DNA of 64,000 nucleotides from positions 248,001-312,000 of the forward strand of contig NZ_JAMQYE010000001.1 of NCBI RefSeq assembly GCF_023721795.1. The letters run 5' to 3'. Below, piece by piece: positions 1-64,000 of the stretch. The translations under genes were made by a program, and so were the position numbers. Numbering within the stretch: the stretch's first letter is position 1; every line of letters begins with the position of its first letter. The stretch comes from Zeimonas sediminis. GTDB taxonomy: Bacteria; Pseudomonadota; Gammaproteobacteria; Burkholderiales; Burkholderiaceae_E. The notes beneath the pieces are model-generated. The model was not told the origin of the DNA, ran no database searches, and saw nothing but the letters and a program-made list of their open reading frames with translations.

Positions 1-1047
1 CGGGCGAACTCCGCGATCCTGAACGCGCTGCTCGCGCTGCTGAACGAGCGGGTCTTCGACCAGGGCTCCCAGCGGATCGCCACGCCGCTGGTCGCGCTGG
101 TCGGGGCCACCAACGAGATACCGGACGACGAGGCGCTGCGGGCCTTCCTCGACCGCTTCCTGGTCCGCTGCTTCGTCGAGCCGGTCGGCGACGAGGCCTT
201 CGGCGAGCTGCTCGGGGCGGGCGCCGGCGCGGACGCGCCGGACGCATCGCCGTCGCCGCCGCGACTCGATGCAGGGGAGCTGCAGGCGGCCCGGCGCGAG
301 GCCGCCGGCGTCGCGCTTCCGCCGCCCGTCGTCGCCACGCTCGGGGCGCTGCGCAGGCAGGCTCGCGACTGGAACCTGCCGGTGTCGGACCGGCGCTGGG
401 TGCGCGCCGCGCAGCTGCTGCGGGTCGCGGCCGCGACCGCAGGGCGCGACGAGGTGGGCCTCGACGACCTGCTGCTGCTCAAGTACGTGTTGCCCGAGCG
501 GGCGGACCAGGTCGAGCAGGTCGAGCAGTGGCTGCTCGCTCGCCTGGGCGCCGACGCGCCGCTCGAGCCGGTGCGGGCGGCGCGGATCGTCGAGGCCTTC
601 GAGAAGCAGATCGAGCTGGAGCAGGGCGCCACCGAGCTGGCCTTCGACGATTCCGGCAAGCTCTCCCTGGTGCAGAAGGTCGGCGGCGCCGAGGCCGAGA
701 CGATGTCCGGCGCCGCGCCGCGTCTCTCCGCCTTCAGCCGGCGCAAGCGCTACGGTGCGACCCACATCCGCGCGCGCATCGCGCAGATCGACGCGGCGCT
801 CGCCGACTTCGACGCTTTCGCAGGGCAGGCCGCCGGCCACCGCGACAGGGTCGCGGCGCGACTGGGCCGGCATCCCTGGCTCACGCCGGCCTTCGTGGCG
901 CGCATCGGGCAGGTGCTGGCGGCCAATGCCGCCACGGTCGCCGGCCTGCGCGAGCGGCTCGCCGGCATCCGCGCGGCCTTCGCCGCGCTGCCGCTGGCCG
1001 ACGACGACGACGGCCGTGCGCCCGCGCCGGTGGCAGTCGGCAGCTGA
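1..1047 (+). CDS. MoxR-family AAA+ ATPase, RavA-like (5' partial)
   Basis: The reading frame is open from base 1 and ends at TGA 1045-1047, so the N-terminus with Walker A and B lies outside the window. What is visible begins in the AAA+ core: the segment LLALLNERVF followed by VGATNEIPDDEALRAF and DRFLVRCFV is the sensor-1 and arginine-finger part of MoxR proteins. It is followed by a long helical C-terminal region. The next gene, 11 bases on, encodes a VWA protein, the usual MoxR partner; the pair is the ATPase plus metal-binding adaptor arrangement known from RavA-ViaA, which is thought to act as a chaperone on respiratory or metal-containing complexes. The family call is firm. The specific RavA equivalence is inferred from the neighbour and the long C-terminal extension. 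Confidence 0.85.
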   Translation, partial: RANSAILNALLALLNERVFDQGSQRIATPLVALVGATNEIPDDEALRAFLDRFLVRCFVEPVGDEAFGELLGAGAGADAPDASPSPPRLDAGELQAARREAAGVALPPPVVATLGALRRQARDWNLPVSDRRWVRAAQLLRVAAATAGRDEVGLDDLLLLKYVLPERADQVEQVEQWLLARLGADAPLEPVRAARIVEAFEKQIELEQGATELAFDDSGKLSLVQKVGGAEAETMSGAAPRLSAFSRRKRYGATHIRARIAQIDAALADFDAFAGQAAGHRDRVAARLGRHPWLTPAFVARIGQVLAANAATVAGLRERLAGIRAAFAALPLADDDDGRAPAPVAVGS

Positions 1048-1058
1048 GCAGGGCGCCG

Positions 1059-2720
1059 GTGGACGATCCGCTGGCGCTCGACCGGCTTGCGCTCGAGCGT
1101 CGCTACGCCGGGCTGGACAGGCTGCATCGCCGGCTCTGGCTTCCGGCGATCGTCAACGGGGAGGGCAGCCTGCCCGAGCGGCTCGCGGCGCTGGCCGACT
1201 GGCGCGAGCGACTGCTCGCCGGCGCTGAGCCGAGGCGCGCCGACGATCGCTGGCCGGCCGCGGACGTCACGGAAGCCTTCGCCGCGGCGTTCGAGCGGCT
1301 GGACCTGCCGTCACTGTGCCGTCGTCACGAGGAAGTGACCGACCAGGTGCTGCGAAGCATGCTGTGGCACCTGGACCGGCTGGCCGCGATCGCCTCCCGC
1401 CTGGGCCGCGCCGAGGCGGCCCGGGCCTGCGCCGATGCCTTCGTCGAGGACTGGACGACCGAGTCGGCCGACCTGAAGGCGGTCCTGCGGCTCTTCGAGT
1501 CGCTCGACGGCCTGGCCAGCCTGGCGAACTGGTCCCGTGTCAGGGGCCTGTTGCGCGACGAGCGCTGGCAGTCCGTGCTCGACACGCACGCGACGCTGCA
1601 GCGCCTGCCCGGGCTGGCCGCGCTGATCAGGCGGCTGGGGCGCGTGCGGCCCGAGCACGAGATCGAGCTTCGCGACAGCGCGACCGTGACCGACGACGCG
1701 GCGGCAAGGCAGTGGGCGCGACGCCGCGTGGACGTCGAGATCCCCGGCGCGGCGGTCGAGATCGAGGGGATCCGCCGGGCGGGAGACCTGTCGCGCCTGG
1801 TCGCCAGCGAAGCGGCCGACTGGCTGCGCAGCCGGCGCCGCGCCGGGCACGAGGCGGTCGCGAGGCCGGGCGCCGCGATGACGCCCGGACGGGCCCGCCG
1901 GCTTCGCCGGCTGTTCGCGGCCCGGCTGGCCGAGCAGTCGCTGCTGGCCTACCAGCATCGGCAGTTCGTCGCCGAGTTCCGGATGATCGAGGCGCCGGCG
2001 GTGGCCTCGCGCTCGCAGCCGGCGCCGCGGGCCCGGCTGGAGGCGGGGCCGATGATCCTGTGCGTCGACACCTCTGCGTCGATGGCTGGCGGTCCCGAGC
2101 AGGTCGGCAAGGCGATGGTCTTCGAGGCGATGCGCACCGCGGCGCGAGAGCGGCGGGCCTGCCTGCTGCTGGCCTTCAGCGGCCCCGGCGACCTGCGCCA
2201 GCTCGAGCTCGGCGCCGACGCCGACGGTCTCGAGCGGCTCGCGGACTTCCTGGCGAGCAGCTTCCACGGCGGCACCGACATCGTCGATCCGGTGGAACGC
2301 GCGCTGGACCTGCTCGAGACCGGCGCCTGGCGCCAGGCCGACCTGCTGATCGCCTCCGACGGCGAGTTCGGCGCCACCTCGGCGCTGCTCGACCGGCTGC
2401 GTGCCGCCCGCGAGCGGCTGGGCCTGCGGGTGCAGGGCGTGCTGATCGGCGACCGCGAGACGATCGGCTTGCGCGAGGTCGCCGACGAGGTCTTCTGGGT
2501 GCGCGACTGGCGCCGCTTCGGCCAGCGTCATGCGCAAATCGAGTCGCCGGTGCACGACAGCCGCCTGACCCGCCTGTACTTCCCGAATGCGTCGATGCGG
2601 CCGCCCGACCCGGAGCGATCGCCCGAGCCGGCGCGATCGCCCGAGCCTGATCGGCCGGCGGGCCCGGATCAGGCGGAGAGCCCGGATCAGGCGGAGGATC
2701 CGGATCAGCCGGCCGGCTGA
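1059..2720 (+). CDS. VWA-domain protein, ViaA-like partner of the MoxR ATPase
   Basis: 553 residues from a GTG start chosen because it lies just after the upstream ATPase stop and keeps the whole conserved frame (it starts M-DDPLALDRLAL). The N-terminal two thirds is alpha-helical with no clear motif. The C-terminal part is a von Willebrand A domain: ILCVDTSASM carries the DxSxS metal-ion-dependent adhesion site, GGTDIVDPV the conserved threonine, and IASDGEFG the downstream aspartate. The last 40 or so residues are a low-complexity tail of Pro/Asp/Glu repeats produced by tandem DNA repeats. It probably works with the ATPase encoded just upstream. The 3' end overlaps the convergent phosphatase gene by 16 bases. 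Confidence 0.85.
   Translation: MDDPLALDRLALERRYAGLDRLHRRLWLPAIVNGEGSLPERLAALADWRERLLAGAEPRRADDRWPAADVTEAFAAAFERLDLPSLCRRHEEVTDQVLRSMLWHLDRLAAIASRLGRAEAARACADAFVEDWTTESADLKAVLRLFESLDGLASLANWSRVRGLLRDERWQSVLDTHATLQRLPGLAALIRRLGRVRPEHEIELRDSATVTDDAAARQWARRRVDVEIPGAAVEIEGIRRAGDLSRLVASEAADWLRSRRRAGHEAVARPGAAMTPGRARRLRRLFAARLAEQSLLAYQHRQFVAEFRMIEAPAVASRSQPAPRARLEAGPMILCVDTSASMAGGPEQVGKAMVFEAMRTAARERRACLLLAFSGPGDLRQLELGADADGLERLADFLASSFHGGTDIVDPVERALDLLETGAWRQADLLIASDGEFGATSALLDRLRAARERLGLRVQGVLIGDRETIGLREVADEVFWVRDWRRFGQRHAQIESPVHDSRLTRLYFPNASMRPPDPERSPEPARSPEPDRPAGPDQAESPDQAEDPDQPAG
2601..2718 (+). repeat. Short tandem repeats encoding the acidic tail of the VWA protein
   Basis: Two copies of a GCGATCGCCCGAGCC unit are followed by near-identical 18-base units built on CCGGATCAGGCGGAG. 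They encode the alternating SPEP / PDQAE tail of the VWA protein and reach into the 3' end of the convergent phosphatase gene. Probably replication-slippage growth; no function is evident. Confidence 0.7.
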
Positions 2721-3490
2721 GTGCCGCCGCCCAGCCGCATCAGCACCAGCGAGCAGTTGTCGCCGCGGCCGCGGGCGCGCTTGCGGGCCAGCTCGATCAG
2801 GCGCGCGGCGGCGTCGCGGCACGACATCGACACGATGATCTCGGCGAGCTCCTCGGGGTGGAAGTAGGCCCAGAGACCGTCGGAGCACAGCAGGAAGCTG
2901 TCCTCCGGGCAGGGGTCGTCGATGCCGCCGATGTCCGGCCAGGGCTTGCGCAGGCCGCCGATCGAGTTCACCAGCATCTGCGCGGACGGGTGAAGCCGCG
3001 CGCGCTCGGGCGTGGACTTGCCTTCGGATACCAGCTGCCACGCGTAGTTGTGGTCGGCGGTGCAGTGGCGCAGCTCGGTGCCGCGGAAGTGATAGATCCT
3101 GCTGTCGCCCACGTGGCACCAGTCGACCCTGCCGGGCTGCACGAGCACCGACGCGAAGGTGCTGTGCGGCTCCTTGTCGGTGGCCAGCGCAGCGAGCTTG
3201 ACCACGGCGTGGACTTCGGCGACCAGCGTGGCGAAGAAGCCCTCGGGCGACTCCTCGGCCGGCGCGAAGCGGTCGAAGCAGTTCTGGGCCGCCAGGATCA
3301 CGTTCTCGGCCGCCAGCGCGCCGCCGCTGCGCCCCCCGAGTCCGTCGGCGAGCAGCCCGAGCGCGCAGCGCTGGGCCTGGCGGCCCTGCAGCACCGCGAC
3401 GCGATCCTGCTGCTCGCTGCGGTCGCCTCGGTGCTGGCCGGTGCAGGCGACGACCTGGAGGCCGGGCAGGCTGGATTCGCTGACGCGCAT
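2705..3490 (-). CDS. PP2C-family serine/threonine protein phosphatase
   Basis: 261 residues, cytoplasmic, no signal or membrane segment. PP2C motifs are in order: RGDRSEQQDR near residue 22 (first metal aspartate), LLADGLGG near 47 (metal Asp-Gly pair), HVGDSRIY in the middle, LLCSDGLW near 200 and RGDNCSLVLM at the C-terminus with the last metal aspartate. This is the compact bacterial Stp/PppA-type Mg/Mn phosphatase that removes phosphate from Ser/Thr. No Hanks-type kinase is visible in the window. It converges on the MoxR/VWA pair and overlaps its 3' end by 16 bases, which may be chance or a sign that the phosphatase belongs to the same functional group. Confidence 0.9.
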   Translation of the reverse strand: MRVSESSLPGLQVVACTGQHRGDRSEQQDRVAVLQGRQAQRCALGLLADGLGGRSGGALAAENVILAAQNCFDRFAPAEESPEGFFATLVAEVHAVVKLAALATDKEPHSTFASVLVQPGRVDWCHVGDSRIYHFRGTELRHCTADHNYAWQLVSEGKSTPERARLHPSAQMLVNSIGGLRKPWPDIGGIDDPCPEDSFLLCSDGLWAYFHPEELAEIIVSMSCRDAAARLIELARKRARGRGDNCSLVLMRLGGGTQPAG

Positions 3491-3513
3491 GGTGCAGAAT
3501 ATTAGTCGATACC

Positions 3514-3723
3514 ATGCCTGACGACCGCAGCCCAGAATCGATCCAGCGACGCATCGCCGAGCTCCAGCTCGAGCATCGCGGGCTCGACGCGATGATCGAC
3601 GCGCTGGGACGCGAGCCCCGCTTCGACGAACTGCAGCTGCGCAGGCTCAAGAAGCGCAAGCTCCAGATCAAGGACACGATCACCCTGCTGCAGATGCAGC
3701 TGGTGCCCGACGTGCCTGCCTGA
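3514..3723 (+). CDS. DUF465 (YdcH-like) small coiled-coil protein
   Basis: 69 residues, highly charged and almost entirely helical: an N-terminal IQRRIAELQLEHRGLDAMI stretch and a C-terminal LRRLKKRKLQIKDTI stretch, the two helices of the DUF465/YdcH family, which has a SlyX-like size. Molecular function is unknown for the family. It starts 23 bases after the divergent phosphatase start and is followed by the helicase gene about 50 bases on, with which it may be co-transcribed. Confidence 0.85.
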   Translation: MPDDRSPESIQRRIAELQLEHRGLDAMIDALGREPRFDELQLRRLKKRKLQIKDTITLLQMQLVPDVPA

Positions 3724-3772
3724 CCTTCTTGCGAGCGGCCGCTCCGGTCCTCTCGCGCCGCCCGCTTCCCCC

Positions 3773-5848
3773 TTGTCTTCCCACGATCCAGATTTCGCCG
3801 ACCGCGTGGCCGGGGCCTTCGATCCGGACGGCCCGCTCGACCGGGCACAACCGGGCTTCGTCGCGCGCGAGGGCCAGCGCCGCATGGCGATCGCCGTCGC
3901 GCAGGCGATCGCCCGCGGCGAGACGCTGGTGGCCGAGGCCGGGACCGGCACCGGCAAGACCTTCGCCTACCTGGTGCCGGCGCTGCTGTCGGGCGGGCGG
4001 GTGCTGGTCAGCACCGGCACCCGCACCCTGCAGGACCAGCTCTTTCGCCGCGACCTGCCGGCGGTGCGCGACGCGCTCGGGCTGGGGCTGCGTACGGCGC
4101 TGCTGAAGGGGCGCTCGAACTACGTCTGCCACCACCACCTGCGCCGCAACCTGGAAGAGGGCCGCTTCGAGCGGCGCGAGGACATCGCGCTGCTGCGCCG
4201 GATCGAGCGCTTCGCGGCGGTGTCCGCCAGCGGCGACCGGGCCGAGGCGCCGGGCATCCCGGAGGATTCGCCGATCTGGGCGAAGGCGACGTCGACCAGG
4301 GAGAACTGCCTGGGGCAGGACTGTCCCGATCTCGACCGCTGTTTCGTCTTCCGGGCCCGGCAGGCGGCGCAGCAAGCCGACGTCGTCGTGGTGAACCATC
4401 ACCTGTTCTGCGCCGACATGGCGCTGCGCGACGAAGGGGTTTCGGAGCTGCTGCCCAGCGCGAGCGCGATCGTCTTCGACGAGGCGCACCAGCTGCCGGA
4501 GATCGCGGTGCAGTTCTTCGGCCGCAGCCTCGGCACCCGCCAGCTCGGCGATTTCGCGCGAGACCTGCTCAGGATAGGCATCGCGGACGCGCGCGACGCC
4601 TGCGACTGGACGAAGGCGGTCGGCGAGCTGGAGCAGGCGGTGCGCGTGTGGCGGCTGGCGGCCGGCAGGCCCGGCCGGCGCGACGCCCCGCAGCTGCGCG
4701 CCGACCGCGAGCAGCGGCAGGCGCTCGACGCGCTGCTCTCGGTGCTGGAGCGGACCGACGACCTGCTGATGGCCGCGGCGCAGCGCAGCCGCGACCTGGC
4801 CCGGCTTGCGCTGCGCGGCGCCGAGCTCCATCGACGGCTGGCACAGTGGCTCGCGATGCTGGACCGCTCCGGCGAGGCTGTCGAGCCTGCCTGGCCGGAC
4901 GACGCCGCGGGCGCCGGCGGGGCAACCGCGGGCGACGCCGGCGCGGCGCCGGCCGAGCTCGCCGACGATCCCGGCGAGGCGGTCATCTGGAGCGAGGTGC
5001 ACCAGGCCGGCGTGGTCCTGCACGCCACCCCGCTTTCGGTCGCGCCGGCGATGCGTCGCCATCGCGAACAGGCGGTGCGCGCCTGGATCTTCGTGTCGGC
5101 GACGCTTTCGGTCGCCGGCGACTTCGGACACTTCACCGACGCGATCGGCATGCCCGACGCGACGACCCTGCAGCTCGGCAGCCCCTTCGACTACGCGAAC
5201 AACGCCAGGCTCTTCGTGCCGCGGGGCTGCGGCGATCCGGGCAGCCCGGGCTTCGCCGAGCGGCTGGTCGAGACCTGCTGGCCGCTGCTCGAGGCGAACG
5301 CGGGGCGCGCCTTCGTGCTGTGCACCAGCTTGCGGATGGTCGACCGTGTCGCCGCGCTGCTGCGCGAGCGCGCGGACCGCCAGGACGAGCCGCTGGAGCT
5401 GCTGGTGCAGGGCAGCGCGCCGCGGGCGGCCCTGCTGGAGAGGTTCCGCGCTGCCGAGCGGCCGGTGCTGGTCGGCAGCGCGAGCTTCTGGGAGGGGGTC
5501 GACGTGGCCGGCCGCCAGCTGTCGCTGGTCGTCATCGACAAGCTGCCCTTCGCGCCGCCCGACGATCCGGTGCTGCGCGCCCGGATCGAAGCGATGCGCC
5601 GTCGCGGCGGCGATCCGTTCCGCGAGCTGCAGCTGCCGGCGGCGGCGATGGCCCTGAAGCAGGGCGCGGGGCGCCTGATCCGCTCCGAGACCGACCGCGG
5701 CCTGCTGGTGGTGTGCGACGAGCGGCTCGTGAGCCGCGGCTACGGCCGCAGCCTGGTCCGCAGCCTGCCGCCCTTCGGCATCACCCGAGACGCGGACGAG
5801 GCGCTGGCCTGGCTAAGGGAAGAAGCGCAGCCTGCGGACGCGGGCTGA
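3773..5848 (+). CDS. ATP-dependent DNA helicase, DinG/YoaA family (XPD-like, Fe-S)
   Basis: 691 residues from a TTG start; a GTG at 3806 is an equally possible start because no strong Shine-Dalgarno decides it. Superfamily 2 motifs: EAGTGTGKTFAYLVP (Walker A) near residue 62, VFDEAHQ (DEAH box) near 235, VSATLS, then C-terminal FWEGVDV and QGAGRLIR (motif VI). Cysteines in YVCHHH, CLGQDCPDLDRC and the following region fit the four-Cys iron-sulphur cluster of XPD/DinG enzymes. The expected activity is 5'-3' unwinding of forked or damaged DNA and R-loops. The length fits YoaA-type proteins. Ends 16 bases from the convergent bamD stop. Confidence 0.9.
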   Translation: MSSHDPDFADRVAGAFDPDGPLDRAQPGFVAREGQRRMAIAVAQAIARGETLVAEAGTGTGKTFAYLVPALLSGGRVLVSTGTRTLQDQLFRRDLPAVRDALGLGLRTALLKGRSNYVCHHHLRRNLEEGRFERREDIALLRRIERFAAVSASGDRAEAPGIPEDSPIWAKATSTRENCLGQDCPDLDRCFVFRARQAAQQADVVVVNHHLFCADMALRDEGVSELLPSASAIVFDEAHQLPEIAVQFFGRSLGTRQLGDFARDLLRIGIADARDACDWTKAVGELEQAVRVWRLAAGRPGRRDAPQLRADREQRQALDALLSVLERTDDLLMAAAQRSRDLARLALRGAELHRRLAQWLAMLDRSGEAVEPAWPDDAAGAGGATAGDAGAAPAELADDPGEAVIWSEVHQAGVVLHATPLSVAPAMRRHREQAVRAWIFVSATLSVAGDFGHFTDAIGMPDATTLQLGSPFDYANNARLFVPRGCGDPGSPGFAERLVETCWPLLEANAGRAFVLCTSLRMVDRVAALLRERADRQDEPLELLVQGSAPRAALLERFRAAERPVLVGSASFWEGVDVAGRQLSLVVIDKLPFAPPDDPVLRARIEAMRRRGGDPFRELQLPAAAMALKQGAGRLIRSETDRGLLVVCDERLVSRGYGRSLVRSLPPFGITRDADEALAWLREEAQPADAG

Positions 5849-5864
5849 AGGCAGCGTGGCGCGC

Positions 5865-6671
5865 TCAGCGCCAGACCTGCCACCAGCGACGATCGTCGCT
5901 GGCAGCGACGCGCTCCAGCGCCTCGCTGTCCGGGAAGTTGCGATCGAGCACGCGCTTCGCGTCGTCGCGCAGGTCGTTCAGTTCGAGCTTGTCGTAGGAC
6001 AGCACCAGGATCGCGAGCGCGTCCTCGACGGCCGGCGCCTGCTGGTACTTCCGGACCACCTCCTGCGCGCGGTTGGCGGCCGCCACGTAGGCGCCGCGCT
6101 GGAAGTAGTAGCGGGCGATCAGCATCTCGCCGCGGGCCATCGACCCGACCAGGTAGGTCATCCGGGCCTCGGCGTCGGCCGCGTACTTGCTTTGAGGGAA
6201 GCGGGTGACCAGCTGCTTGAAGGAGTCGAATGACTCGCGCGCGGCCTGCAGGTCGCGCTCGGCGAGGTCCTGCCCGCCGAGCCAGGCGATCAGGCCCTGC
6301 TGCTCGTTGAAGTTGATCAGCCCTTTCAGGTAGAGCGCGTAGTCCAGCGCCGGGTGCTCGGGGTGCAGCCGCAGGAAGCGGTCGATCGCGGCCAGCGCGA
6401 GCGCGCGCTCGCCGTCCTTGTAGTGGGCCCAGGCGATCTCGAGCTGCGCCTGCTGCGCCCATCGGCCGAAAGGGTAGCGCGACTCGAGCTTCTCGAGGAT
6501 CTGGACCGCGCGCGGATAGTTGGCGGAGGCCATTTCCTCCTTGGCCTCTGCATATAATCGGTCGGGAGACCAGCCGAGCGTGGGATCCGGCGCATTGCTG
6601 GTGCCGCAGGCGGCGAGTGCCACAACCATCGCGGCGAGCACCGCGCGAAGCCGGAACGCTGTCGATTTCAT
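5865..6671 (-). CDS. bamD: BamD outer-membrane protein assembly lipoprotein
   Basis: 268 residues from ATG 6671. The N-terminus MKSTAFRLRAVLAAMVVALAAC is a lipoprotein signal with lipobox LAAC, so the mature protein is anchored at the inner face of the outer membrane. The remainder is the BamD/ComL TPR fold: LYAEAKEEMASANYPRAVQILEKLE, the YPFGRWAQQAQL segment and the second half with FPQSKYAADAEARM are characteristic. BamD is the essential lipoprotein that works with BamA in inserting beta-barrel proteins. Its start codon shares bases with the divergent rluD start (see separate entry). A TTG further upstream could add six residues but would spoil the signal peptide spacing. Confidence 0.95.
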   Translation of the reverse strand: MKSTAFRLRAVLAAMVVALAACGTSNAPDPTLGWSPDRLYAEAKEEMASANYPRAVQILEKLESRYPFGRWAQQAQLEIAWAHYKDGERALALAAIDRFLRLHPEHPALDYALYLKGLINFNEQQGLIAWLGGQDLAERDLQAARESFDSFKQLVTRFPQSKYAADAEARMTYLVGSMARGEMLIARYYFQRGAYVAAANRAQEVVRKYQQAPAVEDALAILVLSYDKLELNDLRDDAKRVLDRNFPDSEALERVAASDDRRWWQVWR

Positions 6672-6684
6672 GAAGACGATTATA
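6669..6684. promoter_or_regulatory. Overlapping divergent start codons of bamD and rluD with a minus-strand TATAAT
   Basis: The four bases CATG at 6669-6672 hold both starts: ATG of rluD on the plus strand (6670-6672) and ATG of bamD on the minus strand (6671-6669). On the minus strand a perfect TATAAT lies at 6684-6679, seven bases before the bamD ATG, so a transcript from it would begin at or within a base or two of the start codon. A plus-strand TATAAT at 6553-6558 inside bamD could serve rluD. Neither has a good -35 hexamer. Confidence 0.5.
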
Positions 6685-7776
6685 GCCAAGGCAGGGGCCG
6701 ACCCCTGGCCGGAAGCAGACGATTTCGAGGCCGGCGACGAGCCTGGCGCATCCGAGGCGGAGCCGATCGTGCTCGACGCCGCGGGCGGGCGCGGCGAGCG
6801 GCTCGATCGCTTCCTGGCCGCGCATCTCTCCGGCCGCTTGCCCGCAGCCTTCGGCGACGTCTCCCGGACGCGAATTCAGCGCTGGATCGAGCTCGGCGCG
6901 GTGCGCTGCGACGGGCGCGCGAGCTCGCCGAGCACGAAGCTGGGCGGCTTCGAGACGATCGTCGTCGAGCCCCAGCCTCGCGAGGCCGACGGCGCCTTCG
7001 TCGCCGAGCCGGTGCCGGTCGCGGTGGTCTGGCGCGACGAATCCCTGATCGTGATCGACAAGCCCGCGGGCCTGGTCGTGCACCCGGCGGCGGGCAACTG
7101 GCGAGGTACCCTGCTCAACGGCCTGCTGCACCTCGATCCGGCGCTCGCGGCGCTGCCCAGGGCCGGCATCGTGCACCGCCTCGACAAGGACACCAGCGGG
7201 CTGATGGTCGTGGCGCGCACCGAGCAGGCGATGTCGGCGCTGGCCGCGCAGCTCGCCGACCGGAGCATGGGACGGCGCTACCTGGCGATCGTGGCCGGCG
7301 TGCCGCCCGGCCAGGGAACGGTCGATGCGCCGATCGGGCGCGACGACAGGGTGCGCGTGCGGATGGCCGTGGTCGCGCCGGCGCGCGGCCGGTCCGCGCG
7401 CACGCACTTCGCCGCGCTCGCCGCGGGCCGGATCGACGGCAGGCCGGTGTCCCTGGTCGAGTGCCGGCTGGACACCGGCCGCACCCACCAGATTCGCGTT
7501 CACATGGCGCATGCGGGATTTCCGCTGGTCGGCGACACGCTCTACGGCGGCCCCGCGCTGGCCGGCTTCGGCCGGCAGGCCCTCCACGCCTGGCGCCTGT
7601 CGCTCAGCCATCCGGTCGATGCGCGCGCCTGCGCCTGGGTGTCGCCACCGCCCGAGGACCTGCGCGCGCTGCTGGCTCGCGCGGGAATCGACGAATCGGC
7701 GTTGCCGCAAGCCGCGCGGGCGGGCGCGCCGCACGCCGAGCCGGCCGCGCGCAAGGGCGAGGAAGCGAAGCGATGA
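6670..7776 (+). CDS. rluD: 23S rRNA pseudouridine synthase RluD
   Basis: 368 residues. N-terminal S4 RNA-binding domain (GERLDRFLAAHLSG, then SRTRIQRWIELGAVRC), followed by the RluA-type catalytic domain with HRLDKDTSGLMV, where Asp172 is the catalytic aspartate, and the C-terminal RTHQIRVHMAHAGFPLVGD motif. RluD makes the pseudouridines of helix 69 of 23S rRNA (1911/1915/1917). It is divergent from bamD with overlapping start codons. It ends in an ATGA overlap with pgeF, indicating translational coupling. The bamD-rluD-pgeF arrangement is common in betaproteobacteria. Confidence 0.95.
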   Translation: MKTIIAKAGADPWPEADDFEAGDEPGASEAEPIVLDAAGGRGERLDRFLAAHLSGRLPAAFGDVSRTRIQRWIELGAVRCDGRASSPSTKLGGFETIVVEPQPREADGAFVAEPVPVAVVWRDESLIVIDKPAGLVVHPAAGNWRGTLLNGLLHLDPALAALPRAGIVHRLDKDTSGLMVVARTEQAMSALAAQLADRSMGRRYLAIVAGVPPGQGTVDAPIGRDDRVRVRMAVVAPARGRSARTHFAALAAGRIDGRPVSLVECRLDTGRTHQIRVHMAHAGFPLVGDTLYGGPALAGFGRQALHAWRLSLSHPVDARACAWVSPPPEDLRALLARAGIDESALPQAARAGAPHAEPAARKGEEAKR

Positions 7777-8585
7777 CCGGGCGAAGCGTCGAGACGTCCG
7801 GAGCGCCGTGGCGCGGACTGGCCGCGGTCGTGCCCGACTGGCCCGCGCCGCCGCCGGTGCGTGGCTTCGTCACCGGTCGGGCCGGCGGGGTCAGCACCGG
7901 CGCCTGGGGGCTTCACGGCGACCGTCCCGGCGGCCTGAACCTGGGCGCGCGCTGCGGCGACGATCCGGCCGCAGTCGGCGAGAACCGGCGACGGCTCTCC
8001 GCGGTGCTGCCGGCCGAACCCGTCTGGCTCAGGCAGGTCCACGGCGTGGACGTTCACGTGGCGATCGGCGGCGGTGCCGTCGGGGACGAACCGATCGCCG
8101 ATGCGGCGGTCACGGACCGGCCGGGTGTCGTGCTCGCGGTGCTGACCGCCGACTGCCTGCCGGTGTTGTTCGCCGATTCGCGCGGCCGCGCGGTCGGCGC
8201 CGCCCACGCCGGATGGCGCGGGCTCGCCGCCGGCGTGCTCGAGCGCACCGTGCAGGCGATGCGCGCGCTGCTGCCGGACGACGCGCAGGTCCTCGCGTGG
8301 CTGGGCCCGGGCATCGGGCAGGCCGCGTTCGAGGTCGGCGACGAGGTGCGCGAGGCGTTCCTGGCAGGCGATCCCGGTTCGGGCGAGGCCTTCGAACCGG
8401 GCGCGCGCGCCGGCAAGTGGCAGGCCGACCTGTACGCGCTGGCGCGCCGCAGGCTGGCGCGCGCCGGCGTGCATCGGGTCGACGGCGGCGGCTTCTGCAC
8501 CTGGACCGACAGCGAGCGCTTCTGGTCGTATCGGCGGCGGGCCGAGGGCGGGCGGATGGCCAGCCTGGTCTGGATCGAGGACTGA
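7773..8585 (+). CDS. pgeF: PgeF/YfiH family multicopper polyphenol oxidase-like (purine nucleoside phosphorylase)
   Basis: 270 residues from the ATG that overlaps the rluD stop (ATGA). Family motifs: TGRAGGVSTG and NLGARCGDDPAAVGENR at the N-terminus, WLRQVHG, then LTADCLPVLFAD and AAHAGWRGLAAGVLE, which hold the Cys and His residues of the zinc/copper site, and CTWTD near the end. Members were first described as laccases. Purified relatives act as purine nucleoside phosphorylases/deaminases, and E. coli YfiH was linked to peptidoglycan editing. Cytoplasmic. The last bases are part of a 27-base tandem repeat that continues past the stop codon. Confidence 0.9.
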   Translation: MTGRSVETSGAPWRGLAAVVPDWPAPPPVRGFVTGRAGGVSTGAWGLHGDRPGGLNLGARCGDDPAAVGENRRRLSAVLPAEPVWLRQVHGVDVHVAIGGGAVGDEPIADAAVTDRPGVVLAVLTADCLPVLFADSRGRAVGAAHAGWRGLAAGVLERTVQAMRALLPDDAQVLAWLGPGIGQAAFEVGDEVREAFLAGDPGSGEAFEPGARAGKWQADLYALARRRLARAGVHRVDGGGFCTWTDSERFWSYRRRAEGGRMASLVWIED

Positions 8586-8635
8586 GCAAGCCCGGTCTGG
8601 ATCGAGGACCGAGCCTGGCATGGGTCGAGGACCGG
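8568..8635. repeat. 27-base tandem repeat across the pgeF stop codon
   Basis: Two and a half imperfect copies: units at 8568-8594 and 8595-8621 both begin GTCTGGATCGAGGAC, and a third, partial unit has GGGTCGAGGACCG. The first unit contains the pgeF stop, so the second and third copies are non-coding duplicates of the gene's own 3' end. The stretch to 8675 holds no gene. Confidence 0.75.
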
Positions 8636-8675
8636 GGCAGGGCGGGAATGTCCCGTTCTGCCGGGACGTCGCTGC

Positions 8676-8954
8676 TCATCGGACTGGACGCGGCGGTTCC
8701 GCTGGAGGGGCGGCGGGCGTCGTCGCTCCGGGCGACTGCTCGCTCGCCTCGCCGCCGCCGGCCTTCGCGCCGGCCTCGGCCGACGCCGCGCGTTGCCGCC
8801 GGCGTCGCCGCTCGGGGGTGCCCATCAGCCACAGCAGGATCGACAGCGGGAACAGGCCGTAGAACAGGAAGGTGGCCACACCGGCCACGAACGAGGTCTC
8901 GGTCAGCGCCATCAGCAGGGTGACGTAGATCCACGCGATGGCGACGATGTACAT
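8676..8954 (-). CDS. Small two-helix inner-membrane protein of unknown function
   Basis: 92 residues from ATG 8954, which directly precedes the first hydrophobic segment. MYIVAIAWIYVTLLMALTE and a second segment, TFLFYGLFPLSILLWLMG, are probable membrane helices. The tail is a run of arginines followed by a low-complexity Ala/Pro/Glu-rich segment, which by the positive-inside rule places it in the cytoplasm. I recognise it only as a conserved hypothetical protein found next to phaC in related bacteria; no function can be given. It is divergent from phaC. Confidence 0.6.
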   Translation of the reverse strand: MYIVAIAWIYVTLLMALTETSFVAGVATFLFYGLFPLSILLWLMGTPERRRRRQRAASAEAGAKAGGGEASEQSPGATTPAAPPAEPPRPVR

Positions 8955-9010
8955 CGGAATTCTCGTATCGGGGTGCGGCGCGCAAGCCCTTTCACGGCCG
9001 GGCGCTCGCG

Positions 9011-9038
9011 TTGACAAATGACCGGCGCAGTGCAGAAT
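9011..9038 (+). promoter_or_regulatory. Probable sigma-70 promoter of phaC
   Basis: Perfect TTGACA at 9011-9016, 16 bases, then CAGAAT at 9033-9038 (four of six matches to TATAAT). It lies 40 bases before the likely phaC start and overlaps an upstream in-frame ATG (9018), arguing that this ATG is not used. Confidence 0.55.
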
Positions 9039-9065
9039 GCCTTAAAGATACCTGCAGCCGAACCA

Positions 9066-9073
9066 AGGGAGGG
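9066..9073 (+). promoter_or_regulatory. Ribosome binding site deciding the phaC start
   Basis: AAGGGAGG four bases before ATG 9078 is a strong Shine-Dalgarno sequence. The upstream ATG at 9018 has none, so 9078 is preferred. Confidence 0.7.
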
Positions 9074-9077
9074 CTGG

Positions 9078-10931
9078 ATGCCTGGCAAGACACGGGGGAC
9101 TTCCGAAGCCGCGGGCGAGGCGCCTGCGCGCAAGCGTCGCGCGCCCGCGCAGCGGAGCGCGACCGAGGCTGCCGGAACCGCTCCGGCCAAGTCGCGGAAG
9201 TCCTCGTCGGCGTCTCGCTCCGCGAAGGCAGGCGGCACCACGAAGGCGGGCAGCGCGCCCAAGGCGCGCGGGGCGTCCAAGGCTTCCGGGGCGGCCAGGG
9301 GCGCCGCAGCGCGGGCGGACGGCGCGAGCGCGGGGGAGGCCGGGGCGGGCGGTGCCGCCCCGATGCCGCAGCCGCCGCACGTCACGCCCGATCGCCTGGC
9401 CGAGTTGCAGGCCGAGTACCTGGCACGGCTCGGCGAGATGATGTCGGGCGCGTCGGGCCAGCAGCCGGCGGACCGGCGCTTCTCCGGAGACGCCTGGCAG
9501 GCCGGCATGTTCGGCTGGACCGCCAACCTCTACCTGCTGAACGCCGAGTTCATGCGCAAGCTCGCCGAGTCGGTCGACGCCGACCCGAAGACGCAGGAGC
9601 GGATCCGGTTCGCGACGCAGCAGTGGATCGACGCGATGTCGCCGGCCAACTACCTGGCCACGAACCCCGAGGCGCAGCGCAAGCTGCTCGAGACCCGCGG
9701 CGAGAGCCTGATGCACGGCGTCCGCCACATGCTCGACGACCTGCAGAAGGGCCGGATCTCGCACACCGACGAAACCGTCTTCGAGGTCGGCCGGAACATG
9801 GCCACGACGCCCGGCAGCGTCGTCTACCAGAACGAACTGTTCCAGCTGATCCAGTACGCGCCCACCACCGCGCAGGTCGCGCGCCGGCCGCTGCTGATGG
9901 TGCCGCCCTGCATCAACAAGTACTACATCCTCGACCTGCAGCCGGCGAACTCGGTGGTCGCCTGGGCGGTCGCGCAGGGACACACGGTGTTCATGCTGTC
10001 CTGGCGGAACGTGGACGCCGAGCAGGGCGGCCTCACCTGGGACGACTACATCGAGCACGGCGTGATCGAGGCGATCCGGCGCTCGCGCGAGATCGCCGAC
10101 GTCGACCGGATCAACGTGCTCGGCTTCTGCGTGGGCGGCACGCTGCTCGGCACGGCGGCCGCCGTCCTGGCCGGGCGCGGCGAGCGGCTGATCGAGTCGA
10201 TGACGCTGCTGACCACCTTCCTCGACTTCTCGCGGCCGGGCACGATCGGCGTGTTCATCGACGAGAATTTCGTCGCCTTCCGGGAGCGCACGATCGGCGG
10301 CGGCGGCATCATGCCTGGCCGCGAGCTGGCCACCACCTTCAACTTCCTGCGCCCCAACGACCTGGTCTGGAACTACGTCGTCAGCAAGTACCTGAAGGGC
10401 GAAGACCCGCCGGCCTTCGACCTGCTCTACTGGAACGCGGACAGCACGAACCTGCCGGGTCCGATGTTCTGCTGGTACCTGCGGCACACCTACCTGCAGA
10501 ACGAGCTCAGGATTCCCGGCCGGCTTCGGGTCTGCGGCGTGCCGGTGGACCTCGGCGCGATCGAGGTGCCCACCTACATCTACGGCTCGCGCGAGGACCA
10601 CATCGTGCCCTGGCAGGGCGCGTACGAGTCCACCCGCCTGCTGAAGGGACAGAACCGCTTCGTGCTGGGCGCCAGCGGCCACATCGCCGGCGTGATCAAC
10701 CCGCCAGCGCCGAACAAGCGCAGCCACTGGACCAACGACTCGCTGCCCCAGCAGGCCGAGGACTGGTTCGACGGCGCGACCGAGCATCGCGGCAGCTGGT
10801 GGCCGGACTGGGGCCAGTGGCTCGCGCAGTTCAGCGGAGGGCTCAGGCCCGCGCCGACCGCGCCGGGCAACGCGAAGCACCGGCCGATCGAGCCGGCGCC
10901 GGGCAGCTACGTTAAGAAGAAGGCCGAGTGA
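9078..10931 (+). CDS. phaC: Class I poly(3-hydroxyalkanoate) synthase PhaC with basic N-terminal extension
   Basis: 617 residues from ATG 9078. It polymerises 3-hydroxyacyl-CoA into PHA at the granule surface. The catalytic triad is visible: Cys351 in the lipase-box-like GFCVGG, Asp507 in YGSREDHIVPW and His535 in GASGHIAG. NPLA-type PhaC motifs such as LNAEFMRKLAESV and VPPCINKYYILDL confirm class I. Unusual is the first 95 or so residues: an Ala/Ser/Gly-rich, Lys/Arg-rich low-complexity segment (KTRG, ARKRRAPAQR, PAKSRKSSSASR, SAPKARGASKAS) resembling histone-H1-like or PhaF/PhaM-type DNA-binding tails rather than the usual short PhaC N-terminus. phaB and phaR follow on the same strand; no phaA is present here. 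Confidence 0.95.
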   Translation: MPGKTRGTSEAAGEAPARKRRAPAQRSATEAAGTAPAKSRKSSSASRSAKAGGTTKAGSAPKARGASKASGAARGAAARADGASAGEAGAGGAAPMPQPPHVTPDRLAELQAEYLARLGEMMSGASGQQPADRRFSGDAWQAGMFGWTANLYLLNAEFMRKLAESVDADPKTQERIRFATQQWIDAMSPANYLATNPEAQRKLLETRGESLMHGVRHMLDDLQKGRISHTDETVFEVGRNMATTPGSVVYQNELFQLIQYAPTTAQVARRPLLMVPPCINKYYILDLQPANSVVAWAVAQGHTVFMLSWRNVDAEQGGLTWDDYIEHGVIEAIRRSREIADVDRINVLGFCVGGTLLGTAAAVLAGRGERLIESMTLLTTFLDFSRPGTIGVFIDENFVAFRERTIGGGGIMPGRELATTFNFLRPNDLVWNYVVSKYLKGEDPPAFDLLYWNADSTNLPGPMFCWYLRHTYLQNELRIPGRLRVCGVPVDLGAIEVPTYIYGSREDHIVPWQGAYESTRLLKGQNRFVLGASGHIAGVINPPAPNKRSHWTNDSLPQQAEDWFDGATEHRGSWWPDWGQWLAQFSGGLRPAPTAPGNAKHRPIEPAPGSYVKKKAE

Positions 10932-11044
10932 ACGGTGCAACGGCCCGGGGCCCGAACCGCGGCGCGCAGGCGCCGGGTGCGGCGCTCCGAAAGGAGGCGC
11001 GAGTTCGCCGCGCCGCCGACCTCACCGAATAACCGAAGCAGAGG

Positions 11045-11788
11045 ATGACGATGACCAAGAAGATCGCCTACGTGACGGGCGGAATGGGCGGAATCGGTAC
11101 GGCGATCTGCCGAAAGTTCCACGACATGGGCTACACCGTGGTGGCCGGCTGCGGGCCGACCCGCAACTTCGACAAGTGGCTCGGCGAGCAGAAGGCCGAG
11201 GGCTACACCTTTCACGCGTCGGTCGGCAACGTCGCCGACTGGGACTCGACCAAGGCGGCCTTCGACAAGGTCAAGGCCGAGATCGGCCCGATCGACATCC
11301 TGGTGAACAACGCCGGGATCACGCGCGACGGCGTCTTCCGCAAGATGTCGCTCGACGACTGGCGCTCGGTCATCGACACCAACCTGAACTCGCTGTTCAA
11401 CGTCACCAAGCAGGTGATCGACGGCATGCTCGACAAGGGCTGGGGCCGCATCATCAACATCTCGTCGGTCAACGGCGAGAAGGGGCAGTTCGGCCAGACC
11501 AACTATTCTGCGGCCAAGGCCGGCATGCACGGCTTCACGATGGCGCTGGCCCAGGAGGTCGCCAGCAAGGGGGTCACGGTCAACACCGTGTCGCCCGGCT
11601 ACATCGCGACCGACATGGTCATGGCGGTTCGCGAGGACGTCCGCGAGAAGATCATCCAGACCATCCCGGTGCGCCGGCTCGGCAAGGCCGAGGAGATCGG
11701 CTCGATCTGCAGCTGGCTGACCACCGACGACGCGGGATTCACCACCGGGGCCGACTTCTCGTGCAACGGCGGCCTGCACATGGGGTGA
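11045..11788 (+). CDS. phaB: Acetoacetyl-CoA reductase PhaB
   Basis: 247 residues; the second ATG at 11051 is also possible, with AGAGGA eight bases before it. Short-chain dehydrogenase: VTGGMGGIGTAIC near residue 11 binds the cofactor, NNAG near 92 is the structural motif, and Ser-Tyr-Lys of the active site is in NISSVNGEKGQFGQTNY-SAAK. The PhaB signature FHDMGYTVVAGCGP, and the NADPH preference seen in the family, fit reduction of acetoacetyl-CoA to (R)-3-hydroxybutyryl-CoA, the monomer for PhaC. It is 113 bases after phaC, without a convincing terminator in between, and just upstream of phaR. Confidence 0.95.
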   Translation: MTMTKKIAYVTGGMGGIGTAICRKFHDMGYTVVAGCGPTRNFDKWLGEQKAEGYTFHASVGNVADWDSTKAAFDKVKAEIGPIDILVNNAGITRDGVFRKMSLDDWRSVIDTNLNSLFNVTKQVIDGMLDKGWGRIINISSVNGEKGQFGQTNYSAAKAGMHGFTMALAQEVASKGVTVNTVSPGYIATDMVMAVREDVREKIIQTIPVRRLGKAEEIGSICSWLTTDDAGFTTGADFSCNGGLHMG

Positions 11789-11792
11789 GGAA

Positions 11793-12350
11793 ATGGCGAA
11801 CGCCATGCGACTGATCAAGAAGTACCCGAATCGCCGGCTCTACGACACGCAGACCAGTGCCTACATCACGCTGGCCGACGTCAAGCAGCTGGTGCTGGCG
11901 AACGAGGACTTCAAGGTCGTCGACGCGAAGAGCTCGGAGGACCTGACCCGGAGCATCCTGCTGCAGATCATCCTCGAGGAGGAGGCGGGCGGCACGCCGC
12001 TCTTCTCCTCGCCGATGCTCGCGCAGATCATCCGGTTCTACGGTCACGCGATGCAGGGAATGATGGGCACCTACCTGGAGAAGACGATGCAGGCCTTCGT
12101 CGAGATCCAGAACAAGATGCAGGAGCAGTCCAAGGGCTTCTACGACCCGAAGGGCATGCCGAACCCGGAGCTCTGGGCGCAGTTCATGTCGATGCAGGCG
12201 CCGATGGTCCAGGCCATGATGGGCAACTACATCGAGCAGAGCAAGAACCTGTTCGTGCAGATGCAGGAGCAGATGCAGCAGCAGACCCGCAACATGTTCC
12301 AGAACTTCCCGTTCGCGGGCACGCCGCCCGAGCCGCCGGAGCGCAAGTAG
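11793..12350 (+). CDS. phaR: Polyhydroxyalkanoate synthesis repressor PhaR
   Basis: 185 residues, four bases after phaB. The N-terminus [21 protein letters not shown] is the PHB/PHA accumulation regulator DNA-binding domain. The middle [23 protein letters not shown] is the PHB-associated domain, and the C-terminus is Gln/Met-rich ([18 protein letters not shown]). In Ralstonia and Paracoccus PhaR binds both granules and the promoters of phasin genes, releasing them when polymer accumulates. Its position after phaCB is typical of Burkholderiales. Confidence 0.95.
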
Positions 12351-12390
12351 CCCCGGCAGCGCGGCGCGATACAATCCGCTCTCGTCCGCA

Positions 12391-12415
12391 CGCCGCCCGA
12401 CCGGGCGGCGTTTTT
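12391..12415 (+). terminator. Rho-independent terminator after phaR
   Basis: Stem CGCCGCCC / GGGCGGCG with a four-base loop, followed by TTTTT. It ends the pha transcript before rimO. Confidence 0.85.
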
Positions 12416-12489
12416 CATTGCGGCCGGGCCCGGGCCCAGCGCGAGTCGCTGGCTGCGGTGTCCCGGCGCCGACCCGATCCGAGGCTCAA

Positions 12490-13884
12490 ATGACCGAACC
12501 CGTCCGTTCGACCCGCCGCCGGCCGCCCAGGGCGCCGAAGGTCGGCTTCGTCTCGCTCGGCTGCCCGAAGGCGCTGGTCGACTCGGAGCGGATCATCACC
12601 CAGCTGCGCGCCGAGGGCTACGACATCGCCGGCGACTACGCCGGCTCGGACCTGGTGGTCGTCAACACCTGCGGCTTCATCGACGAGGCGGTGCAGGAGT
12701 CGCTCGACGCGATCGGCGAGGCGCTGGCCGAGAACGGCAAGGTGATCGTGACCGGCTGCCTGGGCGCCCGCACCGGCGAGGGCGGCGGCAAGCTGGTCGA
12801 GCAGGTGCATCCGAAGGTGCTGGCCGTCACCGGCCCGCACGCGGCCGACGAGGTGATGACGCACGTGCACGCGCACCTGCCGAAGCCGCACGACCCGTTC
12901 ACCGACCTGGTGCCGGAGGCGGGCATCAAGCTGACGCCGAAGCACTACGCCTACCTGAAGATCTCCGAGGGCTGCAATCATCGTTGCAGCTTCTGCATCA
13001 TCCCGTCGATGCGCGGCGACCTGGTCAGCCGGCCGATCGGCGAGGTGGTGCGCGAGGCCGAGGCGCTGGTGCGCAGCGGCGTCAAGGAGCTGCTGGTGAT
13101 CTCGCAGGACACCAGCGCCTACGGGGTGGACGTCAGGTACCGGACCGGTTTCGTGAATGGCCGGCCGGTGCGCACCCGGATGACCGAGCTGGTGAAGGAG
13201 CTCGCGCAGCTGGGCGCTTGGGTCAGGCTGCACTACGTGTACCCGTACCCGCACGTCGACGAGGTGCTGCCGCTGATGGCCGAGGGAAAGGTGCTGCCCT
13301 ACCTGGACGTGCCCTTCCAGCACGCGCACCCGCGCATCCTGAAGCTGATGAAGCGGCCCGCTTCGGGCGAACGCAACATCGAGCGGATCCGGGCCTGGCG
13401 GGCGATCTGCCCGGACCTGACGATACGCAGCACCTTCATCGCCGGATTCCCCGGCGAGACCGAGGCCGAGTTCGAGTACCTGCTCGACTTCCTTCGTGAG
13501 GCCGAGCTCGACAGGGTGGGCTGCTTCGCCTACTCGCCGGTCGAAGGCGCCGCCGCCAACGAGCTGCCCGGCGCGCTGCCCGACGAGGTTCGCCACGAGC
13601 GCCAGGCGCGTTTCATGGAAGTGCAGCAGGCGATCAGCGAGCGCCGGCTGCGGCGATGGGTCGGCCGCGAGACCGAGGTGATCGTCGATGCGATCGAGCA
13701 CGACCGCAAGGCGAAGGCCTGGCGGGCGGTGGCGCGCTCGCAGGGCGACGCCCCCGAGATCGACGGCCTCGTCTACGTGGACCTGGCCGGCGAGGCGCAA
13801 GCCAAGGCCGCGCCGCCGGGGACCTTCCTTCGCGTGCGGATCGACGAGGCGGACGAGCACGACCTGTACGCGACCGCGCTCTGA
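12490..13884 (+). CDS. rimO: Ribosomal protein S12 methylthiotransferase RimO
   Basis: 464 residues from ATG 12490; the frame is open further upstream but overlaps the terminator. N-terminal MTTase domain with the three cluster cysteines ([30 protein letters not shown]), a radical [11 protein letters not shown] motif near residue 164 holding the second 4Fe-4S cluster, and a C-terminal TRAM domain ([13 protein letters not shown] onward). RimO adds a methylthio group to Asp88 (E. coli S12 numbering). It forms its own unit between the phaR terminator and metY. Confidence 0.95.
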
Positions 13885-13895
13885 CTTCTTCCGGC

Positions 13896-13915
13896 CGCGC
13901 ATGAGCTCATGCGCG
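13896..13915. repeat. Perfect 20-base palindrome between rimO and metY
   Basis: CGCGCATGAGCTCATGCGCG is fully self-complementary and lies 12 bases after the rimO stop and 67 bases before the metY start. It has no loop and no T-run. It could be an operator, a weak terminator stem, or chance in GC-rich DNA. Confidence 0.45.
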
Positions 13916-13982
13916 AGCCGGCATTGCTTCGCGTGCTGCCAGCCGGCGGCGAGAATCGGGCCCCGAATCCATGGAGCCCGAG

Positions 13983-15254
13983 ATGAAGCCCGAGACCCTC
14001 GCCGTGCACGCCGGCTATTCGCCCGACCCGACCACGAAGTCGGTCGCGGTGCCGATCTACCAGACCACCTCGTACGCGTTCGACTCGGCGCAGCACGGCG
14101 CGGACCTGTTCGACCTGAAGGTCGCGGGCAACATCTACACCCGGATCATGAACCCGACGACCGACGTGCTCGAAAAGCGCGTCGCGGCGCTCGAGGGCGG
14201 CATCGCGGGGCTCGCGCTGGCCTCGGGCCAGGCGGCGATCACCTATGCGATCCAGACGATCGCCGAGGCCGGTGACAACATCGTGTCGGCCACCCGGCTC
14301 TACGGCGGCACCTACAACCTGTTCGCCCACACGCTGCCGCAATTCGGCATCGAGACCCGCTTCGCCGACGGTGAGGACCCGGTGTCGTTCGAGGGCCTGA
14401 TCGACGCGCGCACGAAGGCGGTGTTCGTCGAGAGCATCGGCAACCCGTCGGGCAGCGTGGCCGACATCGCCGCCTTCGCGAAGATCGCCCATGCGCACGG
14501 CGTGCCGCTGATCGTCGACAACACGGTGGCCTCGCCCTTCCTGCTGCGGCCGATCGAGCACGGCGCCGACATCGTCGTGCACTCGCTGACCAAGTACATC
14601 GGCGGCCACGGCAACTCGATCGGCGGCATCATCGTGGACTCGGGCAAGTTCCCGTGGGCCGAACACAAGGCCCGCTTCCGCCGGCTCAACGAGCCCGACG
14701 CGTCGTATCACGGCGTCGTCTACACCGAGGCGCTGGGCCCGGCGGCCTACATCGGGCGGGCCCGGGTCGTGCCGCTGCGCAATACCGGCGCCGCGCTGTC
14801 GCCGTTCAATGCCTTCCTGATCCTACAGGGCCTCGAGACGCTGCCGCTGCGGATGGAACGGATCTCGGCCAACGCGCTGGCGATCGCGCGCCACCTGGCG
14901 TCGCATCCGCGGGTCGAGTGGGTCCGCTATCCGGGCCTCGAGAGCTCGGCGGATCATGCGAAGGCGAAGCGCTACCTGCCAAACGGCGCCTCCGGCATCC
15001 TGTCCATCGGCCTGAAGGGTGGCCGCGAGGCCGGCGAGCGCTTCCTCGACGCGCTGCAGCTGGTGCTCCGTCTGGTCAACATCGGCGACGTGCGCACGCT
15101 GGCCACGCATCCGGCGAGCACCACGCACCGCCAACTTTCCCCGGCCGAGCTGGCCTCGGCCGGCGTGTCGCCCGAGCTGGTGCGGCTGTCGATCGGCATC
15201 GAGCACGTCGACGACCTGATCGCCGACCTCGACCGCGCAATCGCGGCGGCGTAA
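13983..15254 (+). CDS. metY: O-acetylhomoserine aminocarboxypropyltransferase (sulfhydrylase) MetY
   Basis: 423 residues from ATG 13983, chosen because GGAG lies six bases before it; an in-frame ATG at 13971 would add four residues. Cys/Met-metabolism PLP enzyme: YTRIMNPTTDVLEKRVAALEGG, ASGQAA, and the PLP lysine Lys204 in SLTKYIGGHG. The sequence VPIYQTTSYAFD and the 430-residue size fit MetY rather than MetB/MetC. It makes homocysteine from O-acetylhomoserine and sulphide. MetZ (O-succinyl) is the main alternative. Followed by a 315-base gap holding a large inverted repeat. Confidence 0.88.
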   Translation: MKPETLAVHAGYSPDPTTKSVAVPIYQTTSYAFDSAQHGADLFDLKVAGNIYTRIMNPTTDVLEKRVAALEGGIAGLALASGQAAITYAIQTIAEAGDNIVSATRLYGGTYNLFAHTLPQFGIETRFADGEDPVSFEGLIDARTKAVFVESIGNPSGSVADIAAFAKIAHAHGVPLIVDNTVASPFLLRPIEHGADIVVHSLTKYIGGHGNSIGGIIVDSGKFPWAEHKARFRRLNEPDASYHGVVYTEALGPAAYIGRARVVPLRNTGAALSPFNAFLILQGLETLPLRMERISANALAIARHLASHPRVEWVRYPGLESSADHAKAKRYLPNGASGILSIGLKGGREAGERFLDALQLVLRLVNIGDVRTLATHPASTTHRQLSPAELASAGVSPELVRLSIGIEHVDDLIADLDRAIAAA

Positions 15255-15270
15255 CCTCGCGTCGTGCGAG

Positions 15271-15509
15271 GCATTGCGGGGCAGGCCCGGGGCCGGCGCG
15301 CTTCGGCAGCGCCGAGTCGCGCAGGGCGCGTGGCCCGCGCGCGAAGCGCGCATCGTTCCTCTGACTTGCCGCCGCCTGTCCGAGCGCAGCGAACGCAGTG
15401 AGCGAAGCGAGTTCGGCGGCAGGCCACGCGCCCGAGCAACGAGGGCAGTCCGGCCGGCAGGCCGGACCGCTGTCGTCGCGCGCCGGCCCCGGGCCTGCCC
15501 CCGCAGTGC
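15271..15509. repeat. Large nested inverted repeat (about 240 bp) after metY
   Basis: The 315-base gap 15255-15569 has no gene. Its outer arms, 15278-15300 and 15479-15501, are perfectly complementary over 23 bases and extend outward with one unpaired base and one G-T pair to 15271 and 15509. A second perfect 12-bp pair (15324-15335 with 15422-15433, GGGCGCGTGGCC) lies inside. Local hairpins include GTCCGGCC-GGCA-GGCCGGAC around 15449-15468 and a GCGCG-CGAAG-CGCGC stem. It sits between the 3' ends of metY and the convergent MFS gene and has no T-run of a classical terminator. Confidence 0.75.
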
Positions 15510-15569
15510 CCGGTCTCAGGCGCTTCCTCGCCGTGCCCGAGTCCGGCTCCGGACCCGCAGCGTTCGGCT

Positions 15570-16829
15570 TCAGGCCCGCCCGCGCAGCGCCCGGCCGGCT
15601 GCCGCGGTGAGGGCCGCGCCGGCCAACAGCGCGGCCACCGCGAGCCAGGAGGCCGACACGAAGCTGCCGCTGCGCTCGGCCAGCCAGCCGCCGATCGCCG
15701 GCCCGACGATCTGGCCCACGCTGAACGCGACCGTCATTCTCGCGATCGTCTGGTCGGGGCGGTCGGCGGCCAGCGCGCGGGCGGTGGACAGGCCGAGCGC
15801 GGTGATCGCCATGAAGGTGCCGCCGAGCAGCGCGGCGCCGACCAGGATCGCGGGCGGCCCGCTGCCGAGCGCCGCCAGCGCGACGCCGATCGCCTCGAGC
15901 ACGAAGGCGGCGACGATCGCGCGGTAGGGGCCGGTGCGCGCGGCGATCTTCGCCCAGATCCAGTTCGATGGCGCGCCGGCCAGCCCCACCGCCAGCCAGG
16001 CCCAGAACTCCCAGGCGGGGGCGTCGGGAAGCCTGCGCACCATGACCACTATGAAGGTCGCGGTGATCACGTAGCCGAAGCCCAGGCAGCCGTAGCCGAC
16101 GAGCAGAAAACGCAGCGAACGGGCCGCGCCGGCAGGTGCCGGGGCCGGCTTCGCCGGGGCGGCCTGCGGGCGCGCCGCGACGGCCAGCCGGCGCCAGGGC
16201 GGGATGGCGAGCAGCGCGGCGATCGCGCCCATCGCGAGCCAGAGCGACGGCGCGCCCATGCCGGCCGAGCGGCCGGCGAACACCACGAGCGCCGACAGCG
16301 CGATGCCGGCGCCGACGCCCGAGTAGAGCAGGCTGCCCAGCATCGGCCGCGCGGTGCGGGCGGCCAGGTCGAAGATCGTGCCGGACGCGTAGACAAGAAC
16401 GAAGGCGCTGGCCATGCCGCCGGCGAAGCGCAGCAGCGCCCATCCCGCCGCTCCGGCGTCGAGCGCCATCACCGCCGTGGTGGCCACGCTGAGCGCGATG
16501 CCGGCGCGCAGGCCGAGCGCCCGGTGCCGGGCGAACACGGCGCGGGTCGCGAGCAGCGCTCCGGCGAGGTAGCCCGCGAAGTTCGCCGAGGCCACCAGGC
16601 CCGCGCCCGACAGCGACAGTCCGCCCCCCTCGAGCATCGCGGGCAGCAGCGGGGTGTAGGCGAACCGGCCGATGCCCATCGCCAGCGCCAGCGCGCAGGC
16701 GCCGGCGATCGCCGCCGCCAGCGCGGCTTCGGCCGGCCCCGGGCTCGACTGCACGCCAGGCGGTGGGCTCGGCGGTTTGCCAGGCGGTGGGCTCGGCGGC
16801 ACGCCCTGCGGCCCCGGCGCCCCGCTCAC
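15570..16829 (-). CDS. MFS transporter, YbfB/YjiJ family
   Basis: 419 residues from a GTG that overlaps the upstream MAPEG stop as GTGA. After a proline-rich N-terminal tail the first helix region AGACALALAMGIGRFAYTPL is the signature of the YbfB/YjiJ (UPF0226, MFS_4) transporters. About 12 hydrophobic helices follow, with a cytoplasmic loop rich in Ala/Pro near the middle, and GYGCLGFGYVITATFIVVMV opening the second half. Inner membrane; substrate unknown for most members. The N-terminal PPSPPPG tail is encoded by a 24-base tandem duplication. An alternative start one codon upstream (16832) exists. Confidence 0.85.
   Translation of the reverse strand: MSGAPGPQGVPPSPPPGKPPSPPPGVQSSPGPAEAALAAAIAGACALALAMGIGRFAYTPLLPAMLEGGGLSLSGAGLVASANFAGYLAGALLATRAVFARHRALGLRAGIALSVATTAVMALDAGAAGWALLRFAGGMASAFVLVYASGTIFDLAARTARPMLGSLLYSGVGAGIALSALVVFAGRSAGMGAPSLWLAMGAIAALLAIPPWRRLAVAARPQAAPAKPAPAPAGAARSLRFLLVGYGCLGFGYVITATFIVVMVRRLPDAPAWEFWAWLAVGLAGAPSNWIWAKIAARTGPYRAIVAAFVLEAIGVALAALGSGPPAILVGAALLGGTFMAITALGLSTARALAADRPDQTIARMTVAFSVGQIVGPAIGGWLAERSGSFVSASWLAVAALLAGAALTAAAGRALRGRA
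16756..16803. repeat. 24-base tandem duplication in the MFS transporter N-terminus
   Basis: Units 16756-16779 and 16780-16803 share CCAGGCGGTGGGCTCGGCGG and differ only at the last four bases. A degenerate third copy follows at 16804-16811. On the minus strand it encodes repeated PPSPPPG. Confidence 0.8.
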
Positions 16830-17203
16830 CACAGCGCCGCGAAGTACAGCGCCAGCGAAGCCAGGAAGCCGAAGGTCCAGACGATCGACCGCGCGGTGGC
16901 GCGGTCGATCACGTACAGCCAGACGTAGGCGATCCGGCACGCGACGAAGAACCCGGCCAGCAGGTCGACGACCAGCGGCGAGGCGCCCGCCTGGCTCGCG
17001 ACCAGCACGCCGGCGGCGAAGACCGGGAAGGCCTCCCACGAATTCGCCTGGGCCGCGACGGCTCGCGCGCGGTGGCCGGTCTGCGCGGCGAGCCAGGCGC
17101 GGGGGTTCCGGTTGTCGTAGTCGCGCAGGCCCCACTTGGCGATTCCGGCGCAGGCAACGGGCAGGATCGCGGCGACGACCAGGCAGACGGTGGCGAAACT
17201 CAT
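16826..17203 (-). CDS. MAPEG-family membrane protein
   Basis: 125 residues with four probable membrane helices. The segment AWLAAQTGHRARAVAAQANSWEAFP is the conserved loop of MAPEG proteins (microsomal glutathione transferase and leukotriene synthase relatives), followed by FFVACRIAYVWLYV. The bacterial clade is of uncertain enzymatic function, possibly glutathione-dependent. It is flanked by serB (17 bases upstream on the minus strand) and the MFS gene, whose start overlaps its stop, so the three are probably in one operon. Confidence 0.85.
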   Translation of the reverse strand: MSFATVCLVVAAILPVACAGIAKWGLRDYDNRNPRAWLAAQTGHRARAVAAQANSWEAFPVFAAGVLVASQAGASPLVVDLLAGFFVACRIAYVWLYVIDRATARSIVWTFGFLASLALYFAALW

Positions 17204-17220
17204 GGCGGCGGCCCCTTCGT

Positions 17221-18066
17221 TCAGCTGGCCGGCGGCAGCCAGCCGAGCAGGGCGTCGAGCCCGTTGTGGTTGATCGCGAAGGTGGTCTTCTCGCGCACGA
17301 CCGGCTTGGCGCGGTACGCGACCGAGACGCCGGCGATGCCCATCATCTCCAGGTCGTTGGCGCCGTCGCCCACCGCGATTGCCTGCGCCGTCGGGCAGCC
17401 GATCCGGGCGCACGCGTCCTCGAGCGCCTGCCGCTTGCCGCTCGCGTTGACGATCTTGCCGACCAGGCCCCCGGTGAGCCTGCCGCCGGCGATCTCCAGC
17501 GTGTTGGAGCGGGTGAAGTCGATGCCGAGCCGCGCCTTGAGGCGGTCGGTGAAGAAGGTGAAGCCGCCCGAGACGAGCAGGATCTTCAGGCCGGCTGCCT
17601 TAAGTTGCGCGACCAGCCGCTCGGCGCCGGGGGTCAGCCGCACCCGCTCGTCCCACACCTTCTGCAGCGTCTCCTCGGGCAGGCCCTCGAGCAGCGCGAC
17701 CCGCCGGCGCAGGCTCTCGTCGTAGTCGGCGATCTCGCCGCGCATCGCGGCCTCGGTGATCGCGGCGACCTCGGCCTTGCGGCCCACGAAGTCGGCGATC
17801 TCGTCCACGCACTCGATCGTGATCAGCGTGGAGTCCATGTCGAAGGCCGCGATGCGGTAGTCGGCCAGCGTCGCGCCCTGCGGCACCAGGCCGGCGTCGA
17901 CCGCCTGTTCGTCGGCCAGGCGGGCGGCCCGCTCGCGGTCGATGCGCACGCCGCGCCACGCGGCGAGCGCGGGCTCGCGCCGGTCGGGCGAGCGGCCCAC
18001 CGCCTCGGCGAAGGACCGGACGGCGGCGTCGCCGAGTTCGGGGTGCTGGATGATCAGGTCGGTCAT
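17221..18066 (-). CDS. serB: Phosphoserine phosphatase SerB
   Basis: 281 residues. HAD-superfamily phosphatase: the catalytic motif AAFDMDST has nucleophile Asp76 and acid Asp78; motif II is LLVSGGFTFF; motif III/IV is VGDGANDLEMM near the C-terminus. An N-terminal 65-residue divergent ACT-like region precedes it, as in other long SerB proteins. It hydrolyses 3-phosphoserine to serine, the last step of serine synthesis. Downstream of mfd with a 46-base gap and upstream of the MAPEG gene. Confidence 0.95.
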   Translation of the reverse strand: MTDLIIQHPELGDAAVRSFAEAVGRSPDRREPALAAWRGVRIDRERAARLADEQAVDAGLVPQGATLADYRIAAFDMDSTLITIECVDEIADFVGRKAEVAAITEAAMRGEIADYDESLRRRVALLEGLPEETLQKVWDERVRLTPGAERLVAQLKAAGLKILLVSGGFTFFTDRLKARLGIDFTRSNTLEIAGGRLTGGLVGKIVNASGKRQALEDACARIGCPTAQAIAVGDGANDLEMMGIAGVSVAYRAKPVVREKTTFAINHNGLDALLGWLPPAS

Positions 18067-18112
18067 CGTCGTGTCGGGGGTTGCGGCCGGTCGGCCGGGT
18101 GCGCGTGCGGCA

Positions 18113-21100
18113 TCAGTCCGCGAGCGCGTCGAGGATCTCGCGGATCCGCTGCACGCGCAGCGAGAGGTCCGGGGTGGCCAGCGTGAAGCGCAGGCGGTCC
18201 TGGCCGGACAGCTTGACGTCGCGCCGCGACTGGATCAGCGCGATGATGCGGGCCGGGTCGATCGGCGGGTTCGGCCGGAACTGCACGACGATCGTGTCCG
18301 GCGAGGCGTCGATCTTGGCCACGCCGAGCGGCTTCGAGACGATGCGCAGCCGGTGCGTCTCCAGCAGCGCGCGCGCCGCGTCGGGAAGCTTTCCGAAGCG
18401 GTCGACGAGTTCCTCGCGCAGGCCGTCGAGCGCGTCCCGGGTCTCGCAGTTGGCCATCCGCTTGTACAGGGTCAGCCGCTCGTGCACGTCTGCGCAGTAG
18501 TCGGCCGGCAGCAGCGCCGGCACGTGCAGGTTGATCTCGGTGGTCGCGGACAGCGGCGCGCTCAGGTCCGGCTCGCGACCCGCCTTCAGCGAGCGCACCG
18601 CCTCGTTGAGCATCTCGGTGTACAGCGCGAAGCCGACCTCCTTCATGTCGCCGGACTGGTTCTCGCCGAGCACCTCGCCCGCGCCGCGGATCTCCAGGTC
18701 GTGCATCGCCAGGTAGAAGCCCGAGCCGAGCTCCTCCATCATCTGGATCGCCTCCAGCCGCTTGGCCGCGTCCTTGGTGATCGCCGACTCGTCGGGGATC
18801 AGCAGGTAGGCATAGGCCTGGTGGTGCGAGCGCCCGACCCGGCCGCGCAGCTGGTGCAGCTGCGCAAGGCCGAAGCGGTCGGCCCGGTGCATCACGATGG
18901 TGTTGGCGGTCGGCACGTCGATGCCGGTCTCGATGATCGTCGTGCACAGCAGCACGTTGAAGCGCTGCTGGTGGAAGTCGCGCATCACCCGCTCGAGCTC
19001 GCGCTCGGGCATCTGGCCGTGGGCCACCGCGATCCGCGCCTCGGGCACCAGCTCGGCGAGGCGCTGGCGGCGGTTCTCGATCGTTTCGACCTCGTTGTGC
19101 AGGAAGTAGACCTGGCCGCCGCGCTTGAGCTCTCGAAGCAGCGCCTCGCGGATCGTGCCGTCGGACTCGCGGCGCACGAAGGTCTTGATCGCCAGGCGCT
19201 TCTGCGGCGCGGTGGCGATCACCGAGAAGTCGCGGATGCCCTCGAGGCTCATCGCCAGCGTGCGCGGGATCGGCGTGGCGGTCAGCGTGAGCACGTCGAC
19301 CTCGGCCCGCAGCGCCTTCAGCGCCTCCTTCTGCCGAACGCCGAAGCGATGCTCCTCGTCGATGATGACCAGGCCCAGGCGCGGGAACTTCAGTTCGGGC
19401 GACAGCAGCTTGTGCGTGCCGATCACGATGTCGACCTCGCCCTTCGCGATGCCGTCGAGCGCCGCCTTCGTCTCCTTGCCCGAGCGGAAGCGCGACAGCT
19501 CGGCGAGCTTGACCGGCCAGTTCGCGAAGCGGTCGGAGAAGGTCTGGAAGTGCTGCTCGGCCAGCAGCGTGGTGGGCGTGAGGACCGCGACCTGCTTGCC
19601 GTCGGCCACGGCCACGAAGGCCGCGCGCAGCGCGACCTCGGTCTTGCCGAAGCCGACGTCGCCGCAGACCAGCCGGTCCATCGGCTTGCCCGAGACCATG
19701 TCCTGCACGACCGCGTGGATCGCGGCGAGCTGGTCCGGGGTCTCCTCGAAGCCGAAGCCGTCGGCGAAGGCCTCGTAGTCGTTCATCTGCAGCGTAAACG
19801 CGTGCCCGGTGCGCGCGGCGCGGCGCGCGTACAGGTTCAGCAGCTCGGCCGCGGCGTCGCGCGCCTGCTGGGCGGCCTTGCGCCGCGCCTTCTCCCACTG
19901 GCCGGAGCCGAGCTGGTGCAGCGGCGCCTCGTCGGGATTGGCGCCGCTGTAGCGCCCGATCACGTGCAGTTGGGAGACGGGCACGTAGAGCGTGGCCTGC
20001 CCGGCATAGCTGAGGTGCAGGAACTCGGTGGGGCCGTCGCCGAGGTCCATCGTGACCAGCCCTTCGTAGCGGCCGATGCCGTGCTGGACGTGCACGACCG
20101 GGTCGCCGACCTTCAGTTCGGACAGGTCGCGGATGATCGAGTCGACGTCGGTCTGCGTCTCGCGCAGCCCGCGCCGCGTGCGCCGGACCGTGCCGGCGAA
20201 GAGTTCGGCCTCGGTGACGATCGCCAGTCGGCCGGCGGCCAGCTCGAAGCCGTCGTGCAGGGGGCCGACGGCAAGCGCCGCATCGTCGGCCCCGGCGGCG
20301 AAGGCGCTCCAGTCGTCGATCGCCGGCAGCGTGACGCCGTGGTCGAGCAGCAGCTGCGACAGGGTCTCGCGGCGGCCCGGCGATTCGGCGACGATCAGCT
20401 TGCGGCCGGGGTGCGCGGCCAGGAAGCTCGCGAGCCGCTCGACCGGGTTCTGGGCGCGCCGGTCGACCGCGAGGCCGGGCAGCGCGGCAGCGAAGCCGTC
20501 GACGCCTGATGCCGCCTCGGCCGCCGCACCGGCGGGAGGGAACTCGGCCGCCGTACCGGCGGGAACGGTCTCGCCGGCCGCCATGCCGGTCGCGGGCGCC
20601 TGGCCCGGCCGCGCGAGCGCCCAGCGGCCGAATCGCTTCGCGTCGGTGAAGAAGCGCTCGGCGTCGATGAAGACCTCGTCGGGCGAGAGCAGCGGCCGCT
20701 CCGGGTCGTGGGCGAGGAAGCGGTGGCGCTGCGCGATGTCGTCGCCGAAGGCGCGGGCCGCCCGCTCGATGTCGCCGTGCGACACGACGAGCGTCTGCTC
20801 CGGCAGGTAGTCGAAGAGGGTGGCGGTCTCGTCGAAGAACAGCGGCAGCCAGTACTCGATGCCGGCCGGCGCGATGCCGTTGCCGACGTCGCGATAGAGC
20901 GGGCTCTTCGACGGGTCGCCCTCGAAGCGCTCGCGCCAGCGCCCGCGGAAGGCGGTGCGCGCGGCCTCGTCCATCGGGAACTCGCGGCCCGGCAGCAGCC
21001 TGACCTTCTCGATCGGGTACAGGCTGCGCTGCGTGTCCGGGTCGAAGGTGCGGATCGACTCGATCTCGTCGCCGAACAGGTCGAGCCGGTAGGGCAGGGT

Positions 21101-21778
21101 CGAGCCCATCGGGAAGAGGTCGATCAGCCCGCCGCGCACGCAGTACTCGCCCGGGTGCACGACCTGCGACACGTGGTCGTAGCCGGCCAGCGTGAGCTGC
21201 GAGCGCAGTCGCTTCTCGTCGAGCGACTGGCCCTTGTGGAAGTGGAAGGTGTGCGAGGCGAGGAAGGCCGGCGGCGCGAGCCGGTGCAGCGCTGTCGTCG
21301 CGGGCACCAGCAACACGTCGACGTCGTTGCGGTGAAGCGCGTACAGCGTCGACAGCCGCTCGGAGATCAGGTCTTCGTGAGGGGAGAAGGCGTCCCAGGG
21401 CAGCGTCTCCCAGTCCGGGAGCAGGCGGGTGCGCAGCGACGGCGCGAACCAGCCGATCTCGACGGCCAGCCGCTGGGCGTCGACGGCCGCCGCGCAGACG
21501 ATCGCGAGGGTCCGGCCGCCGCGCGCCTCACGCACGGCCAGCGCGGCCAGCAGCAGCGCGTCGGACGAGCCGTGGCATGGCGGCAGCGCGCGGACCTTGC
21601 CGGGGGCCGGCGCGGGAATCGCCTCGACGGCGGCAAGGCGCAGCGCGCGCTCGGCATCGTGCCGGGCGCTCGCCGGGGCATCGCCCGGTCGGCGGGCGTC
21701 CGCGCCAGGTGTCGCTCCGGTGGGGCGGTCCTCGGCGGGGGCGCCGCCGTGCTCGGGCTGCAGGGCGGTGGAGGTCAA
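18113..21778 (-). CDS. mfd: Transcription-repair coupling factor Mfd
   Basis: 1221 residues. Order of domains: UvrB-like N-terminal module ([19 protein letters not shown]), the RNA-polymerase interaction (CarD-like) domain around [20 protein letters not shown], and SF2 translocase motifs [16 protein letters not shown] (Walker A), [10 protein letters not shown] (DEEH), [12 protein letters not shown] and [16 protein letters not shown], then the C-terminal TRCF domain. Mfd displaces stalled RNA polymerase and recruits UvrA. A 25-residue Ala/Pro/Gly insertion encoded by short repeats near 20510-20580 separates the N-terminal domains and looks like a flexible linker. Divergent from ispD. Confidence 0.97.
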
Positions 21779-21831
21779 GTCGGAATCCGTTCGGGCACCG
21801 CGCGGCCGGCCCGGCTCGCTGCGGCGAAAGC

Positions 21832-21843
21832 TTAGAATTCTAA
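21832..21843. promoter_or_regulatory. Palindromic back-to-back -10 elements between mfd and ispD
   Basis: TTAGAATTCTAA is a perfect palindrome in otherwise GC-rich DNA. It reads TAGAAT on both strands (21833-21838 plus, 21842-21837 minus), so the same bases could act as -10 of ispD and of mfd. No good -35 is visible on either side. It could also be an operator. Confidence 0.4.
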
Positions 21844-21873
21844 CTTTTCCGACTCGCTCCCGACGATTCCGCG

Positions 21874-22599
21874 ATGACGACGACCGCCGGCGCGCCGCGC
21901 TGCCTGGCCGTGATGCCTGCCGGCGGCACCGGTTCGAGGCTCGGCGCCGAGGTGCCGAAGCAGTACCTCGACCTGCGGGGCGAGCCGATGATCGCGCGCG
22001 CCGCGCGCGGGCTTCTGGCCGCGCCCTGGATCGAGCGGCTCGTGGTCGTCGTGGCGCCCGGCGATCGGCGCGCCGAGGCCGCGCTCGCGGGCCTGCCGCG
22101 CACGACCCTGCTGCGCGAGGGCGGCCCGACCCGTCGCGACACGGTGCTGGCCGGACTGCGCTGCCTGCAGCGCGAGCACGCCGCGGGTCCGCTCGACTGG
22201 GCGCTGGTGCACGATGCGGCGCGCCCCGGCCTGGACCTCGCCACGCTCGACGGCCTGCGCGATGCGCTGGCCGGCGATCCGGTCGGCGGCCTGCTGGCGT
22301 TGCCGGTCAGCGACACGGTCAAGCGCGCCGACTCGGCGGACGCGCCGCGGGTGGCCGGCACGCTCCAGCGCGAGGGGCTCTGGCTGGCCCAGACGCCGCA
22401 GATGTTCAGGCTGGGCCCGCTGCTCGATGCGCTGGCCCGCTTTCCCGAGGTGACCGACGAGGCTGCCGCGATCGAGCGCGCCGGCCTGGCGCCGCGCCTG
22501 GTCGCCGGCTCGCGCGCGAACTTCAAGGTGACCACCGCGGACGATCTCGAACTGATGCGGCGCCTGCTGGCGGACGCGCGGCCCGCGCCGCCCGAATGA
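21874..22599 (+). CDS. ispD: 2-C-methyl-D-erythritol 4-phosphate cytidylyltransferase IspD
   Basis: 241 residues. N-terminal nucleotide-binding motif [19 protein letters not shown], followed by [23 protein letters not shown] and [10 protein letters not shown], all standard IspD motifs. It couples CTP to methylerythritol phosphate in the non-mevalonate isoprenoid pathway. ispF follows 29 bases on, so the two consecutive-pathway genes form an operon. Isoprenoid precursors made here also feed the squalene genes hpnCDE further along. Confidence 0.96.
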
Positions 22600-22628
22600 G
22601 GCCGCGCCGCGCCGACCAGGAGGACCCG

Positions 22629-23147
22629 ATGAACGACGAATCCGCACCCCTTGCCGCCGGCGGCGGCCCGGCCTTCCGGATCGGCCAGGGCTGGGACGTT
22701 CACGCGCTGGTTCCCGGCCGCCAGCTGATCGTGGGCGGCGTCGCGATCCCGCACACGCACGGGCTGCTCGGCCACTCCGACGCCGACGTGCTGCTGCACG
22801 CGATCACCGACGCGATCCTCGGGGCGGCGGCGCTCGGCGACATCGGGCGGCACTTTCCCGACACCGATCCCGCCTTCGCCGGCGCCGACAGCGTCGCCCT
22901 GCTGGCCGAGGCGACGCGACGCGTGCGCGCGGCCGGCTTCGAGATCGGCAACGTCGACGCCACGATCGTTGCGCAGGCGCCGAAGATGGCGCCGCACATC
23001 GCCGCGATGGTCGCGCGCATCGCGGCCGCGCTCGGCGTCGACCCGGGCCGCGTGAACGTGAAGGCCAAGACCAGCGAGCGGCTCGGCTACCTGGGCCGCG
23101 GCGAGGCGATCGCGGCCGACGCGGTCGCTCTGCTGGTGCGCGGCTGA
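22629..23147 (+). CDS. ispF: 2-C-methyl-D-erythritol 2,4-cyclodiphosphate synthase IspF
   Basis: 172 residues from ATG 22629. Motifs: GQGWDVHAL and [19 protein letters not shown] hold the metal-binding Asp and His residues; HFPDTDP and [20 protein letters not shown] complete the family pattern. A trimeric enzyme that cyclises CDP-ME 2-phosphate. It follows ispD; the N-terminus is about ten residues longer than in E. coli IspF. Confidence 0.96.
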
Positions 23148-23252
23148 AGCGCGCCCGGCAGGGGCTGCGCGCTGCGTTATAGTCTCCCCCGACCCGGACC
23201 GGCGCCCCGCATGCGGACCGGCCCGAACGGCATTCATTCGAGGAGAGGATCG

Positions 23253-24623
23253 ATGGGCGATCAAGTGAAGTACCTGCTGGACGAGAGCAGGATCCCGAAG
23301 CACTGGTACAACATCCAGGCCGACCTTCCGAAGGCGCTGCCGCCGGTGCTGCACCCCGGCACGATGAAGCCGGTCGGCCCCGACGACCTCGCGCCGCTGT
23401 TCCCGATGGCGCTGATCATGCAGGAGGTCACCACCGAGCGCGAGATCGAGATCCCCGAGCCGGTGCGCGACATCTATCGCGTGTGGCGTCCGGCGCCGCT
23501 GTTCCGCGCGCGCCGCCTCGAGCAGGCGCTGGGCACGCCGGCCAAGATCTTCTACAAGTACGAGGGCGTGAGCCCGGCGGGCAGCCACAAGCCGAACACC
23601 GCGGTCGCCCAGGCCTTCTACAACAAGGAGGCCGGCGTCACCCGCCTGACCACCGAGACCGGCGCCGGCCAGTGGGGCTCGTCGCTGGCCTTCGCCGGCG
23701 CGCTGTTCGGCATCGACGTCACGGTCTTCCAGGTGCGCGTTTCCTACGACCAGAAGCCGTATCGCCGCGCGCTGATGGAGTCCTACGGCGCGCGCTGCGT
23801 CGCGTCGCCGTCCAGCGAGACCGAGTACGGCCGCGCGGTGCTCGCGCAGCGTCCCGACCACCCGGGCAGCCTCGGCATCGCGATCTCCGAGGCGGTGGAG
23901 ATCGCCGCGCAGCGCGAGGACACCAAGTACGCGCTCGGCTCGGTTCTCAACCACGTGCTGCTGCACCAGACCGTGGTCGGCCTGGAGGCGATCGAGCAGA
24001 TGGAGATGGCCGACGCATATCCGGACGTGATCGTCGGCTGCACCGGCGGCGGCTCGAACTTCGCCGGCATCACCTTTCCGTTCATCGGCGCGGGGCTGCG
24101 CGGCGGCGCCAAGCCGCGCATCGTGGCGGTCGAGCCGGCCGCCTGCCCGTCGCTCACGCGCGGCAAGTACGCGTACGACTTCGGCGACACCGGGCACATG
24201 ACGCCGCTCACGAAGATGCACACGCTGGGCTCGACCTTCACGCCGCCGGGCTTCCACGCGGGCGGCCTGCGCTACCACGGCATGGCGCCGCTGGTCTCGC
24301 ACCTGAAGGAGCTGGGCCTGATCGAGGCGGTCGCCTACCACCAGGTCGAATGCTTCGCCGCCGGCATCCAGTTCGCGCGCACCGAAGGCATCCTGCCCGC
24401 GCCGGAGGCCAACCACGCGGTCAAGGGCGCGATCGAGGAGGCGCTGCGCTGCAAGCGGGAAGGGCGCTCGGAGACGATCCTGTTCAACCTGTGCGGCCAC
24501 GGCCACTTCGACATGCAGGCCTACATGGACTACGCGTCGGGCAAGCTGACCGACCAGAAGTACGACGAGAAGGAGCTGGCGATGGCCCTTTCGGGCCTGC
24601 CCAGCGTGCCCGAGCCCGCCTGA
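23253..24623 (+). CDS. TrpB2-type (TrpB-like) PLP-dependent tryptophan synthase beta homologue
   Basis: 456 residues from ATG 23253, which has AGGAGAGG a few bases upstream. The PLP lysine is in [12 protein letters not shown], the phosphate-binding glycine loop in [12 protein letters not shown], and the catalytic-region [12 protein letters not shown] is the TrpB2 version of the ETGAGQHG motif. Proteins of this subgroup are longer than TrpB1, usually occur without a TrpA partner, and can use serine plus indole or phosphoserine. No trpA is nearby. Possible role: indole salvage or serine deamination. It starts a group with a small GNAT protein and a lipoate-ligase-like protein. A TATAGT at 23178-23183 could be its -10. 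Confidence 0.9.
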
Positions 24624-24682
24624 GGCAAGGGTCGGGCGGGGCGCCCGGCGTGGCGCCCCGCGCAAGCGAGAACGGAGCCGGC

Positions 24683-24967
24683 ATGCAGGTCGAGGTTCGA
24701 CACGACGAGGCGGCGTCGCGATTCGAGGCCACCGTGGAAGGGCTGCTCTGCCGGGCCGACTACCGGCTCGACGGCGACACGATGCGGGTCTTCCACACCG
24801 AGGTGCCGCCCGCCCTCGAGGGGCGCGGCATCGCTGCGGAGCTGGTGCGCGCGCTGTTCGCGCATGCCGCCGACCGGGGCCTGAAGGTCGACCCCCTCTG
24901 CTCCTACGTGCGCGCCTGGGCGCGGCGCCATCCCGAGGTGCAGGGCCTGCTCGCGCGCGGCAGCTGA
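24683..24967 (+). CDS. Small GNAT-type N-acetyltransferase (COG2388/YjdJ-like)
   Basis: 94 residues, with CGGAG before the ATG. RHDEAASRFEATVEG and LDGDTMRVFHTEVPPALEGRGIAAELVRA are the pattern of the minimal GNAT_2 family, where GRGIA is the acetyl-CoA pyrophosphate loop; DPLCSYVRAWARRHPE closes the fold with the conserved cysteine-tyrosine pair. Substrate unknown. It lies 59 bases after the TrpB2 gene and 20 before the lipoate-ligase-like gene, on the same strand. Confidence 0.85.
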   Translation: MQVEVRHDEAASRFEATVEGLLCRADYRLDGDTMRVFHTEVPPALEGRGIAAELVRALFAHAADRGLKVDPLCSYVRAWARRHPEVQGLLARGS

Positions 24968-24987
24968 GCCTCGCCCGCCCGATCGCG

Positions 24988-25704
24988 ATGCCGGTCCACA
25001 CCGACGCCGCCGGCGAGCAGGCCTGGAACTCGGCCGCGATCTCGGCGCGCCCGGCTTCGGTCGCCTCGCGGGTCTGGCTGTGGCCGAGGCCGGCGATCGT
25101 GCTGGGTTGCGCGCAGCGCGGTCTCGCCGAGGCAGTGCGCGATCGTGTCGGAAGCCGGATCGAGGTGCGGGTTCGCGAGGCGGGTGGCGGCGCGGTGCTG
25201 GTCGGACCCTGGATGATCGGGGTGTCGCTGGTGCTGCCCGCGAGCGATCCTCGCGCCGGACGGTCGCCTACCGACGGCTACGCCTGGCTGTCGCTGCGCC
25301 TGGTCGAGGCTTTGCGCTCTGCGGGCTGCAACGCGCGGGCCGTGCCTCCCGCGGAACTGCGAGGCAGCGCGCCGGATGGGGCGCCCGCGGCGGCCCCGCG
25401 TGCGGACGCCTGGCCTTCGGCGACGCCTGTGACCTGGGCCTGCTTCGGCTCGCTGTCGCCGTGGGAGATCGTCGATGCGCGCGGCCGCAAGCTGGTCGGG
25501 CTTGCGCAGCGGCGCACGCGCGACGCGGTGCTGCTGGTGGCCGGGGTGCTCGCGACCGAGCCGCAGTGGGAGATACTTTGCAGCGCGATGGGTTATCCGG
25601 GCGACGCGCAGCGGCTGCGGCAGCTGACCGCGGCCTGCCTGCCGACGGGCGCGCAGGCGACCGAACTTTCGGCCCGGATCGAGGCGGAGATCGCGCGGTA
25701 CTGA
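24988..25704 (+). CDS. Lipoate-protein ligase A / BPL-LplA-LipB superfamily protein
   Basis: 238 residues, cytoplasmic. REAGGGAVLVGPWMIGVSLVLP corresponds to the substrate-binding RxxGGGAVxHxxG loop of lipoate/biotin protein ligases, and the later GRKLVGLAQRR carries the catalytic lysine with the small-residue stretch expected (KxxGxAQ). The family transfers lipoate or octanoate onto 2-oxoacid dehydrogenases or GcvH. The protein is shorter than E. coli LplA and lacks the accessory C-terminal domain, and the loop His is absent, so the exact substrate is uncertain. Followed by a long hairpin in the gap to DUF3501. Confidence 0.75.
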   Translation: MPVHTDAAGEQAWNSAAISARPASVASRVWLWPRPAIVLGCAQRGLAEAVRDRVGSRIEVRVREAGGGAVLVGPWMIGVSLVLPASDPRAGRSPTDGYAWLSLRLVEALRSAGCNARAVPPAELRGSAPDGAPAAAPRADAWPSATPVTWACFGSLSPWEIVDARGRKLVGLAQRRTRDAVLLVAGVLATEPQWEILCSAMGYPGDAQRLRQLTAACLPTGAQATELSARIEAEIARY

Positions 25705-25732
25705 TCCGCTCGCGGGCTGTCCGCGCCGCTCA

Positions 25733-25856
25733 GAGCGTGTGAAGAAATCGTAGCGAGCGGCCCGAGGTCGCGTCGAGAAGCGCAGCCGTACGGAGGAGTA
25801 CGGCGAGCATCGCAGGTGCGAGACCGGGCCGCGCAGTAGATTTATTCACACGCTCT
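25733..25856. repeat. About 124-bp imperfect hairpin between the lipoate-ligase-like and DUF3501 genes
   Basis: Outer arms AGAGCGTGTGAA (25733-25744) and its complement (25845-25856) pair perfectly and continue with one mismatch to 18 bp. Further inside, CGGCCCG pairs with CGGGCCG, and the apex is GCCGTAC-GGAGGA-GTACGGC. The right end touches the last base of the DUF3501 stop codon. The two flanking genes converge here, so it may act as a bidirectional terminator. Similar long-hairpin repeats occur in many betaproteobacteria (recollection, not checked). Confidence 0.75.
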
Positions 25857-26452
25857 CAGGCCAGGTCGCCCACCAGCGCCGCGCGAGTCTCTGCCGAAAC
25901 CGGCTCCTGCGAGGCCTTGTAGTTCGCGTGGTCCACGCCGATCGACAGCGGCACGCCGTACTTCAGCGCGGCGGCCATGTCCTCGGTCAGCTCGAAGCGC
26001 ATGAAGTGCACCGACGAGGTCTTCTCCTCGTTCTCGCGCTCCAGGTCCTCGTCGGCGATCGCGTAGACCTTCGGGGAGCCTTCGACCTGCACCCAGACCT
26101 TGTCCTCGATGCCGATCAGCTTCGCGAGCTCGCGCTTGCGCACGTCGGCGTCCTCGTACTCGATCAGCATCGTGGCCTTCAGGTTGCGGCCGTCCGGGAT
26201 CAGCGGGTTGTAGGCCTCGAGCTCGTGCTCGATGCCTTCTTCCTCGAAGATCTTCTCGATGCGCAGCATCTCCTGGATCTGGTAGCGGACCGTCAGCTCG
26301 TCCTCGAACAGCAGCGTGACGTGCTCGCCCAGATGGACGGTGCGGTGCTTCTTGTGCTCGATGACCTTCTTGCGGAACTCGGGCCGCGCCTTGGCGTAGG
26401 CCTCGAGGGTCATCAGCGAGTCACGGGTGACTTTCGGCATTTCGTGTTCCAT
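25856..26452 (-). CDS. DUF3501 family protein
   Basis: 198 residues; a second ATG at 26440 gives MPKVTRDSLMTLE, the more usual N-terminus, and neither start has a decisive Shine-Dalgarno. Soluble and acidic. Conserved stretches HRTVHLGEHVTLLFEDELTVRYQIQEMLR and NPLIPDGRNLKATMLIEY identify DUF3501. No catalytic motif is known. It is the last gene of a group with an Fe-S oxidoreductase and rubrerythrin, an association I recognise from other proteobacteria and which suggests a role in peroxide or iron stress. A long hairpin separates it from the Fe-S gene. Confidence 0.85.
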   Translation of the reverse strand: MEHEMPKVTRDSLMTLEAYAKARPEFRKKVIEHKKHRTVHLGEHVTLLFEDELTVRYQIQEMLRIEKIFEEEGIEHELEAYNPLIPDGRNLKATMLIEYEDADVRKRELAKLIGIEDKVWVQVEGSPKVYAIADEDLERENEEKTSSVHFMRFELTEDMAAALKYGVPLSIGVDHANYKASQEPVSAETRAALVGDLA

Positions 26453-26460
26453 TCATCGAT

Positions 26461-26539
26461 CCGGAGCGGGGCGTGGGACCCGGTTCGACCAAGCGTGTAT
26501 CGGGGAGCGACTCGAACCGGGTCCCACGCCCCGGTCCGG
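26461..26539. repeat. 28-bp inverted repeat between the Fe-S oxidoreductase and DUF3501 genes
   Basis: Arms 26461-26488 and 26512-26539 are complementary over 28 bases with one mismatch (core GGGGCGTGGGACCCGG), with a 23-base loop. It lies within the probable rubrerythrin operon, between the Fe-S gene stop and the DUF3501 start, and has no T-run. On the mRNA it would form a very stable stem whose end is nine bases from the first DUF3501 ATG. Confidence 0.8.
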
Positions 26540-26549
26540 GTCGACTGAC

Positions 26550-27908
26550 TCATGCCAGGCCGTAGGCCATGCGAAGCAGGGTGATCGGATGCGCCAGCTT
26601 GCCGTCGACGTTGCGGCCGGCCTCGGTCATCCCCTGCTCGATGTGGTGCCCGGCCAGCTGGCAGTCCGACGCGATCCAGTCGGGCTCGCCGCCGCCGGGA
26701 TGCTCGGCCATCTGCCGGAACACCGGGCGGCCGATCTTCATCGCGACCTCGTGGAACTCCTTCTTCACGCCCCAGGTGCCGGCGTGGCCCGAGCAGCGTT
26801 CGATCGCGTTGACGTTGGTGTCGGGCACCATCTGCAGCATCTCGCGGGTCTTCTGGCCCACGTTCTGCACCCGCAGGTGACAGGCGATGTGGTACGAGAC
26901 CTTGCCCAGCGCGGTCTTGAAGTCGGTCTTGAGCAGGCCGTCCTTCGCGCGCGCGACGAAGTACTCGAACGGGTCGTACATCGCCTCCTGGACCGCCTTC
27001 ACGTCGGCATCGTCCGGGAACATCAGCGGCAGTTCCTGCTTGAACATCAGCGCGCAGGACGGGATGGGCGCGAGGATCGCATAGCCCTCGCGCGCGAGCT
27101 TCGCCAGCGCCGGGATGTTCTTCTCCTTGAGCGCCGCCACCGACTCGAGGTCGCCGAGCTCGAGCTTCGGCATGCCGCAACAGGCCTCCTTCTCGGCCAG
27201 CACGTGCGGGATCTCGTTGTGGTCGAGCACCTTGATCAGGTCGTGGCCGATGCCGGGCTCGTTGTAGTTGATGTAGCAGGTCGCGTAGATCGCCACCTTG
27301 CCGGGCGTGCGCTCGCCGTCGCGCACCGGGTAGCCCTTCGAGGGTGCCGCGTAGGAGCGGAACTTCTCGCTGGTGAAATCCGGCAGCCAGGCCTTGTGGT
27401 GGACGCCGAGCTGCTTCTCGACGACGTTGCGCACGGTCTTGTTCTTCGCGAGCGCGTTGACCGCCTTGACCACGACCGGGATGCCGGCCAGCGTGCCGTT
27501 GCGGTCGGTCGACGACAGCGTCTTGTCGCGGAACTGGGTGGGCGTGCCCTGCCTGAACTGGATCGCCTTCGCGCGCAGCATCAGGTGCGGGAAGTCGAGA
27601 TTCCACGGGTGCGGCGGCACGTACGGGCACTTCGTCATGTAGCAGACGTCGCACAGGTAGCACTGGTCGACGACCTTCCAGTAGTCCTTGCGGTCGACCC
27701 CGTCGATTTCCATCGTCGACGACTCGTCGACCAGGTCGAACAGCGTCGGAAACGCGTTGCACAGGCTGACGCAGCGCCGGCATCCGTGGCAGATGTCGAA
27801 CACCCGCTCCATTTCGTCGAGCGCCGCCTTCTCGTCGTAGAACTCGGGGTTCTTCCAGTCGAGCGGATGGCGGGTAGGGGCTTCGAGCGAACCTTCGCGT
27901 ACGGTCAT
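26550..27908 (-). CDS. Fe-S oxidoreductase with CCG domains, HdrD/GlpC-like
   Basis: 452 residues. Two 4Fe-4S ferredoxin motifs near the N-terminus ([15 protein letters not shown] and [14 protein letters not shown]), then cysteine-rich CCG-type domains ([13 protein letters not shown], and ACHLRVQ...CSGHAGTWG...DCQLAGHHI). This is the heterodisulfide-reductase D / GlpC architecture, used to pass electrons between a quinone or ferredoxin and a partner. No membrane subunit or GlpA is adjacent. Instead it stands between rubrerythrin and DUF3501, suggesting it supplies electrons to the diiron protein or repairs clusters. That role is inference. Confidence 0.88.
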
Positions 27909-28002
27909 CGTCGTTACCTGCAGAAGTCGTGGAATTCGAGCTTGGCGGCCGCGGCGGCCCGCCGCGGATTCCGGTGCGTTGCGCGCGCCGGAGCCTGGAA
28001 CG

Positions 28003-28026
28003 AAAAGGGGAGCGCGAGCGCTCCCC
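28003..28026 (-). terminator. Hairpin terminator after rubrerythrin (minus strand)
   Basis: On the minus strand GGGGAGCG-CTCG-CGCTCCCC is followed by TTTT. It lies 67 bases after the rubrerythrin stop and 95 before the Fe-S gene, so it would end or attenuate transcription after rubrerythrin. The rest of the gap 27909-28092 shows no other feature. Confidence 0.7.
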
Positions 28027-28092
28027 CGTCCGCTGGCCGGGGAACGTGCGCGCAGGTCGGCCGACCCGCGCGCCGCAGCCCCGGACGGGCGC

Positions 28093-28512
28093 TCAGGCCA
28101 GGCCTTCGAGGGCCTTGGCGAACTTGTTCGCGTGCGAACGCTCGGCCTTGGCCAGCGTCTCGAACCAGTCGGCGATCTCGTCGAAACCCTCGTCGCGGGC
28201 GGTCTTGGCCATGCCCGGGTACATGTCGGTGTACTCGTGGGTCTCGCCGGCGACGGCGGCCTTCAGGTTGGCTTCCGACGGGCCGATCGGCAGGTCGGTG
28301 GCCGGGTCGCCCACTTCGGCCAGGTAGTCCAGGTGGCCGTGCGCGTGGCCGGTCTCGCCTTCGGCGGTCGAGCGGAACAGCGCGGCGACTTCGGGATGAC
28401 CCTCGACGTCGGCCTTGTTTGCGAAGTACAGGTAGCGGCGGTTGGCCTGGCTCTCGCCGGCGAACGCGTCCTTCAGATTCTGATGCGTCTTGGTTCCCTT
28501 GAGGGTCGGCAT
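28093..28512 (-). CDS. Rubrerythrin-type diiron protein (no rubredoxin domain)
   Basis: 139 residues from ATG 28512, preceded by GGAG on the minus strand. Ferritin-like four-helix protein: ligand motifs [36 protein letters not shown] and [11 protein letters not shown] provide the Glu/His iron ligands of rubrerythrins. It contains no cysteine, so the C-terminal rubredoxin domain of classical rubrerythrin is absent (erythrin/sulerythrin type) and electrons must come from another protein, plausibly the neighbouring Fe-S oxidoreductase. Likely a peroxide reductase in the cytoplasm. Confidence 0.92.
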
Positions 28513-28585
28513 TGAAGTCTCCTTGACTTGCGTTGGGTCGGAGGAACGTCGCGCCGCGTTCGAGCGGTCGTCGACGGGCAAGGGG

Positions 28586-28615
28586 AGGTTAGCAAAGTCC
28601 GATTGCGAGTGCCAA
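28586..28615 (-). promoter_or_regulatory. Possible rubrerythrin promoter in an AT-rich island
   Basis: On the minus strand TTGGCA (28615-28610) and TAACCT (28591-28586) are spaced by 18 bases, upstream of rubrerythrin. Just beyond it, 28600-28645 is unusually AT-rich for this genome and contains an imperfect dyad bounded by CCAAT and ATTGG. Confidence 0.35.
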
Positions 28616-28710
28616 TTGACGATGCATATGCGATTGATTGGTCGAGACTATCGCGTGCTTCGACGACAGGCCGTTGCGGGCCCCGGCAGTGTGCTCCGCG
28701 TTCGCCGGGC

Positions 28711-30051
28711 TCACGCAGCCAGCGTCGGCAACTCGAGTATCGCGCGCAGGCCCTTGCCGGCCTCCGAGGCGAGCGCGAGGCTGCCGCCGTAGCGCCGCGC
28801 GATCCGCTCGACGATCGCCAGCCCCAGCCCGGCGCCGCCGGCGTCGCTGCGCTCGGCGTCGAGCCGCTCGAAGGGACGCGTCAGTCGCTCGAGCTGGTCT
28901 GGCGGCACGCCGGGGCCGGCATCCGAGACCTCGATCCGGATCCCGCCCGGCGTGGCGGCAGCGCGCAGGTCGATCCGCGCGATGCCGTCGGGGCTGCGGC
29001 CGTAGCGCAGCGCGTTGTCGATCAGGTTGCCGATCGCCCTGGCCAGGTCGGTCGGGTCGCCCCGCCAGGACCGCGTGTCGCCCGCGTCGACCGAGAGCTC
29101 CAGCGTATCGGTGGCCGCGAGCGGCCGGTAGCTCGCCGCGGTCGCCTCGATCAGCGCGGGCACGTCGACGGTCTCGCCGCGCGGCGGCTGCGCGATCCGC
29201 GCGTAGTGCACGAACTGTCCGACGATCCGGTCGATGCGCTCGATGTCGCCGGCCATCGCGTCGCGCTGGGCCTCTTCGAGCGCCGCCAACTCGATCTCCA
29301 TGCGCAGCCGCGCGAGCGGGCTGCGGATGTCGTGCGAGATGCCGGCCAGCGCGATCGTCCGGTCGCGCTCGAGCGCCGCGAGGTCGGCTGCCATGCGGTT
29401 GAAGCGCCGGTTCAGCTCGGCGATCTCGCTGGGGCCGCTGACCGGCAGCGCCGGTGGCGGCTCGCCCCGGCTCACCGCGCCGAGCGCGCGCGCCAGCACC
29501 GCGAGCGGCCGGTTGACCAGGCGCGAGAGCAGCAGCGCGCCCACCAGCGACAGCGACAGCGCGATCGCGCCGAGCAGGCGGATGCTGGGCCCGAACTGCC
29601 GCTCGATTCGCTCGCGCGGCAGGATCAGCCAGTAGGCGTCGCCCTCGATGCCGAAGCTGATCCACACGCCGTCGACGCCGTTGACGCGCCCGGCGACCTG
29701 GGTCGGCTCGCCGAGCAGCTGCCGCAGGCGCGGCTCGATCGCGCGCAGCCGCGGGCCGGAGCCCTGCGGATCGATCCGGTCGCCCGGCTCGAGCGGCAGC
29801 ACGCGGACCCCTTCGTCGCGCGCGAGCTCCTCGAGCAGCAGCAGCCGGCGCTCGGCGTCGGCGCTGACCAGCGCAGAGCGGGTCAGGTTCAGCACGGTGG
29901 CCAGCTCCCAGGCCAGCCGTTGCTCGGGCGGCGCCGGGTCGAGCAGCCGCATCGCGCCGAGCGTGGCGGCCAGGCTCGCCACGATCAGCGCGCCGAGCAT
30001 CAGGAATGTGCGCCAGAACAGGCTGATCCGCGGCATCGGCGGCCGGCTCAC
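28711..30051 (-). CDS. EnvZ-type sensor histidine kinase
   Basis: 446 residues from a GTG overlapping the regulator stop (GTGA); ATG 30036 is an alternative. Membrane helices at about residues 12-34 and 157-178 flank a 120-residue periplasmic domain. A HAMP region follows, then the H-box [15 protein letters not shown] with His240 as phospho-acceptor, and the ATPase motifs [10 protein letters not shown] (N), DAGPGVP (G1) and GAGLGLAIV (G2). It is the EnvZ/OmpR-type partner of the regulator upstream and probably senses an envelope signal. The 198-base gap after it (28513-28710) holds the rubrerythrin promoter region and no gene. Confidence 0.93.
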
Positions 30052-30776
30052 TGGCCGTCGGGCACGAACACGTAGCCGACGCCCCAGACGGTCTGGATGT
30101 AGCGGGGTTGTTGCGGGTCGGTCTCGATCAGCTTTCGCAGCCGCGACACCTGGACGTCGAGGCTGCGGTCGTAGGCGCCGTACTCGCGGCCGCGGGCGAG
30201 CGCCATCAGCTTCTCGCGCGACAGCGGCGAGCGCGGGTGGCGCACCAGGGTCTTGAGCACCGAGAACTCCCCCGAGGTGAGCGGCACCGGCTCGCCGTCG
30301 CGCGTCAGCGCCCGGGTGGCGAGGTTCAGCACGAAGGGGCCGAAGGCCACTTCCTCGGGCTCGGCCGACGGCGCGCCCGGCAGCTCGGGCGGCGGCTGGC
30401 GGCGCAGCACCGCGTGGATGCGGGCCAGCAACTCGCGCGGATTGAAGGGCTTGGGCAGGTAGTCGTCGGCACCGACCTCGAGCCCTATGATGCGGTCGAC
30501 GTCGTCGCCGCGCGCGGTCAGCATCACGACCGGCGTGCGTTCGCCGGCGCCGCGCAGCCGGCGCACGATCGACAGGCCGTCCTCGCCGGGCAGCATCAGG
30601 TCGAGCACGATCAGGTCGAAGTTCTCGCGCAACAGCAGCCGGTTCATGGCCGGCCCGTCGGCGGCGAGGCTCACCTCGAAGCCGTTGTCGGTCAGGTAGC
30701 GCCTGAGCAGGTCGCGCATCCTCGGATCGTCGTCGACGATCAGCAGCTTCCTGGGCGCCGTGGCATTGGTGTTCAT
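30048..30776 (-). CDS. OmpR-family response regulator
   Basis: 242 residues from ATG 30776. Receiver domain with [14 protein letters not shown] (acid pocket), phospho-acceptor Asp59 in [21 protein letters not shown] and KPF lysine ([11 protein letters not shown]). The C-terminal winged helix has [16 protein letters not shown], the [14 protein letters not shown] recognition helix and [12 protein letters not shown]. This is an OmpR-type DNA-binding regulator paired with the kinase that follows. Upstream, three repeats in the divergent intergenic space look like its binding site, suggesting autoregulation and control of the exported protein next door. Confidence 0.93.
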
Positions 30777-30830
30777 GGCGTCGATGATAGCCTCGGCGCC
30801 GCGGGCGCGGCGCGCGCAGCCGCCGGCCGG

Positions 30831-30857
30831 TTTACCGCTTGTTACAGCGCTTACCGC
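30831..30857. promoter_or_regulatory. Triple GTAA-type repeat, probable response-regulator operator
   Basis: Plus strand has TTACCGC at 30832-30838, TTACAGC at 30842-30848 and TTACCGC at 30851-30857. On the minus strand these read GGTAA, TGTAA and GGTAA, spaced 9 and 10 bases, close to one helical turn. Tandem sites with that spacing are how OmpR-family dimers bind, and the GTAA-N5-GTAA layout resembles the CpxR box. Confidence 0.6.
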
Positions 30858-30889
30858 ATCGGCGGTATCCGCGCGGCGACGGGGCTGGC

Positions 30890-30895
30890 TAGAAT
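30890..30895 (+). promoter_or_regulatory. TAGAAT -10 of the small exported protein gene
   Basis: TAGAAT sits six bases before the ATG at 30902, 32 bases downstream of the triple repeat. With no leader left for a Shine-Dalgarno, the transcript would be leaderless or nearly so; otherwise the start is used from another promoter. Confidence 0.35.
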
Positions 30896-30901
30896 TCGGG
30901 C

Positions 30902-31267
30902 ATGAATCTGGCACCCCCGTCCTCCCGCCGCCGTTTTCTCGGCCGTCTCGCCGGGCTCGCCCTTGCGGTCGGCCTGGGGGCGGCCGCCGCGGCGCACGCC
31001 CCGCAGGCCGCGGCGCAGCCGGGCGGGCGCCAGCAACCCGGACGGGGCCGGCTCGATCAGGACGAGCGCGACCGTCTCCGGCGCGACCTTCGCGAGCGCG
31101 GCTTCGAGGGCTGGCCGCGCCGCGAGGCCGAGCCGGAGCGGGGCGCGGGGCGCGGCTTCGGCGGGCCGGGCCGCGATCCCGGTTTCGGCCAGCCCGGAAG
31201 GCTCTCCGACGACGAGCGGCAGCAGTTGCGCAGGCAGCTGCGCGAGGCAGGGCGACGCCGCAACTAG
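30902..31267 (+). CDS. Small exported protein with twin-arginine-like signal, CpxP/Spy-like in size
   Basis: 121 residues. The N-terminus [18 protein letters not shown] resembles a Tat signal (RRxFL followed by a hydrophobic stretch), with a likely cleavage after the Ala-rich segment. The mature part is about 80 residues, very basic and acidic, with two copies of a short helical repeat: [17 protein letters not shown] and [17 protein letters not shown], separated by a Gly/Arg-rich linker. No database family is recalled. Size, export and position opposite a two-component system are like CpxP/Spy, but the LTxxQ motif is only loosely matched. Confidence 0.65.
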
Positions 31268-31303
31268 GGGCGCTCGCCGAACCGCCCTAGAATCGCGTTC
31301 TCC

Positions 31304-32158
31304 ATGACACGCGATTCCCTTCCGAACGATGCCCAAGCGCCGGGTGGCACCCGGCTGCTCGCGCTGGCGACGTCCGGCGCGTGGGCCTCGGCCGCGCTGC
31401 TCAGGACGGGGCAGGCCGGCATCGAGTGCGACAGCCTTGCCGAGCCGGCGGGCCCGGACCAGTCGGCGCGCATGCTCGCGATGATCGGCGAGCTGCTGCC
31501 CCGCGAGAAGCTGGACTCGCTCGACGCGATCGCCTTCGATGCCGGCCCCGGCGCGTTCACCGGGCTGCGGATCGGCTGCTCGGTCGCGCAGGGCCTGGCC
31601 TTCGCGCGCGGCCTGCCGCTGATCGAGGTCGGCAGCCTCGAGGCGGCCGCCTGGCGCAGCCTGCGCGCGAGCGGCCTGCCGGCGGCGCTGGTGCTGGCGG
31701 TCAACGACGCGCGCATGGGCGAGGTCTACGCCGCGCTCTTCTCGGTCAGCGCGCCGGCCTCCGATGCCGGCGCCCCGATCTGCGAGCTCCTCGCGGGGCC
31801 GGCGGTCGCGCGGCCCGAGGCGCCGCCCCCGGCACTGGCGCGCGCCGCGCTCGAGCCGGCGCGGCCCGATCTTGCCGGCCGGCCCTCCCTGGCGGCCGGC
31901 GACGCATGGCACGGCATCGGCCTGGGCGAGGGATGGCGGCGTGCCATCGGGCTCGCGCCGGGCGCCGGGCCGCAGGCCGCGCTGCGCTCGGCACAGCCGG
32001 GCGATGCCCGGGCGGTCGCCGAGCTGGCGCTCGGGCTGTGGCGGGCAGGCCTCGCGGTGCCGGCCGAGGCGGCGTCGCCGCGCTACGTCCGCGACAAGGT
32101 GGCGCTCGACGTCGACGAGCAGCGGCTGCTGCGCGAGCGCAAGGCGGGGGCGGCATGA
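31304..32158 (+). CDS. tsaB: tRNA t6A biosynthesis protein TsaB
   Basis: 284 residues, longer than E. coli TsaB because of Ala-rich inserts. ASKHA-like fold: LLALATSG at the N-terminus, DAIAFDAGPGAFTGLRIGCSVAQGLAF, the most conserved TsaB segment, and VNDARMGEVYAALF. TsaB is the scaffold partner of TsaD and TsaE in making threonylcarbamoyl-A37 of tRNAs. It overlaps rimI by ATGA, and rimI overlaps the UDG gene the same way, so the three are translated as a unit. Confidence 0.93.
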   Translation: MTRDSLPNDAQAPGGTRLLALATSGAWASAALLRTGQAGIECDSLAEPAGPDQSARMLAMIGELLPREKLDSLDAIAFDAGPGAFTGLRIGCSVAQGLAFARGLPLIEVGSLEAAAWRSLRASGLPAALVLAVNDARMGEVYAALFSVSAPASDAGAPICELLAGPAVARPEAPPPALARAALEPARPDLAGRPSLAAGDAWHGIGLGEGWRRAIGLAPGAGPQAALRSAQPGDARAVAELALGLWRAGLAVPAEAASPRYVRDKVALDVDEQRLLRERKAGAA

Positions 32159-32760
32159 ACGCGGGGCCTGAGCAGCAGTCGCCGGACGACCGGAACGGAG
32201 GCGCGACGCCGGCGACCGGCGCCGCATCGGCGCGAGGCCCCGCCCGGCCCGGAGGCGTCGCGACGGCTGCGGGCGAGCTGCCGAGCGGTCTGCGCGCGCG
32301 GCCGATGACTCGTGCCGATCTGCCGGCGGTGGTCGCGATCGAGAACCGGATCTACCCGTTTCCGTGGTCGGCCGGCAACTTCTCGGATTCGCTCGAGGCC
32401 GGCTACGACTGCTGGGCCTTCGAGGCGCCTTCGGGCGAGCTCATCGCCTACTCGATCGCGATGTGGATCCCCGACGAGGTGCACTTGCTCAACCTGAGCG
32501 TGGCCGCGCCGCACCAGGGCAGGGGCCTCGGGCGAGCGATCCTCGAATGGCTCTGTGCCGGCGCCGTGCGCCGCGGAGCGATGGGCATGCTGCTCGAGGT
32601 GCGCCCGTCCAATCTCCCCGCGCGGCGGCTCTACGACAGCAGCGGCTTCCAGCGGATCGGCGTGCGCCGCCGCTACTATCCGGCGCCCGAGGGACAGCGC
32701 GAGGACGCCTGGGTGCTGTTCCGCCGCTTCGGGGCAGGCGAGGGCGGCGGCGCGCCATGA
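32155..32760 (+). CDS. rimI: Ribosomal-protein-alanine N-acetyltransferase RimI
   Basis: 201 residues. The first 45 are a low-complexity Gly/Ala/Pro extension not found in E. coli RimI. The GNAT domain then has MTRADLPAVVAIENRIYPFPWS (typical RimI beginning), LNLSVAAPHQGRGLGRAILEW with the acetyl-CoA loop, and VRPSNLPARRLYDSSGFQRIG. RimI acetylates the N-terminus of ribosomal protein S18. Co-located with tsaB as in many proteobacteria. Confidence 0.93.
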   Translation: MNAGPEQQSPDDRNGGATPATGAASARGPARPGGVATAAGELPSGLRARPMTRADLPAVVAIENRIYPFPWSAGNFSDSLEAGYDCWAFEAPSGELIAYSIAMWIPDEVHLLNLSVAAPHQGRGLGRAILEWLCAGAVRRGAMGMLLEVRPSNLPARRLYDSSGFQRIGVRRRYYPAPEGQREDAWVLFRRFGAGEGGGAP

Positions 32761-33557
32761 GCACGTCGAAGGATCGCGCCTGGGAGGCGCTGGGCATCGG
32801 GCCGCGGTGGGCGCTTCGGGAGCGGCCGGCCCCGGAGTCGCAGTCGGCCCGGCTCCCGCCGGATTTCGAGCGGGCAGACGTCTCCCAGGCGTCCCCGGGG
32901 TCCGAAGCCTCCGGGGCTTCCCCGGGGCCCGAGGTCTCCGGGATTTCCACCGGTTCCGCTGCTTCCCCGGTTTCCCTGGTAGAGCGGATGGACTGGCCCG
33001 CGCTGCGCGAGGCGGTGGCCGGCTGCCGACTCTGCGGCCTCTGCGAGAGCCGGCGAAACACGGTCTTCGGAGTCGGCGACGAAGCGGCTTCGTGGATGGT
33101 CGTCGGCGAAGCGCCCGGCGCCGACGAGGACCGCCTCGGCGAGCCCTTCGTGGGGCGGGCCGGGCAGCTGCTCGACGCGATGCTGGCCGCGGTCGGCCGA
33201 TCGCGCAGGCAGGGCGTGTTCATCGCCAACGTGCTGAAGTGCCGGCCCCCGGACAACCGCAATCCGTCGCCCGAGGAGATCGAGCGCTGCTCGCCGTACC
33301 TGCGGCGACAGGTCGAGCTGGTCGCGCCCGAACTGATCCTGGTCGTCGGGAAGATCGCCGCCCAGGCGCTGCTCGACACCGAAGCCTCGATCGCCAGCCT
33401 GCGCGGCCAGGTCCATCGCTACCGGGCCGGCGGCGCCGAGATACCGGTGGTCGTCACCTACCACCCGGCCTACCTGCTGCGCACGCCCCTGGACAAGGGC
33501 AAGGCCTGGGCGGACCTCAGGCTCGCGGCGAGGATCAGTGCTTCGGCTCGCCGATGA
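32757..33557 (+). CDS. Uracil-DNA glycosylase, family 4 (Fe-S) type
   Basis: 266 residues from ATG overlapping the rimI stop. After an N-terminal low-complexity stretch of alternating Ser/Gly/Ala/Glu (residues about 38-75, encoded by degenerate repeats) come the family-4 UDG features: GCRLCGLCESRRNTVFG with two cluster cysteines, VVGEAPGADEDRLGEPFVGRAG (motif A), CRPPDNRNPSPEEIERC with the other two, and TYHPAYLL (motif B). It excises uracil from DNA in base-excision repair. The 3' end overlaps convergent lplT by 23 bases. Confidence 0.9.
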   Translation: MSTSKDRAWEALGIGPRWALRERPAPESQSARLPPDFERADVSQASPGSEASGASPGPEVSGISTGSAASPVSLVERMDWPALREAVAGCRLCGLCESRRNTVFGVGDEAASWMVVGEAPGADEDRLGEPFVGRAGQLLDAMLAAVGRSRRQGVFIANVLKCRPPDNRNPSPEEIERCSPYLRRQVELVAPELILVVGKIAAQALLDTEASIASLRGQVHRYRAGGAEIPVVVTYHPAYLLRTPLDKGKAWADLRLAARISASARR

Positions 33558-34797
33558 GGGCGACCGAGTCGAAGCGCCGCTGGTTGGCGCGGTGCAGCGC
33601 GATCACGGCGAGCATCGTGGCCGCGACGAAGCCCCCGAACATCACGATCACCAGGTTCACTTCCAGTTCGAGCTTCAGCAGAAGCGAGTAGAGCCCGAGC
33701 ATCAGCAGGATGTTCAGGTTCTCGTTGAAGTTCTGCACCGCGATCGAGTGGCCCGCGCTGAGCAGCACGTGGCCGCGGTGCTGCAGCAGCGCGTTCATCG
33801 GCACGACGAAGAAGCCGGCCAGCCCGCCGATCAGCACCAGCAGCGGCCAGGCGGCCCACTGGGTGGTGACCAGCGTCATCATAGGCACGAGAAGGCCCAT
33901 CGCGACGCCCACCGGCAGCACGCGCAGCGACTCGCGAAGACGGATCATGCGCGCGGCCGAGACCGCGCCGACCGCGATGCCGAGCGCCACGATGCCCTGC
34001 AGGATCGCCGCCTTGTCCAGCGGCATGCCCAGATGGGCACGCGCCCAGTCGAGCACGATGAACTGCAGCGTGGCGCCGGCGCCCCAGAACAGCGTGGTGA
34101 CCGCCAGCGAGATCTGGCCCAGCTTGTCCTTCCACAGCACCACGCAGCAGTGGCCGAATTCGACGACCAGCCTGACCGGGTTGCGCTGCTGCTCGGGGTA
34201 GCGGGCGCCGGTGTCGGGGATACGCAGGTTGAACCACGCGGCGAGCGCGTAGCACAGCGCGATCACCAGGATCGCCATCTCGGCGGGCGAGTCGACGCCG
34301 GTGTCGATCCAGGGCAGATCGGCCGCGAGCAGGAACCCCGAGACCCCCGGGCTGATCAGCGCGCCGCCCAGCACGGTGCCCAGCACGATCGAGCCCACCG
34401 TGGTCCCTTCGATCCAGCCGTTGGCGGCCACCAGCTTCTCGGGCGGAAGCAGCTCGGTCAGGATGCCGTACTTGGCCGGCGAATAGGCGGCGGCGCCGAA
34501 GCCGACCACCGCGTAGGCCAGCAGCGGGTGAACCGAGAAGAACATCAGCGCGCAGCCGACGATCTTCACCGCGTTGGTCACCAGCATCACCTTGCCCTTG
34601 GGCATCGAGTCGGCGAAGGCGCCGACGAAGGGCGCGAGCATCACGTACGAGACGGTGAAGAACAGCTTCAGCAGCGGCTTCATCCAGTCCGGCGCGTGCA
34701 TCTCGATCAGCAGTGCGATCGCCGCGATCAGCAACGCGTTGTCCGCCAGCGACGAGAAGAACTGCGCCGCCATGATCGTGTAGAACCCGCGCTTCAT
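33535..34797 (-). CDS. lplT: Lysophospholipid transporter LplT (MFS)
   Basis: 420 residues with about 12 membrane helices, starting at ATG 34797 (MKRGFYTIMAAQFFSSLADNALLIAAI, the standard LplT beginning). The loop FADSMPKGKVMLVTNAVK and AAYSPAKYGILTELLPPEKLVAANGW are characteristic. In enterobacteria LplT flips lysophosphatidylethanolamine inward for reacylation by Aas; here no aas is adjacent. Divergent from alr, 86 bases apart. Confidence 0.93.
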   Translation of the reverse strand: MKRGFYTIMAAQFFSSLADNALLIAAIALLIEMHAPDWMKPLLKLFFTVSYVMLAPFVGAFADSMPKGKVMLVTNAVKIVGCALMFFSVHPLLAYAVVGFGAAAYSPAKYGILTELLPPEKLVAANGWIEGTTVGSIVLGTVLGGALISPGVSGFLLAADLPWIDTGVDSPAEMAILVIALCYALAAWFNLRIPDTGARYPEQQRNPVRLVVEFGHCCVVLWKDKLGQISLAVTTLFWGAGATLQFIVLDWARAHLGMPLDKAAILQGIVALGIAVGAVSAARMIRLRESLRVLPVGVAMGLLVPMMTLVTTQWAAWPLLVLIGGLAGFFVVPMNALLQHRGHVLLSAGHSIAVQNFNENLNILLMLGLYSLLLKLELEVNLVIVMFGGFVAATMLAVIALHRANQRRFDSVALIGEPKH

Positions 34798-34883
34798 CGG
34801 GATGCCAAGGTCTCCATTCCCCCGCGCGGATCCCGTCCTTCCGGGCGTCGGTCGTACGCGCGGCTGCGTTATACCATGCCGCC

Positions 34884-35966
34884 ATGAGCCGACCCATTTC
34901 TGCAATCGTTTCGGTCGCCGCGATGCGGCACAACCTCGCGCGGGCGCGCGCGCTCGCGCCCGGCGCCAGGGCCTGGGCGGTGGTCAAGGCCAATGCCTAC
35001 GGCCACGGCCTGGCGGCCGCGCTCGAGGGCTTCGCCGATGCCGACGGCATGGCGCTGGTCGAGTTCGACAAGGCCGCCCGCTTGCGCGAGGCCGGCTGGC
35101 AGCGGCCGATCCTGATGCTGGAAGGCGCCTTCGATCCGCAGGACGTCGCGCAGGCGCGGCGCGACCGGCTCGCGCTGGTGGTCCACGAGCCGCGGCAGCT
35201 CGACTGGCTGGCGGCCGCCTCGCCGGCGGCGCCGATCGACGTCCACCTCAAGTTCAACAGCGGGATGAACCGGCTCGGCTTCGACGCGGCCGGGCTGCGC
35301 GAGGCGCACGCCCGGCTGTCGGCGCTGCCCGGCATCGGGTCGATCACGCTGGTCACGCACTTCGCCAACTCCGACCTGCCGGGCGGTGCCGACGACGCGA
35401 TCGCGCGCTTCGAGCGGGCGTGCGCGGGCCTTCCCGGCCAGCGCTCGCTGGCCAATTCGGCGGCGGTGCTGGCCGTGCCCGACGCGCATCGCGACTGGGT
35501 CCGGCCCGGCATCATGCTCTACGGCGCCTCGCCCTTCGCCGATCGCAGCGCCGCCGAATGCGGGCTGCGCCCGGCGATGAAGCTGGCCTCGCGGCTGATC
35601 GCGGTGCAGCGCCTGGCGCCCGGCGACTCGGTCGGCTACGGCTCGACCTTCACCGCGACCCGGCCGATGCGGATCGGCGTGGTCGCCTGCGGCTATGCCG
35701 ACGGCTATCCGCGCCACGCGCCGAGCGGCACGCCGGTGGCGGTCGCGGGGCGGCGGACCGGCACCGTCGGGCGGGTCTCGATGGACATGCTCTGCGTGGA
35801 CCTCGAGCCGGTGCCCGGCGCCAGCCCCGGCGACGAGGTCGAGCTCTGGGGCGGCGGGCTGGTCGACATCGACGAGGTCGCGCAGGCCGCCGGAACGATC
35901 GGCTACGAGCTGATGTGCGCGCTCGCGCCGCGCGTGCCGCTCGTCGTCGATCGCGCGGGGGCCTGA
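34884..35966 (+). CDS. alr: Alanine racemase
   Basis: 360 residues. AWAVVKANAYGHG holds the PLP lysine Lys35. HLKFNSGMNRLGF, RPGIMLYGASPF and GDSVGYGSTF (with the catalytic tyrosine region) and GRVSMDMLCVDL follow in order. It makes D-alanine for peptidoglycan. A TATACC at 34870-34875, nine bases before the ATG, could be the -10. radA follows four bases on, as in many betaproteobacteria. Confidence 0.96.
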   Translation: MSRPISAIVSVAAMRHNLARARALAPGARAWAVVKANAYGHGLAAALEGFADADGMALVEFDKAARLREAGWQRPILMLEGAFDPQDVAQARRDRLALVVHEPRQLDWLAAASPAAPIDVHLKFNSGMNRLGFDAAGLREAHARLSALPGIGSITLVTHFANSDLPGGADDAIARFERACAGLPGQRSLANSAAVLAVPDAHRDWVRPGIMLYGASPFADRSAAECGLRPAMKLASRLIAVQRLAPGDSVGYGSTFTATRPMRIGVVACGYADGYPRHAPSGTPVAVAGRRTGTVGRVSMDMLCVDLEPVPGASPGDEVELWGGGLVDIDEVAQAAGTIGYELMCALAPRVPLVVDRAGA

Positions 35967-35969
35967 GCG

Positions 35970-37331
35970 ATGGCGCGCGCCAAGACCCGCCACGTCTGCA
36001 GCGAGTGCGGCGGCGAATCGCCGAAGTGGCAGGGCCAGTGCCCGCACTGCGGCGCCTGGAACACCCTGGTCGAGACGCTCGCCGAGCCGACGGCGAAGGG
36101 GCCGCACCGCTACCAGTCGCTCGCGCCGACGCAGGCGGTGGTCACGCTCGACGCGGTGCCGGCCGAGACCGTGCAGCGGCTGGCCACCGGCAGCGACGAG
36201 TTCGACCGGGTGCTCGGCGGCGGCCTGGTCGAGGGCTCGGTCGTGCTGATCGGCGGCGACCCGGGCATCGGCAAGTCGACGCTGCTGCTGCAGGCGCTCG
36301 CCCACCTGTCCACGAGCCGCCAGGTGCTCTACGTGTCGGGCGAGGAGTCGGCCTCGCAGATCGCGCTGCGCGCGCGGCGGCTGGGCGTCGACGGCGCGCG
36401 GTTGCCGCTGCTGGCCGAGATCGAGCTCGAGCGCATCGTGTCGGCGGTCGAGGAGAGGCGGCCTGCGGTCGTCGTGGTCGACTCGATCCAGACCCTTTAT
36501 TCGTCGCAGCTGCAGTCGGCGCCGGGCTCGGTGGCGCAGGTTCGCGAGTGCGCCGCGCAGCTCACCCGCCTGTCCAAGCAGCTCGGCGTCGCGGTCGTGA
36601 TGATCGGCCACGTGACCAAGGAGGGCACGCTGGCCGGCCCGCGGGTGCTCGAGCACATCGTCGACACGGTGCTGTACTTCGAGGGCGACGCGCATTCGTC
36701 GCACCGCCTGGTGCGGGCCTTCAAGAACCGCTTCGGCGCGGTCAACGAGCTGGGCGTGTTCGCGATGACCGACCGCGGCCTGCGCGGCGTGTCCAACCCG
36801 TCGGCGCTGTTCCTGTCGCAGCACGATCGCCAGGTGCCCGGGTCCTGCGTGCTGGTCACCCAGGAGGGCACCCGGCCGCTGCTGGTCGAGGTGCAGGCGC
36901 TGGTCGACACTTCGCACGTGGCCAACCCGCGCCGGCTGGCGGTCGGCCTCGAGCAGAGCCGCCTGGCGATGCTGCTCGCGGTGCTGCACCGTCACGCGGG
37001 GGTCGCCTGCTTCGACCAGGACGTCTTCATCAACGCGGTCGGGGGCGTGCGGATCGCCGAGCCGGCGGCAGACCTGGCGGTGATGCTGGCGATCGTCTCG
37101 TCGCTGAAGAACCGGGCCTTGCCGCGCGGCTTCGCCGTCTTCGGGGAGGTCGGGCTGGCCGGCGAGATCAGGCCGGCGCCGCGCGGGCAGGAGCGGCTGC
37201 GCGAGGCGGCCAAGCTCGGCTTCTCGCGGCTGCTGATCCCGAAGGCGAACGCGCCGAAGCGGCCGATCGAGGGGCTGCAGACGGTCGCGCTGGACCGGGT
37301 CGACGAGGCGATCGCCGCGGCGTGGGGGTGA
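35970..37331 (+). CDS. radA: DNA repair protein RadA (Sms)
   Basis: 453 residues. N-terminal C4 zinc finger (CSECGGESPKWQGQCPHCG), RecA-like ATPase with Walker A GGDPGIGKSTLLLQ and VVVDSIQTLY, the RadA-specific KNRFG motif (FKNRFGAVNELGVFAM), then a Lon-protease-like C-terminal domain. It drives branch migration in recombination. Immediately downstream of alr. Confidence 0.97.
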   Translation: MARAKTRHVCSECGGESPKWQGQCPHCGAWNTLVETLAEPTAKGPHRYQSLAPTQAVVTLDAVPAETVQRLATGSDEFDRVLGGGLVEGSVVLIGGDPGIGKSTLLLQALAHLSTSRQVLYVSGEESASQIALRARRLGVDGARLPLLAEIELERIVSAVEERRPAVVVVDSIQTLYSSQLQSAPGSVAQVRECAAQLTRLSKQLGVAVVMIGHVTKEGTLAGPRVLEHIVDTVLYFEGDAHSSHRLVRAFKNRFGAVNELGVFAMTDRGLRGVSNPSALFLSQHDRQVPGSCVLVTQEGTRPLLVEVQALVDTSHVANPRRLAVGLEQSRLAMLLAVLHRHAGVACFDQDVFINAVGGVRIAEPAADLAVMLAIVSSLKNRALPRGFAVFGEVGLAGEIRPAPRGQERLREAAKLGFSRLLIPKANAPKRPIEGLQTVALDRVDEAIAAAWG

Positions 37332-37352
37332 CGGGAGAGGGGGAGAGGGCGG

Positions 37353-38309
37353 TCAGAGCCTGGCTTGCGAGAAGGGAGCACCGGGTCGGCCGGCGCGGTC
37401 GTGCTCGAGAACCTCGGTCGCCTTGCGGTAGCCGAGCTCGATCATCTCCTTGGCCAGGTGGAAGTCCAGGATGCCGCAGGCGTCGACCGGTATCTCGATC
37501 AGCAGGTCGGTTCGGTAGGCGGCGAGCTGGAAGCGGGCGATCCGGTCCTGCATCGCCTCGACCGACTTCGCGATGATGTCGAGCGCGTCCACGTCCTTGC
37601 GGCCGGCCGCGCCGTTGCCGTTGCCCAGCCCCAGCGATTCCTGCGCCCGCGACAGCCAGCGTCCCAGGGCCCCCGGTTCGTCACCGCGGTCTTCCTCCGA
37701 CGAGGCGCCCTGCAGCGCGGGGCGGGCGTGCGAGGCGGTCGCCGGGTCGGCCTCCGGGCCGTTCAGCGACACGGCGATCGTCCTGCGCACGGTCTGGCGC
37801 TGGGCCGGCGCCAGCGGCAGCGGACTCAGAAGACCGCCGTCGACCAGCAGGCGCCCGTCGCGCTCGACAGGCGTGAACAGGCCCGGGATCGCGATCGACG
37901 CGCGGATCGCCTCGAACAGCGAGCCTTCGCTGAGCCAGACCTCCTGTCTTCGCTCGATATCGGAGGCGACCGCGGTGAACGGGATCGGCAGGTCCTCGAT
38001 CCTCGCCTCGCCGACCAGGTCGGCGAGCTTGGCCATCAGTCGTTCGCCCTCGAACAGCCCGGTCAGGGTGAACGAGAAATCCAGCAGGTTCCAGATGTCG
38101 GCGCGCGACAGGCCGAGCACCCAGTCGGTGTAGAGCTCGAGCTTGTCGCCGGCGTGCAGCCCGCCGATCAGCGCGCCGATCGAGGTGCCGGTGATCGAGC
38201 GGACCTCGAAGCGGCCGTCGTCGCGCAAGGCGCGGATCACGCCGATGTGGGCAAGGCCGCGGGCGCCGCCGCTGCCCAGCACGAGCGATACCGGGATCCT
38301 GTCGGTCAT
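37353..38309 (-). CDS. Patatin-like phospholipase, RssA type
   Basis: 318 residues from ATG 38309, which overlaps the hpnE stop as ATGA. VLGSGGARGLAHIGVI forms the oxyanion hole, Ser43 in GTSIGALIGG is the nucleophile and the LLVDGGLLSP aspartate completes the Ser-Asp dyad. The middle (residues about 190-235) is a variable acidic linker. RssA-type patatins are cytoplasmic or membrane-associated lipid hydrolases of unclear substrate. The overlap with the squalene genes suggests a link with membrane lipid or hopanoid remodelling; this is inferred from position only. Confidence 0.9.
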   Translation of the reverse strand: MTDRIPVSLVLGSGGARGLAHIGVIRALRDDGRFEVRSITGTSIGALIGGLHAGDKLELYTDWVLGLSRADIWNLLDFSFTLTGLFEGERLMAKLADLVGEARIEDLPIPFTAVASDIERRQEVWLSEGSLFEAIRASIAIPGLFTPVERDGRLLVDGGLLSPLPLAPAQRQTVRRTIAVSLNGPEADPATASHARPALQGASSEEDRGDEPGALGRWLSRAQESLGLGNGNGAAGRKDVDALDIIAKSVEAMQDRIARFQLAAYRTDLLIEIPVDACGILDFHLAKEMIELGYRKATEVLEHDRAGRPGAPFSQARL

Positions 38310-39733
38310 CGGGTCTGCTTTCGTGGAGTCGCGTTCGGGGCGCCGGTCGCCGCGGCCGCCGCCAGCGCCATGTTCGCGGCCTCGCCGCCGCTTCGCACCG
38401 CGGCCTCCAGCGTAGCCGGATAGTCGGGCCAGAGCCAGTCTCCGGCCAGCCAGAGACCCGGGGCCTGGCCGCGGAGATGGTCGGGCCGCAGGCGGGGGCG
38501 CCCGGGAGTGCAGCGAAAGGTCGCGCGGCGCTCGGTGACCAGTTTCACTGCGGCCGGCGGCGGTCCGCCGAACGCGTCGGCCAGTTGCGCCGACACGCCG
38601 GCGGCGATCCGCTCGGCAGCGACCCCGTCGAGGCGGCTCGCGGCGCTGATCACGATGCCCGCCAGCCTCGCCTGCGCGACGGTCCCGCGGTCGAACAGCC
38701 ACTGCCCGTACCGGTCGCGTGCCGGCTCCTCGTCGAGCAGGCTCCAGCGCGGCAGCGCCGGCGCCGCATCGGCCGGCCACAGCGCCCAGGCGGTGGCGAT
38801 CGGCTCGGGTTCGAAGCGCGCGATGGGCCCGGCCGGCACGCCCGAGGCTTCGAGCAATCGCGCCGCCGACCAGGGCGGCAGCGCGAGAACGACGGCGTCG
38901 AAGTCGGCATCGCCGATCCGCCAGCGGTCCGGCAGGCCGGGGTTCCCGCTCCGCAGCGCGAGGCGACGCACCGGCTCGCGCAGTCGCGGCTCGGCGCCCA
39001 GCGCGCGCAGGCGATCGAGTGCCGGTTCGGGCAGCAGGCTTCCGAGCGGGGCCTCGGCGCCGACGAAGTCCGAGGCGGCGCGGTCGGCGCCCAGCGTGTC
39101 GCGGAGCACCGCCGCGAAGGCCGCGGCGCAGGCCTCTCCGGGCATCGTGTTCAGCGCGCCGATGCACAGCGGCGCCCACAGCCGGTCGACCAGCGGACCG
39201 GGCTGGCCGAAGCGGGCGAGCAGTTGCGCGACGGTCTCGCCGTCGCGCGCCCGCCAGCCAGCCAGGCGCAGGCCGAGCATCAGCCGCAGCATCGCGCCGC
39301 GCGCGCCCGGCCCGAGCCCGCGCGCCGTGAGCGCTGCCCATCCCAGGTGCAGCGGCGCGGGAAGGCGGGGGGCCCTCAGCGACAGCCCGGCCGGCGAGGA
39401 CAGCGAAAGCGGGTGCCGGCGCAGCAGGTGCCCGGCGCCCAGTCGCTCGATCAGTCCGATCGCCTCGCGGTAGGCGCCGACGATCAGGTGCTGGCCGTTG
39501 TCGATCGAGATGCGCCCGAGCGGGGTCTCGAGCGCGACCGTGCGGGCCCGTCCGCCTGGCGTCGGCGCGGCGTCGAAAAGCGTCACCTTGCCGCCGGCCT
39601 CCGCCAGCGCGAGCGCGGCGGCGAGGCCGGCCCAGCCGGCGCCGACCACTGCGAACGCTCCCGGGGGAGCGGCGCCGCCGGGCCCTAGGGCGGACGGGTC
39701 TCTCGCGCGACGCGCGACGGCGTCGAGTGCCAC
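38306..39733 (-). CDS. hpnE: Hydroxysqualene dehydroxylase HpnE
   Basis: 475 residues from GTG 39733, 17 bases after the hpnD stop; no ATG fits. FAVVGAGWAGLAAALALAEA is the FAD-binding Rossmann motif. PTPGGRARTV and ISIDNGQHLIVGAY identify the squalene-associated amine-oxidase-like family, and LWLAGDW-LWPDYPATLEAAVRSG is the C-terminal FAD motif. It reduces hydroxysqualene to squalene, completing the HpnCDE route from farnesyl diphosphate. Cytoplasmic or peripheral membrane. Confidence 0.92.
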   Translation of the reverse strand: MALDAVARRARDPSALGPGGAAPPGAFAVVGAGWAGLAAALALAEAGGKVTLFDAAPTPGGRARTVALETPLGRISIDNGQHLIVGAYREAIGLIERLGAGHLLRRHPLSLSSPAGLSLRAPRLPAPLHLGWAALTARGLGPGARGAMLRLMLGLRLAGWRARDGETVAQLLARFGQPGPLVDRLWAPLCIGALNTMPGEACAAAFAAVLRDTLGADRAASDFVGAEAPLGSLLPEPALDRLRALGAEPRLREPVRRLALRSGNPGLPDRWRIGDADFDAVVLALPPWSAARLLEASGVPAGPIARFEPEPIATAWALWPADAAPALPRWSLLDEEPARDRYGQWLFDRGTVAQARLAGIVISAASRLDGVAAERIAAGVSAQLADAFGGPPPAAVKLVTERRATFRCTPGRPRLRPDHLRGQAPGLWLAGDWLWPDYPATLEAAVRSGGEAANMALAAAAATGAPNATPRKQTR

Positions 39734-39750
39734 TGCCGGGGAGCCCGTGC

Positions 39751-40599
39751 TCAGACGGCCGGTGGGCGGCCGGCCACGAAAGTGCGCCAGGCCAGCCACA
39801 GCTTGCGGATCGGCGTCAGCGAGGTGCGGCGGTCGAGCACGAGGAAGCCGTCGCGCTCGATCTCGGCGAGCAGCGTCGCGTAGATCGCCGCCATGATCAG
39901 GCCCGGCCGCTGGGCGCGCCGGTCGGCCTCGGGCAGCGCCGCGAAGGCGCGGCGGTAGTGCTCGCGGGCGCGGTCGGCCTCGAACTTCATCAGGGCCGCG
40001 AACCGCTCGCTGTGCTTCGCCGCGAGGATCTCGTGGGCGGGCACCTCGAAGCGCTGCAGGTCCTCGATCGGCAGGTAGATCCTGCCCTTTCGCGCGTCCT
40101 CGCCGACGTCGCGGATGATGTTGGTCAGCTGGAAGGCGAGCCCCAGTTCGTGGGCGTAGTCGCGGGTGCCCGGCAGGGTCGCGCCGAAGATGCTGGCGGC
40201 GAGCTCGCCCACCACGCCGGCCACGCGATGGCAATACAGCTTCAGGCCCTCGAAGTCGAGGTAGCGGTTCTGGTCGAGGTCCATCTGCATGCCGTCGACG
40301 ATCTCGAGCAACTGGCGGCGGCCGATCGAGCAGGCCTGCAGGTGGGGCTGCAGCGCGCGGGTCACCGGGTGCTGCGGATCGCCGGCGAACAGGCGCTCGA
40401 TCTCGGCGCGCCACCAGTCGAGCTTCGCCCGCGCGACCTGGGGGTCGCCGGTCTCGTCGACCACGTCGTCGACCTCGCGGCAGAATGCGTACAGGGCGGT
40501 GATCGCGCGACGGCGCGGCGAGGGCAGGAACAGGAAGCTGTAGTAGAAGCTTGAGCCGCTGCGGGCCGCCTTGTCCTGGCAGTATTGGTCGGGGGTCAT
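39751..40599 (-). CDS. hpnD: Presqualene diphosphate synthase HpnD
   Basis: 282 residues, start overlapping the hpnC stop (ATGA). Squalene/phytoene synthase fold with the two aspartate-rich motifs: YAFCREVDDVVDE and LTNIIRDVGEDARKGRIYLP. It joins two farnesyl diphosphates to presqualene diphosphate. HpnD is told from HpnC by the DDVVDE form and by gene order C-D-E. Confidence 0.95.
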   Translation of the reverse strand: MTPDQYCQDKAARSGSSFYYSFLFLPSPRRRAITALYAFCREVDDVVDETGDPQVARAKLDWWRAEIERLFAGDPQHPVTRALQPHLQACSIGRRQLLEIVDGMQMDLDQNRYLDFEGLKLYCHRVAGVVGELAASIFGATLPGTRDYAHELGLAFQLTNIIRDVGEDARKGRIYLPIEDLQRFEVPAHEILAAKHSERFAALMKFEADRAREHYRRAFAALPEADRRAQRPGLIMAAIYATLLAEIERDGFLVLDRRTSLTPIRKLWLAWRTFVAGRPPAV

Positions 40600-41429
40600 C
40601 GGGAGGGTCGCAGCCAGAGCCGGATCAGCGCCGGCGCGTCGCGCCAGCCGAGGGCGGGGCGGCCGGCAAAGGGGTCGTGCCCGCCCTGCGCGAGCCTGTC
40701 GAGGATGCGCAGGCCACCGGCCACGATCGCCCTCAGTTCCCATCCGAGGCGCCGGGGCACGCTGGTCGCCAGCGGGGCGCCGGATTCTAGCAGCCGCCGC
40801 GCGCGCGCGGCCTGGCCCTCCAGGAAGGCGCGCAAGGCCGGCGAGGCCCGGCCGGCGGCCGCGGCCGCTTCCAGGTCGGCTTCGCCCAGGCCGGCCGCCG
40901 CGAGTTCGTCGAGCGGCAGGTAGAGCCGCCCGCGCCGCCAGTCGACGGCCGTGTCCTGCAGGAAATTGATCAGCTGCAGCGCCGAGCAGATCCGCGACGA
41001 CGGCGTGCGAGTGTCCTCGCGCCAGGCGCCGAACAGCCGCAGCACGAGCTCCCCGACCGGGTCGGCCGAGCGGCTGCAGTAGTCGAGGATCTCGTCGAAG
41101 CTGCGGTAGCGGCTGGTGACGACGTCCTGCCGGAAGGCCGACAGCAGCGCCTCGAAAGGTTCGACCGGGAGCGCATGCGCCCGCATGTGCGGGCGCAAGG
41201 CGGCGACCACCGGGGCGGACGGGGACGCGCTGCGCAGCGCGGCGGACAGCGCGTCGAGCTCGGCGATGCGCTGGGCCGGCGCGGCATCGCCCTCGTCGGC
41301 CAGGTCGTCGGCATGGCGCGCGAAGCGATAGATCGCCGCGATGGCAGGTCGCAGGCGGGCCGGCACCAGGAGCGAGGCGACCGGGAAGTTCTCGTAGTGG
41401 TCGACCGAGCTGACCGGGTTGGCCGACAT
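40596..41429 (-). CDS. hpnC: Hydroxysqualene synthase HpnC
   Basis: 277 residues from ATG 41429 (MSANPVSSVDHYENFPVASL). Squalene-synthase-like with AAIYRFARHADDLADEGDA (first Asp motif) and LINFLQDTAVDWRRGRLYLP (second). It converts presqualene diphosphate to hydroxysqualene, the substrate of HpnE. Start choice is open: in-frame ATGs at 41450, 41471 and 41480 precede it, two of them created by a 21-base tandem duplication, and none has a Shine-Dalgarno. First gene of the operon hpnC-hpnD-hpnE-patatin, with overlaps or short gaps throughout. No squalene-hopene cyclase is in the window. Confidence 0.93.
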   Translation of the reverse strand: MSANPVSSVDHYENFPVASLLVPARLRPAIAAIYRFARHADDLADEGDAAPAQRIAELDALSAALRSASPSAPVVAALRPHMRAHALPVEPFEALLSAFRQDVVTSRYRSFDEILDYCSRSADPVGELVLRLFGAWREDTRTPSSRICSALQLINFLQDTAVDWRRGRLYLPLDELAAAGLGEADLEAAAAAGRASPALRAFLEGQAARARRLLESGAPLATSVPRRLGWELRAIVAGGLRILDRLAQGGHDPFAGRPALGWRDAPALIRLWLRPSR

Positions 41430-41433
41430 CCGG

Positions 41434-41475
41434 GAGGGCGCGTTGCTCATGGGGGAGGGCGCGTTGCTCATGGGC
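41434..41475. repeat. 21-base tandem duplication at the hpnC start
   Basis: Units 41434-41454 and 41455-41475 share GAGGGCGCGTTGCTCATGGG and differ only in the last base. Each contains one in-frame minus-strand ATG, giving MSNAPSP-MSNAPSR-MSANP. On the minus strand TAGAAT at 41484-41479 lies eight bases before ATG 41471 and could be a -10. Confidence 0.75.
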
Positions 41476-41537
41476 GCCATTCTAGGGGCGACCCCGGCCG
41501 GCGAAGGCTCTTTCGTTGACGGCCTCGCCGCGGCGTG

Positions 41538-41564
41538 GATAATTACTGACTCGTGCGTCATTAA
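41538..41564 (+). promoter_or_regulatory. Putative promoter and TetR-type operator of the RND efflux genes
   Basis: GATAAT at 41538-41543 is a -10 candidate. It abuts a 22-base dyad, TTACTGAC-TCGTGC-GTCATTAA (41543-41564), with 7 of 8 paired positions, in an AT-rich island. Dyads of this kind with TGAC half-sites are typical of TetR/AcrR-type regulators of efflux pumps. No regulator gene is adjacent. Confidence 0.5.
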
Positions 41565-41648
41565 CAACGATCGCTCGCCTTCCTCCTCGCTGCGTCGCGC
41601 GCCGCCGAGCGGCGGGTGCGCTTCCCAATCTCGCCGCCTGCCGCCACC

Positions 41649-42734
41649 ATGCTTCGACTCTTCTTGCTGCTCGTCCCGCTCGCCGGACTGGCGATTTCCG
41701 GTTGCGACCGACAGCCGCCGGTGCGGGAGGAGCGACCCCGCCCGGTGCGCAGCGTCGTCGTCGAGCCTTCGCGCACCGCGATCACGCTCGAGCTGCCGGG
41801 CGAGGTGAGGCCCAGGATCGAGACCCGCTACGGCTTCCGCGTCGGCGGCAAGATCGCCGAGCGATTCGTGTCGGTCGGCGACGCGGTGCGGCCCGGCCAG
41901 CGACTCGCCCGGCTCGATCCGCAGGACGTCGCCCCGGCGATCGCCGCGGCGAGGGCGCAGCGCGAGGCTGCCCGGACCGACCTGAACCTTGCTCGCATCG
42001 AGCTGGAGCGCCTGAAGGACCTGCGGAGCCGCAACTACGTGAGCCAAGCCCAGGTCGATCGCCAGCAGGCCCAGGCCGACTCGGCAGAGTCGCGGCTGCG
42101 CAGCGCCGAGGCGCAGCTCGCGCAGGCCTCGAACGCGGCGGCCTTCCAGCTCCTCGTCGCCGACGAGCCGGGCGTGGTCACCGCGATCGAGGCCGAGGCG
42201 GGTCAGGTCGTCGCGGCCGGGCAGCCGGCGGTGCGGGTCGCGCGCACCGGCGAGAAGGAACTGCTCGTCCACGTTCCCGAGGCGGACCTGGCCGCGGCCC
42301 GGGCCGCGAAGGACTGGCAGGTTTCGATCGCCGCGCTGGGCGGCGAGCCCCTGCACGCGACGCTGCGCGAGCTCTCGCCGGTCGCCGACCAGGCTTCGCG
42401 CACCTATTCGATGCGTCTGGCCTTGCGCGGCGACCTGTCGGCCGTGGCGCTGGGCATGACCGCGACCGCACGCGCGGTGCGCCAGTCGGGCGAGGCGATC
42501 GTCCTGCCGATGTCGGCGCTGCACTCGAAGGACGATTCGCCGAAGGTCTGGGTGATCGGCGAAGACCTGAGCGTGCGCTCCGTGGCGGTCGGCACCGACG
42601 GCCTGCTCGACGACGCGGTGCGCATCGTGTCCGGCCTGAAGCCCGGCGACCGGGTCGTCACCGCCGGCGCCAACCTGCTGATCGAAGGGCAGAAGGTCAG
42701 GCTGGCCGGCGACGAGGCGGGGGGCGGCAAATGA
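41649..42734 (+). CDS. RND efflux membrane-fusion lipoprotein
   Basis: 361 residues from ATG 41649. Signal peptide with lipobox AISGC (Cys19), so it is a lipoprotein anchored in the inner membrane. Barrel-sandwich hybrid half-motifs RYGFRVGGKIAERFVSVGDAV and LLVADEPGVVTAIEAEAGQVV flank a coiled-coil hairpin (QREAARTDLNLARIELERLKD to QAQADSAESRLRSAEAQLAQ). Beta-barrel and membrane-proximal domains follow. It connects the RND pump to an outer-membrane channel. Overlaps the permease start as ATGA; no outer-membrane factor gene is present. Confidence 0.93.
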   Translation: MLRLFLLLVPLAGLAISGCDRQPPVREERPRPVRSVVVEPSRTAITLELPGEVRPRIETRYGFRVGGKIAERFVSVGDAVRPGQRLARLDPQDVAPAIAAARAQREAARTDLNLARIELERLKDLRSRNYVSQAQVDRQQAQADSAESRLRSAEAQLAQASNAAAFQLLVADEPGVVTAIEAEAGQVVAAGQPAVRVARTGEKELLVHVPEADLAAARAAKDWQVSIAALGGEPLHATLRELSPVADQASRTYSMRLALRGDLSAVALGMTATARAVRQSGEAIVLPMSALHSKDDSPKVWVIGEDLSVRSVAVGTDGLLDDAVRIVSGLKPGDRVVTAGANLLIEGQKVRLAGDEAGGGK

Positions 42735-45700
42735 GGCCGGCCCGCCCGGGCGGTCATCACCAGGGCAGCCATCGCTTCAACCTGTCGGCCGCGGCGCTGC
42801 GCTTCCCGCAGCTGACGCTGTTCTTCCTGCTGGTCGTCGGCATCGCCGGCACGCTGGCCTATCTGCGCCTGGGCCAGAGCGAGGACCCGGACTTCACCTT
42901 TCGCGCGATGGTGATCCGGACGATCTGGCCGGGCGCGACCACCGAGCAGGTCGACGAGCTGATCACCGACCGGATCGAGCGCAAGCTGCAGGAGACGCCG
43001 CATTTCAAGTGGACCCGCAGCTACTCGCGGCCCGGCGAGTCGCTGATCGTGCTGGAGCTGCAGGACGTCGCGCCCGCGAAGGAGGTGCCGCAGATCTGGT
43101 ACCAGGTGCGCAAGAAGGTCGGCGACATCCGCGCGACGCTGCCGCAGGAGATCGTCGGCCCCTTTTTCAACGACGAGTTCGGCGACGTCTTCGGCACGAT
43201 CTACGCGTTCACCGGCGACGGCTTCAGCCACGAGGAGCTTCGCCAGTCGGTCGAGGGCGTCCGCCAGGAGCTGCTGCGGCTTCGCGACGTGCAGAAGATC
43301 GAGCTTTTCGGCGTTCAGGCCCAGCGGGTGTTCATCGAGATCTCGCCGCGCGCGCTGGCCACCCTCGGCATCGATCCGCAACGGATCGCCGCCGAGCTGC
43401 AGGCGCAGAACGTGGTCGCGCCGGCCGGCACGGTGCAGGGCGCGAGCCGCGCGGTGCCGATGCGGGTTACGGGGCAGTTCGACACGGTCCGCGAGATCGA
43501 GTCGCTGAGACTGGCGATCGACGGCCGGCAGATCCGGCTGGGCGACGTCGCCCGGGTGTTCCGCGGCTACGTCGATCCGCCGGTCTACACGATGCGCTTC
43601 GGCGGCAGCCAGGCGATCGGCCTGGGGGTGTCGATGGCGCCGGGCGGCGACGTGATCGAGCTCGGTCGCGCGCTCGAGTCGACGATGGCGCGCCTGAAGG
43701 CCGACCTGCCGGTCGGCATCGAGTTCTCGAAGGTTTCGGACCAGCCGAAGATCGTGCGCAACGCGGTCGGCCTGTTCATGAAGGTGCTCGCCGAGGCGGT
43801 GGCGATCGTCCTGGCGGTCAGCTTCCTGAGCCTGGGGCTGCGCGCCGGCAGCGTGGTCGCGCTGACGATCCCGCTGGTGCTGGCCGGCACCTTCGTGGCG
43901 ATGGACTGGTTCGGCATCGACCTGCACCGGGTCTCGACCGGCGCGCTGGTGATCGCGCTGGGCCTGCTGGTCGACGACGCGATGATCGCGATCGAGATGA
44001 TGTCGCGAAAGATCGACGAGGGTCTCGACCGCTTCTCGGCGGCGACCTTCGCGTACACGAGCACGGCCTTCCCGATGCTGACCGGCACGCTGGTGACCGC
44101 GGCCGGCTTCCTGCCGATCGCGACCGCGAAGTCCACGACCGGCGAGTACACGTTCAGCATCTTCGCGGTGGTCACGATCGCGCTGCTGGTCTCCTGGGTG
44201 GCGGCGGTCACCGTGACCCCGTTCCTCGGCAACTGGCTGCTCAAGGAGAAGGGCGGCCATCACGAGGTGTTCGACACGCGCTTCTATCGCCGGCTGCGCG
44301 GCACGATCGACTGGTGCATGCGCCACCGCTGGACGACGATCGCGGCGACCCTGGGCGTGTTCGCGCTGGGCGTGGTCGGCATGGGGCTGACCGAGAAGCA
44401 GTTCTTCCCGACTTCGAACCGCACCGAGATCCTGGTCGAGATGTGGCTGCCCGAGGGGGCGAGCTACCGCGCGACCGAGGAGCAGGCGAAGCGGCTCGAG
44501 GCGGTCCTCGCCGAGGACCCCGACATCGCGACCTACGTCGCCTACGTGGGCAACGGCTCGCCGCGCTACTACCTGTCGCTCGACCAGCAGCTGTTCCGGC
44601 CCAACTTCGCCCAGTTCGTCGTGCTGACCCACGACGTCGAGGGCCGCGACCGGGCGCTGGCGCGGATCCGCGAAGCGCTCGACGCGAAGTTCCCGGGCGT
44701 GCGGGCGCGCGCGTTCCGCACGCCGCTCGGGCCGCCGGTCGCCTACCCGATCCAGTTCAGGGTGCTCGGCGAAGACCCGGCGCGGCTGAAGGAGATCGCC
44801 GCCCGCGTCGCCGAGGTGGTCCGCGCCGACACGCAGACCATCGATGCGCATGCCGACTGGGGCGAGCGGTCGCCGGCGATGCGCATCGAGGTCGACCAGG
44901 ACAAGGCGCGCGCGATCGGCCTGAGCTCGGCGCAGATCGCCCGCTCGCTGGGCGCGGCGCTGTCGGGCGCGACGATCGGGCAGTTCCGCGAGGGCGACCA
45001 GCTGATCGACGTCGTGCTGCGAGCGCCTCCGGGCGAGCGCGCGTCGCTCGCCGGCCTGGCCAACCTGCAGGTGCAGACGGCCCTGGGCCGCTCGGTGCCA
45101 CTGTCGCAGGTGGCAACGATCCAGGAAACGATGGAGGAGCCGATCATCTGGCGGCGCAGCCGAATGCCGGTGGTCACCGTGCGCGCCGACATCGTCGAAG
45201 GCGTGCAGGCGCCCGACGTGGCGGCGCGGATCGATCCGCGGGTCGATCCGATCCGCGCCGAGCTGCCGCCCGGCTACCGCATCGAGGTCGGCGGGCCTGC
45301 CGAGGACAACTCGAGCGCCCAGGCGGCGATCGGCGCCGGCGTCCCGATGATGCTGGCGGTGATGATGGGCCTGCTGATGGTCCAGCTGCGCAGCTTCTCG
45401 CTGACCTTCATGGTGCTGGTGACCGCGCCGCTGGGGATCATCGGTATCGCTGCGGCGCTGCTGGTCTTCGACCGGCCCTTCGGCTTCGTCGCGATGCTCG
45501 GCGCGATCGCGCTGGGCGGCATGATCATGCGCAACACCGTGATCCTGGTCGACCAGATACGCCAGGACATCGAGGCAGAAGTGCCCCCCTGGGACGCGGT
45601 CCGCGAATCGACCGTTCGCCGCTTCCGGCCGATCGTGCTGACCGCCGCCGCCGCGGTGCTGGCGATGATCCCGCTGTCGCGCGACGTGCTGTGGGGTCCG

Positions 45701-45808
45701 ATGGCCTTCTCGATCATGGGCGGACTGGTCTTCGCCACGGTGCTCACGGTGCTGTTCGTGCCGGCGCTGTACGTGGCTTGGTATCGCATCCGGGCCGCTG
45801 CCGCCTGA
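42731..45808 (+). CDS. RND efflux permease (AcrB/MexK-like)
   Basis: 1025 residues with 12 expected membrane helices and two large periplasmic loops. Beginning: LFFLLVVGIAGTLAYLRLGQSEDPDF; the DxDD-like proton-relay region LGLLVDDAMIAIEMMSRK in helix 4; GLTEKQFFPTSNRTEI opens the second half; MLGAIALGGMIMRNTVILVDQI lies near the C-terminus. A drug/proton antiporter of the hydrophobe-amphiphile group by size. Substrate cannot be told. It works with the lipoprotein upstream and presumably a TolC-type channel encoded elsewhere. It is followed by a 580-base non-coding stretch. Confidence 0.93.
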   Translation: MRPARPGGHHQGSHRFNLSAAALRFPQLTLFFLLVVGIAGTLAYLRLGQSEDPDFTFRAMVIRTIWPGATTEQVDELITDRIERKLQETPHFKWTRSYSRPGESLIVLELQDVAPAKEVPQIWYQVRKKVGDIRATLPQEIVGPFFNDEFGDVFGTIYAFTGDGFSHEELRQSVEGVRQELLRLRDVQKIELFGVQAQRVFIEISPRALATLGIDPQRIAAELQAQNVVAPAGTVQGASRAVPMRVTGQFDTVREIESLRLAIDGRQIRLGDVARVFRGYVDPPVYTMRFGGSQAIGLGVSMAPGGDVIELGRALESTMARLKADLPVGIEFSKVSDQPKIVRNAVGLFMKVLAEAVAIVLAVSFLSLGLRAGSVVALTIPLVLAGTFVAMDWFGIDLHRVSTGALVIALGLLVDDAMIAIEMMSRKIDEGLDRFSAATFAYTSTAFPMLTGTLVTAAGFLPIATAKSTTGEYTFSIFAVVTIALLVSWVAAVTVTPFLGNWLLKEKGGHHEVFDTRFYRRLRGTIDWCMRHRWTTIAATLGVFALGVVGMGLTEKQFFPTSNRTEILVEMWLPEGASYRATEEQAKRLEAVLAEDPDIATYVAYVGNGSPRYYLSLDQQLFRPNFAQFVVLTHDVEGRDRALARIREALDAKFPGVRARAFRTPLGPPVAYPIQFRVLGEDPARLKEIAARVAEVVRADTQTIDAHADWGERSPAMRIEVDQDKARAIGLSSAQIARSLGAALSGATIGQFREGDQLIDVVLRAPPGERASLAGLANLQVQTALGRSVPLSQVATIQETMEEPIIWRRSRMPVVTVRADIVEGVQAPDVAARIDPRVDPIRAELPPGYRIEVGGPAEDNSSAQAAIGAGVPMMLAVMMGLLMVQLRSFSLTFMVLVTAPLGIIGIAAALLVFDRPFGFVAMLGAIALGGMIMRNTVILVDQIRQDIEAEVPPWDAVRESTVRRFRPIVLTAAAAVLAMIPLSRDVLWGPMAFSIMGGLVFATVLTVLFVPALYVAWYRIRAAAA

Positions 45809-45840
45809 CCCGGCCTGGGGCTCGTGATGGGGTGGCGCGC

Positions 45841-45990
45841 GAGGCGGCGGGATGCCTGCTGCCTGGTGCGACGACGCGGCGCGCTTCGCGCGCTGCCCTC
45901 GCTGCCTTCGGAAGCGGCCGCGTCCCACGCGGCCCTTCCTCGTTCGCTCGGCGCGTCCTGAGCACCAGGCAGCAGGCACCCCGCCGCCTC
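45841..45990. repeat. Long hairpin element A (150 bp) after the RND operon
   Basis: Arms 45841-45869 and 45962-45990 are complementary over 29 bases with one mismatch. The 92-base interior has its own apical stem GGCCGCGT-CCC-ACGCGGCC at 45916-45934 and a CGCGC-TTCG-CGCG hairpin. The core 45871-45959 matches the reverse complement of element B's core (46195-46286) at roughly 85-90% by eye, while the outer arms differ. The gap 45809-46389 contains no gene. Confidence 0.85.
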
Positions 45991-46076
45991 GTGGCAAGGT
46001 CTTCGCACGCGCCCGGCGGGGCAGGCTCTCGCGGAACGGGGCTCGAGGCCGAGGGCGCGTCGCGTGGTGTTTCCTG

Positions 46077-46136
46077 CCGTGAGCGAAGTCGTCCGGCTTT
46101 CAGGGAAGTCCTCCGGCCGTCAGCGAAGGGCTTTTT
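46077..46136. repeat. Three degenerate 20-base tandem units between elements A and B
   Basis: Units at 46077-46096 (CCGTGAGCGAAGTCGTCCGG), 46097-46116 (CTTTCAGGGAAGTCCTCCGG) and 46117-46136 (CCGTCAGCGAAGGGCTTTTT) share the pattern TCAGCGAAG and TCCGG. The last runs into TTTTT. Confidence 0.55.
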
Positions 46137-46162
46137 GCCTGCCCGGGCGTGGCGACCGTGCC

Positions 46163-46318
46163 CGGCGGCGAGGCGGTGCGGGTTTGCCGGCGTGTAGGAC
46201 GCGCCGACCCGACGAGGAAGGGCCGCCGGGGCGGCGGCCGCTTCCGAAGGAGGGGAGGGAAGCGCGCGTCAGCGCGCCGCGTCGTTTGCGCCGGCAAACC
46301 CGCACCGCCTCGCCGCCG
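46163..46318. repeat. Long hairpin element B (156 bp) upstream of tRNA-Leu
   Basis: Arms 46163-46192 and 46289-46318 are perfectly complementary over 30 bases. The apical stem GGCCGCCG-GGG-CGGCGGCC is at 46221-46239. The interior is a second copy, in inverted orientation, of the core of element A; relative to A the apical stem carries a compensatory change of two base pairs. Confidence 0.87.
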
Positions 46319-46370
46319 CCGCCCCCACCAACCGAAGGGCAGCCAAAAGAGCCCGTAGCGCCCTTTCGTT

Positions 46371-46376
46371 TAGAAT
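46371..46376 (+). promoter_or_regulatory. -10 element of tRNA-Leu
   Basis: TAGAAT 13 bases before the tRNA, in TTTAGAAT; a -35 is not evident at standard distance. Confidence 0.4.
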
Positions 46377-46389
46377 GTCGCGCTTCGCC

Positions 46390-46474
46390 GCGGCCGTGGC
46401 GGAATTGGTAGACGCACCAGGTTTAGGTCCTGGCGCTGCAAGGCGTGTAGGTTCGAGTCCTATCGGCCGCACCA
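46390..46474 (+). tRNA. tRNA-Leu (UAG anticodon)
   Basis: 85 bases including encoded CCA. Acceptor GCGGCCG pairs with CGGCCGC; anticodon stem CCAGG/CCTGG encloses loop TTTAGGT with anticodon TAG; a long variable arm typical of tRNA-Leu follows; T-loop GTTCGAGTC. It directly precedes tig. Confidence 0.97.
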
Positions 46475-46531
46475 GCGCAGACGGCGCCGCCGCAGCGCAG
46501 CCCACCCCCAGATGCTTTGGAATCTTCTCTG

Positions 46532-47839
46532 ATGGCAACTCAAATCGAATCGACCGGTCAGCTCGGGCGCAAGGTGCACATGGATGTGCCGGCAGCCGAC
46601 GTCAATCGCGAGGTCGGCGAGCGGCTTCGCAAGCTCGCTCGCACGCTGAAGATGCCGGGCTTCCGCCCCGGCAAGGTCCCGATGAAGATGGTCGAGCAGT
46701 CCTACGGCCCGCAGGTGCATGCCGAGGTGCTCGGCGATGCCGTCAGCAAGGCCTTCGGGGCGGCCGTCGAGGAGCACGGCCTGCGCGTGGCCGGCCAGCC
46801 GCGCATCGAGGGGCGCGACGGTGCCGGCGAGGACATCCTGGGCTTCACCGCCCACTTCGAGGTCTATCCCGAAGTGAAGATCGGCGATGCGGCCACGCTC
46901 GAGGTCGAGCGCGTGCGCTGCGCGGTCGGCGATGCCGAGATCGACAAGACGATCGACATCCTGCGCAAGCAGCGGGTTACCTGGGAGCCGGCCGAGCGCG
47001 CTGCCCAGGACGACGATCGGGTCACGATCGACTTCGTCGGCAAGCTCGACGACGTCGCTTTCGAAGGGGGCACCGCTAGCGAGTTCCCGTTCGTGCTCGG
47101 CGAGGGCCGCATGTTGCCCGACTTCGAGACCGGCGTGCGCGGCATGGCGCCCGGCGAGTCGAAGACCTTCCCGGTGGCCTTCCCCGAGGACTACGGCTCG
47201 AAGGACCTGGCCGGCAAGACCGCGCAGTTCGAGGTCACGCTGAAGAAGGTCGAGGCGCCGAAGTTGCCCGAGGTGAACGCCGAGTTCGCGACGCAGCTGG
47301 GCGTGCCCGGCGGCGACCTCGAGAAGATGCGCGCCGACATCCGCGCGAACCTCGAGCGCGAGGTCGGCCAGCGGGTCAGCGCCCGCACCAAGTCCAACGT
47401 GATGGACGCGCTGCCCAAGCTCGCCGAGTTCGAGCTGCCGAAGGCGCTGGTCGAGGCCGAGAGCGCCCAGCTGCTCGAGCGCGCCAAGGCCGACCTGCAG
47501 GCGCGCGGCATGGACCTCAAGCAGCTGCCCGACATCCCGGCCGACACCTTCAAGGAGCAGGCCGAGCGACGCGTGCGCCTGGGCCTGCTGGTCGCCGAGA
47601 TCGTTCGCGAGAACGACCTGGCCGCCAAGCCGGACCAGATCCGCAAGCAGATCGAGGAGTTTTCCCAGGCCTACGAGAACCCGGCCGAGGTGGTCCGCTA
47701 CTACTTCAGCGACCGCAACCGGCTGGCCGAGGTCGAGGCGCTGGTCGTCGAGCAGAACGTCGTCGACTGGGTGCTGGCCAAGGCGAAGGTGACCGACAAG
47801 GACATCGGCTTCGACGAGCTGATGGCGCAGCAGGGCTGA
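46532..47839 (+). CDS. tig: Trigger factor
   Basis: 435 residues from ATG 46532. N-terminal ribosome-binding domain with the GFRPGKVP signature near residue 44, a central FKBP-like PPIase domain ([21 protein letters not shown] and [23 protein letters not shown]), and a helical C-terminal chaperone domain. It binds at the ribosome exit tunnel to protect nascent chains and catalyse proline isomerisation. First gene of the quality-control block tig-clpP-clpX-lon. Confidence 0.97.
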
Positions 47840-47907
47840 TTCCCGGGGGCCGCGGCGCGGCCCACCTTGGCGCGGCATCCCCGCCCGAACCGAACACGGA
47901 GCGATCA

Positions 47908-48570
47908 ATGAGCTTCAACAGCATCGTCGAAGACCTGGTCAACGCGCAGCTGGCCACGCGCCAGGCGCCGCAGGGCCTCGGCATGGTGCCGATCGTCATC
48001 GAGCAGAGCGGGCGCGGAGAGCGGGCCTACGACATCTACTCGCGCCTGCTGCGCGAGCGGGTCATCTTCCTGGTGGGCCCGGTCATGGACCAGACCGCCA
48101 ACCTGGTCGTCGCGCAGCTGCTGTACCTCGAGTCCGAGAACCCGGACAAGGACATCGCGTTCTACATCAACTCGCCCGGCGGCTCGGTGTCGGCGGGCCT
48201 GGCGATCTACGACACGATGCAGTTCATCAAGCCGCAGGTCAGCACGCTGTGCATGGGCATCGCCGCCAGCATGGGCGCCTTCCTGCTCGCCGCCGGCGAG
48301 AAGGGCAAGCGCTTCGCGCTGCCGAACTCGCGGATCATGATCCACCAGCCTTCGGGCGGCGCGCAGGGCCAGGCCTCGGACATCGAGATCCAGGCCCGCG
48401 AGATCCTCTACCTGCGCGAGCGGCTCAACAAGATCCTGTCCGACAAGACCGGCCAGCCGATCGAGCGCATCGCCCGCGACACCGACCGCGACAACTTCCT
48501 GTCCGCGGAAGATGCGGTAAGCTACGGACTCATCGACAAGGTACTGGTCAACCGGGGCGAATCCGCCTGA
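47908..48570 (+). CDS. clpP: ATP-dependent Clp protease proteolytic subunit ClpP
   Basis: 220 residues. Serine peptidase S14: catalytic Ser121 in GIAASMGAF, His146 in MIHQPSGG, with the acid residue in [20 protein letters not shown]. The N-terminal propeptide is usually removed on assembly into the double heptamer. It is followed after 20 bases by clpX, its ATPase partner. Confidence 0.97.
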
Positions 48571-48590
48571 GGCCGGTACGGAACGCGCGA

Positions 48591-49856
<1,266 letters not shown>

Positions 49857-50128
49857 GCCGCCCCTCGCGCCCACTGGCCGCGCCGGGCGTCCGGCCGCAT
49901 CCGAAAGGCCCCGCGCCGAGGCGCGACCGACTTCGGGTGCGGGCCGTTTCCCTTTTCCGGGTCCCGCCAGTCTTCCGTGCCCGCTTCCGGTCCGCCGCCT
50001 GGCCCGGCCGGTCGAAAGGCCCCGCGACGCGCATGGGCGCCCGGTCGAATGGGCGTATCCTTTTTGCGTGCTCTTGAAATCCCTCCGGATGGCACAACAT
50101 CCCGGGGACAGTCCGATTGGAGAATTCG
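49857..50128. other. Non-coding stretch between clpX and lon with repeats and a possible heat-shock promoter
   Basis: No gene. It has a hairpin at 49893-49945 (GGCCGCATCCGAA with its near-complement, one bulge, inner stem GCGCC-GA-GGCGC), a direct repeat CGAAAGGCCCCGCG at 49902-49915 and 50012-50025, and a candidate promoter at 50073-50100. Confidence 0.6.
50073..50100 (+). promoter_or_regulatory. Possible sigma-32 type promoter of lon
   Basis: CTTGAAA at 50073-50079 matches the heat-shock -35 exactly. The -10 thirteen bases on (CACAACAT, 50093-50100) is a poor match to CCCCATNT. lon is a classical sigma-32 gene. Confidence 0.4.
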
Positions 50129-52549
<2,421 letters not shown>

Positions 52550-52595
52550 CGAAGGCTTCGGCCCGCATCGCAGGGGGTGTTTCCAGAGGGAAATT

Positions 52596-52631
52596 GCCGG
52601 GGGCTCGGCTTGACACTGCCGGGCCCCCGGC
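52596..52631 (+). terminator. Possible lon terminator stem overlapping the hupB promoter
   Basis: GCCGGGGGC (52596-52604) pairs with GCCCCCGGC (52623-52631) around an 18-base loop that contains the hupB -35. Only GATTT follows, so termination strength is uncertain. Confidence 0.4.
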
Positions 52632-52639
52632 GATTTAAT
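52610..52639 (+). promoter_or_regulatory. Sigma-70 promoter of hupB
   Basis: TTGACA (52610-52615), 18-base spacer, TTTAAT (52634-52639; five of six). The transcript would have a leader of about 100 bases. Confidence 0.75.
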
Positions 52640-52746
52640 ACGGCCTCTGCTTCGCCCGGCTCGATCGCGGCGTCGATACTACAAAGTGGCGCGCTTCATC
52701 GAGTTGCGCGCGTTCCATCAAAGTTCCATGAGGTGAGGGGGTTCCA

Positions 52747-53019
52747 GTGAACAAGTCCGAATTGATCGACCAAATCGCGAAGCAGGCAGACATCTCCAAG
52801 GCTGCGGCTGGCCGATCGCTCGACGCCGTCATCGGCGCGATTCGCACCACGCTGAAGAAGGGTGGCTCGGTCACGCTGGTCGGGTTCGGCACTTTCTCGG
52901 TCGCCAAGCGCGCCGCGCGCACCGGCCGTAATCCGCGCACCGGCGCCACGATCAAGATCAAGGCCGCCAAGCTGCCGAAGTTCCGCCCGGGCAAGGGCCT
53001 GAAAGACGCGATCAACTGA
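52747..53019 (+). CDS. hupB: Histone-like DNA-binding protein HU (beta type)
   Basis: 90 residues from a GTG start with a GAGGTGAGGGGG purine run upstream. [29 protein letters not shown] is the helical dimer part; [25 protein letters not shown] carries the beta-arm DNA-binding signature with the conserved NPxTG tip. Nucleoid protein. Downstream of lon as in E. coli (lon-hupB). Confidence 0.97.
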
Positions 53020-53064
53020 AGCGCCTTTTCGAAACACCGTTTTCCGGGACTGCAGAATCTCGTA

Positions 53065-53070
53065 TATAAT
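53065..53070 (+). promoter_or_regulatory. Consensus -10 of the tRNA-Val/tRNA-Asp unit
   Basis: A perfect TATAAT 45 bases before tRNA-Val; a -35 (TTTCCG region) is weak. Confidence 0.6.
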
Positions 53071-53115
53071 CGCGGTCTTCACGGTTGACGCAGTCGACCA
53101 GGGCGGAGCAGCAAA

Positions 53116-53191
53116 GGGTGCTTAGCTCAGTTGGTAGAGCGGCGCCCTTACAAGGCGTAGGTCGGGAGTTCGAGCCTCTCAGCACCCACCA
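53116..53191 (+). tRNA. tRNA-Val (UAC anticodon)
   Basis: 76 bases with encoded CCA. Acceptor GGGTGCT/AGCACCC, D-loop AGTTGGTAGAG, anticodon loop CTTACAA (anticodon TAC), T-loop GTTCGAGCC. Confidence 0.97.
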
Positions 53192-53212
53192 GCGCAGCGC
53201 CCAGAGAATTTT

Positions 53213-53289
53213 GGAGTGGTAGTTCAGTTGGTTAGAATACCGGCCTGTCACGCCGGGGGTCGCGGGTTCGAGTCCCGTCCACTCCGCCA
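53213..53289 (+). tRNA. tRNA-Asp (GUC anticodon)
   Basis: 77 bases with encoded CCA. Acceptor GGAGTGG/CCACTCC, anticodon stem CCGGC/GCCGG with loop CTGTCAC (anticodon GTC), T-arm CGCGGGTTCGAGTCCCG. 21 bases after tRNA-Val, same transcript. Confidence 0.97.
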
Positions 53290-53298
53290 ACACTCGAA

Positions 53299-53326
53299 GG
53301 GCGAACGGAAGTTCGCCCTTTTTTTT
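53299..53326 (+). terminator. Strong rho-independent terminator after the tRNA pair
   Basis: GGGCGAAC-GGAA-GTTCGCCC stem followed by eight T. A textbook terminator, separating the tRNAs from ppiD. Confidence 0.95.
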
Positions 53327-53384
53327 CATCCGTCGCCAGGCGCCGCGCTCGGGCGGCCCTGGCGCGCCAGGTGAGCCGTTTCGC

Positions 53385-55310
53385 ATGTTCGATTCGATCC
53401 GTAAGCACCAGCGCCTGCTGCAGTTCATCCTGCTGATCCTGATCTTCCCGGCCTTCGCCTTCTTCGGGATCCAGGGCTACGACCGCTTCCTGTCCGATGG
53501 CGATTCGGTGGCCAAGGTCGGAGACTCCAGCATCACCCGGCAGGAATTCGAGCTCGCGCGGCAGCGCCAGCTCGAGCAGATGCGCCAGGTGTTCGGCGGG
53601 CAGGTGGATCCCGCCATGCTCGACAACGCGGGCGCGCGCGCCGAGATCCTCGAGGGACTGGTCACGCAGCGGGCGCTGATGCTCGAGGCTTCCGACCAGC
53701 GCATCGTGGTGTCCGACGACACGCTTCGCCGCACCATCCTGGCGATCCCGGACCTGGTCAAGGCGGACGGAAGCTTCGACATGGAGCGCTACCGTGCGCT
53801 GCTGGCCGCCCAGGGACGGAACGAGGCCATGTTCGAGGCCGAGCTGCGCCGCGACCTCGCGATGCAGGCGCTGCCCGGCGCGATCTCCCAGACGCCGGTC
53901 GTGCCCGATGCGCTGGTCGAGCGAGTGACCCGCCTCGGCGAGCAGACGCGCGAGATCCGGCAGCGCACTTTCGTGCCGGCCGACTTCGCGTCGTCGGTCG
54001 ACACGTCCGAGGAGGCGCTAAAGCGCTACCACGAGCAGAACGCCGCGGCCTTCGAGACGCCCGAGCAGGCGAAGGTCGAGTACCTGGTGCTCGAGCCGTC
54101 GGCGATCGAGGCCACGATCAAGCTGAACCCCGACGAGGTCCGCGCCTACTACGAGCAGAACAAGGCGCGCTACGCGACCGCCGAGCAGCGTCGCGCCAGC
54201 CACATCCTGGTCACGGTTCCCGAGGGTGCGAGCGAGGCCGACAAGAAGGCGGCGCGCGACAAGGCGCAGGCGCTGCGCGACAAGCTCGCGGCCGGTGCCG
54301 ACTTCGCCGAGCTGGCCAAGGCCGAGTCGCAGGACCCGGGCTCGGCGCCGTCGGGCGGCGACCTCGGCTTCTTCAGCGCCTCGATGATGGTCAAGCCCTT
54401 CGCCGACGCGGCCTTCGCGCTGAAGGAGGGCGAGATCAGCGAGGTCGTCGAGAGCGAGTTCGGCTACCACGTGATCAAGCTGACCGGCATCCGACCCGGG
54501 GTCGAGCGCGCCTTCCAGACGGTGCGCGCCGAGATCGAGGCCGAGATCCGCAAGCAGCAGTCGGCCGGGCGCTTCGCCGAGGCGGCCGAGAGCTTCAGCA
54601 ACCTGGTCTACGAGCAGGCGGACACGCTGAACCCGGCCGCCGAACGCTTCGGGCTGAAGGTCGAGACCGCGGAAAAGGTCGGGCGCGACGGCGTGGAGTC
54701 GCTGCCGCGCGAGCACCCGCTGAACCAGCGCAGGCTACTCGAGGCCCTGTTCTCGGCCGAGAGCATCGCCAACCGGCGCAACACCCAGGCTGTCGACATC
54801 GGCGAGGGCCGCCTGGTGTCGGCGCGGATCGTCGAGCACAGCCCGGCGCGTCGCCAGGCCTTCGACGAGGTTCGCGACGAGGTCCGCAAGCGCCTGGTGG
54901 CCCGCGAATCGGCCGCCGCGGCGCGCAAGGCGGGCGAGGCGCTGCTGGCCGACTTGCGCGCCGGCAAGGCGCAGCCCGACGGCGCCTTCGGCGAGGCGCG
55001 CCGCATCGGCAGGGCGCCCTCCGACGCGCTGCCCCAGCCGGCGGTCGAGGCGATCTTCAAGGTCGACGGCGAAAAGCTTCCCGGCTACGCGGGAGCCGGC
55101 GTCGCGGACGGCGGCTACGCGGTGTTCGCGGTCACCAAGGTGATCGACGCCGACGACAAGCTGCTGGCCGAGCGCAAGCCGCTGTACAGGCGCCAGCTCG
55201 AGCAGGCCTACAGCCAGGCTGCGCTGAGCGCCTACGTGGATTCGGTCAAGGCGCGCCGCAAGATCGTCCGCAACGAGCAGGCGATCGCGCCCGAGCCCGT
55301 CGAGCGCTGA
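53385..55310 (+). CDS. ppiD: Periplasmic folding chaperone PpiD (SurA-N and PPIC domains)
   Basis: 641 residues. A single N-terminal membrane anchor (LLQFILLILIFPAFAFFGI) leaves the rest in the periplasm. A SurA-like N-domain follows, then a parvulin PPIase domain at about residues 264-365 (RRASHILVTVP, DFAELAKAESQDPGSAPSGGDLG, ALKEGEISEVVESEFGYHVIKL), and a C-terminal helical region. It assists newly exported outer-membrane proteins at the Sec translocon. Its place after lon-hupB-tRNA is standard in proteobacteria. Confidence 0.95.
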   Translation: MFDSIRKHQRLLQFILLILIFPAFAFFGIQGYDRFLSDGDSVAKVGDSSITRQEFELARQRQLEQMRQVFGGQVDPAMLDNAGARAEILEGLVTQRALMLEASDQRIVVSDDTLRRTILAIPDLVKADGSFDMERYRALLAAQGRNEAMFEAELRRDLAMQALPGAISQTPVVPDALVERVTRLGEQTREIRQRTFVPADFASSVDTSEEALKRYHEQNAAAFETPEQAKVEYLVLEPSAIEATIKLNPDEVRAYYEQNKARYATAEQRRASHILVTVPEGASEADKKAARDKAQALRDKLAAGADFAELAKAESQDPGSAPSGGDLGFFSASMMVKPFADAAFALKEGEISEVVESEFGYHVIKLTGIRPGVERAFQTVRAEIEAEIRKQQSAGRFAEAAESFSNLVYEQADTLNPAAERFGLKVETAEKVGRDGVESLPREHPLNQRRLLEALFSAESIANRRNTQAVDIGEGRLVSARIVEHSPARRQAFDEVRDEVRKRLVARESAAAARKAGEALLADLRAGKAQPDGAFGEARRIGRAPSDALPQPAVEAIFKVDGEKLPGYAGAGVADGGYAVFAVTKVIDADDKLLAERKPLYRRQLEQAYSQAALSAYVDSVKARRKIVRNEQAIAPEPVER

Positions 55311-55376
55311 TCGCCCGAGCCGGCGCCTCGCGCCGGTCGCGCGTCGGGGCCCCAAGGAAACCCCGGGGAACCCGTC

Positions 55377-56453
55377 TCAGCGAAGCGCCGGATCCTCCGC
55401 CAGCGCGATCGCGCGGGCACAGGCGTCGAGCGCGGCATCGTCGCTGCCGGCCGCCTCGATCCGCCGCGCCGCGTCGATGCCCCGGTAGTTCTTGCCCATC
55501 GACTTGTCGTAGGCCGGGTCGTAGTGCGCCTCGAGCAAGGCGGTGACGAACTCGGCCCAGCGACCCGCCTGAGCCAGCTCGCACCATCCGTCGACCACGC
55601 GGCGGCCGTGCATCGGCGCCAGTCGCTCCAGTCGCTCGACGAGGGCCGCGCGGTCCTCGACGAAGTGCCGGTACTCGCGCAGCAGCAACTCGGCACGCTG
55701 CGCGACGGGCATCTCGATGCGACTGCAGTCGGCGGCCCGCATCCGGGCGATCAGGCCGTCGGGCACGTGGCACTGGCCGACGCGCCGGCTCTCGGATTCG
55801 ACGAAGACCGGCCGGGCCGGATCGAAGCGTCGCAGCGCGTCCCACAGCAGCGACTCGAAGCGCTTCTGCGAGGGCTGGACCGCGTCGGGCATCAGCCCGA
55901 GGACCGAGCCGCGATGGTTCGCGAGCGCCTCGAGGTCCAGGACCTGCGCGCCGAGCGCCGCGAGCCGCTGCAGGATCAGGCTCTTCCCGCTGCCGGTGCG
56001 GCCAGCGATCACGTGCAGCCGAAGCGCGTCGGGCAGCACCGCGAGATCGGCCACGACGCGCCGGCGAAAGGCCCGGTAGCCGCCTTCGAGCACCGCGGTG
56101 CGCCAGCCGACGCGGGCCATCACCGTCGCCAGCGAGCCGGACCGGTTTCCGCCGCGCCAGCAGTAGACCAGCGGCCGCCACTCGCGCGGCCGGTCGGCGA
56201 GCTGCGTCTCGAGGATCCCGGCGATGTTGCGCGACACGAGCGCAGCGCCGATCCGCTTGGCCGCGAACGAGGACTGCTGCGCGTAGATCGTGCCAACGCG
56301 GGCACGCTCGGCATCGTCGAGCACCGGCGTGGAAAGCGCGCCGGGCAGCCGGTCGTCGGCGAACTCCGACGGGCTGCGCGCGTCGAGGATCGCGTCGTAG
56401 TCGTCGAGCGACGCGATCGCCTCGTCGATGCCGACTACGACTGGATCCTTCAT
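55377..56453 (-). CDS. mnmH: tRNA 2-selenouridine synthase MnmH (SelU/YbbB)
   Basis: 358 residues. N-terminal rhodanese domain (ILDARSPSEFADDRLPGAL; Cys98 in LVYCWRGGNRSG is catalytic), then a P-loop domain with AGRTGSGKSLIL. It exchanges sulphur for selenium in mnm5s2U34 of tRNAs via a geranylated intermediate. No selD is in the window; one would be needed elsewhere for selenophosphate. Divergent from the DUF1178 gene; TAGAAT at 56499-56494 on the minus strand could be its -10. It is flanked downstream by the ppiD 3' end (convergent, 66 bases). Confidence 0.95.
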   Translation of the reverse strand: MKDPVVVGIDEAIASLDDYDAILDARSPSEFADDRLPGALSTPVLDDAERARVGTIYAQQSSFAAKRIGAALVSRNIAGILETQLADRPREWRPLVYCWRGGNRSGSLATVMARVGWRTAVLEGGYRAFRRRVVADLAVLPDALRLHVIAGRTGSGKSLILQRLAALGAQVLDLEALANHRGSVLGLMPDAVQPSQKRFESLLWDALRRFDPARPVFVESESRRVGQCHVPDGLIARMRAADCSRIEMPVAQRAELLLREYRHFVEDRAALVERLERLAPMHGRRVVDGWCELAQAGRWAEFVTALLEAHYDPAYDKSMGKNYRGIDAARRIEAAGSDDAALDACARAIALAEDPALR

Positions 56454-56554
56454 CGGGAGGGGGCTCGCGTGCGATCGGGGGAAGCGGACGGGGATTCTAG
56501 CAGCGGGGCCAGCCGCGAGGACTTACAATCGCGAATGAGCGGAAGAACGAATCG

Positions 56555-57025
56555 ATGAAAGTATTCAATCTGGCCTGCGGCCACGACCACCGGTTCGAGG
56601 GCTGGTTCGCGTCGGCCGACGACTACCAGGGCCAACTCGAGCGCGGCCTGATCGAGTGTCCGGTCTGCGGCGACCGGCAGATCAGCAAGCTGCCGAGCGC
56701 GCCGCGGCTGAACCTGTCCGGTGCGAGCGATCCCGCTTCTTCACGCGGGCCGGTGCCGGTCGAAGGCGGCGCGACGGCAGGGGCCGCGCCGACCCCGCAG
56801 CAGCTCCAGGCAATGTGGATGAAGCTCGCGCGCCACCTGGTGGAGAGCACCGAGGACGTCGGCGAGAACTTCGCCGAGGAAGCGCGCAGGATCCACTACC
56901 AGGAAGCGCCCGAGCGCGGGATCCGCGGCGTGGCCAGCGCGGAGGAGCGCGCCGAGCTCGCCGACGAGGGAATCGAGGTCTTCGCCTTCCCGCTGCCCCG
57001 CTCGATGAAGGACCCGATCCAGTAA
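56555..57025 (+). CDS. DUF1178 family protein
   Basis: 156 residues. The N-terminus MKVFNLACGHDHRFEGWFAS, the knuckle ECPVCGD near residue 35 and the FAEEARRIHYQEAPERGIRG block define DUF1178. The Cys/His residues at the N-terminus probably bind zinc in a rubredoxin-like knuckle; function is unknown. TACAAT at 56524-56529 is a -10 candidate. Convergent with the glutathione transferase gene. Confidence 0.9.
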   Translation: MKVFNLACGHDHRFEGWFASADDYQGQLERGLIECPVCGDRQISKLPSAPRLNLSGASDPASSRGPVPVEGGATAGAAPTPQQLQAMWMKLARHLVESTEDVGENFAEEARRIHYQEAPERGIRGVASAEERAELADEGIEVFAFPLPRSMKDPIQ

Positions 57026-57124
57026 GCGTGACCGCTCCCGCACGGGAGCCCCGGGGCGGGCCTGGGCAGGCGCGCGAACACGCCGCAGGCCACGGCGCCT
57101 TCCCGCCCCCGCCTTGGGCGCTTC

Positions 57125-57820
57125 TCAGCGCTTCTGGTACTGCGTGCCGCCGAAAAGCGCTTCGCGGGCCTTCGGGTCGAGCAGCGGCTTGCGCCGGTCG
57201 GCCAGCACGGTCAGCGCCCGCTGCACGGCAGGGCGCGCGCCGATCGCGTCGTACCAGCGCTTCACGTTCGGGTAATCGGCCAGGTCGATCCCCTGGTTCT
57301 CGTGCGAGCGCGTCCAGGGCCAGCAGGCCATGTCGGCGATCGTGTACTCGCGGCCGGCCAGCCAGGCGCCGGTCCTCCCGAGCTGGCGGTCGAGCACGCC
57401 GTACAGGCGCTTCGCCTCGTTCGTGTAGCGCTCGATCGCGTAGTCGATCTTCTGCGGCGCGTAGATCCGGAAGTGGTGGGCCTGGCCGAGCATCGGGCCC
57501 AGGCCGCCCATCTGGAACATCAGCCACTGCAGCGTCTCGTAACGGCCGCGGGTGGTCTTCGGCAGGAACTTGCCGGTCTTGCCGGCCAGGTACACCAGGA
57601 TCGCTCCGGACTCGAACAGGGAGATCGGCTTGCCGTCGGGGCCGTCGGAGTCGACGATCGCCGGGATCTTGTTGTTCGGACTGATCTTCAGGAACTCGGG
57701 GTCGAACTGCTCGCCGGCGCCGATGTCGACCGCATGCACCGCATACGGCAGGCCGCACTCCTCGAGCATGATGTGCACCTTGTGGCCGTTGGGCGTGGGC
57801 CAGGTGTAAAGGTCGATCAT
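57125..57820 (-). CDS. Glutathione S-transferase, Nu class (YfcG/YghU-like)
   Basis: 231 residues from ATG 57820. Thioredoxin-like N-domain beginning MIDLYTWPTPNGHKVHIMLEE (TPNG is the Nu-class active-site motif), with KISPNNKIPAIVD and SLFESGAILVYLA binding glutathione, then the all-helical C-domain. E. coli YfcG shows disulphide reductase activity. It is at the 3' end of the acyl-CoA operon strand but separated by a large hairpin, so co-transcription is uncertain. Confidence 0.92.
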   Translation of the reverse strand: MIDLYTWPTPNGHKVHIMLEECGLPYAVHAVDIGAGEQFDPEFLKISPNNKIPAIVDSDGPDGKPISLFESGAILVYLAGKTGKFLPKTTRGRYETLQWLMFQMGGLGPMLGQAHHFRIYAPQKIDYAIERYTNEAKRLYGVLDRQLGRTGAWLAGREYTIADMACWPWTRSHENQGIDLADYPNVKRWYDAIGARPAVQRALTVLADRRKPLLDPKAREALFGGTQYQKR

Positions 57821-57864
57821 CGCTTTTCCCCAGTGTTCGACGGTGAGAGAAGCATACGACCGAG

Positions 57865-58071
57865 CCCGCTGCGCGGTGCGGCGCCGATTTGGCGGCTTGG
57901 GCCGAGCCGCGAGCGACCGAAAGGATTTCCGCGGGCGCCCGCTCGCCGCGGGGCGAAGCCCCCTGCGAGGCGGGCGCGGAAATCCGAGGTCGGAGCGGGC
58001 GGGCGAAGCCCGATCCCCGCGCAGCGGGGACCGGCCCCCGCCGCCAAATCGGCGCCGCACCGCGCAGCGGG
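57865..58071. repeat. Large nested inverted repeat between GST and acyl-CoA dehydrogenase genes
   Basis: Arms 57865-57896 and 58040-58071 are perfectly complementary over 32 bases. Inside, GGATTTCCGCG (57923-57933) pairs with 57975-57985, and the apex is GGGGC-GAA-GCCCC at 57950-57962. Additional hairpins with a GCGAAGC loop (around 58001) and CCCCGC-GCA-GCGGGG are present on the right side. It fills most of the 271-base gap 57821-58091, with no gene. Confidence 0.88.
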
Positions 58072-58091
58072 CGGCGCATGCAGCGAAGAGT

Positions 58092-59357
<1,266 letters not shown>

Positions 59358-59439
59358 CTCTTGTCTCTCCTTTGAAATCTTCGGGCCTGCGCCGGCGCCG
59401 ACACGTCGGCTCCCGGTGCGGCGCCTCGGGTGACTCGGG

Positions 59440-60546
59440 TCAGCGGACCCGCTGCGCGATCTCCCAGCCCATCTCGGCCAGCGGCCGCGCGCGGCGCCCC
59501 TGCTCGAGCGCGCGCGCGCTGGAGGCGGTGCCGTCGACCGCCCGCTTCATGATCCCCTGCAGGATCGCGGCCAGCCGGAACATGTTGTAGGCGATGTAGA
59601 AGTCCCAGTTGGCCATGACGGCGTCGGGATCGCGGTTCGTGCGCCGGCAGTAGGCCTCGACGTACTCGCGCTCGGTCGGGATGCCCAGCGCCTTGTGGTC
59701 GAGGCCGCCGATGCCGCGGAACTGGCCCGGCTCGATGTGCCAGCTCATGCAGTGGTACGAGAAATCGGCGAGCGGGTGGCCCAGCGTGGACAGCTCCCAG
59801 TCGAGGATCGCGCGGACCTTCGGCTCGGTGCGGTCGAACATCAGGTTGTCGAGCCGGTAGTCGCCGTGGACGATCGAGGTCTCGTCGCTGTCGGGGATGT
59901 GATGCGGCAGCCACTCGATCAGGCGGTCCATCGCCTCGATCTTCTCGGTTTCGGAGGCCTGGTACTGCTTGCTCCAGCGGCCGATCTGGCGCGCGAAATA
60001 GTTGCCGGGCTTGCCGTAGTCGGCCAGGCCGATCGCCTTGTAGTCGACCGAGTGCAGCGCGGCGATAACGCGGTTCATCTCGTCGTAGATCGCGCCGCGC
60101 TCGGCCGGGCTCATGCCGGGCAGGCTCTGCTCCCAGAGCACCCGGCCCTCGACGAACTCCATCACGTAGAAGGCCCGGCCGATCACCGACTCGTCTTCGC
60201 ACAGCAGGTAGACCTTGGCCACCGGCATGCCGGCGCGGCCCAGCGCCTCGAGCACCCGGTACTCGCGCTCGATCGCGTGCGCCGACGGCAGCAGCTTCGA
60301 GACGGGCCCCGGCTTGGCACGCATGACCCAGCTGCGGGTCGGGGTGAGCAGCTTGTAGGTCGGGTTCGACTGGCCGCCCTTGAACATCTCGACCGAGAGC
60401 GGGCCCTCGAAGCCCTCGATGCGCTCGCGCAGGAAGCGCTCGAGCACGGGAACGTCGATCCGGTGCCGTTCGGGCACCTCGGTGGTTCCGCTGTTGGCCT
60501 GCTGGGCGCCGCCCTGGGCGGCCTGGTCGGCGGGGGATGCGGTCAC
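59440..60546 (-). CDS. APH-family phosphotransferase (ACAD10/11 kinase domain-like, LvaA-like)
   Basis: 368 residues from GTG 60546, overlapping the enoyl-CoA hydratase stop (GTGA). Aminoglycoside-phosphotransferase fold: [10 protein letters not shown] (nucleotide loop), catalytic [15 protein letters not shown] (HGD-x-R-x-DN) and [16 protein letters not shown] with the metal Asp. The same domain forms the N-terminus of ACAD10/11. In Pseudomonas LvaA it phosphorylates the 4-hydroxyl of 4-hydroxyvaleryl-CoA. The first 25 residues are low-complexity. Confidence 0.9.
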
Positions 60547-61373
60547 TGTCGGTCTTCCTTCGGGGACTGGCTGGCCGCGGGCGGCGGCTCGTTGCGGTGA
60601 TAGCGTGGGACGCGCTTTTCCAGGAAGGCCGTGATGCCTTCGCCGGCGTCGTCGTGGTGCAGGGCGGCCACGAAATTGTCGCGCTCCCGAACCAGCTGGT
60701 GCGCGAGCGCCTCGCGTTCGCCGGCCGCGAGCAGGGACTTGACCCGGCCGAGCGCGAAGGCAGGCCCGTCGGCCAGCTCGCTGGCGCGGGCGAGCGCCGC
60801 GCGCAGCGCGTCGCCCGGCTCGGTCAGCTCGCTGACGATGCCCAGCGAATGCAGGCGGGCGGCGCCGACCGGATGGCCGGTGGCGAGGATCTCGTAGGCG
60901 AGCGGGTAGGGCAGGCGCGTGGCGAGCCAGTGGCTCGCGCCGCCGTCGGGGGTCAGGCCGACCCGGATGTAGGACATGACGAAGCGCGCGTTCTGCGCGG
61001 CCACCAGCATGTCGCAGGCGAGCGCCAGCGAGAAGCCTGCCCCGGCGGCGGCGCCCTCGACTGCCGCGATGACCGGCTTCGGGCAGTCGCGGATCGCTGC
61101 GACCCACTCGTGCAGCGTGTCGATCGAGGCGGCCTGCACCTCGGGCGGCTGCGAGCGATTGCCGAGCAGCCGGTTCAGGTTGCCGCCGGCGCAGAAGTGC
61201 TCGCCGTCGCCGGCGATGACGACGGCCCGCACGGCCGGGTCGGCGGCGGCCCCCTTCAGCGCCGCGATGCCGTCCCGGTAGATGTCCGGGTGCAGCGCAT
61301 TGCGCGCGTCCGGGTTCGAGATCGTCAACTGCAGGACCGCGCCCTGCATCGTGGAGAGCAGGCGGGCGGCCAT
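60543..61373 (-). CDS. Enoyl-CoA hydratase/isomerase family protein
   Basis: 276 residues. Crotonase fold: AVRAVVIAGDGEHFCAGGNL (oxyanion loop), AAVEGAAAGAGFSLALACD (second oxyanion half) and VGLTPDGGASHWLATRL with the active-site acidic position as Asp, a PaaG-like feature, so hydratase versus isomerase is undecided. The C-terminus is extended with a Pro/Ser tail. Three bases after the dehydrogenase stop, overlapping the kinase start: part of the four-gene operon. Confidence 0.9.
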   Translation of the reverse strand: MAARLLSTMQGAVLQLTISNPDARNALHPDIYRDGIAALKGAAADPAVRAVVIAGDGEHFCAGGNLNRLLGNRSQPPEVQAASIDTLHEWVAAIRDCPKPVIAAVEGAAAGAGFSLALACDMLVAAQNARFVMSYIRVGLTPDGGASHWLATRLPYPLAYEILATGHPVGAARLHSLGIVSELTEPGDALRAALARASELADGPAFALGRVKSLLAAGEREALAHQLVRERDNFVAALHHDDAGEGITAFLEKRVPRYHRNEPPPAASQSPKEDRQ

Positions 61374-61376
61374 GGC

Positions 61377-62921
61377 TCAGTCTTCCTGGAGCAGCGACAG
61401 GCCGAGCTGGGCGCGGCGGCGGAGCCACGCGCCGGGGCGATAGCGCGGATCGCCGGTCAGCCGGTGCATGTTGGCGAGGATCTCGAGCACGGTCGGCGCC
61501 CCCAGCATGTCGCCCATGGTGAGCGGGCCGCGAGGGTAGCCCAGGCCGATGCGCACCGCGGTGTCGATGTCGGCCGGCGACGCGATCCGCAGCTGGGCGA
61601 TCTCGGTGGCGATCGAGACGATCATCGCGACGACCCGCTGCGCGATGAAGCCCGGGCTGTCGCGCAGCACCGAGACCTTCGCGCCGTCGGCGGCGAACAG
61701 CGCGTGCGCGGCATCGCGCCACTGCGGCTGCGTGGCCGGGGTGGTCATCAGCACCCGGCGCTGGCAGGCGCCGGTGGCGATCGGGAACAGCGTGTCGATC
61801 GCGACGACCCGCTCGGCGGGCAGGCCGGCGGCGGCGGCGGTGGCGTCGAGCCCCAGCGGGGCGACCAGCACCAGCGCCGCGGCCGAGGGCTCCTCGCCGG
61901 TCTCGATCGTGGCGCCCAGGCCGGCGGCGGTTTCGGCGACCAGCGCCTGGCGCGGGCCGGGCGCGACCCAGACCGGCGGCAGCACGGCGATCGCCGGCAC
62001 GGGCGCTTCCGGCGGCGCGACGGCCTTGCCGTCCTGGTAGCGGTAGAAACCCTCGCCGGTCTTGCGGCCGTACAGGCCCGCCGCGATCCGCTGCGCGGTG
62101 ATCGCGGTCGGGCGGAAGCGCGGCTCGTCGTAGAACTGGCGGTAGATCGACTCCATGACCGGGTGAGATACGTCGAGCCCGGTGAGGTCCATCAGCTCGA
62201 AGGGGCCGAGCCGGAAGCTGCTGCCGTCGAAACCGACCTGCTCGCGCAGGATCCGGTCGATCGTCGGGACGTCGGCGACGCCTTCGGACAGCGCCTTCAG
62301 CGACTCGGTGCCGAAGCCACGGCCGGCGTGGTTGACGATGAAGCCGGGCGAGTCCTGCGCGACGACCGGCAGGTGGCCGGTGGCGCGCGTGAGCGCGACC
62401 ATGGACTCGACGATCGCGGAGTCGGTGCGCACGCCGTCGATCACCTCGACGACCTTCATCAGGGGCACCGGGTTGAAGAAGTGCCAGCCGACGACCCGGC
62501 CAGGCAGCTTGCAGGCCGCCGCGATCTCGGTGACCGACAGCGACGAGGTGTTCGTGGCGAGCACGCAGCCGGGGCCCACGACGGGCTCGAGCTCGGCGAA
62601 CAGCGCGCGCTTGGCGTCGAGGCGCTCGACGATCGCTTCCACGACCAGGTCGCAGCCGGCGAGGTCGGCCAGCGCGCTGGCCGGCTTCAGCCTGCCGGCC
62701 GAGGCAGCCGCGGCCTCGGCACTGATGCGGCCCTTCTCGGCCAGCTTCGCGAAGGTGTCGCCGATCTGCGCGATCGCCGCGGCGACCGCGTCGGGATTGC
62801 TGTCGAACAGGCGGACCGGCACGCCCGACTGCGCGAGGAGCTGGGCGATGCCGCGCCCCATGGCGCCGGTGCCGACGATGCCGGCCTGCTTGTACGGATG
62901 GGTGGTGGCTGGTGCGCTCAT
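61377..62921 (-). CDS. 3-hydroxyacyl-CoA dehydrogenase, PaaH type
   Basis: 514 residues from ATG 62921. NAD-binding GIVGTGAMGRGIAQLLAQSG at the N-terminus, LATNTSSLSVTEIAA, GWHFFNPVPLMKVVEVI (catalytic His), KTGEGFYRY at the end of the first C-domain, then a second 3HCDH C-domain (GFIAQRVVAMIVSIATEIAQL, DIDTAVRIGLGYPRGP). The double C-domain and 500-residue size match PaaH/PaaC-type enzymes. First gene of the operon; divergent from the second glutathione transferase. Confidence 0.93.
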   Translation of the reverse strand: MSAPATTHPYKQAGIVGTGAMGRGIAQLLAQSGVPVRLFDSNPDAVAAAIAQIGDTFAKLAEKGRISAEAAAASAGRLKPASALADLAGCDLVVEAIVERLDAKRALFAELEPVVGPGCVLATNTSSLSVTEIAAACKLPGRVVGWHFFNPVPLMKVVEVIDGVRTDSAIVESMVALTRATGHLPVVAQDSPGFIVNHAGRGFGTESLKALSEGVADVPTIDRILREQVGFDGSSFRLGPFELMDLTGLDVSHPVMESIYRQFYDEPRFRPTAITAQRIAAGLYGRKTGEGFYRYQDGKAVAPPEAPVPAIAVLPPVWVAPGPRQALVAETAAGLGATIETGEEPSAAALVLVAPLGLDATAAAAGLPAERVVAIDTLFPIATGACQRRVLMTTPATQPQWRDAAHALFAADGAKVSVLRDSPGFIAQRVVAMIVSIATEIAQLRIASPADIDTAVRIGLGYPRGPLTMGDMLGAPTVLEILANMHRLTGDPRYRPGAWLRRRAQLGLSLLQED

Positions 62922-63053
62922 CACACCGATTCTACTGGAGCGGACGTTACACTGGCCGCAGGGAGATTCCGATCCGGCGCCCGGCGGGGCAGGTCCGCCG
63001 GCGCGCCGCGGGCCGGAATCGTGGCCCGAGGACGCAAGACGGAGACGCCATCC

Positions 63054-63719
63054 ATGCTCACGCTCGCCGGTTTTTCGGTCAGCAACTACCACAACAAGGT
63101 CAAGCTCGCCCTGCTGGAAAAAGGCATCCCCTTCGACGAGGAGCTCAACTGGGCCTCGAAGGACGAGGAGACGCTGTGCTGCAGCCCGCTCGGCAAGGTG
63201 CCGTTCCTGAAGACCGATCGCGGCGCGCTGTGCGAATCGCAGGTGATCCTCGAGTACCTCGAGGACGCGTATCCGCAGAAGCCGCTGCTGCCGGCCGACC
63301 CCTGGGAGAGGGCGAAGGTCAGGGAGCTCGTGGTCTTCGTCGAGCTGCACCTGGAGCTGGTCGCGCGAAGGCTCTACCCGCAGGCCTTCTTCGGCGGCAA
63401 GGTCTCCGCGTCGACGATCGACCGGACCCGCCCGGAGCTCGAGCGCAACCTGGCCGCCTTCGCCCGCCTGGCCCGGTTCTCGCCCTTCGTGGCCGGAGAT
63501 CGCTTCACGCTGGCCGACTGCGCCGCCTGCGTCCACCTGCCGGTGGTGTCGATGGCCTGCAAGGCGATCTGGGGCGAGGACCTGCTGGCCGGCCTGCCGG
63601 TGCGCGACTACCTGAAGCTGATGCGCGAGCGCGAGTCGGTCAGGCGGATCGATGCGGACCGCAAGGCCAACGCCGAGCTGATGGCGCGCGAGAAGCCCTT
63701 CGCGGCGCCGGCGGCCTGA
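63054..63719 (+). CDS. Glutathione S-transferase family protein
   Basis: 221 residues from ATG 63054, GGAG upstream. LTLAGFSVSNYHNKVKLALLEK with GKVPFL and ALCESQVILEYLED is the thioredoxin-like N-domain; the active-site Ser/Cys position reads SVSNY. The C-domain has FVAGDRFTLADCAACVHLP, the N-capping box. Substrate unknown. It is divergent from the acyl-CoA operon, separated by 132 bases without other features. Confidence 0.9.
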   Translation: MLTLAGFSVSNYHNKVKLALLEKGIPFDEELNWASKDEETLCCSPLGKVPFLKTDRGALCESQVILEYLEDAYPQKPLLPADPWERAKVRELVVFVELHLELVARRLYPQAFFGGKVSASTIDRTRPELERNLAAFARLARFSPFVAGDRFTLADCAACVHLPVVSMACKAIWGEDLLAGLPVRDYLKLMRERESVRRIDADRKANAELMAREKPFAAPAA

Positions 63720-63747
63720 GCGGCACGCAACCGGGGAGCCGCCAGCG

Positions 63748-64000
63748 ATGAGCCACGACGCCTTCGCCGCCCTGGCCGACGGCCGGCCGGTCGCCTGCGT
63801 GGACGTCGGCGGCACCAAGGTCTCGGTCGCCCTGGCCGACGCCCGGGGTTTCGTCGAGCGGCGCGTCGAGCCGACGGTGAGGCAGGGTCCGCCCGAGGCG
63901 CTCGCCCGCCAGGTGATCGGGATGCTCGAGGCCGCCTGCCGGCGGGCCGGCGTGCCGGACGAGCGCCTCGCCGGGATCGGGGTCGCGGCCTGCGGCCCGT
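63748..64000 (+). CDS. ROK-family sugar kinase (3' partial)
   Basis: The first 84 codons of a gene running off the window, 28 bases after the glutathione transferase. PVACVDVGGTKVSVALAD is the phosphate-1 ATP-binding motif of ROK/ASKHA kinases, and LAGIGVAACGP the second conserved piece. A glucokinase or N-acetylmannosamine/N-acetylglucosamine kinase type; substrate cannot be told from this part. Confidence 0.8.
   Translation, partial: MSHDAFAALADGRPVACVDVGGTKVSVALADARGFVERRVEPTVRQGPPEALARQVIGMLEAACRRAGVPDERLAGIGVAACGP

Follow-up and report, generated by a model that had tools for sequence, protein, structure and literature searches.

The window, that is, the whole stretch of 64,000 nucleotides analysed here, belongs to a Zeimonas genome of 3.86 Mb and 99% completeness (G000). 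It holds two elements, A and B, between the last part of an RND gene, which matches Pfam ACR_tran (AcrB/AcrD/AcrF), and a tRNA-Leu gene followed by a trigger factor gene (Table 1). A sequence-only reading of this DNA had placed them between an RND operon and tRNA-Leu, as the Pfam match and the tRNA bear out, and had their position right, with ends that were off by about one base.

Table 1 Features of the window discussed in the text
Feature	Position	Strand	Remarks
Possible third, divergent member	15276-15504	-	arms 15276-15301 / 15478-15504 paired; AACTC..TCGGACA at 15377-15413
RND (ACR_tran) gene, last part	43802-45808	+	stop codon 31 bases before A, same strand
Element A 5' outer arm (P1)	45840-45869	+	30 bp; 29 paired with 45962-45991
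Element A core	45870-45961	+	stem GACGC/GCGTC, hp1 45879-45893, conserved internal loops, apical stem P2 45910-45939
Element A 3' outer arm (P1')	45962-45991	+	pairs with 45840-45869
Spacer, A to B	45992-46162	no strand	
Element B 3' outer arm (P1')	46163-46192	-	pairs with 46289-46318
Element B core	46193-46288	-	86% identity with A core
Element B 5' outer arm (P1)	46289-46318	-	30/30 paired with 46163-46192
tRNA-Leu, anticodon TAG	46390-46474	+	beyond B

Each element is about 155 nt long and represents a short type with a plain hairpin as its inner domain. The core of A is 86% identical to the complement of positions 46196-46285, in inverted orientation, in line with the 85-90% that the sequence-only reading had estimated for two inverted copies. 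Its further structural claims also held: the outer arms differ between the elements and are self-complementary (29 of 30 pairs in A, the one mismatch being an A-C, and 30 of 30 in B), and the apical stem has undergone a compensatory change of two base pairs (GT/AC in A, CG/CG in B). Outer-arm alignment scores are 27 for A and 30 for B, compared with a shuffle maximum of 12 (500 shuffles each), and the RNA folding energy z scores are -9.9 for A, -9.6 for the minus strand of B and -10.2 for the minus strand of A (200 dinucleotide shuffles). A consensus scan of the A-B region (45700-46500) returned no sigma-70-like promoter or intrinsic-terminator-like site. Only three tRNAs reached the gathering score of an Rfam 15 family across the window, with no family for A or B, and Rfam 15 applied to the element region and 15 relative loci gave only sub-threshold microRNA-type and isrD matches.

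Elsewhere in the window, a divergent structure may be a third member of the family. It lies in the gap 15255-15569. The flanking genes converge, with ends at 15254 and 15570, and Pfam identifies their products as a PLP enzyme of Cys/Met metabolism and an MFS transporter. The arms of the structure are about 26 bp long, its E-values are weak, 0.2 and 0.088, with the models R2 and R1 described below, and hardly any of its sequence aligns to A or B.

The arrangement of two inverted elements from RND gene to tRNA-Leu is shared by G007 (inferred to be Zeimonas arvi; locus L028). G015 has one element, adjoining the RND gene, and G006 has at least part of one, a contig end falling inside it. The tRNA-Leu locus was recovered in 17 of 18 genomes of the genus, and the RND gene end lies upstream of tRNA-Leu in seven congeners, with a core-like match in G000, G007 and G015 and none in G010, G011, G012 and G017, over the 131 to 1500 bases of upstream sequence compared per genome. 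By eye, an extra inverted repeat of about 28 bp (GACCGGTCGCGCGAGCGTGCCCGCACGG and its near-complement) flanks the single element of G015 (L118) on the outside.

A family of copies placed at gene ends

A model built from five short elements (R1) matched only A and B in G000, among the 150 of 7695 candidates scored; taken alone, this would have suggested an isolated pair. The limit arises because the remaining copies have a different inner domain. Larger relatives in G028 and G061, genomes of another genus in the same family, were recognised by the motif AACTC-hairpin-TCARACA, a pattern with 10 and 16 matches in these two genomes, 0 in the control and none among the family's 72 further genomes. 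A second model, R2, was made from 42 of the 44 cores found in that other genus, namely those that were distinct and had enough flank. At E ≤0.1 it matched 45 times in G028, 39 in G061, 23 in G000, 16 in G007, 7 in G006, once in G015 and 0 times in G073; the E-values in G000 ranged from 4e-6 to 0.049, and A and B themselves had no R2 match. Pattern search of G000 gave 49 matches, compared with 5 in the reversed control, and 31 of the 49 had a paired hairpin, a filter that probably drops at least one genuine copy (C1:1475339, whose orthologue in G007 is matched by R2) and lets through two weak ones (C1:2174870 and C2:167532). The R2 and pattern matches overturned the isolated pair: covariance-model searches and copy counts, which the sequence-only reading had suggested as a check, found a genome-wide family with covarying relatives rather than two copies alone.

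Copies in G000 fold as branched palindromes with conserved junction loops and are about 200-300 nt long, although RNAfold places the ends too far out in some of them. R2 under-counts, reporting none in G007 at the place orthologous to L326, though that locus aligns at 84% throughout. Contigs end in or near elements at several places (G028 C1 end, C5 start and C6 end; G006 C139 start), so draft genomes may under-count copies. In two elements of G028 (L066 and L075), the conserved loop that follows hp1 is interrupted by additional nested hairpins. At another locus (L390 in G014), arms of about 75 bp in mid-locus are nearly perfectly paired, with an RNA fold of -298 kcal/mol in 300 bases; this long-armed element may have arisen recently or may reflect misassembly.

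Using our own GC-frame gene calls in the relatives and around the G000 copies, we found that copies sit shortly 3' of stop codons, mostly between convergent genes. The upstream gene lies on the strand of the element in 25 of 29 cases in a first set of 32, which includes L033 of G073 and three cases that lacked an upstream call. The figure for G000 is 23 of 24, from the 25 of 31 copies that had a locus, one of these lacking an upstream call. Where both flanking genes were called, the gap is convergent in 18 of 26 cases in the first set and 19 of 24 in G000. Because a convergent gap gives a same-strand upstream gene either way, most of the 25 of 29 and 23 of 24 is automatic, and the order of elements in pairs is better evidence. 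Co-directional gaps divide 4:2 (first set) and 4:1 (G000) between (+,+) and (-,-).

Adjacent pairs less than 700 bases apart are in +- order in 9 of 9 cases in G000 and 22 of 23 in the other genus, 31 of 32 in total, although some of these pairs are non-independent, being orthologous between G028 and G061 or on apparently duplicate G061 contigs (equal scores on C19 and C27). The sole exception, in the other genus, is a ++ pair. Within a head-to-head pair, each element reads away from its own gene. We regard the family, its place and this pair order as established. The neighbouring genes are ordinary and unrelated, among them genes with valyl-tRNA synthetase, fumarase-type lyase and thiolase domains, and 10 of the 23 upstream G000 proteins, when scanned, fell into 10 different kinds of Pfam family. 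The T fractions at positions 1-5 after P1 are 0.75, 0.35, 0.33, 0.57 and 0.33 in 40 elements of the other genus; in 40 Zeimonas elements, position 1 alone is clearly raised, and there is no T-run.

Pairing in conserved cores and private arms

Covariation was assessed on 42 cores aligned with MAFFT, with the structure specified from the sequences. In this set, 94.1% of 1132 cells are paired and 219 cells are changed on both sides; structures slid by 1 to 3 columns are 35-53% paired. The covariation score is 0.461, compared with 0.125 in shuffles, and none of 500 shuffles reaches the observed value on four of the five measures; the fifth, further pair types, stands at 42 and averages 38.6 when shuffled, with 58 of 500 shuffles reaching it. 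Elements of the window's type (A, B, two of G007 and one of G015) have 17 cells changed on both sides, reached by 0 of 500 shuffles, and their further pair types are reached by 1 of 500. G-U pairs account for 8 of the 1132 core cells, six of them one-sided changes. The P4 stems contain 278 Watson-Crick, 0 G-T and 5 A-C pairs in one genus and 291 Watson-Crick, 1 G-T, 2 A-C and 7 other pairs in the other, and UNCG tetraloops in P4, sought as a sign of RNA selection, occur in 0 of 45 and 0 of 44. In nine orthologous pairs, the cores, which have conserved internal loops and three-way junctions, match between species to about the same degree as the coding sequence next to them. Covariation alone is no proof of a selected RNA structure.

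The outer arms pair as well and are private to each copy. After arms shorter than 20 bp were dropped (1 of 42 and 4 of 44 elements), 41 and 40 elements gave 1647 and 1616 aligned pairs, of which 95.1% and 94.6% are Watson-Crick; the mismatches include 10 and 6 G-T and 22 and 26 A-C. Complementarity of the outer arms inside one copy is 0.96. Among copies, identity of the 5' outer arm is 0.46 in G000, compared with 0.44 when shuffled (190 pairs, 20 elements), and 0.55 in G028, compared with 0.52 (253 pairs, 24 elements); short outermost G+C-rich bases recur, and some G028 outer arms resemble one another.

Between species, the arms change faster than third codon positions nearby: across nine orthologous pairs, seven from Zeimonas and two from the other genus (L139/L140), outer arms are 0.61 identical (shuffled 0.54) and cores 0.85, and third codon positions of the neighbouring genes are 0.80 identical (1435 codons, 8 of the nine pairs). 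For two of the nine, arm identity does not exceed that of shuffled sequence, and arm homology is not established there. By eye, orthologous arms had seemed unrelated; an earlier comparison of nine pairs, with a mean identity of 0.65 and 0.52 when shuffled, revealed residual homology instead. That comparison had included L327+/L340+ and L333-/L343-, which were left out of the present set with arm identity at the shuffled level. In the 7 orthologous arms that align without gaps, 52 of 71 changed aligned pairs went from Watson-Crick to Watson-Crick and the other 19 are non-Watson-Crick in at least one species; 4 non-Watson-Crick pairs are unchanged, and 21 positions are unaligned. The covariation and the private, fast-changing arms are likewise established.

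The arms are also asymmetric, with G-C exceeding C-G by 474:206 in one genus and 357:215 in the other, and T-A exceeding A-T by 69:35 and 83:51. As both strands of a perfect palindrome have identical arms, this asymmetry is independent of the strand chosen. According to the passages of PMC8794818 drawn on here, template switching yields an excess of G-C over C-G and of U-A over A-U, and the outer arms deviate in the direction given there for intrastrand template switching. They also resemble the template-switched stems of that work in their multi-base compensatory changes; those passages concern microRNA and rRNA stems, whereas the present case concerns long arms in many dispersed bacterial copies. 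Three features of a palindrome maintained by template switching are thus found together: Watson-Crick changes on both sides, few wobble intermediates and an asymmetry of the 5' base. The asymmetry and the rarity of G-T and A-C mismatches point to DNA template switching between the arms, although the excess of G-C and T-A might have arisen in some other way, for example through a G-rich outer arm that copies in the other genus partly share.

The sequence-only reading had proposed selection or gene conversion acting on a stem. Pairing that is kept as the sequence changes is strongly supported, but the arms are hard to account for by selection alone. Selection acting pair by pair along a 40-bp stem would be unlikely to keep it near-perfectly paired, and because the arms change faster than third codon positions and still remain Watson-Crick over 30-45 bp, arm copying fits better than selection alone. 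Arm copying would erase internal loops that are not under selection, so their constancy argues for a function of the core. Conservation of the cores points to a likely function at gene ends.

Maintenance, strand and role of the elements

Our best explanation, which we hold with middling confidence, is a family of gene-end palindromes whose arms are kept by template switching and which play a boundary role. In the copies examined, a gene has one branched palindromic element shortly past its stop codon, in a fixed order, so that convergent genes have a head-to-head pair. Arm-to-arm copying, a known mutational process, would keep the outer arms complementary as the DNA is replicated (template switching, or quasi-palindrome correction). 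As the substitution pattern suggests, the arms would then drift fast as a unit, leaving each copy with private, nearly perfectly paired arms. The folded single strand would most likely serve as a boundary at gene 3' ends, where the hairpin might shield mRNA 3' ends or block read-through between convergent genes. Both the maintenance of pairing by template switching and the role as a boundary are inferences.

If the role at gene ends is true, it adds an extra layer of 3'-end or read-through control, of which literature searches, including searches with printed motif strings, found no description. The elements are a natural record of how long hairpins stay paired, with dozens of natural replicates per genome in which long stems turn over in sequence while pairing is kept. 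In culturable hosts such as Zeimonas arvi, selection and templated copying become directly testable as sources of compensatory change.

The elements could instead be non-autonomous mobile elements of the REP/BIME kind, with a transposase acting in trans on the folded strand and gene ends being either the target or the place where insertions survive; we consider this possible but less likely. Tens of dispersed copies, many in inverted pairs, would suit such an origin, as would the presence of elements at the RND/tRNA-Leu locus in three of the seven congeners and their absence from four. One site where the element orientation is opposite in G000 and G006 (L336 and L354) would suit it too. In G007 (L406), the stretch of about 1.7 kb that separates two element pairs in G000 (L323, C1:1194000-1198000) has the reverse orientation, and its breakpoints fall at the elements; the inversion and the flip indicate that elements recombine or turn over in place. 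Against a mobile origin, there is no target-site duplication in the 80 elements, with matches of at least 4 bases in 2 of 80, compared with 5.2% by random pairing, and of at least 6 bases in 0 of 80. Moreover, arm sequence is not kept between copies, and sites compared across species mostly retain their element, with a difference of subtype in at least one (L145/L162). A MITE does not fit either, as terminal inverted repeats are not conserved between copies, the arms are overall near shuffled identity and target-site duplications are missing.

Comparison with described repeats separates setting from definition. REP/BIME, as the portions of PMC3733652 used here describe them, are extragenic palindromes 20-40 bp long that often contain G-T pairs and carry a GTAG or CGTC tag at one end. 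Measured against the same portions of PMC3733652, our elements are alike in being dispersed, in forming many inverted dimers and in lying mostly downstream of genes, between convergent or unidirectional genes, but unlike in being about 150-300 nt long and branched, with private arms of 30-45 bp and almost no G-T. Within 7 nt outside P1, the REP tag GTAG/CTAC was found in 0 of 80 elements, CGTC once on the left and once on the right, and GACG three times on each side; internally, CTTCGGTAG occurs in 21 of 40 and 3 of 40 elements. The label 'REP/BIME-like' given by the sequence-only reading therefore fits the setting (dispersed, in inverted pairs, after genes) but not the definition (length, tag, G-T pairs and the unlikeness of copies). 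The elements are a new variant of extragenic palindromic repeats.

ERIC, YPAL and NEMIS are long intergenic hairpins too, with arms conserved between copies; here the arms are private to each copy. ERIC and NEMIS are among the repeats named in the parts of PMC3110155 drawn on here, which describe the Betaproteobacterial repeat element (BRE) as about 90 bp long, of conserved sequence and tandem (VNTR). Like BRE in that description, the elements are a repeat of Burkholderiales intergenic regions, the two being compared by description and not by sequence; unlike BRE, as PMC3110155 portrays it in those parts, they are not a conserved tandem repeat of about 90 bp.

Going further than our best explanation, the elements at gene ends might belong to a class not described before, able to make and remake their own inverted repeats. 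Private arms of 30-45 bp, changing faster than third codon positions, would flank the conserved branched core and be re-paired by arm-to-arm copying, so that complementarity and not sequence is inherited; the antisense fold would be the active form. Taken as a whole, this is rather unlikely.

An unlikely alternative is that function resides in the strand opposite to A's orientation, acting as structured RNA or single-stranded DNA and read from the pair spacer outward into the flanking 3' ends. Mismatches in the variable stems (outer P1 and P4), counted on A's (gene-sense) strand, are 10 G-T and 35 A-C (p 2.5e-4), as if wobble were better tolerated on the other strand, but mismatch numbers are small and a looser arm alignment, since replaced by the stricter one, gave G-T/A-C counts of 23/31 and, with the opposite sign, 73/43 in Zeimonas. 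The complementary strand also folds better in 40 of 41 and 40 of 40 elements with RNA energies (80 of 81) and in 36 of 41 and 39 of 40 with DNA energies (75 of 81), although with homologous cores and loops this comparison amounts to about one observation, not 81. The spacer between A and B, moreover, is without a promoter-like site. The A-C excess and the better complementary fold do not favour a sense-strand mRNA role, and leave open that the active form may be the strand antisense to the adjacent gene.

Integron attC sites have variable stems with conserved structure, lie at gene 3' ends, fold as the bottom strand and carry paired core sites of consensus GTTRRRY/RYYYAAC. A recombination site of this kind, with its bottom strand folded at the gene 3' end, is very improbable here: the location past the stop codon, the stems that vary while their structure is conserved and the complementary-strand preference agree with it, but core sites are present at both ends in 1 of 80 elements and at one end or more in 5 of 80, and copies are dispersed in convergent pairs beside ordinary genes, not in tandem and with no cassette array seen, so that the missing core sites and non-tandem layout largely refute an attC identity.

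The inner module beyond the family

Searches for A on plasmids gave no match; with the sequence of a relative they gave only matches of 41-44 bases near one end of the query, and with the order-wide type two partial matches. The motif pattern applied to the class matched in 8 of 369 genomes, with 3 control matches and no obvious hairpin in the 8 strings, and six pattern matches on viral contigs, inspected by eye, fold without the element; these matches were rejected, although other matches on viral contigs may include phage copies.

R2 was applied across the order at E ≤0.001 with stricter filters and 10 candidates scored per genome, and matched in 12 of 399 genomes, four in the family (G000, G007, G014 and G028) and eight in three other families. 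Fifteen loci from the other families were folded, and in most of them a related AACTC-hairpin-TCARACA module adjoins a CTTTCTTTGCTTCGCC-type repeat. The inner module extends beyond the family, mostly in another setting. At L388-L404 (G273, G139, G182, G344, G372 and others), the module stands mostly beside a conserved CTTTCTTTGCTTCGCCAAAGAAAG-type hairpin repeat. Two of these loci, L395 and L396, have long paired arms that are alike between both.
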